Shown here: piece after piece, positions 1-30,747 of the stretch | Position numbering within the stretch: position 1 is the stretch's first letter | Layout of the letters: the number at the start of each line of letters is the position of its first letter | IMG/VR virus record: IMGVR_UViG_3300045971_000855 | Span: 1 to 30,747 of that record | Length of the DNA stretch: 30,747 nt | Strand: one strand, 5' to 3' | From: a virus | The notes under the pieces: generated by a model | Told to the model about the DNA's origin: nothing | The model's input: only the letters and a program-made list of their open reading frames with translations | Databases searched by the model: none | Program-made: the position numbers and the translations under genes

Positions 1-1097
1 AACCACATTTCAGTATTAGCTAGTGCTCTATCAAGTGGAAGCCAGAATGCTTGTTCTGTTTCCACTATTTCTTTTCCATTTGCTTCATGTTCAGGAACAT
101 TTTGTCCTTTAACTTTAGGCAATGGTTTTGTATCATCAAGCTTGAACAGATATGCAACTGTGATAGTACGACCACGAGCTGAACGATCTGGCTTATCAAA
201 AATTTCTTTACTTACGATTGAACCTTTTAACATTGATTTTGTTATCTCTAAGGATTTTTTACCTTCTGTTAAACGAATACCGGTTTCTTCCATTAGTTCT
301 CTTATCGCAGCATTTTCAATTGTTTCAGTTTGGTCAACGAATCCACCAGGGAGAGCCCATAAACCTTTACCAGGTTCTGCACCACGTTTAACAACCAGTA
401 CATGTCCAGACTGGATAACAACAGCATCCGCGGTATTGAATGATGGTGCGTAAGGAGCTACAGACCAAGCTTTTTTGTATGACTGAATAAATTGATATTC
501 ACGACGAAGAATATTTAGGCCACCGGAACTAGCAAAGCATTGCAAGAATAATTTTGTAGTTGTTGGAATCTTCCAAAGCAGATCATCAAAATCTTTATTT
601 GTTATTTCGCTTGAATATAAAACTTCACGTACACTTGTTGCTGAAATAGCACCTTCTGTATGATCATGTTCATCAACAAGATTTAATTCCCATTGAGGAA
701 ATGCTTTTAGATACCAAGTTGATTGATCACGGTCAGAACCGGTCAAGGCAATTTTATATTTGCCAGAAGGTCCAAAGGTTAAGATACATTCATTACGAAC
801 TGTTTCTTGAACTTCCTTAATCCATGTATCATCTGAATATGGATGATCATAAAGTGGTAATATAGAAATTTTAGTTCTTGTATACGGACTACCGACAGTA
901 GCCACATAATCATTGATCATTCGCTTACGTTCTTCGAATGAGAATGGATTTTTAAGGCTGCGCGCTTGTCCAGAAGAACCAACAAGCACGATAACGTGAT
1001 CAGAAGTTTCTAATGCTCGGCTAAGAACATGACAGTGACCTAAATGAAATGGATTGAATCTGCCAATGTAGACAGTTACTTGTTTTTGAATTGCCAT
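1..1097 (-). CDS. nadM: Bifunctional NMN adenylyltransferase / Nudix hydrolase (C-terminus beyond window)
   Basis: This protein should make NAD+ from NMN and ATP in the cytoplasm and hydrolyse an ADP-ribose-type nucleotide. Residues 12-21 read GRFNPFHLGH, the nucleotidyltransferase HxGH signature, and residues 151-158 read ISATSVRE, the second NMNAT motif. Residues 251-274 form a complete Nudix box (GG, E at +6, REL-EE-TG). The N-terminal NMNAT plus C-terminal Nudix arrangement is known from bacteria and from large phages such as KVP40. The frame is open at position 3, so the last residues are missing. I chose the ATG at 1097 because AGGAG lies 7 nt upstream; an in-frame ATG 11 codons earlier has no ribosome site. 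Likely role: NAD salvage during infection. Confidence 0.93.
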   Translation of the reverse strand, partial: MAIQKQVTVYIGRFNPFHLGHCHVLSRALETSDHVIVLVGSSGQARSLKNPFSFEERKRMINDYVATVGSPYTRTKISILPLYDHPYSDDTWIKEVQETVRNECILTFGPSGKYKIALTGSDRDQSTWYLKAFPQWELNLVDEHDHTEGAISATSVREVLYSSEITNKDFDDLLWKIPTTTKLFLQCFASSGGLNILRREYQFIQSYKKAWSVAPYAPSFNTADAVVIQSGHVLVVKRGAEPGKGLWALPGGFVDQTETIENAAIRELMEETGIRLTEGKKSLEITKSMLKGSIVSKEIFDKPDRSARGRTITVAYLFKLDDTKPLPKVKGQNVPEHEANGKEIVETEQAFWLPLDRALANTEMW

Positions 1098-1099
1098 AA

Positions 1100-1112
1100 T
1101 CGAGCTCCTCGA
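1100..1112 (-). promoter_or_regulatory. Small hairpin holding the ribosome-binding site of the NMNAT/Nudix gene
   Basis: On the minus strand TCGAG and CTCGA (5 bp) flank the triplet GAG, and the AGGAG ribosome site lies inside this stem-loop, 7 nt before the ATG at 1097. A GGCG/CGCC hairpin lies a little further upstream, and a TATAAT hexamer sits at 1156-1161 without a convincing -35. Sequestration of the ribosome site is possible but unproven. Confidence 0.3.
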
Positions 1113-1173
1113 ATTAGCTGGTTGATACATTTGGCGTCTATCGCCTCTGCATATAATTATATATTAGTTTTTG

Positions 1174-1365
1174 CTAATTTGTGATATTTAATACTGACCT
1201 GATGGTAGCAGCCTGATATTCTAAATCTTGTATCCTATCAGCAGCATCCTCGAGTAAGTCAGCAATTTTATCTGGTAGATTTTCTTGCTCACTTCTACGA
1301 CAGAAAATCTGTCTACGAATGCTAGCACATTCGCGAAGTCTAAACTCGAGAGTTTCTGGTTCCAT
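1174..1365 (-). CDS. Small hypothetical protein, 63 aa
   Basis: Not recognised. The product is highly charged, with arginine-rich stretches around residues 8-25 and a heptad-like C-terminal half (LLEDAADRIQDLEYQ), so a short coiled coil is likely. There is no membrane segment and no signal peptide. The gene begins 5 nt after the stop of the Sm-like gene, so the two are probably co-transcribed. Its ribosome site is weak (AAG only). Small size lowers certainty. Confidence 0.6.
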   Translation of the reverse strand: MEPETLEFRLRECASIRRQIFCRRSEQENLPDKIADLLEDAADRIQDLEYQAATIRSVLNITN

Positions 1366-1370
1366 AATTC

Positions 1371-1730
1371 TTAAGTACTGATTCGTGTGCCGGGAGTAAC
1401 AAGAGCAATGCCGCTTGTTTGTTCCAAATATTGCTTAGTAACATTAGGAGATGGATCAAATGGTGGAATAATTAAAGCTGAAACTGGTAAATTCAATCGT
1501 TCAATTGTTGGATTTGAAAGTGTCCAAGGAATAAATGCTAAACCAATATTACCATTTGGCATAGGTTGAAATTGAAGAATATGTGGTCTACGAACTGTGT
1601 ATCCAGTGATTTCACCTTTTTCTGCCCCACTATTTTTAGTTGCAAAAATCGGATTTCCATAAATTGTATCCGTTACTTCTGCAACGACTTCATCACCACC
1701 AACCATTTTGAATGATTTTACTTCTGACAT
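1371..1730 (-). CDS. Sm-like (LSM-fold) hypothetical phage protein, 119 aa
   Basis: The N-terminus reads like the first Sm strand pair (KMVGGDEVVAEV). Later parts, a proline-rich ILQFQPMPNGNIGLAFIPW followed by a strand pair ending LIIPPFDPSPNV, follow the pattern of small Sm-like proteins common in T4-type phages and cyanophages. The function of that phage family is not established; an Sm fold would suggest RNA or protein assembly. The ATG at 1730 has GGAG 9 nt upstream. It is the first gene of a pair with the 63-aa protein downstream. Family assignment is by pattern only. Confidence 0.6.
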   Translation of the reverse strand: MSEVKSFKMVGGDEVVAEVTDTIYGNPIFATKNSGAEKGEITGYTVRRPHILQFQPMPNGNIGLAFIPWTLSNPTIERLNLPVSALIIPPFDPSPNVTKQYLEQTSGIALVTPGTRIST

Positions 1731-1746
1731 TTTTACTTCTCCAAAT

Positions 1747-2247
1747 TTAAAGGGTTTTTATTTTTACTATATTGCCGGTTACTTGTAAGTCCGGCCAATT
1801 AAAATGCTCGTTAAATACTACATCATCTAAAAACAAAACTTCTGTCTTAACAATTAAATGCGTATATTTAAATTTAAGTCTACACCACAATCTAAAAGAT
1901 TCATGCTTGGACCAAAAAGAAGATGCATCATCGAAAGTTACTGTCCCAGGATTTAATCCCATAACTGAACAACAAGCTGGAATAATATCGTCATCAACAG
2001 TTAAAATATCATTCAACTTAATATCTAATGTAGACTCAATCATTGGTCTGCAACGAAGATTAAATAATGTTTTCTGAGTCTCATCCCAAATAGCAAATGA
2101 AAAAATATGAATGAAATTCGGTTTAAATAATGCGATAAACTTTTTAATTTCTTCAACATTAATCATATTAGTATTATGCCAACCATTAGTGGCTGGTGTT
2201 ATTACTGTATCTTCAAGATCAAGAAATAAATGTTTAATAGTGTCCAT
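1747..2247 (-). CDS. HAD-like hydrolase-fold protein with altered motif I, 166 aa
   Basis: The N-terminus is a hydrophobic strand followed by D10-L-E-D-T14, which resembles HAD motif I (DxDxT), but the second aspartate, the usual acid/base, is Glu12. A strand with IHIFSFAIWD near residues 46-56 could be motif II (Ser), and VLFLDDVVFNEH near residue 137 fits motif IV (DD). This suggests a small HAD phosphatase-like protein acting on an unknown substrate, possibly with reduced activity. The motif at the very N-terminus supports the ATG at 2247. A strong promoter ends only a few bases upstream, so the transcript may have no leader; no ribosome site is visible. Confidence 0.6.
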   Translation of the reverse strand: MDTIKHLFLDLEDTVITPATNGWHNTNMINVEEIKKFIALFKPNFIHIFSFAIWDETQKTLFNLRCRPMIESTLDIKLNDILTVDDDIIPACCSVMGLNPGTVTFDDASSFWSKHESFRLWCRLKFKYTHLIVKTEVLFLDDVVFNEHFNWPDLQVTGNIVKIKTL

Positions 2248-2253
2248 ATGAAT

Positions 2254-2282
2254 ATTATATCACAATGCACGTGTAAAGTAAA
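2254..2282 (-). promoter_or_regulatory. T4-early-type promoter P1
   Basis: On the minus strand the -35 TTTACT (2277-2282, within GTTTACT) and -10 TATAAT (2254-2259) are separated by 17 bp, and TGA precedes the -10 (extended -10). The expected start point falls at about 2246-2248, on the ATG of the HAD-like gene. Confidence 0.85.
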
Positions 2283-2765
2283 CTAGACGTTTAGCAATGT
2301 TTCAGTTTTGTTAACAGTAGCAGGTTTAGATTTGCCTATTCCACAAAGAGTAATTAGTGAAATTGCTGACATCAGTTCTTTAGGTTGACCCAATAAAGGT
2401 TCTTTCTCCTCCTTAGAATCAGAAAAAACCATTCCTATATCAAACGATTTTTGCTCATAAACAATAGATGTTAGATCATCACAATTTAATAATACTTTAG
2501 AAAAGATAGTCTTGCCTGAGACTCCTAATGAGCCATCAAAATTATTAACTCTATCTTCTCTTATCCAAGTTGTAACAGTATTTTTGTTAAATTTAGCTTG
2601 CGATGTATTTAACTGAAGTGTGAGATCATTATCGAAATAGAATGATTCCCATTTACCAATTGGTACTTGATTGTCAACTTGAATCAGAGGATATAAGTAG
2701 CACCCATAATAAATTCCAACAATAAATGCCAAGACATTAATTGAAACAAACTTTAAGGTTTTCAT
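2283..2765 (-). CDS. Membrane-anchored hypothetical protein, 160 aa
   Basis: Not recognised. Residues about 7-28 form one strongly hydrophobic segment after a lysine-containing start, so the protein is probably anchored in the inner membrane with the rest outside the cytoplasm, or is exported. The remainder is polar, with two cysteines (in LLNCDD and TLCGIGK) that could pair. A T4-late-like octamer lies 33 nt upstream of the ATG, suggesting late expression. The gene's 3' end abuts promoter P1, which serves the next gene. Confidence 0.7.
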   Translation of the reverse strand: MKTLKFVSINVLAFIVGIYYGCYLYPLIQVDNQVPIGKWESFYFDNDLTLQLNTSQAKFNKNTVTTWIREDRVNNFDGSLGVSGKTIFSKVLLNCDDLTSIVYEQKSFDIGMVFSDSKEEKEPLLGQPKELMSAISLITLCGIGKSKPATVNKTETLLNV

Positions 2766-2797
2766 TTTAGATCCAGTTAATTAATATTTGATAATGT

Positions 2798-2805
2798 TAT
2801 TTATG
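2798..2805 (-). promoter_or_regulatory. T4-late-like promoter octamer CATAAATA
   Basis: Minus-strand CATAAATA differs from the T4 late consensus TATAAATA at one base. It sits 33 nt before the ATG of the membrane-anchored protein, a spacing typical of late leaders. The downstream position is the main support. Confidence 0.45.
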
Positions 2806-2822
2806 AGTAATATTATGTCCTG

Positions 2823-3404
2823 CTATTTAATAATGTACCAAATAGATCCCGAAGGAGGCAAGATAATATCTTTGTTTACACTCATAGCAAATTCTCTTAC
2901 TACGTTTACAACATTTGGCATCCACCAAGCGAATGTATGTCCACCTAAAATACCACCTGGCTCTAATAATTCCCATGCAGCATTAAATTGTTTAATCATT
3001 TCAGGAAGATCATCAATGCAATCTGTATCCCAATAAATCATGCCAATATTTGTTCTAGCTTGATCAGTTAAATCATCGGGAAAATAACCAATAATAGTTT
3101 CAATACGATCATATTTGTTTGCTACTTCTGTTTTAAAAATATCATAGACACGATTGCTATCAAATTTTGGACCTGTATAGTCTGTCATTCCTGACCACTC
3201 AATTGGGGGATTTGATTCTCTCCATGGATCAATGCAATAAATATTGCAATCATTGCATACTTGTGCTATTACCTGAGTTGTTCTACCTGCAAAAACCCCA
3301 ATTTCTATAATATCTTTTCCAAATGGCTTCAATTTATAAATGCGTTTAACTTGTTCTACTTCATTTGTGTGAAGCCAACCTGGTATATCTCTTCTAAAAA
3401 TCAT
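2823..3404 (-). CDS. Class I SAM-dependent methyltransferase (Methyltransf_24-like), 193 aa
   Basis: The glycine-rich SAM-binding loop appears as IIEIGVFAGRTT after a first beta strand, followed by an acidic strand end (IYCIDPW) as expected for motif II. IGMIYWDTDC and LEPGGILGGH match later Rossmann strands. The combination of G-F-A-G-R-T and 'D-x-W' resembles small methyltransferases often found in phages and in sugar or cephalosporin-hydroxylase-like families; the substrate is unknown. I take the ATG at 3404 because AAGGAG sits 10 nt before it; the TTG at 3413 lies too close to that site. It starts back to back with the plus-strand gene at 3406. Confidence 0.72.
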   Translation of the reverse strand: MIFRRDIPGWLHTNEVEQVKRIYKLKPFGKDIIEIGVFAGRTTQVIAQVCNDCNIYCIDPWRESNPPIEWSGMTDYTGPKFDSNRVYDIFKTEVANKYDRIETIIGYFPDDLTDQARTNIGMIYWDTDCIDDLPEMIKQFNAAWELLEPGGILGGHTFAWWMPNVVNVVREFAMSVNKDIILPPSGSIWYIIK

Positions 3405-3405
3405 A

Positions 3406-4326
3406 ATGTTCAATCTCCTTATTTCATATTTATTATTGCGTAATCACAGAAAATCTATTGAAGCTGCATTTGATTCAAATAGCTTCTTCAATACTAACAT
3501 TGATCTTCCGCTAAATATACCCCAACATGGGAAGCATTTATCCATTATACAAATTTATTGTATCGCATGGATGATAGCAAGAGTTCAAAAAACATTATCC
3601 CTAGGTGATATAAGGGATATGACTTGCTTGCAAAATTTTCATAACCTAGATCAATATAAACAATTAAAAATATTAGCTCATAATAAAAAAATAATTAGCA
3701 TAACAGACATTTTGAATTTACCATATCATCCTAGATATGATTATCCTTCTAAATTTGGATTCCATTTAAAAGAACGAAATAGAATGTTCAATAAAGCAAA
3801 GTGCCTCCACACGAAACATTTAAGTAGAATTAACGCATACTCGGATTTAAGTTGGCCAACAACAAAATCTGTTATGACGTTTGAACTGGATCACTTAGCA
3901 GTATCAAGATGCGAACCTATGTTTGGAATAAATTATGAAGTGTATAAGAAACAAAATGATATTACAAATTGGCCGAAAACATCTAATGAAAATAAAATAA
4001 AATTTGGTTGGATAATATTCTGGGTAGATAGTAATATGTCAGTAAACATATCTGAATTTCAATCGCCAACGGAATCTATTAGTACAACAAAGGCCGGAGT
4101 AAAACACAATTTTATCGAGCCTTTAAATTGGACTGGCTTTATGTTAGAACAATTAATTCAGTATTTTGTATTACGTGGATTTTCAAGATTTTCTATTCCA
4201 ACTTTAGAATATAGAAAAGAAAGTACCACAAGTAAGCATTTGATGGATTCTCATTATAGAGAAATACCAAAGGCATTTGGATTTAAACGAGAAGCAAAAG
4301 AATGGGTATTGGATTTCAATCTTTAG
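3406..4326 (+). CDS. Hypothetical protein on plus strand, 306 aa
   Basis: Not recognised. This is one of only three plus-strand genes. The product is rich in aromatic residues and lysine, with no membrane segment beyond a hydrophobic N-terminus (residues 3-11) and no catalytic motif I can name. The first ATG has no ribosome site and lies one base from the start of the divergent methyltransferase gene, so the start is uncertain; a TTG at 3436 is an alternative, also without a good site. Its end overlaps the convergent gene at 4316 by 11 bp. The length and uninterrupted frame argue that it is real. No promoter is obvious. Confidence 0.65.
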   Translation: MFNLLISYLLLRNHRKSIEAAFDSNSFFNTNIDLPLNIPQHGKHLSIIQIYCIAWMIARVQKTLSLGDIRDMTCLQNFHNLDQYKQLKILAHNKKIISITDILNLPYHPRYDYPSKFGFHLKERNRMFNKAKCLHTKHLSRINAYSDLSWPTTKSVMTFELDHLAVSRCEPMFGINYEVYKKQNDITNWPKTSNENKIKFGWIIFWVDSNMSVNISEFQSPTESISTTKAGVKHNFIEPLNWTGFMLEQLIQYFVLRGFSRFSIPTLEYRKESTTSKHLMDSHYREIPKAFGFKREAKEWVLDFNL

Positions 4327-4579
4327 CCGGTTTATTCTTAATAACAATTCTTCTAGCTTTAGCCTTCTTTATAATGGGTCTAATATCTGGTATTAGTTCT
4401 TTATCCATTAAAACGTTTATGTGTTCTTGTGTGAGTAAGAATTGTTGAGGTGGTATAAAAATACCGAACTTCGTTTTTGCCCACTGCTGAACTGCGGGCA
4501 TATCTACTTTACCAGTATCATCCGAAAACGTATAATAAAGTAATAGTAAATCTAATTCTAGCTTAGTAATATTATTCAT
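4316..4579 (-). CDS. Hypothetical protein, 87 aa
   Basis: Not recognised. The protein has a helical N-terminal half (LELDLLLLYY) and a very basic C-terminus ending in a lysine/arginine cluster (IIKKAKARRIVIKNK), which could contact nucleic acid. The start at 4579 has GGAG 5 nt upstream; a TTG ten codons earlier lies inside the hairpin that ends the tmRNA transcript and is less likely. It follows the tmRNA directly, so read-through from the tmRNA may express it. Confidence 0.65.
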   Translation of the reverse strand: MNNITKLELDLLLLYYTFSDDTGKVDMPAVQQWAKTKFGIFIPPQQFLLTQEHINVLMDKELIPDIRPIIKKAKARRIVIKNKPAKD

Positions 4580-4597
4580 CTTACTCCAATTAAATTG

Positions 4598-4621
4598 AAG
4601 GGACAAGTTGCCCTGTCCCTT
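4598..4621 (-). terminator. Hairpin ending the tmRNA transcript
   Basis: AAGGGACA (4614-4621 on the minus strand) pairs with TGTCCCTT (4598-4605) around an 8-nt loop. The tail TTCAATTTAATT is only moderately T-rich, so this may be a weak terminator or a 3' processing/protecting hairpin. Confidence 0.5.
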
Positions 4622-4785
4622 CTACCGTTCGTTTATAAGGTGGCTAGCCTCACCGAGTGCAGGTTCTTACGCTGCAATCCGGAATTGTGAGTCATTTGCA
4701 TTTACGCTTTTTGCTTGATTTACGGTCATCGCCTACCTAGCGCCAAAATTCTTACTTATTTGCTGATCGATTCCAATTCACCCCC
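4622..4785 (-). ncRNA. tmRNA coding piece (5' half, tag frame, pseudoknot region)
   Basis: It begins with GGGGGTG and a D-loop-like GAATTGGAATCGATC, continues through an AT-rich stretch to the resume codon GCA at 4699-4697, and after the tag holds complementary segments (for example GGTG/CACC around 4630-4650) that could form a pseudoknot. The 3' end is not visible; the hairpin at 4598-4621 follows. Confidence 0.85.
4667..4699 (-). CDS. tmRNA proteolysis tag frame, ANDSQFRIAA
   Basis: Reading from the resume codon GCA (4697-4699) gives A-N-D-S-Q-F-R-I-A-A and then TAA (4667-4669). Known tags begin AND or AN and end in hydrophobic-A-A (E. coli ANDENYALAA), so both the SspB-side N-terminus and the ClpXP-side C-terminus are preserved, with I instead of L before AA. 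Translation starts after a trans jump, so no ATG or ribosome site is expected. Confidence 0.9.
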   Translation of the reverse strand, partial: ANDSQFRIAA

Positions 4786-4862
4786 ATCAGATGTACACTA
4801 AATCAGGTTAGGCTCGTAGGGAGTCAAGTACCCTCAATTGGCTTTTAGAAATAATGTACATT

Positions 4863-4930
4863 TGGTGGAGATGTCGGGGGTCGAACCCGAGTCTCAACAA
4901 CCTTTCTTAATACTAGTTTACGCTGTTTAC
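4863..4930 (-). ncRNA. tmRNA acceptor piece (3' half of tRNA-like domain)
   Basis: It carries the P2 strand (4894-4900), the 5-bp T-stem with T-loop TTCGACC, the acceptor strand CATCTCC, discriminator A (4866) and an encoded CCA (4863-4865). The mature 5' end of this piece is not visible and is set by eye. The upstream gene ends at 4946, so transcription probably enters from it. Confidence 0.85.
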
Positions 4931-4945
4931 TACAAAAACTATTTA

Positions 4946-5764
4946 TTACTCTACTAATAAAACAAGGCTTGCACAAGAGAATCCACATTCTAAAAATTCA
5001 TCAACATTAACTGTAATGATATTATAATTTCTATGATTTAACAGCATCTCTAACTTTCCAGACATACCAGAAGTAATGATATTCATATCAATAGAAATTG
5101 ATTGACATACTAAGTCAAGAGCATCTTCTCGTGAGATAGGAATATGCCTGCCCTCATAAAATTGTTCTATGATATATTGTGAGTGTTCACTGAAGCCTTC
5201 TGGATACCATAATAAATCACCACTCTCTAAAACACACATACATTTATTAAGAGTGTTCAATACTGGGTCAACTAATTCTAACCCCCTAACAATAGTATCA
5301 TAGATATCCAGTGTCTCATCGAGCACTGCTTTATATTCAAATGTGCTTTTAAAGCCAAATCCATACCAAAGAATACTTCCATCTAAATTTAGAATGGCAT
5401 CTTCACTGCCCGAAAAGGAATATTTTTCACGTTCTGCTGGCTTATTATATCCTTGATCTACAGCATATCCTTCTTCTTTCAATTCTTTGACGATATATGT
5501 TTCATATTCACTATCGCTATAAAATGCAGATTGACATGTTAGTATCATATCTTCAATGCTGACACCAGCCTTAGCTATAAAAATAGAACCTGTATCTTTT
5601 AGTGATGTTACTGGGAGAACATTTACATAATTCCCGCAAGATTCTATTGCGTTTCTTAATTCGCTCCACTGTTTGATAGCGTCTACACTAAATAAATATT
5701 GAGCAGGTAACCAATCTTGTTCTTGGGTACGCATTGCTGGAGATGCCATTATGTAATGTTTCAT
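4946..5764 (-). CDS. Amidinotransferase/dimethylargininase-fold protein, apparently without active site, 272 aa
   Basis: The layout follows the dimethylargininase/arginine-deiminase superfamily: MASPAMRT at the start, FSGSEDAILNLDGSILWYGFGFKS (residues 117-140) matching the substrate-loop block (EGxGDAL...LWxGYGFR), LVDPVLNTLNKCMCVL (164-179) matching the block that normally holds the catalytic His (YHLDTCFCPL), LLWYPEGFS (184-192), and DEFLECGFSCASLVLL (255-270) matching the C-terminal block with the catalytic Cys. In this alignment His is replaced by Thr171, the following Asp by Asn173, and the Cys position by Ser266, with a Cys two residues earlier. So the fold is likely kept but hydrolysis is doubtful. 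A late-like octamer lies upstream (5796-5803). The stop is just before the tmRNA. Confidence 0.72.
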   Translation of the reverse strand: MKHYIMASPAMRTQEQDWLPAQYLFSVDAIKQWSELRNAIESCGNYVNVLPVTSLKDTGSIFIAKAGVSIEDMILTCQSAFYSDSEYETYIVKELKEEGYAVDQGYNKPAEREKYSFSGSEDAILNLDGSILWYGFGFKSTFEYKAVLDETLDIYDTIVRGLELVDPVLNTLNKCMCVLESGDLLWYPEGFSEHSQYIIEQFYEGRHIPISREDALDLVCQSISIDMNIITSGMSGKLEMLLNHRNYNIITVNVDEFLECGFSCASLVLLVE

Positions 5765-5795
5765 TTTTATTATTTAATATGATGTTATAATGAAT

Positions 5796-5803
5796 TATTT
5801 ATG
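5796..5803 (-). promoter_or_regulatory. T4-late-like promoter octamer CATAAATA
   Basis: Minus-strand CATAAATA lies 32 nt upstream of the ATG at 5764 and faces the plus-strand late promoter at 5834. One mismatch to TATAAATA. It could drive the amidinotransferase-fold gene and the tmRNA late in infection. Confidence 0.5.
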
Positions 5804-5833
5804 CTCTTTTAAATCAAAAATATTTCCGGCTTC

Positions 5834-5841
5834 TATAAATA
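5834..5841 (+). promoter_or_regulatory. T4-type late promoter TATAAATA
   Basis: A perfect match to the T4 late promoter octamer, used by the gp55 sigma factor with gp33 and the sliding clamp in T4. It lies 32 nt upstream of the ATG at 5873, giving a leader of about 25 nt. Confidence 0.8.
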
Positions 5842-5872
5842 AACAATATCTGTTTACCTTCATGGACATCAA

Positions 5873-6496
5873 ATGACTAAAGTATCATTCAAGAAATTCT
5901 CTAATTTTGTAGATTCATCTGAAGAATTATCAGATGATCAAATATGCGAAATATTTGGTTTCTTTAAAAATAACGTAGAAGCTGATAAGCTTAAAGCAGC
6001 AAAAGCCTCACTGACTGCCGATCAAATTGCTAAGAAAAAAGCTGCTGATAAAGCCGCTGCTGATAAAATAGCAAAAATGAGACAGGTAGCTACAGGACAA
6101 GACAAAGAAGATGGTGATGTTACTTTATCACCAGCAGAAAAAATTAAAGCTGCAGCTAAAGCTAAATTGAATGCCACATCTGGTAATCAGATGAGAGGTG
6201 CACAAGCTAGAGCTGCTGAAAGAAATTGGGCACTTGGTGAAAGTGTTAAGACAGATAAAGAAATTGCTGAATTTAGAACTGTTTTGCAGGAAATTTTAAA
6301 AGATCAAGATAAAACTGGTGGTAAATATTACTATAAAGTTTATAATAAACCTGTTTCTAAATTAGAAAAATTAGCAGCAACATACTTACAGAATTTATAT
6401 TCTCAAATTGCAATAGATAAACATTTACATGAAGATGATGATTTTGAAAAGATAGAAGAACTACTTTTTAAGAAATTAGAAAAATTGCTCAAATAA
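5873..6496 (+). CDS. Late, Ala/Lys-rich hypothetical protein, possibly virion or prohead component, 207 aa
   Basis: Not firmly recognised. The N-terminus (KFSNFVDSSEELSDDQ) is followed by a long alanine/lysine-rich helical region (about residues 38-115, with repeats such as AKKKAADKAAADKIAK) and an acidic/basic helical C-terminus. The composition resembles prohead core or internal proteins of T4-type phages, and expression from a perfect late promoter fits a structural role, but no homologue is identified. GGA lies 7 nt before the ATG. It ends at a strong terminator shared with the convergent genes. It is AT-rich like its neighbours. Confidence 0.75.
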   Translation: MTKVSFKKFSNFVDSSEELSDDQICEIFGFFKNNVEADKLKAAKASLTADQIAKKKAADKAAADKIAKMRQVATGQDKEDGDVTLSPAEKIKAAAKAKLNATSGNQMRGAQARAAERNWALGESVKTDKEIAEFRTVLQEILKDQDKTGGKYYYKVYNKPVSKLEKLAATYLQNLYSQIAIDKHLHEDDDFEKIEELLFKKLEKLLK

Positions 6497-6497
6497 T

Positions 6498-6525
6498 AAA
6501 AGCCGCTTTAAAAAGCGGCTTTTTA
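6498..6525. terminator. Bidirectional intrinsic terminator
   Basis: AGCCGCTTT (6501-6509) pairs with AAAGCGGCT (6512-6520), flanked by A-tracts on one side and T-tracts on the other, so it works on both strands. It separates the convergent genes ending at 6496 and 6533. Confidence 0.92.
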
Positions 6526-6532
6526 ATGTCTG

Positions 6533-6772
6533 CTATGAAAAGAACTTGTCAAGTACTTTAGCAATCGTCTGAAGTTCTTTAATATTCATTTCCAACATTT
6601 TACGTTCAGATTCAAATACTCTTCTATCTCCCGCATCTCCAAAATTCATAATATCTCTAAAAGTACCATTATTATAATTCTTTTGCATAATGGCTTCTTT
6701 TCTATCGATTAAAATTTTTAACTCAGCTTTAAAATTTTCAATAGTAGGTTCTACATTATGAACAGATTGCAT
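6533..6772 (-). CDS. Small coiled-coil protein, paralogue of the next gene upstream, 79 aa
   Basis: Function unknown. A predicted helical protein with the stretch LKILIDRKEAIMQK (about residues 18-31) that is shared with the upstream gene (LKALINRKEAIREK), and a similar C-terminal helix (NIKELQTIAKVLDKF versus NIAELKIILGEINAI). The two genes overlap by 17 nt, so they look like a tandem duplication that diverged. The start at 6772 is the first ATG. It is the last gene before the terminator. Confidence 0.7.
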   Translation of the reverse strand: MQSVHNVEPTIENFKAELKILIDRKEAIMQKNYNNGTFRDIMNFGDAGDRRVFESERKMLEMNIKELQTIAKVLDKFFS

Positions 6773-6971
6773 TAATTTCCCCTAATATAATCTTTAGCTC
6801 TGCAATATTGCTATCAAGAATTACAACTTCCCGCAGAAAATCAGATTCTTCTTCACTTAATGCTATATGCATATTAGCTAAACGGGGTTTATAAAACTTT
6901 TCTCTTATGGCTTCTTTTCTATTGATTAGAGCTTTCAAATCATCAGTAATCTTTTTCAGTCCAATGCTCAT
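6756..6971 (-). CDS. Small coiled-coil protein, tandem paralogue, 71 aa
   Basis: Shares the RKEAI-x-x-K block and the C-terminal helix pattern with the downstream gene. The frame stays open upstream to a TTG at 7001, but the ATG at 6971 starts right after the stop of the 44-aa gene (one-base gap), which is the usual arrangement here. Function unknown; helical and charged, so probably oligomeric. Confidence 0.68.
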   Translation of the reverse strand: MSIGLKKITDDLKALINRKEAIREKFYKPRLANMHIALSEEESDFLREVVILDSNIAELKIILGEINAICS

Positions 6972-6972
6972 A

Positions 6973-7107
6973 TTAGCTATACCAGAAAATTTTAATATCA
7001 ATCCACAAAATTTTAGCTCTTATGACAATTACTTGTTGCCAATAAGTAACCCAAATCAGCATCCATTCTGTAAAGAGATCGAGTAACTTTAACCCCTTCT
7101 TAGCCAT
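6973..7107 (-). CDS. Very small hydrophobic/aromatic protein, 44 aa
   Basis: It runs from the ATG at 7107 to TAA at 6973-6975. The ATG shares one base with the upstream stop (TAATG) and the next gene starts one base after the stop, so it is fitted tightly into the operon. The product begins MAKKGLKLL and then has a tryptophan-rich hydrophobic segment (about residues 15-40), suggesting membrane association. Not recognised. Confidence 0.6.
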   Translation of the reverse strand: MAKKGLKLLDLFTEWMLIWVTYWQQVIVIRAKILWIDIKIFWYS

Positions 7108-7583
7108 TATGCGTCAGCCACTTCCTCAGCAAAAACAGCAGCGACTTTCCTAACTGATGGTTTTGAAGTTTTTTCATTTGAGACTGATGTTGTGGATGTT
7201 ACTGATGGTTGCTTGCGGCCACGTGGTAGCTTTGAAACTACACCACCAACTTCTTTCAATCGTGCACCAAGAATTTGGTTAATTGAAATTAGCTGTTTTT
7301 TGAGTTGCTTAACTGTAATATCGGGATTAGCAGTCTTAGCCGCAGTCATTAGACGTTCTTCAGCTTTAACAAAGAAATCAGGATTGACGAAATTATAATT
7401 GCGTGGCATATCAAATCCACTAGCTCCTAGTTCAGGACCAACTACGATCTGTACACCCTTCCAATAATCAGCATGATCTGCAGGTCGTGCATTTTTCCAA
7501 AAACCTGTTGCTATTTCGCCCAACAAAACCTGGGTTAACACTGCGACCTGAACCTCTGTACCAACGGTTAAAACTTTAGACAT
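7107..7583 (-). CDS. Hypothetical protein, 158 aa
   Basis: Not recognised. The N-terminal two thirds look folded (conserved-looking WKNARPADHADYWKG and MPRNYNFVNPDFF segments). The C-terminal third, from about residue 118, is low-complexity, Ser/Thr/Lys-rich and probably disordered (SVTSTTSVSNEKTSKPS). It is the first gene after promoter P2, with a leader of about 44 nt and a good ribosome site (AAGGAG, 8 nt before ATG). Confidence 0.75.
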   Translation of the reverse strand: MSKVLTVGTEVQVAVLTQVLLGEIATGFWKNARPADHADYWKGVQIVVGPELGASGFDMPRNYNFVNPDFFVKAEERLMTAAKTANPDITVKQLKKQLISINQILGARLKEVGGVVSKLPRGRKQPSVTSTTSVSNEKTSKPSVRKVAAVFAEEVADA

Positions 7584-7633
7584 AAAAACTCCTTCAAAAT
7601 TTAGTGTGGTGATCTTTAATCGATCATGATATA

Positions 7634-7662
7634 ATTATATCACAGAATATTGTGATTGTAAA
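7634..7662 (-). promoter_or_regulatory. T4-early-type promoter P2
   Basis: -35 TTTACA (7657-7662, within GTTTACA), 17-bp spacer, extended -10 TGATATAAT (TATAAT at 7634-7639). It reads into the gene starting at 7583. The palindrome-like CACAATATTCTGTG in the spacer is specific to this copy. Confidence 0.87.
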
Positions 7663-7668
7663 CTGATG

Positions 7669-7995
7669 CTATGCTGACATTTGTTTTATTGCGATTGCTA
7701 TCTTAAATCGATTATGAAATCTCATTACAGAAATCTGGCACGGACAACCTGGATCAGAGGGATCTGATTTGCCCATACAGCCACATGCACTTGAAACTGG
7801 CGAATGAAATAATATTTCTTCAGGTTGTTTCCAACGATTAAAATATTCAAGAAAATCCTTAACTAGAAAATCTACAAGCTGTTTGTTTACCTCTGGTAAT
7901 GGTGCATCAAAACCGCCAAGAAATTCCATCTCAGTTGAAAGTGCATCCATTCGTTCCAATCTTTCAATTGAATATTTTTCAAATAGTTTAGTCAT
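7669..7995 (-). CDS. Hypothetical protein with Cys cluster, 108 aa
   Basis: Not recognised. Residues about 70-87 hold a cysteine cluster of form CGC-x10-CPC inside a glycine/proline/serine loop, which could bind a metal. The N-terminal half is helical and acidic. The gene's ATG overlaps the upstream stop by one base (TAATG), so translation is probably coupled. Promoter P2 lies just past its stop codon. Confidence 0.7.
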   Translation of the reverse strand: MTKLFEKYSIERLERMDALSTEMEFLGGFDAPLPEVNKQLVDFLVKDFLEYFNRWKQPEEILFHSPVSSACGCMGKSDPSDPGCPCQISVMRFHNRFKIAIAIKQMSA

Positions 7996-8465
7996 TATGT
8001 TCTAAAGTAATTGTTGCTAGTTTGATTTTTAAATTCGCCCGATAGATATTCACATCCTGCTCTATGGATATAAAAATCAAATGCCTCTTTAAACATGATG
8101 ATATCATTACTATCATATGAGATAAAAGATTCTACAAATTCTCGGCTGCCCATATAATCAAAAGCTTTTTGCATTTTGATTATATCAAAGTGAAAGTGTT
8201 CAACTAATACTTTTACATATTTCTTTGGGAATTCTGGGCCACGTTTGTAGTACTTAATATTATTACAGATGGCTTTTTTCTTTGCATTTAAACTACAATG
8301 TGCCAAATCAGTAATAATATATTCCGATAGTTTTGCAAGTGCATCATCAGTATCCTCTTCTTCAAGAAGAGGAACATTAGCTAAGGTAAACAATCTACCA
8401 TCAACGGTAATTTCTAATATTAAATCCGAGCCAGCTCTGCGAATTAAAGGTTCTTCAATTTTCAT
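7995..8465 (-). CDS. Hypothetical protein, 156 aa
   Basis: Not recognised. The first 30 residues look like a small beta hairpin (DLILEITVDGRLFTLANV), followed by an acidic patch and mostly helical sequence with several Cys and aromatic residues. There is no membrane segment. It starts one base after the stop of the DUF262 gene and overlaps the next gene by one base, so it sits inside a translationally coupled run. Confidence 0.72.
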   Translation of the reverse strand: MKIEEPLIRRAGSDLILEITVDGRLFTLANVPLLEEEDTDDALAKLSEYIITDLAHCSLNAKKKAICNNIKYYKRGPEFPKKYVKVLVEHFHFDIIKMQKAFDYMGSREFVESFISYDSNDIIMFKEAFDFYIHRAGCEYLSGEFKNQTSNNYFRT

Positions 8466-8466
8466 T

Positions 8467-8997
8467 TTAAAGTTTCTCCAACATGTCTCTAACTTTATTT
8501 AGTTCTTCTTCTGAATGGGCAATGGCGCCACTGTTCATTTCAAGATACCACTTAAGAAGTTCTTTTCGTGTTTGAAGTTTGTTGACAATATACTGAATAT
8601 TTAATTTACGAAGAATTAAATAACTGTCCTCAAATTCATTTATGGTGTGGCCAAACGCTTTTACTTGGCCACTTATGAATTCTCTGCATGCAGTCAATCG
8701 TTGTTTGCCATCAACAAGAACAACCTCATCACCTAGATCAGAATTTCTTGCTCTTGGATTTCCACCGAATACTGGACTATTGAAACGAATAGGAGGAACA
8801 GCACCGCCTTGAAGCAAGAATTCAATAAATTTTTCTTTATGAGTTTGATTCCAAACGTGACCACGCTGAAAATCGGGATTCAAATCTAATCCATAAGATC
8901 TAGTGAAACGCTCAAGTACACCCTGGATTTCATCAAAGTCCATCATTACCCCATTAGTAGGGCAATAAACAAACTGTGGAATTTCAGAAATTTTCAT
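8467..8997 (-). CDS. DUF262 / ParB-like fold protein, 176 aa
   Basis: Residues 40-52 (NPDFQRGHVWNQT) and the DGKQR motif at 96-100 followed by LTACREF are the hallmark of the DUF262 family, related to the ParB/sulfiredoxin nucleotide-binding fold. In GmrSD-type restriction systems a DUF262 domain hydrolyses nucleotides and is joined to an HNH domain; here it is free-standing and has no nuclease domain. Role in the phage is unknown; anti-restriction or regulation are guesses. The ATG at 8997 has GGAG 7 nt upstream and overlaps the preceding stop as ATGA. Confidence 0.82.
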   Translation of the reverse strand: MKISEIPQFVYCPTNGVMMDFDEIQGVLERFTRSYGLDLNPDFQRGHVWNQTHKEKFIEFLLQGGAVPPIRFNSPVFGGNPRARNSDLGDEVVLVDGKQRLTACREFISGQVKAFGHTINEFEDSYLILRKLNIQYIVNKLQTRKELLKWYLEMNSGAIAHSEEELNKVRDMLEKL

Positions 8998-9233
8998 ATG
9001 TCGCTCCAAAGATCTTCATGATTTTCTTTTTCTATTGGCTTTGGATCGTTCCAAAGATCTTGCCATATACCAAAAACAGCTTCAGAGCTATCCTGTGTTG
9101 CGCTGGCAAATGTTTTGCAAAATTCAACAAACGAAACAACCCAAATAACAATACAAATATAAATTATTAGTGGTATTGTCATTCCTACTAATACAAGTCT
9201 CCGTGGAATTTTTGATAGTTTATCTATTCTCAT
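8994..9233 (-). CDS. Small membrane protein, 79 aa
   Basis: One long hydrophobic segment (about residues 13-38, LVLVGMTIPLIIYICIVIWVVSFV) after a basic N-terminus, followed by an acidic, Trp-containing tail. Likely a single-span inner-membrane protein with the tail outside the cytoplasm or the reverse; not recognised. The ATG at 9233 overlaps the upstream stop as ATGA, which decides the start over a TTG at 9248. Confidence 0.7.
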   Translation of the reverse strand: MRIDKLSKIPRRLVLVGMTIPLIIYICIVIWVVSFVEFCKTFASATQDSSEAVFGIWQDLWNDPKPIEKENHEDLWSDI

Positions 9234-9409
9234 TTTGCTGCATCCCAATTATATTTAAAAAAGTTAAGTAGCACTTTGCTTGTTGAAACATTATTATCAG
9301 TATGGCTAGAGAACATCTTAATAGCAATCCCGCATATTAAAATTGCGAGGATTCCCAAAGGCATAGTAATAAAGATTAATACTGAGCGCTTAATAATAGT
9401 TTTCAACAT
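9230..9409 (-). CDS. Small membrane protein, 59 aa
   Basis: It runs from the ATG at 9409 to the TGA at 9230-9232, which overlaps the next start (ATGA). Residues 9-32 are strongly hydrophobic after a basic start (MLKTIIKRS), typical of a single-span membrane protein. It follows the 124-aa gene by 17 nt and is paired with another small membrane gene. Not recognised. Confidence 0.65.
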   Translation of the reverse strand: MLKTIIKRSVLIFITMPLGILAILICGIAIKMFSSHTDNNVSTSKVLLNFFKYNWDAAK

Positions 9410-9426
9410 TTTATTCTTTCTGAAAA

Positions 9427-9801
9427 TTATTTGAACACTGCCATTGCTGCTTTAACCGCCAAAGTTTTACCCATTACTGGTGGAACAGCATAAGTGAAAC
9501 AGGTAACACCTTCAACAGCTGAATAAGAAATTTCATTTACGACTGTCCATGTTCCAATACGAGCAAGTGATTGATCATGATGAACATCTTGAACTTGACC
9601 GATTTTTGCATAATTTCCTGAAGCACCAGAAATAAAATGAAACTGACCATTCGGTTTCATACAAACAACTACTGTTCCTTGGCCAGAATATGCACCACAT
9701 TCTTTTACAATTTCATCAATTGTAACTTTTGATTTGCCGAACAGACACTGTGCAGCCGGGAGGATTGCCCATGAGTTACGAAATTTGTTATAGTGATTCA
9801 T
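9427..9801 (-). CDS. Hypothetical protein, 124 aa
   Basis: Not recognised. The sequence has alternating beta-like and glycine-rich stretches (GAYSGQGTVVVCMKPNGQFHFISGASGNY) and no catalytic motif I can name. It overlaps the preceding gene by 4 nt, and its start has GGGAG 10 nt before the ATG in the same GGAGTTTCAAAATG context as the gene at 18653. Expressed from the promoter at 10077-10105. Confidence 0.72.
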   Translation of the reverse strand: MNHYNKFRNSWAILPAAQCLFGKSKVTIDEIVKECGAYSGQGTVVVCMKPNGQFHFISGASGNYAKIGQVQDVHHDQSLARIGTWTVVNEISYSAVEGVTCFTYAVPPVMGKTLAVKAAMAVFK

Positions 9802-10043
9802 TTTGAAACTCCCGAGTTATCTACAAGATCACCATCATTAAGATATGATTGAATTAAACCGAGAAAAGCAATAATGGATTCTTTTCTTTTTCCAAACAGC
9901 CAACGAGCAGCTTCTAAATCAGCAGAGGTTTCAATTTCACTGGAACCAGTTTCAATACTTTTAGCTAATCTTGCTAACTCGCTATTTGCTTCTTCAAAAG
10001 TAATAAAATTAGGAAAAGGAACAAACTTAGAAGGGGTAGTCAT
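9798..10043 (-). CDS. Hypothetical protein, 81 aa
   Basis: Not recognised; a mostly helical, acidic protein (ELARLAKSIETGSSEIETSADLEAARWLF). It is the first gene downstream of the non-coding region 10044-10460. Its leader (TTGATTAAACAGAAAGAAAT before CAAATG) is nearly the same as the leaders of the genes at 24632 and 25136 and lacks a canonical ribosome site. Confidence 0.7.
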   Translation of the reverse strand: MTTPSKFVPFPNFITFEEANSELARLAKSIETGSSEIETSADLEAARWLFGKRKESIIAFLGLIQSYLNDGDLVDNSGVSK

Positions 10044-10076
10044 TTGATTTCTTTCTGTTTAATCAATTTATAAGTA

Positions 10077-10105
10077 ATTATATCATGAATCAGGTTGAAT
10101 GTACA
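10077..10105 (-). promoter_or_regulatory. T4-early-type promoter P3
   Basis: -35 TGTACA (10100-10105), 17-bp spacer with CAACCTGA, extended -10 TGATATAAT (TATAAT at 10077-10082). The -35 and flanks match the promoter at 18688-18716 rather than the GTTTAC type. Confidence 0.8.
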
Positions 10106-10135
10106 CAGTTATTTTAGTTATTTTCAAAAGAAGTG

Positions 10136-10149
10136 TAACAGGAATGTTA
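10136..10149. promoter_or_regulatory. Operator-like palindrome TAACA-N4-TGTTA
   Basis: A perfect 5-bp inverted repeat with a 4-nt centre, 31 bp upstream of the -35 of P3. The same element in the same relative place precedes P7 (18748-18761, one mismatch), and again before P8 (25211-25224, 11 bp from the -35). Confidence 0.55.
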
Positions 10150-10180
10150 ATATAAAGTAAATATTATCAGTTTAATACTA

Positions 10181-10332
10181 TGTAACGATTCATGAAACGA
10201 TTTATTTTCGCAAGAAATGTTAATTACAAGAAGTTAGAAGTACTTAATAAGCCAATTCATGGAACTTAATAGATTTTATTTATTTTTAGTCAGGTCATGA
10301 AACAACTTGCGAAACAACTTATGTAACGATTC
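10181..10332. repeat. Iteron-like direct repeats, five copies of TGWAACRAYTY
   Basis: Copies start at 10181 (TGTAACGATTC), 10193 (TGAAACGATTT), 10298 (TGAAACAACTT), 10310 (CGAAACAACTT, first base off) and 10322 (TGTAACGATTC, identical to the first). Within each cluster the spacing is exactly 12 bp, close to one helical turn, which is what a repeated protein-binding site would show. Confidence 0.7.
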
Positions 10333-10349
10333 TTTCCCAGAGTGCTTTA

Positions 10350-10417
10350 AGGCCCAGAGAGACTTAATATTAGCATGATATGTTTTATATCGAACTAATA
10401 GAAGCTTCTCTGGGCCT
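10350..10417. other. Long nested hairpin
   Basis: AGGCCCAGAGA (10350-10360) is the exact inverse of TCTCTGGGCCT (10407-10417). Inside lie a second stem (TATTAG/CTAATA) and a third (GATAT/ATATC), so the whole 68 nt can form one rod. No T-tract follows on the minus strand, so a simple terminator is unlikely. It could be a processing site or structured small RNA after the LemA-like gene. Confidence 0.65.
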
Positions 10418-10420
10418 CTC

Positions 10421-10443
10421 TAGAGTGATTCACGATCACTCTA
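10421..10443. terminator. 9-bp hairpin after LemA-like gene
   Basis: TAGAGTGAT (10421-10429) pairs with ATCACTCTA (10435-10443) around a 5-nt loop. It lies 18 nt past the stop of the LemA-like gene. There is no good T-tract on the minus strand, so it may act with the adjoining long hairpin to end or protect the transcript. Confidence 0.55.
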
Positions 10444-10460
10444 GCTTTGTTACATTCTTA

Positions 10461-11057
10461 TTACTTTGTTGAAGGACGCAATTGAATTGGACCATCTTCT
10501 TTTTTGTTCCTGAATGCTGTATCTGCACGATCAGTGGAGACGATATCAAAGTCAGACAAATTCACTTTAGGATAACCCGCGAAACGCATCCACATACCTG
10601 TCCAAAAAGTACCAAGAGTAGTTGTATATGAACGACGAATATCAATTAATCGAGTTTGACCCGCAGTAAAATCGTTACGACCAGATTCAATTACTTGTTG
10701 GATCTTACGATACATAGCAGCATCAAGAGTTGGATTTTGTTCTTTCAGCATTTGAAATGTTGCACCAGAACCATCTTTACCATATCGACCCTGAATTGCT
10801 GCAGTTGTAACTTCAACCAAATCTTTCTTATACATATCTGGGACTTGAGCAACCTCTAGAACTTTCTGTCCATACTGGGCAAGAATATTTTTATTGCTTT
10901 CTTTTGCTGCAATTAATTGCTGATCCATACTGTTGCCGTAATTATAGGCAGATACATATGAAGAGAATCCAATTCCACCAATCAAAACTACGATTACAGC
11001 AATTACAATTAAAGCAATCACAGCACCCGAAATTGCACCACGTTGATATTGTTTCAT
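10461..11057 (-). CDS. lemA: LemA-like membrane protein, 198 aa
   Basis: The N-terminus has a short basic stretch and one hydrophobic segment (residues about 9-33), followed by YVSAYNYGNSMDQQLIAAKES, matching the LemA pattern (NxLV/x-Y-N ... W/xxV). The rest is a helical bundle (AQYGQKVLEVAQ, AMYRKIQQVIESGRNDF, TRLIDIRRSYTTTLGTFW) typical of LemA. LemA proteins are inner-membrane anchored; their function is poorly known. In this phage it is paired with a larger membrane protein directly upstream. AAGGA precedes the ATG by 7 nt. Confidence 0.82.
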   Translation of the reverse strand: MKQYQRGAISGAVIALIVIAVIVVLIGGIGFSSYVSAYNYGNSMDQQLIAAKESNKNILAQYGQKVLEVAQVPDMYKKDLVEVTTAAIQGRYGKDGSGATFQMLKEQNPTLDAAMYRKIQQVIESGRNDFTAGQTRLIDIRRSYTTTLGTFWTGMWMRFAGYPKVNLSDFDIVSTDRADTAFRNKKEDGPIQLRPSTK

Positions 11058-11087
11058 TTTATTTCCTTATTAAGTTTAAAATATAAA

Positions 11088-12254
11088 TTATCTAAATCTA
11101 TTATAACTTGATCTGCGACCAGAGTAAACTGAATTTTGCTTGAATAAGAAAAACCAGAATCCCAAATACGCTAACAAGTCTGCTATTAATGTTGAATAAA
11201 TTACCCAAGAAGGTGGATCAATTTCACTTTCAAGATATGCAAAATCTTTCATAGACTTGCGTTTAAAATTCGCTTGCACATTTTTGTTAATGACACTTAA
11301 AACATTATCAGCAGTTAAGTCTTCTAAATCCAAAATATCATCTCGAATAGAAACCCGGATAATATCAGAATCAGTAAGAGCCATCACATTAACCCAAGCT
11401 GCTTTCTTAGGAAAATCTGGAGCGCCAATAACAACAACCACATCATTCTTTTTGCCATTCAACCAAGCATCCTGAAGAGCATAAAAATAATCTTGATCAG
11501 CAAATTTAGTGATAACCACAACTACATTGGCTTGTTTTCTCGGTCCTAGAACCTTAAGCATATTAGAAAGTTGAATGTTCCAAGCTGGATTATTAGGAAT
11601 AGAAACACCAACTCCAATTACGCGATCAATCTTATAAAAATCATAAGTGCTATCAGGATATGCTGGGATACTTCCAGCATATTTAGTCTTGAGAGTATCT
11701 TGCAATGGACGAAATAATGTTTGAGGAACGGCCTTAATATAATTTGTGTAAGAATGTTCTTTCGCTGCAGCATCACCACGTTGGATTATTGAATATCTGA
11801 CTGGATCTGTTGCTTGATAAACTCGGCTACTAAGTTCATCTAACCCATCAATCTTCCAAGAACCAATAGTTGCATTTGCATTCCATGCAACAGTGTAATG
11901 TGTTCGATAGCAAGTTTGACAAACTCTATTAGATGTACATGATCGACTTGAGCCAGAACCAGAGCAAGATTGTTCTGTTCGACAATTGCACTCATATGAT
12001 TCTTCGTATGTACCATGTACACGCTCTTTACTGGTAATTTCCCCATTAAGAATTTCAGTGTCATGTGTTTTATAACCGATGCTTCCGTAAAAACAGGCAG
12101 CAAAAATTAATCCGCTGATGATTAAACCACCAACAGAAAAACCAATATTATGCATTAAGGGAATAGATTTTGCTACCTTTGGAATAACAAATAAAGATAA
12201 TGCAGATAGCATTATCGGAAGAACTAACATCCAGATTAAAGTTAAATTAATCAT
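11088..12254 (-). CDS. Cys-rich membrane protein paired with LemA, 388 aa
   Basis: Two hydrophobic segments near the N-terminus (about residues 3-25 and 35-57) and one near the C-terminus (about 345-368) flank a large soluble part. After the second segment is a cysteine-rich loop (YECNCRTEQSC ... CQTC, about residues 88-117) that could form disulfides or bind zinc, followed by a folded region. In the middle, VVVVITKFADQDYFYALQDAWLNGKKNDVVVVIGAPDFP resembles the TPM-like domains that accompany LemA in bacteria, but the match is weak. I prefer the ATG at 12254 (GGA 7 nt upstream) to the one at 12269. Promoter P4 is directly upstream. Confidence 0.7.
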   Translation of the reverse strand: MINLTLIWMLVLPIMLSALSLFVIPKVAKSIPLMHNIGFSVGGLIISGLIFAACFYGSIGYKTHDTEILNGEITSKERVHGTYEESYECNCRTEQSCSGSGSSRSCTSNRVCQTCYRTHYTVAWNANATIGSWKIDGLDELSSRVYQATDPVRYSIIQRGDAAAKEHSYTNYIKAVPQTLFRPLQDTLKTKYAGSIPAYPDSTYDFYKIDRVIGVGVSIPNNPAWNIQLSNMLKVLGPRKQANVVVVITKFADQDYFYALQDAWLNGKKNDVVVVIGAPDFPKKAAWVNVMALTDSDIIRVSIRDDILDLEDLTADNVLSVINKNVQANFKRKSMKDFAYLESEIDPPSWVIYSTLIADLLAYLGFWFFLFKQNSVYSGRRSSYNRFR

Positions 12255-12287
12255 TTTAAATCCATTCATTAAGAGTGATATAATATC

Positions 12288-12316
12288 ATTATATCACGTC
12301 CTGATGAAATAGTAAA
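12288..12316 (-). promoter_or_regulatory. T4-early-type promoter P4
   Basis: -35 TTTACT (12311-12316), 17-bp spacer, extended -10 TGATATAAT (TATAAT at 12288-12293). A second TATAAT-like sequence overlaps downstream. It drives the LemA pair. Confidence 0.86.
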
Positions 12317-12323
12317 CTGGCGT

Positions 12324-12584
12324 TTATTTAACTCTTCGTTGGGGTCTGAACGGTTCCGAGACTAGACATTCAACCAGATTTAAATCTATTGTTAATTGAA
12401 CAATCATTTCATTTGGTCGGAGCTTAATATCGAACTTATTTGTGAACTTTTTAGCTTCTCGCGGGTTAATAACAAAGCTTGCTTTACCCTTGCTTGAATC
12501 AAAACCACCAAAGTAGGAACCATCTGCAACCTTTACAACATAAAGATCAACTAGTGCATTGCTACCTACAATATTTTCTTGCAT
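12324..12584 (-). CDS. Hypothetical protein, 86 aa
   Basis: Not recognised. The sequence suggests a small beta-rich fold (ALVDLYVVKVADGSYFGGFD, KASFVINPREAKKF), with a pattern seen in small phage proteins that display a 'value plus limits' barrel, but no family is named. A good ribosome site (TAGGAGAAGATTTATG) fixes the start at 12584. It ends just before promoter P4. Confidence 0.7.
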   Translation of the reverse strand: MQENIVGSNALVDLYVVKVADGSYFGGFDSSKGKASFVINPREAKKFTNKFDIKLRPNEMIVQLTIDLNLVECLVSEPFRPQRRVK

Positions 12585-12599
12585 AAATCTTCTCCTAGA

Positions 12600-13019
12600 T
12601 TATTTAAAGTACATATAAAACAAATAAATTAAAACGTGCAATGATCGTGCTTGAGCTTCAGATGGCATAGTTGTCGGTGTCCAAATTATATTTTCACCAA
12701 CAGACGATGCAACTAACCAACCATTTGGATTATTTACCGAACTTGATGGAGCAAAAATCATCGGATAAATATCCAATTTCTGCTCAACTAAAGAAATATC
12801 CATAATATTATTTACGTAATCTGCTGTAGGTAAACCCTTAGCATGTTCAGGAATAATAGTTAGAATGAATTTATTTAAATTATTTTTTAAAGAATGTTGT
12901 GCCCATTGATGCAAAAGATCTTCCATGATCTTGGCAAATTTATCCTCAGCAGATTCAACTATTTCTTTTGGATGGTGAGGAAGAGTTTTATCCTTCCTCA
13001 CGAATTGTAAGACACTCAT
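12600..13019 (-). CDS. Hypothetical protein, 139 aa
   Basis: Not recognised. The first third is charged and helical, the remainder hydrophobic with aromatic residues at the C-terminus (VLIYLFYMYFK). Start overlaps the stop of the metallophosphoesterase gene by 4 nt (ATGA), so the two are translationally coupled. No catalytic motif is visible. Confidence 0.7.
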   Translation of the reverse strand: MSVLQFVRKDKTLPHHPKEIVESAEDKFAKIMEDLLHQWAQHSLKNNLNKFILTIIPEHAKGLPTADYVNNIMDISLVEQKLDIYPMIFAPSSSVNNPNGWLVASSVGENIIWTPTTMPSEAQARSLHVLIYLFYMYFK

Positions 13020-13876
13020 ATAGAATAAACTTTAAGAGTATTAAAGTTGCCAGTTATTAAATTAGCTTCTCCAGGGTACCCAAGTGGATTACATGCTAAT
13101 TCGGTTTTGCCAATCTTACCACTGTAAGGTGTATGAGTATGACCAAAGAACCATAATACTGGTTGATGCTTAAGAATAAAAGCATCTAGAGTAGATGCAA
13201 AAGCTGCATTTAAAGTAATAGCTGGTTCATCCTTCTGATATTGTGGATCACAGGCAGAATAAGATGGCATATGATGTGTAACAACCACAACTTTTTCATC
13301 CTTAAGATCAATTAACCACTCTTCAAAAATGTCTAATGTGCTAGCATGAATCTTACCAGCTTCTTCAGTAGAAAAAGGCAATGACGAATTAGCACTAGTA
13401 ATTGCCGTGTGATCTCTAATATAACGCTGAACAATTCTAGATGTTTTAACATCGCCTTTATTGTAGTCAGTCCAAAGTGTAGCACCAATAAATGTGATAT
13501 CACCAATTTTAACTTTTACTGGATCATTACCAATAACAGTTAGCTTTGACATATCAATTTTTACATGCTCTGATCTAAGAGTACTAAAAATAGTATCGAA
13601 GGTATCTGATATTTTCATACCATAATGTTCATGGTTGCCAAACACATAAATGACATGTTTAAAACGAGGAACAACCAATTCGAAAAATGTGGCAATACGA
13701 TTAGGTCTACGAGCAGTCGCAAGATCACCAGCAACAATAAGAATAGTTTTCTTATCAGTTGGTAATACTGGGATGAGTTGTTTAACATGGGCTTTAACCT
13801 GATCTCCACCTTTATCATAAAGGTCATAGAAATGTTCTAAATGCAGATCGGAAACTTCGCGGATATGTGTTGCCAT
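13016..13876 (-). CDS. Calcineurin-like metallophosphoesterase, 286 aa
   Basis: All metal-binding blocks of the family are present in order: SDLHLE (residues 9-14), AGDLA (49-53), GNHEH (80-84), THH (200-202) and GHTH (245-248). Two metal ions and a phosphoester substrate are therefore expected; it could act on nucleic-acid ends, cyclic nucleotides or a protein phosphate, and the substrate cannot be read from the sequence. The length fits the family. It is the first gene after promoter P5, about 40 nt downstream of the -10, and is coupled to the 139-aa gene. Confidence 0.92.
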   Translation of the reverse strand: MATHIREVSDLHLEHFYDLYDKGGDQVKAHVKQLIPVLPTDKKTILIVAGDLATARRPNRIATFFELVVPRFKHVIYVFGNHEHYGMKISDTFDTIFSTLRSEHVKIDMSKLTVIGNDPVKVKIGDITFIGATLWTDYNKGDVKTSRIVQRYIRDHTAITSANSSLPFSTEEAGKIHASTLDIFEEWLIDLKDEKVVVVTHHMPSYSACDPQYQKDEPAITLNAAFASTLDAFILKHQPVLWFFGHTHTPYSGKIGKTELACNPLGYPGEANLITGNFNTLKVYSI

Positions 13877-13922
13877 TTAATTCCTCATCGGTAAAAATAT
13901 AACCTCTAGGTTATATAGTGCA

Positions 13923-13951
13923 ATTATAACACAGGGATTATAATTTGTAAA
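13923..13951 (-). promoter_or_regulatory. T4-early-type promoter P5
   Basis: -35 TTTACA (13946-13951), 17-bp spacer, -10 TATAAT (13923-13928) preceded by TGT, so the extended element is TGTTATAAT. It begins at the stop codon of the 50-aa gene. Confidence 0.84.
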
Positions 13952-14104
13952 CTATCTGTTACTGACTTTTAACCATTCTTTGAAGCAGGTTTTCATTTGT
14001 CTACCTGAATTAAGACTTGGTGTCAGAGCTAACTCTCCTATTCTTTGTTCGAGAAGACGGAGAGTTTTTCGTTGCCGATATATTTGTATGTCAATTACTT
14101 TCAT
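13952..14104 (-). CDS. Small basic protein, 50 aa
   Basis: It runs from the ATG at 14104 to TAG at 13952-13954. The product is basic and helical (IYRQRKTLRLLEQRIGEL) and could bind nucleic acid; there is no hydrophobic span. Not recognised. No clear ribosome site, so support is the open frame in an otherwise gene-packed strand. Confidence 0.45.
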   Translation of the reverse strand: MKVIDIQIYRQRKTLRLLEQRIGELALTPSLNSGRQMKTCFKEWLKVSNR

Positions 14105-14128
14105 AGGATTAGTCTGTTTAAGATAATC

Positions 14129-14371
14129 TTATTTATTCAAAAGTAATTTTAAACTCGATTTGCGGTGTGTTATTTTATTAAAAGTCCTTCTAACAAAATA
14201 AGATCGAATAATAGAAATGACAGTAAAAATGACGGTCATCTTAAAATTATTGCTCACCGACATCTGACACCCATAGTGTGGTAGAAGGAAGTAGTTAACA
14301 ATCATTGATGTTAGAAACCCAGTTGCTATATTGATACTAATTTCAATTAGCGAACCCATTCTTGTTTGCAT
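14129..14371 (-). CDS. Small membrane protein, 80 aa
   Basis: Hydrophobic segments at about residues 9-29 (ISINIATGFLTSMIVNYFLL) and 46-60 (MTVIFTVISIIRSYFV), with basic residues at the C-terminus (KITHRKSSLK), so two membrane spans with a cytoplasmic tail are likely. Not recognised. It follows the 98-aa gene by 2 nt. Confidence 0.65.
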   Translation of the reverse strand: MQTRMGSLIEISINIATGFLTSMIVNYFLLPHYGCQMSVSNNFKMTVIFTVISIIRSYFVRRTFNKITHRKSSLKLLLNK

Positions 14372-14373
14372 TT

Positions 14374-14670
14374 TTAACCCTTCTGTCTACAGCGTTTTTC
14401 TATATCTTCGCACATCCGTTTTTCTTTTTCTAAATCACGAAGTCGATTCAACATGGTCCAAGCAGCAAGTTGAATTTCAGTTGCTTCACCTACATCTCTA
14501 TCTATTGGAGAACCGTGGCGATGATCATCTTCCATCATTAAACGATTATTTGGGCTTATCCATTCGCCAGGTTGAAGCAATTTTTTCAAGTACTTAATTG
14601 TTATCTGCATAACTTGTTCATCGGAAAGACTTATCTTTTCGTAACTAACTTTTGAAATTTCAATATCCAT
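14374..14670 (-). CDS. Hypothetical protein, 98 aa
   Basis: Not recognised. The middle (WISPNNRLMMEDDHRHGSPIDRDVGEATEIQLAAW) resembles small phage proteins of unknown role in which a DDHRHG-like turn precedes an amphipathic helix; the C-terminus is charged and probably coiled coil (RLRDLEKEKRMCEDIEKR). I choose the ATG at 14670 (GAG 6 nt upstream) rather than the TTG at 14682. It overlaps the upstream gene by 11 nt. Confidence 0.65.
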   Translation of the reverse strand: MDIEISKVSYEKISLSDEQVMQITIKYLKKLLQPGEWISPNNRLMMEDDHRHGSPIDRDVGEATEIQLAAWTMLNRLRDLEKEKRMCEDIEKRCRQKG

Positions 14671-14869
14671 ATTCGCTCGCAAATTGTAAAATTATTTGTG
14701 TTAATAAAAAAGATGGCTTCCAAAGCAGGTACAAAATCGGAAATGAAAGTAGGGCAATTAATATCTTATGCAATTTCATCTCAATAAATTCAAACAGAAT
14801 ATACCCATAGATACACCCGGAAATTATTCCCATGATTATCATGGATAAATGTTCAATTATAGCATGCAT
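14660..14869 (-). CDS. Small membrane protein, 69 aa
   Basis: Two hydrophobic segments (about residues 9-30 and 34-60) separated by a short EMKLHK turn make a two-span hairpin membrane protein. The ATG lies within the end of the 57-aa gene, an overlap of 13 nt. Not recognised. Confidence 0.62.
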   Translation of the reverse strand: MHAIIEHLSMIIMGIISGCIYGYILFEFIEMKLHKILIALLSFPILYLLWKPSFLLTQIILQFASEYGY

Positions 14870-15030
14870 ATATGATATGACCGTAAGAGTTCACTAACCA
14901 TTATTCCACAAAGACAAAATAGAAATTCAACAATATGAGATTGTGATAAATTTCCAGAAAATTTGTACCAATATTCTTGAATCCTAATAGCAACAAAACC
15001 TAAAAAACAACCATATAAAAAATACAACAT
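14857..15030 (-). CDS. Small membrane protein, 57 aa
   Basis: It starts at the ATG (15030) immediately after the TAA of the preceding gene, with a full ribosome site GGAGG 5 nt upstream, and ends at TAA 14857-14859. Hydrophobic stretches lie at residues 2-16 (LYFLYGCFLGFVA) and 33-47 (IVEFLFCLCGIMV). The ribosome site is among the strongest in the window, which supports the gene despite its size. Not recognised. Confidence 0.65.
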   Translation of the reverse strand: MLYFLYGCFLGFVAIRIQEYWYKFSGNLSQSHIVEFLFCLCGIMVSELLRSYHICML

Positions 15031-15378
15031 TTAAACCTCCACTGCTTTATCCAGCTCAAGATAATTTCCCGTTTCAGCAAAACGCTGCAGATGAGGAAGC
15101 AAAGTTTTTACCATCGCTTGAGTAAGGTGCATGCGAACTTGTACCTTCTCATTTTTGTTACCATTAGGACCATCTAAATTTGGTCCTGTATTATCAACAC
15201 CAAACCAAATTGCCGGTTCAGTAGCAAGACTTGAATCTTGTAGTGAACATTCCTGATGATAGCGATCAAGAAATTCAAAGCAGCCAAAGCCGCGACTATT
15301 CCGTGAACCCACTAATTCAATATCAGTCTGCTCAAACTCGTCACCATCTTCAACAACTACCGTTTGTGTGAGTTTCAT
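15031..15378 (-). CDS. Hypothetical protein linked to DNA ligase, 115 aa
   Basis: Not recognised. N-terminal beta-like part (MKLTQTVVVEDGDEFEQTDIELVGSR), a central region with several Asn/Gly turns, and a C-terminal helix (TQAMVKTLLPHLQRFAETG). Its ATG overlaps the stop of the ligase gene by one base (TAATG) with GGAGG upstream inside the ligase codons, so the two are translated together. A ligase accessory or unrelated function is equally possible. Confidence 0.75.
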   Translation of the reverse strand: MKLTQTVVVEDGDEFEQTDIELVGSRNSRGFGCFEFLDRYHQECSLQDSSLATEPAIWFGVDNTGPNLDGPNGNKNEKVQVRMHLTQAMVKTLLPHLQRFAETGNYLELDKAVEV

Positions 15379-16697
15379 TATACCTCCACTATTTTATCGT
15401 CTCTTGCATGCTCATAAGTACAGAAACGAAGAGATGAATATTGTTTTGTTTTCGATTTGGAAACTTCTTGGTACTTGATAACATGAGTAGCATCAAGCCA
15501 CTTCTGCGGATTAGCTTTCATATCAGCACGCTGAGCATCACTAAAACCAGAGCCAACATTAAATTCTACACGTTCGCCACTTTCGAGGAATCCTACACAA
15601 TTTGCACCACCGATAGTATTTTCCAACCGAGTCTTTTTACGGCCTGGATAAAATGCAATCATACGTGCATCAACATCAAAGAACCGTTTTACTTTTGTCC
15701 ATGCGAAGGAACGATCCCAAGAATAAACACTATCCCAATTCTTAAGAATGAGACCTTCAATTTTGCGAGCTGCATTTTCCGGTAGATCAATTGCATCATT
15801 GCAATAGCCAACCATATCTTGATAGTCTTTTACTTCGCGGCCTTCTGACAGGATGATTTTCTTAACACCAGTCATAGCCAATAGATGCTTAAGTGAATCA
15901 CGATTTTGTCGCATTGTAATATCAGTTTTTTGATTCAACCAATCTGTCATCGGCATTAAGAAGAATGCGCGGAATCGCAAATTAGCTTTAGCTTGATCAT
16001 TACCAGCTTTTTTAGCATTTACTGTATCGGTAAATCCTAGATCGCTGCATCGTTCACCATCAAGAATGAAGTCAACTTTGCCGAGAGTGTTATGCAGTTC
16101 ACGTAAATCTTCGTCGAAGAGACCATTGACATGTTCTGCAATTTTACCAGATCGGGAGTAGTAGATAATTTCATCTGCTTTAACAAATGCAATGGTACGT
16201 TCACCATCATATTTGAAATCTGCTTGACATGGAAAAGTAACATACTTTTCAAAGTCATCGGTGTCATCACATTTATCAGCTAACATAACTGAAAAAGTAC
16301 GAACTTGTTCATCTTTCCAAACTTTGTTGTAGCTTTCAACTGAGAAACCAGCCCGCAAATCTTTATCTAGAATTCGTTCTAGATAGCTTGCGGTTTCTTG
16401 AGTGAAAAGGGCTAGGGTTGCAGTAACCATAGCTCGAGCAGCATCACCAGTTACACGACGAGCATCAAGATCATCAAGCATTGAAATCACAACAGGAATA
16501 TTTGCATCGCTATCAACACTAGCAAATTTAGCTGGCTGCTCGAACTTGCGAACACCGTAAACACGGAATGCATCTTGAGCATAAGTCATTAATGCACGAG
16601 ACGGACCATCAAGTTTAGCCAGAGCTTCCTTGATAGTATTTTTAGTTCCAGCGCCTTCAGCAGATTCACATTCTTTTAAGATTTCTACAAAATTCAT
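15378..16697 (-). CDS. 30: ATP-dependent DNA ligase, 439 aa
   Basis: Seals nicks using ATP through a lysine-AMP intermediate. Motif I is FKYDGER at 161-167 with the nucleophile Lys162; the SRSGK motif (181-185) and FILDGER (210-216) follow; then LRFRAFFL (about 240-247), EGLIL (314-318, motif IV), WTKVK (333-337, motif V) and a C-terminal OB-fold region (residues 345-439). The N-terminal 150 residues are the helical DNA-binding part. Length and layout fit T4 gp30-type ligases (487 aa in T4), slightly shorter. First gene after promoter P6; next gene coupled. Confidence 0.93.
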   Translation of the reverse strand: MNFVEILKECESAEGAGTKNTIKEALAKLDGPSRALMTYAQDAFRVYGVRKFEQPAKFASVDSDANIPVVISMLDDLDARRVTGDAARAMVTATLALFTQETASYLERILDKDLRAGFSVESYNKVWKDEQVRTFSVMLADKCDDTDDFEKYVTFPCQADFKYDGERTIAFVKADEIIYYSRSGKIAEHVNGLFDEDLRELHNTLGKVDFILDGERCSDLGFTDTVNAKKAGNDQAKANLRFRAFFLMPMTDWLNQKTDITMRQNRDSLKHLLAMTGVKKIILSEGREVKDYQDMVGYCNDAIDLPENAARKIEGLILKNWDSVYSWDRSFAWTKVKRFFDVDARMIAFYPGRKKTRLENTIGGANCVGFLESGERVEFNVGSGFSDAQRADMKANPQKWLDATHVIKYQEVSKSKTKQYSSLRFCTYEHARDDKIVEV

Positions 16698-16727
16698 TTT
16701 TAGCTTTCTAAAATTATCTAATAAAAT

Positions 16728-16756
16728 ATTATATCACAAAATTCAGGTTAAGTAAA
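16728..16756 (-). promoter_or_regulatory. T4-early-type promoter P6
   Basis: -35 TTTACT (16751-16756), 17-bp spacer with TTAACCTGA, extended -10 TGATATAAT (TATAAT at 16728-16733). The -35 lies inside the last codons of the upstream gene. Drives DNA ligase. Confidence 0.87.
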
Positions 16757-17158
16757 CTGGTGCTCAACGAATGATAAATTTTGAAATGATTTATCTAAAG
16801 AATTAACTATTTCGAATGCAATTCTTTCTGAAACTTTCTGCCAGATATAATGTGCAGTTTCTTCTTTTGTTTTTAGTGTGCTGAATTCTAATGGTAGTTC
16901 TATCTTTTTACCATTCAATTGAAAAACGACCATGAATTTATTCGTGACAGCTAAATAATCGCACCAAGAATGTATGACACATTTAAATTCTGTATTCTCA
17001 ACTCTAATTGAATTGACTATTTTTTCTCGAGCAGCAGCTTCCATTTCTGTTAGAAGCTTTACTGACGCATCAGTAGGTGCACGCTTTTCAGTTATAGTTG
17101 TACTATTAGATTCGTAAACCGTTTGAGGTCTATCTGATTGCCAATATGTGTCAAACAT
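16748..17158 (-). CDS. Hypothetical protein, 136 aa
   Basis: Not recognised. The first 30 residues are polar and low-complexity; the rest mixes helices with a beta-like FMVVFQLNGKKIELPLEF segment. No membrane span or catalytic motif. It begins 2 nt after the stop of the frameshifted gene upstream, so it belongs to the same run from the promoter at 18688. Confidence 0.7.
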   Translation of the reverse strand: MFDTYWQSDRPQTVYESNSTTITEKRAPTDASVKLLTEMEAAAREKIVNSIRVENTEFKCVIHSWCDYLAVTNKFMVVFQLNGKKIELPLEFSTLKTKEETAHYIWQKVSERIAFEIVNSLDKSFQNLSFVEHQFT

Positions 17159-17160
17159 TT

Positions 17161-17351
17161 TTATTCCTTAAAGCATTTAATTTGTTTATCAAGTGCAGCA
17201 CTAGAAGTACCGGTAACAATATAATTACTGGGCAAGCCTGATTTATTTGCTTTGTAAATTATTGAGAAATCTCCAAGTCCTACTGCCCCAACAATAAAAA
17301 TATACAAATAGAGAAGCCAATAAAAGCAAATAAATTAATAATGATTTTCAT
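17161..17351 (-). pseudogene. Small membrane protein gene with one-base frameshift (63 aa if corrected)
   Basis: From the ATG at 17351 the frame gives a hydrophobic segment (MKIIINLFAFIGFSICIFLLL) and hits TAG after 23 codons. A -1 shift at the run of four C (plus strand 17286-17289) restores a frame to TAA at 17161-17163, continuing GAVGLGDFSIIYKANKSGLP and a Ser/Thr-rich tail. With five bases in that run the gene would be intact. The ATG overlaps the upstream stop (ATGA), normal for this operon. Sequencing error, true decay, or programmed shifting cannot be separated here. Confidence 0.55.
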
Positions 17352-17559
17352 TTTGCTCTTTCTTTCATCATTGCATCAGCAATTTCATATGCAGTTTGTG
17401 CAAGCCCATTAGCATCCATTATCCCTCTTGCTGCAGAGGTTTGAATTGCAGCCATAGCGAATTCATCTCGAAGAGTTTTCTCAATGCCGACAATTTCATA
17501 CTCATCAACATAAACACCACCGCCATTTGAACCAACTTTTTAGCGATCATTCTTAACAT
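17348..17559 (-). pseudogene. Small phage protein gene with one-base frameshift (70 aa if corrected)
   Basis: The ATG at 17559 follows the upstream stop by 4 nt and has GGGGGA 8 nt upstream. The first codons (MLRMIAKK) run into a wrong frame, while the -1 frame from the A5 run (plus strand 17537-17541) gives a convincing helical protein, ending RDEFAMAAIQTSAARG and AQTAYEIADAMMKERAK, a pattern seen in many small phage proteins. One extra A would make a 70-aa gene. The site reads T-AAA-AAG, an imperfect version of the A-AAA-AAG slippery sequence. Confidence 0.6.
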
Positions 17560-17563
17560 AATA

Positions 17564-17821
17564 TTATCCCCCAGTTATACTTTCAAATTCAGCAACAAAA
17601 GTTTCTTTTAATGTTTCGCGGTGAGCACAATTAAAGAAATATCCCTTAGGAACATTATAAACCCACTGTTCAAATCTGTCATATAATTGTCCAATAACAG
17701 CAATCGAACCAAAATATGCGCCAACAACAAGAAGCAGAATTGAGTTAATGATCATCATTATTACTACTGGAATTGTAATAAGAATATTAACTAACCAATA
17801 TAGAATTCTTTTCTTATTCAT
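17564..17821 (-). CDS. Small membrane protein, 85 aa
   Basis: One long or two short hydrophobic segments (about residues 8-42, WLVNILITIPVVIMMIINSILLLVVGAYF) after MNKKR, then a soluble tail with aromatic residues. The start overlaps the upstream stop (TAATG) with AGGAG 7 nt upstream; a longer frame to 17887 exists but is unsupported. Not recognised. Confidence 0.68.
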   Translation of the reverse strand: MNKKRILYWLVNILITIPVVIMMIINSILLLVVGAYFGSIAVIGQLYDRFEQWVYNVPKGYFFNCAHRETLKETFVAEFESITGG

Positions 17822-18141
17822 TAAAATTCTCCTGGACATTCGCCGAAAACAATTTCTTTTTGTTCTAGTGATAAACTGTTCCACCATTCATCAAACCGTA
17901 ATTCTGGATGAAATCTAGAACAACTACAGTCTTCGCATTCATAAGCACCAATCTCAAAACCATTAGTTACTGGACAATCTTCATCGCCATATTTGCAACC
18001 CCTAGAACAACAATGGGTGAGATGAGCCGAATTCATTTTTGAAAGACATCGAGCTCGCTTAGCTTCGACACCATCATATCCAGCTGCTTCCTGCATCTGT
18101 TTAAATGCATCTTCCATATTATCGGCCACACATTTGCTCAT
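17821..18141 (-). CDS. Cys-rich, putative zinc-binding protein, 106 aa
   Basis: Eleven cysteines, most in the central part: HLTHCCSRGCKYGDEDCPV followed by YECEDCSCSRFH. The spacing (CC-x3-C-x6-C and C-x2-C-x-C with nearby His) suits one or two structural metal sites. The C-terminus is acidic with tryptophans (FDEWWNSLSLEQKEIVFGECPGEF). Unrecognised family. It overlaps the upstream gene by 23 nt and shares one base with the next start. Confidence 0.7.
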   Translation of the reverse strand: MSKCVADNMEDAFKQMQEAAGYDGVEAKRARCLSKMNSAHLTHCCSRGCKYGDEDCPVTNGFEIGAYECEDCSCSRFHPELRFDEWWNSLSLEQKEIVFGECPGEF

Positions 18142-18301
18142 AACTATATCCTAATTGTACCCACTGAACTTCTTCTTTTGCTCGTTCATTTATAATAATT
18201 TGTTCGAGCTTTACTTTTTCTTTATTGAGCGTGTCAACCTCCAATAGAATTTCTGCAATTCTATTAAGTGCATCAAATTTAGTTTGGAGATTTGTTGACA
18301 T
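18119..18301 (-). CDS. Small coiled-coil protein, 60 aa
   Basis: It starts at the ATG (18301) that overlaps the preceding stop region (TAATATG) and ends at TGA-type stop 18119-18121. The sequence is a clear heptad helix (ALNRIAEILLEVDTLNKEKV, KLEQIIINERAKEE). A longer frame covering 18119-18499 only borrows codons antiphase to the upstream gene. Function unknown. Confidence 0.65.
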   Translation of the reverse strand: MSTNLQTKFDALNRIAEILLEVDTLNKEKVKLEQIIINERAKEEVQWVQLGYSYEQMCGR

Positions 18302-18302
18302 A

Positions 18303-18653
18303 TTAAGCAGCAACACAAAGAGTTGCACCGACTGTCCATTTTGCAGAAGCAACCAAAATCGTACCATCTGCCAAACATTCTTTGCCGACAACACATGTAC
18401 CAGCACGGTTAAATTTTTCGATTTTGATTCGTTTTGCGCCACGGGTTTTAGTACGGAAGGTAACAATTTGACCAGGAACAAATTTAGTTCCAGCAACAAA
18501 AGCTTTAGCAGAACGTTGAGCTTTGATTAGCATAATCAAACCTTTGTTCAGAGAAAGAAGTTCAGCATCAGTTAATTTCATAATGTTGATTGTTTCTAAA
18601 ATTTGAACAACTTTATTAGCATTTGTTGCTTTGATTGGGGCTGGTGTATTCAT
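18303..18653 (-). CDS. Hypothetical protein with SH3-like barrel, 116 aa
   Basis: After a helical first half (residues 12-50) comes a segment rich in beta strands and glycine turns (KFVPGQIVTFRTKTRGAKRI, CLADGTILVASAKWTVG) that resembles SH3-like or KOW-type barrels found in small phage proteins. This suggests nucleic-acid or ribosome contact, without proof. The ATG at 18653 has AGGAG 8 nt upstream; the TTG at 18677 is not needed. First gene downstream of control region B. Confidence 0.68.
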   Translation of the reverse strand: MNTPAPIKATNANKVVQILETINIMKLTDAELLSLNKGLIMLIKAQRSAKAFVAGTKFVPGQIVTFRTKTRGAKRIKIEKFNRAGTCVVGKECLADGTILVASAKWTVGATLCVAA

Positions 18654-18687
18654 TTTGAAACTCCTATGTTTAATCAATTTATAGGTT

Positions 18688-18716
18688 ATTATATCATGAA
18701 CCTGAGTAAATGTACA
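18688..18716 (-). promoter_or_regulatory. T4-early-type promoter P7
   Basis: -35 TGTACA (18711-18716), 17-bp spacer, extended -10 TGATATAAT (TATAAT at 18688-18693). Flanks match P3 closely over about 90 bp. Confidence 0.8.
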
Positions 18717-18747
18717 CAGTTATTTTAGTTATTTTCAAAAAGAATTG

Positions 18748-18761
18748 TAACAGAAAAGTTA
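18748..18761. promoter_or_regulatory. Operator-like palindrome TAACA-N4-AGTTA
   Basis: Same element as at 10136-10149 and at the same 31-bp distance from the -35, with one mismatched base in the right arm. Confidence 0.45.
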
Positions 18762-18801
18762 ATAGAAAGTAACAATGTAACAAAATAACACTTTTATCTA
18801 G

Positions 18802-18854
18802 AATGTAACATAGAAGTTACTTTATGTGTGTTAATGTAATATCTATGTTACATT
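18802..18854. repeat. 13-bp perfect inverted repeat
   Basis: AATGTAACATAGA (18802-18814) is the exact inverse of TCTATGTTACATT (18842-18854), with a 27-nt loop that itself contains TTAC/GTAA. The arms contain the TGTAACA motif, so this may be a paired protein-binding site as well as a hairpin. Confidence 0.75.
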
Positions 18855-18897
18855 ATGAGAAATAGAGGATGTAATTTAAGAACATTTTAGTGCGAAA

Positions 18898-18946
18898 TGT
18901 ATCTTATTTTATACATAAAGTGACTTAATGAGTATTATAAGATACA
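18898..18946. repeat. 10-bp perfect inverted repeat
   Basis: TGTATCTTAT (18898-18907) is the exact inverse of ATAAGATACA (18937-18946), loop 29 nt. It lies 36 nt after the stop of the gene at 18982, so it may end or protect that transcript, but a T-tract is missing. Confidence 0.65.
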
Positions 18947-18981
18947 CTATTTAATATCAAAAATGTAATTTAATAACATTA

Positions 18982-19197
18982 TTAAACTATTAATCTTCCT
19001 AATTTCTTATCAATGTCTGTAACTTTTTTCGCGAGCACAAGAAGATCTTCTTGACGAAACTTTAAACCTAAAGCACCATTCTTAATGGGTTCACCTTTTA
19101 ATTTATGGATTTCCTTAATAAGGTTTTCTCTTTCTTCTAGCAATGGAGCACGAACTGTATCTGAAACTCTATTTGTTCTATCACCTAACCAAGTCAT
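18982..19197 (-). CDS. Hypothetical protein, 71 aa, late promoter
   Basis: Not recognised. A charged, mostly helical protein (LLEERENLIKEIHKLKGEPI, LLVLAKKVTDIDKKLGRL), probably coiled coil. A perfect T4 late octamer lies 24 nt upstream, and GGAG sits 7 nt before the ATG at 19197, which decides this start over the TTG at 19209. Late expression suggests a virion or lysis-stage role. Confidence 0.7.
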   Translation of the reverse strand: MTWLGDRTNRVSDTVRAPLLEERENLIKEIHKLKGEPIKNGALGLKFRQEDLLVLAKKVTDIDKKLGRLIV

Positions 19198-19220
19198 TTG
19201 ATTCTCCAATTTAAAAATGT

Positions 19221-19228
19221 ATTTATAG
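19221..19228 (-). promoter_or_regulatory. T4-type late promoter TATAAATA
   Basis: A perfect match on the minus strand, 24 nt upstream of the ATG at 19197, with the ribosome site between. Confidence 0.8.
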
Positions 19229-19255
19229 TGCTCCAGACCTCAGGTTTATAACAGG

Positions 19256-19263
19256 ATAAATAC
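19256..19263 (+). promoter_or_regulatory. T4-late-like promoter octamer GATAAATA
   Basis: One mismatch to TATAAATA, 26 nt upstream of the plus-strand ATG at 19289. Divergent to the octamer at 19221-19228. Confidence 0.5.
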
Positions 19264-19288
19264 TGAATCGAATACTAGGAGTCCATAA

Positions 19289-19726
19289 ATGGCCAAGAAA
19301 AAAATTCCAGCATTAAAAATAGAAATGGTTGATGAGCCAGTCAATCTCCATATTATGGCTCTGCTTGAATATAAGCGTGAACAGTATTTATGTGTGATAG
19401 ATAATATTTCTCCCACTGAAATAGGAGCTTATGTCGTTGACTATGCAGAGCAAGGGAATATTTCTGTTCAAGATTTTCTAAGCGTGGCTACATATTGGTT
19501 TTATAGCAAATCAGAACAATGTCCACTAAGTGTGGAAGTTGCAAGGCAGGGATTAACAGAAATTCTATCGCCCATGTATAGAACATTTGACAGTAATTAT
19601 GTTGCGAGAATTATAGGACAAGCATTCTCCTTCGAAGCAATGAATACAACCAAGGTTCGAAGGAGACGAGTAGTGCAAATACCAGAAAGTATTGCGATTA
19701 GATTGAAGAAACCGAACTTAGACTAA
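19289..19726 (+). CDS. Hypothetical late protein, 145 aa
   Basis: Not recognised with certainty. An alpha-helical middle (ISVQDFLSVATYWFYSKSEQCPL) and a basic C-terminal stretch (TTKVRRRRVVQIPESIAIRLKK) that could bind DNA. A strong ribosome site (AGGAG, 8 nt) and a late-like promoter support it. Plus-strand location between divergent late promoters suggests a virion or packaging-related gene. Ends with a 9-bp overlap with the convergent nucleotidyltransferase gene. Confidence 0.75.
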   Translation: MAKKKIPALKIEMVDEPVNLHIMALLEYKREQYLCVIDNISPTEIGAYVVDYAEQGNISVQDFLSVATYWFYSKSEQCPLSVEVARQGLTEILSPMYRTFDSNYVARIIGQAFSFEAMNTTKVRRRRVVQIPESIAIRLKKPNLD

Positions 19727-20752
19727 ACCATATAGAAGTTTAAAGACATTAACTTTCCACTCTTTAAATTCAGCATCTAATTCATTTGTTCGTTCTCTTA
19801 AAACCGAATTTGCTACTGCATCATCTATTTGATTAAATGCATCTTCAAGATATGCAGTTGCTAATGGCAAAGATACTTCACCATTTTTCAGCTTTAATAA
19901 AACATCTGCATTTGGTCGTGGCAATGTCAATGTACCTTTATTGCTAAGTTCTAAGATCTGTTCTGTGATACGAACAGCATGGGACAAAGCCTTCCAGTCA
20001 ACACCTTCATCATCCTTATCAGTAAGTGTAACACGCTTACCATAAGTCGCTACAGTATTTTCTACAGATGTTAGTATTGTTTGAAGACTAACAGTAAAAT
20101 AATACTGCTTACCACAGATATTCAAAACATCTGCAGGCTCTGCATGAAATAATTTTGAACCACTTCCAGCAAGCTTCTCAACTTTAACATGTGGCAATTG
20201 AAGAAGATTAAATTTCAATTCGTCGTTTGCTTTCAGTGTCTGATCTACATCTTTCAATGCATCTTTCAATAACTGAACGGCTTTAGTTAGAGTTGTGTAA
20301 CGCTCATTTTTCAAACCATAAAGCTTTGCCTGAGAAACCGCATAGCCAACCATTTTCTTAACATTACGATTTAAGAATTTAGTTACCAATTCTTCCATTA
20401 TATCTTGCATATTTGCAACTAGACTGATATCATTTGTATCAAGTGAAACAAATTTACCGTCCTTAGCAGCAAATGCTGTTTCAACAGCATAAGTTTGACC
20501 AGCATAAAAATCATCAAAGAAAACTTGTAGTGGCAGATATTCTGTTTCAGCTTCGCCTGCTAACATGCGATCACCAGCCTTCATGCCTTCTGGTTTTTCT
20601 TTGCGATTAGTTACTTTAATGTTCAGAAGCAAAGTGTCAAGAGCCGGTAAACACACAGTCTTGTAATCATAATCTGATTTTTCAGTTGCTGTTCCATATA
20701 GTCGGGAACCAGCGAGCATTGTAAACAATGCAGTATCTTTATTTGCTTTCAT
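19718..20752 (-). CDS. RlaP-type nucleotidyltransferase (Pol beta superfamily), 344 aa
   Basis: GSRLYGTATEKSDYDYK at residues 15-31 carries the GS motif and the D-x-D pair (Asp27, Asp29) of the Pol beta nucleotidyltransferase fold; the G-S-R-x-x-G-x-x-x-x-x-S-D-Y-D form is typical of the RlaP/YcgL-like family linked to RNA repair. The rest is helical with a possible third acidic residue around 70-76. It transfers a nucleotide to an unknown acceptor, likely RNA. Ribosome site AAGGAAA before the ATG. Followed downstream by a late convergent gene; its neighbours upstream are small genes and the CCA-adding enzyme. Confidence 0.82.
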   Translation of the reverse strand: MKANKDTALFTMLAGSRLYGTATEKSDYDYKTVCLPALDTLLLNIKVTNRKEKPEGMKAGDRMLAGEAETEYLPLQVFFDDFYAGQTYAVETAFAAKDGKFVSLDTNDISLVANMQDIMEELVTKFLNRNVKKMVGYAVSQAKLYGLKNERYTTLTKAVQLLKDALKDVDQTLKANDELKFNLLQLPHVKVEKLAGSGSKLFHAEPADVLNICGKQYYFTVSLQTILTSVENTVATYGKRVTLTDKDDEGVDWKALSHAVRITEQILELSNKGTLTLPRPNADVLLKLKNGEVSLPLATAYLEDAFNQIDDAVANSVLRERTNELDAEFKEWKVNVFKLLYGLV

Positions 20753-20761
20753 TTAATTTCC

Positions 20762-20887
20762 TTAATTATATAACATGTCAAAATAATTCAGAACACCCAA
20801 CGTAACTAAACTTATAATAGTTATCGCTAATTTTAACTTCTGAACTCTAACATAAAATTCTTGATCTTCAACTAGTTTATCAAACAT
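20762..20887 (-). CDS. Very small membrane protein, 41 aa
   Basis: It runs from the ATG at 20887 (overlapping the upstream stop by 8 nt) to TAA at 20762-20764. Charged N-terminus (MFDKLVEDQEFYVRVQKLK) then one hydrophobic span (LAITIISLVTLGVLNYF). Not recognised. Confidence 0.55.
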   Translation of the reverse strand: MFDKLVEDQEFYVRVQKLKLAITIISLVTLGVLNYFDMLYN

Positions 20888-21191
20888 ATTTTCTCTCACT
20901 TAATCTTAAATTTGCAATATCGTTTTGATCTTTTACAATTTCATCAAATATTTCCTGAATTTCTGCAGATGAATAAAACATTTCCAATCGCTGTCTATAA
21001 TTCATCTTAGCTAATTTATAATGCATTTGATCAGCTACAAGTTCTTCGATGACATCAGCAGCTTCTTTTTCGAGAGTGGGAATACTCACAGGGTAATTCC
21101 TAGAATTTATTTCTATCTCATCTACAATAATAGATTGGGGACAATTTCTTAAGGCTGTAACTATCTCTCTTATGTGATCTTTGCTAAACAT
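20880..21191 (-). CDS. Hypothetical protein, 103 aa
   Basis: Not recognised. Helical, acidic, with a beta-like start (SIIVDEIEINSRNYPVSIPTLE) and a long C-terminal helix (QRLEMFYSSAEIQEIFDEIVKDQ). No membrane span. Start overlaps the preceding stop by one base. Confidence 0.68.
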   Translation of the reverse strand: MFSKDHIREIVTALRNCPQSIIVDEIEINSRNYPVSIPTLEKEAADVIEELVADQMHYKLAKMNYRQRLEMFYSSAEIQEIFDEIVKDQNDIANLRLSERKYV

Positions 21192-21388
21192 TAGAAATCC
21201 ATAATATCAATAAGTAGTCCAGCCCTAGCAAGACTATGTTCTACACGATGCAATCGCTGTTCGAAAGTCATCTCACGTTCTACATATTTAGGAATGCAAT
21301 CACCAGAAACTTCAACGCATCTATGGCCAACAAAAACTGGATATGTTTTATTTGGATCGTATTTAGGGCTAATTCGTACGCTAGTCAT
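21191..21388 (-). CDS. Hypothetical protein, 65 aa
   Basis: Not recognised. The first half looks beta-rich (SPKYDPNKTYPVFVGHRCVEV) with two cysteines, the second a basic/acidic helix (FEQRLHRVEHSLARAG). AAGGAG lies 7 nt before the ATG. Coupled to the next gene by a one-base overlap. Confidence 0.65.
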   Translation of the reverse strand: MTSVRISPKYDPNKTYPVFVGHRCVEVSGDCIPKYVEREMTFEQRLHRVEHSLARAGLLIDIMDF

Positions 21389-21392
21389 TTCA

Positions 21393-21608
21393 TTACTCCT
21401 TAAAATGTTCTTTGATTAATTTCTGTGCATTTTTTAATCCGATAATAACTACACTATCAGTAGTCTTCCTAATTTCAGCATCAAGAATTGAAATACTTTC
21501 CTGCACAACCATATTAATAATCGGTTCGATTTCGTGATCTGAAATTGAAGGGAAAAATGCAGTTCTCATTCTATGATACTGACACAGTTCACTTATAATT
21601 TTGTTCAT
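21393..21608 (-). CDS. Hypothetical protein, 71 aa
   Basis: Not recognised. Helical protein ending in a helix of alternating charge (IGLKNAQKLIKEHFKE). Its ATG overlaps the stop of the CCA-adding enzyme by 4 nt, so it is co-translated with it. Confidence 0.68.
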   Translation of the reverse strand: MNKIISELCQYHRMRTAFFPSISDHEIEPIINMVVQESISILDAEIRKTTDSVVIIGLKNAQKLIKEHFKE

Positions 21609-22726
21609 GCATATTCTCCCATAGCTTCTGCCATTCTAACCTTACGCAGACGATCCATCTGTTCACCAATTTCTTTACCTGGCAAATGCTGAAATGCTTC
21701 TGATGTAACAGTACTACCAGCTTTTGCACAAGCAGCCAAGTCAGTAGATGATACACAATATTTGATACCGCAATATTCGCCATAAGTCATTACTGACAAC
21801 AAGGTTTTCAAAGCTGAAGACTGACTATCAAAACCTCTGATTCTTTTCAAGACCTTAAAAATTTGTTCAACCTCAAACTTAACTATCTTAGTGCTAGGCA
21901 AAGACATATTTCTATTTCGCCATACCAAATTCAAATTCTGATGCGCTTCAACAAAGATGCTTTTACTTTTGATAAATTCAAATGCTAGCGGTTTAGATGC
22001 AAGAGCAACGAAAGCTACCAATTTATCTTCTTCTGCAACTTTATCTGTTTCCAAACCAGCAGCATACCAAAAAACAGCTGTTGAATAAAACAAAGTAGCA
22101 AAGAAAGATACGTCATCCATTACGCCGAATCTATGCAACACCTCAAAAAATCTAAGTACATGTCGTGGAGTAGCAAATACTTTTTCAATCTCAGCCCAGT
22201 ATCTTTCTTGAGACAATGCTTCCATTTCACCAGACTTAACAATTTTTCTAGCTAGTGCTACTGTTTCAGGAGCAATTGTAAAGCTCTCAAAGCGAGCAGC
22301 AAATCGTGCCAAACGAATAACACGCAATGGATCATCTGCAAAAGCTTCTGATGTATGACGCAAGATACCATTTTTCAAATCTTCTTGCCCGCCAAAAGGA
22401 TCAACCAAATTACCATCTTCATCTTCTGCAATTGAATTGATTGTCAAATCCCTTCGCATCAAATCAGATTCGATGGTGATAGATGGATCAAATGTAACAG
22501 CAAAACCTGTATATCCAAAACCAGTTTTTCTTTCTGTTCGGGCCAAAGCATACTCAGCCCCAGTAACAGGATGCAAGAAAACTGGAAATGACATACCAAC
22601 ATGAACAAAACCATCAGCCAACATTTCTTTTTCAGTGGCGCCAACAACTACATAGTCCAAATCATTAGGAACTTTACCCCGCAATTTATCTCTAACAGCA
22701 CCACCAACCAAGTATGTTTTTTTCAT
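21605..22726 (-). CDS. cca: CCA-adding enzyme / poly(A) polymerase family (class II), 373 aa
   Basis: It adds or repairs the CCA end of tRNAs. YLVGGAVRD at residues 5-13 is the nucleotidyltransferase motif A, DLDYV (22-26) holds the catalytic aspartates, RRDLTINSIA (91-100) is the motif B block, and DDPLRVIRLARFAAR (131-145) is the motif C block; SQERYWAEI (about 176-184) fits the ERxxxE signature. The C-terminus has no HD domain as in E. coli Cca. In this window it could service phage-carried tRNAs and the tmRNA acceptor end (CCA is already encoded). It starts one base after the stop of the gene at 22728. Confidence 0.92.
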   Translation of the reverse strand: MKKTYLVGGAVRDKLRGKVPNDLDYVVVGATEKEMLADGFVHVGMSFPVFLHPVTGAEYALARTERKTGFGYTGFAVTFDPSITIESDLMRRDLTINSIAEDEDGNLVDPFGGQEDLKNGILRHTSEAFADDPLRVIRLARFAARFESFTIAPETVALARKIVKSGEMEALSQERYWAEIEKVFATPRHVLRFFEVLHRFGVMDDVSFFATLFYSTAVFWYAAGLETDKVAEEDKLVAFVALASKPLAFEFIKSKSIFVEAHQNLNLVWRNRNMSLPSTKIVKFEVEQIFKVLKRIRGFDSQSSALKTLLSVMTYGEYCGIKYCVSSTDLAACAKAGSTVTSEAFQHLPGKEIGEQMDRLRKVRMAEAMGEYA

Positions 22727-22727
22727 T

Positions 22728-22931
22728 TTAAACTTTCTTAACTACATGTTCTGGATAATCAAATTTTGACATAAGTACTGATGTTTCTTTCCAAGTACTT
22801 CCATAATATTCAATTTTTACCTGCTTAGGTGTAAATTTAACTATTGTGCCTATTATTAATCCCTTATAATAAGGAGGATTAAAAGCAACAATATCCCCAA
22901 TAGCTAATTCTTGACCAAATATATCAACCAT
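22728..22931 (-). CDS. SH3-like (KOW-type) small protein, 67 aa
   Basis: The layout D-x-x-G-x-x-L-A-I-G-D-I-V-A-F ... GTIVKFTPKQVKIEY fits a small SH3-like barrel found in many phage proteins of unknown role. No catalytic motif. Overlaps the upstream gene by 8 nt and precedes the CCA-adding enzyme by one base. Confidence 0.62.
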   Translation of the reverse strand: MVDIFGQELAIGDIVAFNPPYYKGLIIGTIVKFTPKQVKIEYYGSTWKETSVLMSKFDYPEHVVKKV

Positions 22932-23187
22932 TTCGTGATATCCTTATTAATTCTCTCGAACTTACTTGAACAGCACCAGCGATAATTGCATTATCAAGTT
23001 GATCTCCAGAAATATCATAATGCTTAATCTTAGCGGAGCTGTGGAAAAAATGTCTTTTCACGCCAATAGTAAGAGCAAACTTATGTAAATCTTCTATACC
23101 ATTATCAGAAATCATGTGACTATATTTAGTCCGCGGTTTTGATGAAGAAGATTTAGTCCAGCGAGTCTCATCGATGTATATTGTCAT
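22924..23187 (-). CDS. DUF4031 family protein, 87 aa
   Basis: Begins MTIYIDETRW and continues with SHMISDNGIEDLHKFALTIG, FFHSSAKIKHYDIS and LDNAIIAGAVQVS, matching the order of conserved blocks in DUF4031 (MTVYVDxxR ... HLxADxxxELHxFAxxLG ... HYDLxxxxRxxAIxxGAVxV). Function of DUF4031 is unknown; it is common in phages and plasmids. Tightly coupled to both neighbours. Confidence 0.82.
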   Translation of the reverse strand: MTIYIDETRWTKSSSSKPRTKYSHMISDNGIEDLHKFALTIGVKRHFFHSSAKIKHYDISGDQLDNAIIAGAVQVSSRELIRISRNG

Positions 23188-23549
23188 TTCAATATTTCCG
23201 GTTTAGTTTCTATTTCAAATGGTTCAATTTCTGTAAACTGCTTCCCCGCAATTAGACCATTTGAATCAACAGGTCTACGACCTTTATTATAATCCAATGA
23301 CAGAGTTATATGGTATCTTTTACCATCAGACCTAAATGATTTCCCATTGACTGTTACTATAACAGCTTCAAGTGAATCATCAGAAATATATCCAATAGCA
23401 ACAATTCGCGCAGGAGACGGAATTGGAGTTGATGGCTGAATACCAAAATTTACAGTTACATGGTGAGCAATAACATCAGGAAAGTTTGGCTCTATATGAT
23501 TCAAAAGAGTCTTCATTCCAGCTTTAGTTAGAACGTATGCACTATACAT
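23184..23549 (-). CDS. 2H-phosphoesterase-like protein, 121 aa
   Basis: Two H-x-T motifs, H30-V-T32 (AHHVTVNFG) and H80-I-T82 (RYHITLSL), 50 residues apart, sit on beta strands as in 2H phosphoesterases. That family acts on 2',3'-cyclic phosphates and related RNA ends. The length is short for the family. Together with the nearby Pol beta-type nucleotidyltransferase and CCA-adding enzyme this suggests an RNA-repair role. The start overlaps the upstream stop region by 8 nt. Confidence 0.65.
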   Translation of the reverse strand: MYSAYVLTKAGMKTLLNHIEPNFPDVIAHHVTVNFGIQPSTPIPSPARIVAIGYISDDSLEAVIVTVNGKSFRSDGKRYHITLSLDYNKGRRPVDSNGLIAGKQFTEIEPFEIETKPEILK

Positions 23550-23856
23550 TTTTATCGCCTTTAGATATTATTTTAGGAAAAGCAGCACCGCGAATACCTC
23601 TTCGATGAATAGATTTTTTCCATGACAATCTGTCATCATCTATTTGCTTTTCAATTTCTAGTGCACGCTTCTGACCTTTTTTAGTTAGAGCCATTCCGTG
23701 CGGCATAACTTGACTACCCGGATATCTTTCCCTAACTTTAACATCTGTCATAAATCCTAGCTTTTTCAGAGAGGTCCTTGCTACTGGACATTTTACATCT
23801 GCAGCACCACCATAACGTAATGCCATTAGCAGATATCTCCAATCATCTAGTTCCAT
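23542..23856 (-). CDS. Hypothetical protein, 104 aa
   Basis: Not recognised. Helical, basic protein (LALKK-like MALTKKGQKRALEIEKQIDDD) with a compact N-terminal part carrying one Cys (DVKCPVARTSLKKLGF), which resembles a winged-helix-like element, without certainty. It overlaps the upstream gene by 10 nt and the 2H-like gene by 8 nt. Confidence 0.65.
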   Translation of the reverse strand: MELDDWRYLLMALRYGGAADVKCPVARTSLKKLGFMTDVKVRERYPGSQVMPHGMALTKKGQKRALEIEKQIDDDRLSWKKSIHRRGIRGAAFPKIISKGDKNV

Positions 23857-24632
23857 TTAACTGCACCAGCAACACAGGTTTTAGTAACCATCAACGCAAT
23901 AAATTGTGTACCAGGACAGGCTTTAGCTAAGCGTTCCATTTCAGTTGTTAACGAACTAGACTCAATATGAACTTTCGGATTTGAACCAATAACCAATTTC
24001 CCATCAACTACACTAGCGATAATGAATTGACCATTTGTTGGTATTACAGAATTTTCTGTAACATTCTTCTTAGTAGTAAATGGCATTGGCATAATAGAAT
24101 TCCAATTTGAATTCATTTTTGCTGTTCTAAGCAAAAATTCACGAGTACGAATACGTGTCCCAAGTTTGTAAGAACCGCCATTAGTGCAGGATAATTTAAC
24201 AAATCCCTTACTTTTTATTTTATTTGAGTAAACGTTACCATCAACATCCAAAAAGTAATCGTCGAAACAACCGGATAAATAGCGAAGTGGAAATAAGTTG
24301 TCTGGTGGTGGGTTAGGAAATGACATAATAGTTTCTTTCTTTAATTCGATTTTAGAATCTTCAATATCTGAAGTAAAAGTTCTTTGTTTGGGGAATACTT
24401 TCTTCCAATCTGGGTGGGCTTTAGCTCGTTTAAAAAGATGTAAATTATCTACAATAAAACTTTTTACTAAGCCACGGCCATCGTTAATTGCTAAAGTAAC
24501 ATAAAAATCACCCTTGCCAGATGAAGTTGGAATCAATTTATATTGAAGTCTGTCATAAACATTGCCATCAATATCTATTAAATAGCCTTCGTATTGAGGC
24601 TCAATTAAGGAAAGTTTGAAGTAATTTGGCAT
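23847..24632 (-). CDS. Protein with two Y-x-D-x-D-G-N-V-Y repeats, paralogue of the upstream gene, 261 aa
   Basis: Residues about 17-28 read YLIDIDGNVYDR and a second block near 117-130 reads YFLDVDGNVYSN. The aromatic-xxx-D-G-x-V-Y pattern is close to the NUMOD4/AP2-like DNA-contact modules of phage and homing proteins (YxVSxxGxVxS). The last 65 residues form a separate alpha/beta module (GQFIIASVVDGKLVIG ... MERLAKACPG) that I cannot name. The leader before its ATG is a copy of the leader of its paralogue. No nuclease motif is present. Confidence 0.6.
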   Translation of the reverse strand: MPNYFKLSLIEPQYEGYLIDIDGNVYDRLQYKLIPTSSGKGDFYVTLAINDGRGLVKSFIVDNLHLFKRAKAHPDWKKVFPKQRTFTSDIEDSKIELKKETIMSFPNPPPDNLFPLRYLSGCFDDYFLDVDGNVYSNKIKSKGFVKLSCTNGGSYKLGTRIRTREFLLRTAKMNSNWNSIMPMPFTTKKNVTENSVIPTNGQFIIASVVDGKLVIGSNPKVHIESSSLTTEMERLAKACPGTQFIALMVTKTCVAGAVKWN

Positions 24633-24662
24633 TTGAAATCTTTCTGTTTAATCAATTTGTAA

Positions 24663-25136
24663 TTAAAGCGTTATAGTTATTTCTCTCATATTAATCTGCG
24701 TGGAGAAAAATATTAAATCCCCTCGAGTAATACTTGTTCCGTTTAAAATATAAGTTATTTGATCCCGGGAACGTTTAGGAAATTTATTTCTATCTCCCAA
24801 CAATTTAACGAAATGCTTATTTTTATCGGAATAAACATTTCCAAATTTATCAAGATAGTATCCAGCAAATTCAGCAAGAAAATCCGATAAACAAAATAAA
24901 GTTATCATTTTATTTTCTGGATGTTGAAAAGCTTCATCCCATTGTGCATGTGTCATTGCCATTTCTTGTAGGTGTTTCTTGCTCATATTATTACCAGCAA
25001 TTTTTACCATGACACCTATGCCATTACCAAATTCTAGAACCTTATTAAGTTCTAAATTATAAATCTCACCATCTGAATCCATGAGATATTTGGATAATCT
25101 AGGATTAACTAGCTGAAGTTTGAAATATTGTTTCAA
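24663..25136 (-). CDS. Tandem paralogue with Y-x-D-x-D-G-x-x-Y repeats, TTG start, 157 aa
   Basis: Aligns with the start of its neighbour: KQYFKLQLVNPRLSKYLMDS against PNYFKLSLIEPQYEGYLIDI. A second block, YYLDKFGNVYSDKNKHFVKL, matches the second repeat there. The frame extends to a TTG at 25160, but the leader shared with the gene at 24632 ends just before the TTG at 25136, so I take that codon as the start. Its last 45 residues differ from those of the paralogue. Probably DNA-contact modules; role unknown. Confidence 0.55.
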   Translation of the reverse strand: MKQYFKLQLVNPRLSKYLMDSDGEIYNLELNKVLEFGNGIGVMVKIAGNNMSKKHLQEMAMTHAQWDEAFQHPENKMITLFCLSDFLAEFAGYYLDKFGNVYSDKNKHFVKLLGDRNKFPKRSRDQITYILNGTSITRGDLIFFSTQINMREITITL

Positions 25137-25170
25137 TTTGAAATCTTTCTGCTTTATCAATTTATAAGTA

Positions 25171-25199
25171 ATTATATCATGTTAACCTGATAAAGTAAA
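25171..25199 (-). promoter_or_regulatory. T4-early-type promoter P8
   Basis: -35 TTTACT (25194-25199, within GTTTACT), 17-bp spacer with ATCAGGTTAA, extended -10 TGATATAAT (TATAAT at 25171-25176). It reads into the gene at 25136 through the shared leader. Confidence 0.86.
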
Positions 25200-25210
25200 C
25201 AAAAAGAGTG

Positions 25211-25224
25211 TAACAGTTTTGTTA
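25211..25224. promoter_or_regulatory. Operator-like palindrome TAACA-N4-TGTTA
   Basis: Perfect 5-bp arms, 11 bp upstream of the -35 of P8. The same palindrome is found at 10136 and (with one mismatch) 18748, each 31 bp from its -35; the 20-bp difference is about two helical turns. Confidence 0.5.
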
Positions 25225-25235
25225 TCAGATTGATA

Positions 25236-25814
25236 CTAAATTGCACCTATTGCAATTAAATGAAGTTGTAAAACTATTACTAAACTGTATGCAATTGCAT
25301 GAGATTTTTTGAATGAATATCCCTGTTCATCTTTTGCATACAAGATTCTTCGTGTAGCTTCTTTTTGAGAAAGATAAAGCTTTGCGAACTGTTTCTTTCC
25401 TGGACGTATTAGAGCCAAAACATCTGCTAACTCTTCAATATTTTTAGGTTTAATTAAACTTAAAATATCTCCATGTTTTGATAATTGGAATAATTTAGTC
25501 TGCTCTTGGGGCAAAGTAAGTAGACCCCAATCTGGTTCTAATTCTAAAAGCTCTTCTATTTCTTTTCGTGATTCAAAGTAATCATAAATTCCTAAATGCA
25601 AAAAATCTATTTTACTATAACCTAGATCTTCTGCTTCTTTAAATGGAATAGCAGAAAAACCTGTAACTAAATCAACTGGAATATTTTGTGGGTACACTCC
25701 GCAAGGATGAGGCAATAGATTACCATCTTTCTCACGACTTGCACGTGTCCACGGGAACAGAGTAGCGGGAACAAACTTAGTCTGCAAATCGATATCAATA
25801 TCCGCGCTAAACAT
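25236..25814 (-). CDS. Miniature DnaE-like (DNA polymerase III alpha) protein, 192 aa
   Basis: Blocks follow the C-family polymerase order but with the connecting regions removed: DIDID at 5-9 (palm PDFDID motif), HPCGV at 36-40 (cf. HAGGVV), YSKIDFLHLG at 66-75 (cf. VKFDFLGL, the third catalytic Asp, here Asp70), KLFQLSKHG at 107-115 (cf. VFQLESRG), ELADVLALIRPG at 128-139 (cf. DMIALVALFRPG) and GYSFKKSHAIAYSLV at 165-179 (cf. GYGFNKSHSAAYALV). E. coli DnaE is about 1160 aa, so this is one sixth of it. Synthesis activity is uncertain; it may be a regulator or remnant. It is the gene just upstream of region 25171, and coupled to the gene before it. Confidence 0.78.
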   Translation of the reverse strand: MFSADIDIDLQTKFVPATLFPWTRASREKDGNLLPHPCGVYPQNIPVDLVTGFSAIPFKEAEDLGYSKIDFLHLGIYDYFESRKEIEELLELEPDWGLLTLPQEQTKLFQLSKHGDILSLIKPKNIEELADVLALIRPGKKQFAKLYLSQKEATRRILYAKDEQGYSFKKSHAIAYSLVIVLQLHLIAIGAI

Positions 25815-26620
25815 TATAACCCAACCTCAGCAACAATTTCCTTAACAACTTTTAGAGTTGCGCCATTTGATTGAAATTTATTAGTCCAGTAAGTTCCATT
25901 AACAACGGTATTAAATGCTACCAATTGCGATTTATCTAGCGTATGGAGCAGGGTTCCGAACTTAGGAGAACAGAATAAAAGCCAAGGAGTTAATCTGCGT
26001 TGGCGGATTAAAGATAATACCCTTTGGGCACCCAAAGTTTCAAAAATATTTTCAATTTTAACTTCTTCTTTTTCACAGAGATCAAAAAGATAGTTAACAG
26101 AATCCTGAACTTGTTCAAGCGGATCGAGCAATTTTTCAGACCATTCTAAATAAATCGCATAAGCAGAATCGCGGCACCAAAGAATGGGCAAGATAGAACC
26201 AGCAACCATTAAATCCATATAGATTTCTGGACGAGCAATATTTGCATCTATAATCATTTGAGCAAAATTAATAAATGCTCTATAATATTTAGACTCCATA
26301 AATGCAGCAGCTCCAGGCTGGCTGAATTTTTTCTTACGCATCCACTCACGATAGTATCCAAAAGCAGCTTGACCGATTGGATTAATTAATTCTTCAGCAC
26401 GACGTTTAGGTTCGCAGTAATGACGCATAAATGTACCCTCGCCCATAAACTTGCGAGAACAATAATGACACTGCCAATTAGCAGCTTTGCCTAAATTTAA
26501 TTCTACATCTTCAATTGGTACACGCCTTGCAGCAATCTGTTCAGCATTAAGAAGCTCAGGCTTCTTAGTCTCCTGAGTCTTCGGCGAAAATGTTTTCTTT
26601 ACTTGGGGTGACTTTGACAT
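25814..26620 (-). CDS. Zinc-finger-like hypothetical protein, 268 aa
   Basis: Near residue 50 the sequence CHYCSRKFMGEGTFMRHYC has the C-x2-C-x9-H-x2-C layout of a C2H2/C2HC finger, so one zinc-binding nucleic-acid contact is likely. The remaining 200 residues are helical with no motif I can name. The ATG at 26620 (AAGGA 6 nt upstream) lies inside the end of the upstream gene (56-nt overlap); a longer frame to 26704 exists but is antiphase to that gene. Its stop touches the DnaE-like start. Confidence 0.68.
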   Translation of the reverse strand: MSKSPQVKKTFSPKTQETKKPELLNAEQIAARRVPIEDVELNLGKAANWQCHYCSRKFMGEGTFMRHYCEPKRRAEELINPIGQAAFGYYREWMRKKKFSQPGAAAFMESKYYRAFINFAQMIIDANIARPEIYMDLMVAGSILPILWCRDSAYAIYLEWSEKLLDPLEQVQDSVNYLFDLCEKEEVKIENIFETLGAQRVLSLIRQRRLTPWLLFCSPKFGTLLHTLDKSQLVAFNTVVNGTYWTNKFQSNGATLKVVKEIVAEVGL

Positions 26621-27251
26621 CTGTTCCTTCCCATACGATACCATCATTTGTTGATTCTCCATTATCGCGAAATAGCTTGATGTATTTTTCAACAATCTCA
26701 GCATTTAAAAAAGGCTCATCAACTGTCATTATTAATCCAACACAACCTGGACGATAATCTTCATTGATTATTGTCATTGACGGTTTCATAATTCGTTCTG
26801 CTGAATTTAAAACTCGTGTAATAGATTTGCGAATTTCCATCCGCTTAGCTAATCTAGCTTCAGCTTCTGGGTCAAACTTAATTTGACGAGTGCCACGACC
26901 GAATCTTTTTTGCTCAGCTTTTGGAATTAATTCCCATTCAAACTTAATATCATATGGGCCATCAATTTCATCTAACTTTGCATATGCAAGCTCTTCGTCA
27001 TTCTCTATAGCTGCATAATTAAGAGTCGTCATAGCTACTGCGAAATAGTATTTCTTAGGATTCTTTTTAGATAAGAATCTAAAATCCACCCAGTGCCAAG
27101 GATGTTCTGGATCATAAAGATGATTGCAATAGAAAGTACCATTGCCACATTCAGTATCTTCAATGACACTTTTTCTGGCCCGCTCCACCCTACGTCGAAT
27201 TTCTTTTCTTCGTTGTGCAGAACTTCCACTAGTCTGTTTAAAAGTGCTCAT
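26565..27251 (-). CDS. Hypothetical protein, 228 aa
   Basis: Not recognised. Basic N-terminus (QRRKEIRRRVERARK), a Cys/His-containing section (DTECGNGTFYCNHLYDPEHPWHW), and an acidic C-terminus. The large overlap with the following gene (56 nt) and the 14-nt overlap with the preceding one are typical of this operon. Could be a DNA-associated protein from its charge pattern. Confidence 0.68.
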   Translation of the reverse strand: MSTFKQTSGSSAQRRKEIRRRVERARKSVIEDTECGNGTFYCNHLYDPEHPWHWVDFRFLSKKNPKKYYFAVAMTTLNYAAIENDEELAYAKLDEIDGPYDIKFEWELIPKAEQKRFGRGTRQIKFDPEAEARLAKRMEIRKSITRVLNSAERIMKPSMTIINEDYRPGCVGLIMTVDEPFLNAEIVEKYIKLFRDNGESTNDGIVWEGTDVKVTPSKENIFAEDSGD

Positions 27252-27765
27252 TGAATATCTTTCGTCTATTTGAAATATGGGCTACTGCTCTGTTGTGCAT
27301 AATTGAAGCATCTGATGCACCATCTCTAATCATTGCGATAATTGCTGCATCATAAAAAGCTGCTTCACCGGGATATTTTTGTTCATTTGTTTGATTCTTT
27401 AAACTGCTATTAAATGTCAATGCCGGTAAATCAGCCTCATGAGTTAATCTGCAAATATTTGAATCAACTACAACATCATCTAAATCAAATAAACATTCAA
27501 TGCCATTAGTAAATGCAACTAATATATGTTCATTTGCAGCAATAAATCCGCCGACCATACCATTAAACAGCAGCGCATCATTTTCATTAATCTTAAAACT
27601 TCTAGGATCACTTGTGAATAGTAATGGCTTATTGAAACCTGGGGTGTATGCTGAACTACAGTTAATACGTCTAACGATATTAATTCCAATAGCTTGACCT
27701 ATTAGGATTTTATTATCCGAAGCCCAACGTTTTCCTCGAGGTATAAAATCTTCAAATGCACTCAT
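27238..27765 (-). CDS. Hypothetical protein, 175 aa
   Basis: Not recognised. A central part with beta-like strands (PLLFTSDPRSFKI, ILVAFTNGIECLFDLDDVVVD) and a C-terminal helical part (PGEAAFYDAAIIAMIRDG). No membrane span. First gene after promoter P9, with a leader of about 20-30 nt and only a weak ribosome site (AAAGAA). Confidence 0.7.
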   Translation of the reverse strand: MSAFEDFIPRGKRWASDNKILIGQAIGINIVRRINCSSAYTPGFNKPLLFTSDPRSFKINENDALLFNGMVGGFIAANEHILVAFTNGIECLFDLDDVVVDSNICRLTHEADLPALTFNSSLKNQTNEQKYPGEAAFYDAAIIAMIRDGASDASIMHNRAVAHISNRRKIFNEHF

Positions 27766-27793
27766 AATATTCTTTCATTGACATAATATTGAT

Positions 27794-27822
27794 ATTATAT
27801 CATGCTAACCTGGTAAAGTAAA
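27794..27822 (-). promoter_or_regulatory. T4-early-type promoter P9
   Basis: -35 TTTACT (27817-27822), 17-bp spacer with ACCAGGTTAGC, extended -10 TGATATAAT (TATAAT at 27794-27799). It starts the run toward the DnaE-like gene. Confidence 0.87.
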
Positions 27823-27823
27823 C

Positions 27824-28150
27824 TCACACTCCAGCCATTCGTTCTATTAAAATAAGAGATTCACTAGCAGGAGCAAATCTGGCAATAGGAGAACCTTTTC
27901 TATTAGCAAAATGTGGATCAAGCTTTCCTGAATTGAATTTTATTAGTTCTTTGCTACTTGTAAAATTTTCATAAACCATCAATTTCTTTCCTTCGAAATT
28001 TTTGCAATTAGGATAACTAACAAGTAGTACTAAATATTTACCTACCATACGTTCATCAATAATTTTAAAATTAGATGGATCAGGATTTGAATCTTGTACT
28101 GCATAGGGGCTGCTCGTGCAACTCTTCCATCTATTTGGAAATAAGCCCAT
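27824..28150 (-). CDS. Conserved phage hypothetical protein, 108 aa
   Basis: The stretch LVLLVSYPNCKNFEGKKLMVYEN followed by KLDPHFANRKGSPIARFAP looks like a widespread small T4-superfamily phage protein (Y-P-N-C-x-N-x-E-G-K, L-D-P-H-F, P-I-A-R-F), whose function is unknown. AGGAG lies 9 nt before the ATG in the repeated context GGAGTTTTAAAATG. It ends one base before the -35 of P9. Confidence 0.75.
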   Translation of the reverse strand: MGLFPNRWKSCTSSPYAVQDSNPDPSNFKIIDERMVGKYLVLLVSYPNCKNFEGKKLMVYENFTSSKELIKFNSGKLDPHFANRKGSPIARFAPASESLILIERMAGV

Positions 28151-28151
28151 T

Positions 28152-28607
28152 TTAAAACTCCTTTTTCAATTTAGCTATCTCATCTTTCTGCCACCCAAGT
28201 TCTTCTGCCATCTGAAGTAATTCGGAACTTGGTGGTAATGGATTCATAAGTCTTGACTCTCTAGCAGACATTTCATAATACTCCTGAATGACTTTTAATG
28301 TTTCTAGGTTTTTCTTCTTGCTCTTTACACCCAACCACTGATAGCGTTTACCAGTTTTAGAATTAGATGCCTGCAATAATCGCATTAATAAATGCGGATG
28401 CTTTCCCAACGTGAACACACAAGGATTAACAAACTCATTTAGTAATACAATTTGACGCTCATCTGAAGTTCCAGACAACCAACGCATGACCACAAGAGGA
28501 GCAAATCCTTTTCGCTCATCATCAGATAGCTTAAAATAAATGTCACCAGATTTAGAACTACTTATATCTGCAAGCAATCCAAAAATATCTAATTTATAAG
28601 CAGCCAT
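28152..28607 (-). CDS. 62: gp62-like clamp-loader small subunit (putative), 151 aa
   Basis: Resembles the phage gp62 pattern of T4 and cyanophages: an N-terminal region leading to PLVVMRWLSG with residues for a small helical bundle, FTLGKHPHLLMRLLQ, then KRYQWLGVKSKKKNLETLKVIQEYYEMSARESRLMNPLP, which matches the K-R-x-x-W ... EYY-x-x-S-x-x-x-A pattern. gp62 partners with gp44 in loading the sliding clamp. Position is consistent: the gp44-like gene lies two small genes upstream in the same run. No sliding clamp gene is in the window. Confidence 0.6.
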   Translation of the reverse strand: MAAYKLDIFGLLADISSSKSGDIYFKLSDDERKGFAPLVVMRWLSGTSDERQIVLLNEFVNPCVFTLGKHPHLLMRLLQASNSKTGKRYQWLGVKSKKKNLETLKVIQEYYEMSARESRLMNPLPPSSELLQMAEELGWQKDEIAKLKKEF

Positions 28608-28804
28608 TATTCGACCTCAATATGATGCACAGCTCTCACATAATCTATCTTAATATAATTGAAACATTTGTGTCCAAGCTTTTCTATTTCTTTTTGGATA
28701 TAAGCATCTTCGCCTAATTCTTTTCCATATGGTCGACAGTAAACTTGTCCATCAACAACACAGTTCCATTGACTTTCACTAAAAGGTATAATTAATTCTG
28801 TCAT
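28607..28804 (-). CDS. Hypothetical protein, 65 aa
   Basis: Not recognised. Small, with three cysteines (QWNCVV, VYCRPYG, HKCFNY) and a beta-alpha-like pattern. Overlaps its neighbours (4 nt upstream, 1 nt downstream). Sits between the two clamp-loader genes. Confidence 0.62.
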   Translation of the reverse strand: MTELIIPFSESQWNCVVDGQVYCRPYGKELGEDAYIQKEIEKLGHKCFNYIKIDYVRAVHHIEVE

Positions 28805-29007
28805 TTTTTGTCCACTAAATGTGCGATGCTGTCTCTTTTTAAACGGCGATTATATTTTATTTTTAGATAAATCTTTTTAATTTTTCTAAATGGCCATCGA
28901 AGAATACTTCCACAAATAAAAACTATTACAACTAAGACCAATAAAATTCTATAGAATATTCTGGAAGCAACAGTAGGATCGGGATCAATTTTTGGATTAA
29001 CACCCAT
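28801..29007 (-). CDS. Small membrane protein with basic tail, 68 aa
   Basis: One hydrophobic span (residues about 18-33, IFYRILLVLVVIVFICG) followed by a strongly basic C-terminus (RKIKKIYLKIKYNRRLKR), so the tail should stay in the cytoplasm. Starts 1 nt after the clamp-loader stop. Not recognised. Confidence 0.65.
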   Translation of the reverse strand: MGVNPKIDPDPTVASRIFYRILLVLVVIVFICGSILRWPFRKIKKIYLKIKYNRRLKRDSIAHLVDKK

Positions 29008-29008
29008 A

Positions 29009-29920
29009 TTAACATCGTCCTAATTGAATGAAGAGGCTCGCCAAGTTAATTTCGGTGTCTGATGAAAGCGGGTGCTTACACATATGTTCAGCAATAATCA
29101 TAATTGCTGCATCAGAATCTTTAACTTTCATTTTCTCAATGTTAGTATAGAGGAATGTAAACACATCTTCATGTTCTTCACGGGTTGCAGATTCGCATAC
29201 AAGCTTACGTGCAGTTTTAAAATCACCGGATGATATACTATCCAGTAATCCAAATTTCCAATCAGCAGATTCTGCTGATGCAGATGACGGATTTAATAAT
29301 TCTCCATCAATAATATTGCCCTGCAACAATTGAATAGTTTTACGAATGTCTGGATAACCTACATCAATATAAGAAAGCAAATATCCAGCATCATATTCTA
29401 CTTTTTCTTTATCTAATATTTCTACCATTCGGCCAGCAATTTTATCTTTGTCTGGTGCTTTAAAATAAAACTGCTGAAATCGTGACTTAAGCGGTGGTAT
29501 GATTTTATTTTCATAATTACACGTAGCTATAAACCGGCATGATGCAGAAGTATCTTCGATTAGCATACGCAGTAAACCTTGACCATCTAATGAAAGATAA
29601 TCAAACTCTTCTAATTGAACAACTTTAAATTTGCCGAGCGGCATAGTCATAGCAAATCCAGTAACTTCAGATCGCAATGCATCAATCTTTTTATCTGAAC
29701 AGTTGATTCGAAGACGATCAGATTTATCCACATTTAAATCCCGCATCAATGCTTTTGAAATAGTTGTCTTACCTGTTCCTTGAATACCTGATAATAGTAA
29801 ATTTGGCATATCACCATCGGCAACAAACTTTTCAAATAATAATCGTTGACGATCATCTTGAAAAATGACTTCTGAAATACTGCGAGGACGATATTTTTCT
29901 ACCCAGATTGAAGGTTTCAT
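29009..29920 (-). CDS. 44: Clamp-loader ATPase large subunit (T4 gp44-like), 303 aa
   Basis: Hydrolyses ATP to open and place the sliding clamp on DNA. Residues 1-12 include WVEKYRP, the RFC/gp44 signature; Walker A is GIQGTGKT (45-52), Walker B reads VVQLEEFD (100-107, with Leu-Glu-Glu in place of the usual Asp-Glu pair), sensor 1 is TCN (133-135), and SRF (146-148) is the arginine-finger motif. The rest is the helical collar. I use the ATG at 29920 (GGA 9 nt upstream); the frame continues to a TTG at 29953. Walker B's first acidic residue is Glu rather than Asp, seen as D-E-F-D in T4. Confidence 0.9.
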   Translation of the reverse strand: MKPSIWVEKYRPRSISEVIFQDDRQRLLFEKFVADGDMPNLLLSGIQGTGKTTISKALMRDLNVDKSDRLRINCSDKKIDALRSEVTGFAMTMPLGKFKVVQLEEFDYLSLDGQGLLRMLIEDTSASCRFIATCNYENKIIPPLKSRFQQFYFKAPDKDKIAGRMVEILDKEKVEYDAGYLLSYIDVGYPDIRKTIQLLQGNIIDGELLNPSSASAESADWKFGLLDSISSGDFKTARKLVCESATREEHEDVFTFLYTNIEKMKVKDSDAAIMIIAEHMCKHPLSSDTEINLASLFIQLGRC

Positions 29921-29944
29921 ATTTGTTATTCCATAAAAGATAAA

Positions 29945-29981
29945 GGGTTCCAATAATGTATATTATATACTATTGGAACCC
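29945..29981. terminator. 11-bp hairpin with embedded -10, before the clamp-loader gene
   Basis: GGGTTCCAATA (29945-29955) is the exact inverse of TATTGGAACCC (29971-29981); the 15-nt loop contains GTATATAATATAC, itself a palindrome, so the stem can extend. On the minus strand it is followed by TTTATCTTTT, fitting an intrinsic terminator for the gene ending at 30007. A TATAAT lies inside at 29963-29968, with a weak GTTTTA 18 bp upstream, so a promoter for the clamp loader may overlap it. Confidence 0.65.
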
Positions 29982-30006
29982 ACTTTAAAACTTGAATCAG
30001 ATTGAT

Positions 30007-30747
30007 TTAGACAGGAGAGCTATCTGATTTATATATCTCAAATAAATGTTTTAATTCTCGTCGATTATTTTCATCAGGCATTAGATCACCAAATTTTGCA
30101 TCTACATCATCTAAAGAAGATTTATGAATTTTTACTGGATGAACAGGTTTCATAATTTGTTCCAATGTAATTGTTTCTCGTTCATCTTTAGTTGATTGTT
30201 CGTCCATCATGAATGGATCAGAGACTTTAACGATGTCATCAACATCTGGTAACTTAGCGACACTTAATGAATTATCAACTTCAATTTCTTCTTCCTCAAC
30301 TGGATGATTCTTAAAATGTTCTAATGTAGCTTCGTATCTAGAGTAAGGTTTAGTTTCAGGAACCGGTATAACATCTTCATTAATTTTATCATCAATTATT
30401 AATTCTGGATCATCAGCCATCTCAGTATAAGCATCTGCTATATCGCTTGGTGGTTCTGCATAAGGTGGAGTAGGTGGATAATTCTGTGGTTCTGGTAATT
30501 TGCTCTTAGGTATTGGAAAGTCAGAAGATGCTTCCGGAAGTCTATGATCATACTCAACAGGATTTTCTTTGATATAAGATTCACTAAATTTCAATTCCTT
30601 TTTAGCTTTCCTTATTGCTACAATAGAATTACCTGCCAACAATAAAGCAATAGCTAATGGATCAAATACAAAAATAATAGTAAGAATAACCCATTTGACT
30701 GCCAATTCAGGAGTTGTATTAAATGCTTCAGCAACATAAATGATTGG
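30007..30747 (-). CDS. C-terminal part of large membrane protein (5' end beyond window)
   Basis: The frame is open through the right edge at 30747, so the protein starts outside; the visible part is 246 residues. It begins with VAEAFNTTPELAVKWVILTI and a hydrophobic segment (VILTIIFVFDPLAIALLLAGN), resembling the last membrane span of DUF4407-like phage proteins (W-x-I-x-x-x-F-V-x-x-P-L-A-x-x-L). The rest is a long proline/acidic-rich, probably disordered cytoplasmic tail (about residues 60-215). Function unknown. Its 3' end is followed by the hairpin at 29945-29981. Confidence 0.72.
   Translation of the reverse strand, partial: PIIYVAEAFNTTPELAVKWVILTIIFVFDPLAIALLLAGNSIVAIRKAKKELKFSESYIKENPVEYDHRLPEASSDFPIPKSKLPEPQNYPPTPPYAEPPSDIADAYTEMADDPELIIDDKINEDVIPVPETKPYSRYEATLEHFKNHPVEEEEIEVDNSLSVAKLPDVDDIVKVSDPFMMDEQSTKDERETITLEQIMKPVHPVKIHKSSLDDVDAKFGDLMPDENNRRELKHLFEIYKSDSSPV

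Follow-up and report, generated by a model that had tools for sequence, protein, structure and literature searches.

Where does a tmRNA gene of permuted order in a phage genome come from, and what might its product do there? The question is raised by a stretch of 30,747 nucleotides (hereafter the window; IMG/VR virus record IMGVR_UViG_3300045971_000855), in which an initial annotation, made from the sequence alone, had recognized a phage-encoded, circularly permuted two-piece tmRNA. Permuted tmRNAs are known from alphaproteobacterial, betaproteobacterial and cyanobacterial lineages, and the presence of one in an AT-rich T4-like phage had been called unusual. That surprise is justified in part only: 53 two-piece tmRNAs have been called by ARAGORN among 18,146 phage genomes (Buchholz et al. 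2022, PMC9004378), the permuted tmRNA of Methylophilales phage Melnitz was described in 2022 (MZ577097; PMC9004378), and many more are found in IMG/VR, where two further permuted-tmRNA patterns were each matched by at least 120 viral contigs. Phage permuted tmRNAs are thus already known, and the new detail added here is their mosaicism.

The identity of the gene is well supported. ARAGORN calls a permuted tmRNA on the minus strand of the window (4955-4576) with the tag ANDSQFRIAA, and the check by ARAGORN and Infernal with Rfam models, which had been proposed along with the original reading, returned this permuted call together with two models above their cut-offs. RF04321 (tmRNA_permuted) matches with 113.2 bits (E 1.3e-21; positions 4924-4667, model positions 1-213) against a curated cut-off of 47 bits, and RF01850 (beta_tmRNA), the best model in its clan, matches positions 4990-4596 (E 2.3e-24) with 84.7 bits, narrowly passing its cut-off of 84 bits. 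The alpha-type model RF01849 is not the best clan model for the window, and the T-loop is UUCGACC rather than part of a GGGGCAGU-type T-arm; the labels alpha and beta, as used throughout, refer to Rfam models and T-loop, with the Cupriavidus gene L178 as the one bacterial permuted comparator. At gathering thresholds, a scan of all 30,747 bases against Rfam returned no family besides RF04321 and RF01850, except for one overlapping, lower-scoring match of the same clan.

The core of the gene, ssrA, spans 4597..4924 on the minus strand (ARAGORN, RF04321 and RF01850), and a single precursor would carry, in this order, the acceptor half, its CCA, a 77-nt spacer and the coding half. The predicted acceptor piece (4863..4924; ARAGORN, Rfam and covariation) holds part of the 5' leader AACAGCGUAAAC, the P2 3' strand (UUGUUGA, 4900-4894), a T-arm of 5 bp with the canonical loop UUCGACC (UCGGG-UUCGACC-CCCGA, 4890-4874; Rfam and covariation), the acceptor 3' strand (CAUCUCC, 4873-4867; covariation) with U70 of the G3-U70 pair, A73 (4866) and, read directly from the sequence, an encoded CCA (4865-4863). 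The 77-nt intervening segment (4786..4862), predicted to be cut out of the mature RNA, forms a hairpin stacked on the acceptor stem (fold z-score -2.9). The coding piece would begin at the predicted RNase P site with the acceptor 5' strand (GGGGGUG, 4785-4779; Rfam and covariation), which pairs across the permutation with 4873-4867 at all seven positions, two of the pairs being G-U. It continues with the P2 5' strand (UCAGCAA, 4766-4760; covariation), likewise forming 7/7 pairs with its partner, and the tag frame A-N-D-S-Q-F-R-I-A-A-stop, from the resume codon GCA to UAA (4699-4667; ARAGORN), at which the RF04321 match ends. A hydrophobic residue precedes the final AA of the tag, which ends in IAA rather than the usual LAA. 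The 3'-terminal hairpin GAAGGGACAGGGCAACUUGUCCCUUC (4597..4622) corresponds to the last hairpin of the beta_tmRNA model and is also terminator-like in a terminator scan; a sigma-70 promoter scan of the window returned no minus-strand sites and no excess over shuffles. Every structural element that the initial annotation had pointed out is therefore recovered: the acceptor half with its CCA ahead of the coding half (RF04321 above cut-off), the 7-bp acceptor stem closing across the permutation, the intact T-arm, the P2-like helix of 4760-4766 with 4894-4900 and the tag frame A-N-D-...-A-A-stop. Sequence and covariation together show that the tRNA-like domain closes across the permutation and retains the identity marks for alanine (G3-U70, A73 and CCA); a tag frame of 10 codons comes after it, with -IAA-stop at its end.

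Whether such RNAs are maintained was addressed with permuted tmRNAs of phages in IMG/VR, from which the tRNA-like halves were extracted and 27 distinct sequences aligned gap-free. In the three tRNA-like helices (19 pairs, n=27), 95.7% of positions are paired, compared with 72.6% in shuffles and 44-51% in slid alignments, and the covariation score is 0.617 versus 0.162 for shuffles and at most 0.124 for slid alignments, with 0 of 500 shuffles reaching 0.617. Fourteen of the 19 pairs are altered on both sides among the 27 phage tmRNAs, including all seven pairs of P2, and 100% of the T-arm cells are paired. The acceptor stem is also 100% paired across the 27 phages, with an invariant G-U at pair 3, although acceptor pairs 1-4 were set by the search pattern in most rows, the clade rows obtained with the covariance model being unconstrained. 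In these clade rows, pair 4 switches between G-C and C-G and pair 5 occurs as four pair types, whereas G3-U70 is kept throughout. Judged by these comparisons, the RNA of phage permuted tmRNAs is selected as a chargeable tmRNA, and because G3-U70, A73 and CCA are all kept, the window gene is very probably functional. That it should instead be a decaying relic or pseudogene, as its weak score under the beta model and its absence from two relatives might suggest, appears quite improbable given acceptor, T and P2 stems free of broken pairs, an intact tag and stop codon and the purifying pattern seen in the group.

The phage that carries the gene had been described as an AT-rich T4-like phage. Its GC content of 34% and the T4-type relatives of its replication genes agree with this, whereas its closest relatives are uncultured phages on contigs of up to 343-368 kb. 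The window encodes a clamp loader, a piece of a DNA polymerase, a virion protein, a DNA ligase, a tRNA nucleotidyltransferase and an RNA-repair-type nucleotidyltransferase. The ATP-dependent DNA ligase (15378..16697, minus strand; phrog_114), used as the query for finding relatives, has relatives on contigs of up to 343, 358 and 368 kb, which places the window, a fragment from a jumbo phage that is itself uncultured, in a jumbo-phage clade. No isolate phage had a match of at least 60% identity to the window proteins tested, and no nucleotide relatives of the window or of the related loci L131 and L174 were found among annotated phages. An SmpB gene was not found in 11 records (the window and ten relatives), in a search whose control was positive in 10 of 14 genomes. 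The CCA-adding-type tRNA nucleotidyltransferase (21605..22726, minus strand; phrog_2244, E 3e-92; PF01743) and the RlaP-like, RNA-repair-type nucleotidyltransferase (19718-20752, minus strand) together suggest upkeep of tRNA ends by the phage.

Two genes flank ssrA on the same strand: directly 5' of it a 272-aa gene of no family (4946..5764), and directly 3' of it a gene of ~90 aa (MNNITKLELDLLLLYYTFSD...; 4316..4579) that is conserved in the clade by clade comparison. The latter occurs in nearly all clade members and remains in place where ssrA is missing. By analogy to Melnitz it was considered as a gp33-like late-transcription coactivator, and this candidate was rejected, as no similarity to gp33 was detectable and no PHROG matched at E <0.06. 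A permuted tmRNA is present in 7 of 15 ligase relatives; in six of these it lies ~5-12 kb from the ligase, and its strand agrees with the arrangement in the window. Nine ligase-clade records, the window included, carry the ~90-aa gene; ssrA adjoins it in seven and is absent in G005 and in the 343-kb G007. A wider search with the ~90-aa gene yielded 17 loci with an alpha-type, a beta-type or no tmRNA. Most of them have a beta-type tmRNA, L174-L177 an alpha-type one (82-90 bits), L163 and L173 match the general permuted model only, and no tmRNA is found at L168, L171 and the G005 and G007 loci (L169 and L167, scored from L159 and L160, respectively). Types thus alternate at one syntenic locus, alpha at L174-L177 and beta in the window and at L161, L162, L164-L166, L170 and L172. 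Matches of the one-piece model RF00023 in the relatives were set aside, all being under the cut-off and most of tRNA or partial length. The tags differ among clade members and end in -AA. Because presence and absence of ssrA are mixed rather than cleanly separated in the ligase tree, the gene was likely lost or gained repeatedly in the clade, and two large relatives without it indicate that it is dispensable.

How, then, did the window gene come about? The initial annotation had offered either host origin or independent permutation, a choice that turns out to be ill-posed: the gene lies at a fixed jumbo-phage locus and is a recombinant of phage-borne permuted tmRNAs. Two classes of leader can be told apart at this locus, the CAGCGUAAAC class and the GUCGUAAU-type class, and likewise two of 3' ends, which have either CCACCUUGU...ACGG and a terminal hairpin or GAGG...GGCAACAGAA...CCUC (L131 and L177 were assigned to classes by eye and identity), and all four combinations of leader and 3' end are seen at the single locus, a four-gamete pattern that implies recombination within ssrA. 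In the window, the 3' end is beta-type, but the leader AACAGCGUAAAC is common to the alpha-type loci L174, L175 and L177. Its leader is 84% identical to that of L174 (z 9.2), compared with z <=2.3 against beta-leader loci, and its 3' part is 71% identical to that of L162 (z 8.0), compared with z <=0.7 against L130, L174 and L175. L130 is the opposite recombinant, with a leader like L161 and L162 and a 3' part like L175 (z 13.5). As the plasmid tmRNA L178 of Cupriavidus also has the AACAGAAA motif near its 3' end, the 3' class '3a' is not exclusively alpha, or strictly alphaproteobacterial; the recombination argument is independent of this label. On this pattern of matches, the window ssrA is a recombinant, and it can be accounted for without invoking a simple recent capture from a host or a new permutation. 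Recent capture of the host's ssrA is very improbable: if the host had a permuted ssrA of beta-like kind, a captured copy would indeed score best under the beta model, but the same locus and neighbour gene recur across a deeply diverged phage clade, and the leader matches one phage relative and the 3' end another. A new, independent permutation within the phage can be considered practically negligible, since nothing was found in its favour, all relatives are permuted, and RF04321 and RF01850 match end to end with the known permuted architecture and signatures. (The sole match of one bacterial genome scan made for reference, L147, was an ordinary one-piece tmRNA and was discarded.)

The recombinant can be placed among known systems. 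The ssrA of Melnitz (RF04321, 113.4 bits; RF01849, 106.7 bits) is, like that of the window, phage-borne, permuted, two-piece and directly upstream of a small gene. However, it is alpha-type with the T-arm GGGGGCAGUACCC, while the window gene is beta-type by model with a canonical T-loop, and it comes with a glutamine riboswitch and, downstream, a gene resembling gp33, whereas the window has no riboswitch match in Rfam and its downstream gene is without detectable gp33 similarity. The betaproteobacterial RF01850 tmRNA of Cupriavidus sp. KK10 plasmid p1 (L178) shares with the window the permuted order, the canonical T-loop, a 10-aa AND..AA tag and the terminal hairpin; its spacer has 32 nt rather than 77 nt, and the window differs by a leader of another type and an RF01850 score barely at the cut-off. 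This Cupriavidus gene (754-1085 of L178; plasmid of 1.67 Mb) is a complete permuted tmRNA gene with the tag ANDEKFALAA and is missing from the plasmid gene table. Bacillus phage G and mycobacteriophages also have an ssrA, as in the window, but their tmRNAs are one-piece and not permuted. They are listed among phages with ssrA (PMC4131195). A tmRNA is also reported for the Sinorhizobium phage AP-J-162 (PMC11242549), a different phage that is likewise a jumbo phage. Among viral permuted tmRNAs, L015, L018, L023, L033, L056, L094, L073 and L005 have unusually long predicted tags (~22-27 aa, e.g. AKASKFEYMTVDFSLEAADMVA), which may be misread start points.

In trans-translation, cleavage of a permuted tmRNA precursor by RNase P and 3' maturation yields two pieces, AlaRS reads G3-U70 and A73, and SmpB delivers the charged RNA. 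We consider it highly likely that the window carries an intact permuted ssrA of a jumbo phage, recombinant at a fixed locus, whose two-piece product acts in trans-translation with the SmpB and AlaRS of the host. Host RNase P would cut at 4785 and 3' processing would proceed to the CCA at 4863, leaving two pieces held together by the acceptor and P2 helices. The RNA would be charged with alanine by host AlaRS via G3-U70 and A73 and brought to stalled ribosomes by SmpB, which would have to come from the host, none having been found in the 11 phage records. Trans-translation could thereby be kept going during infection while host or phage mRNAs are cut, the likely benefit being that ribosomes are recycled and truncated proteins removed. 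Against this account count the narrow pass under the beta model (84.7 versus 84), the two large relatives without the gene and the IAA end of the tag. Its main rival is that the phage tmRNA mainly outcompetes or retunes host trans-translation, through its own tag or by titrating SmpB, rather than supplementing it. With no SmpB found in the phage records, both RNAs would draw on that of the host, the tags vary within the clade, and there is a precedent in the phage DS6A, whose tmRNA, consisting of the tRNA-like domain only, inhibits E. coli tmRNA (PMC4131195; PMC11915505). We regard such competition as unlikely, because conservation covers the tag frame, its stop codon and the final -AA, as would be expected of a working tag and not of a decoy.

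The spacer that would be discarded in making the two-piece RNA appears to have a use of its own in related phages. In the clade member L133 (tmRNA at 1380-1960, minus strand), a 165-nt spacer contains a Shine-Dalgarno (SD) sequence, an AUG and 51 stop-free codons up to the RNase P site, and relatives of the encoded protein occur free-standing in L134/L150 and L151. The same design is seen in Melnitz (ORF sequence MFKWLSKTRLVV...), L284, L189 and L198, and L148 (46077-46218) is likewise among the loci with a spacer gene. In viral contigs selected by spacer length and acceptor sequence only, 81 of the 185 distinct spacers among the matches listed (L299-L537) have an SD sequence and a start codon within the first 40 nt, and in 54 of these 81 an ORF fills at least 85% of the spacer, as compared with 15% in shuffles. 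After removal of redundancy among the matches listed, the count is 29 of 35 spacers versus 6.1 +/- 2.0 in shuffles (maximum 13 in 500 rounds), so that 29 of 98 (~30%) non-redundant long-spacer phage tmRNAs bear spacer protein genes. Across 11 disjoint pairs of relatives, pN/pS is 0.18 in frame versus 1.3 and 1.5 for the two remaining frames, and differences are distributed over the codon positions as 26/15/62; by this measure the spacer ORFs are probably small protein genes under selection. They comprise ~26-63 codons, and the SD sequence, whose bases are paired with the 3' end of the spacer (mean 79%), directly follows the CCA. The ORFs end at -1 (the UGA of UGAU|GGG), at -7, at ~-12 or within the tRNA-like domain, into which 25 of the 54 ORFs among the matches listed run, mostly to +13 and +42, with no stop codon ahead of the RNase P site. 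The window's own 77-nt spacer had no SD-plus-ORF in this survey. One protein family (YICINNYS.RHAR) is found in the alpha tmRNAs L441, L421, L438, L447, L498 and L526 and the beta tmRNAs L386 and L189, and another (MYYV.NLKTG.IIDTYDSLLEA) in L471 (alpha) and L373 (beta); with two families in both tmRNA types, spacer genes seem to shift between tmRNAs.

No report of spacer-encoded protein genes in permuted tmRNAs was found in the literature; among spacer contents, a 2025 tmRNA database paper describes a tRNA gene as well as a repeat and, in its accessible part, mentions no protein genes. We think it reasonably probable that permuted ssrA forms, in phages, a mobile cassette that undergoes recombination and the excised spacer of which serves as a gene slot that precursor processing turns into a mini-mRNA, with coupling in the stop-free frames. 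Where the frame has no stop within the spacer, the processed transcript would be a non-stop message, itself a natural substrate of the tmRNA from the same transcript, and we propose that the level of the protein and the maturation of the tmRNA would in this way be coupled.

With the window, the permuted tmRNAs known from phages gain a member that is of beta type and comes from a jumbo phage. Since permuted ssrA recombines at a fixed phage locus, phages could carry it between bacterial lineages, and such exchange makes the origin of bacterial permuted tmRNA a testable question. The spacer microproteins, if true, would represent a new way of nesting genes in a stable RNA, and one that is checkable in the cultured phage Melnitz.
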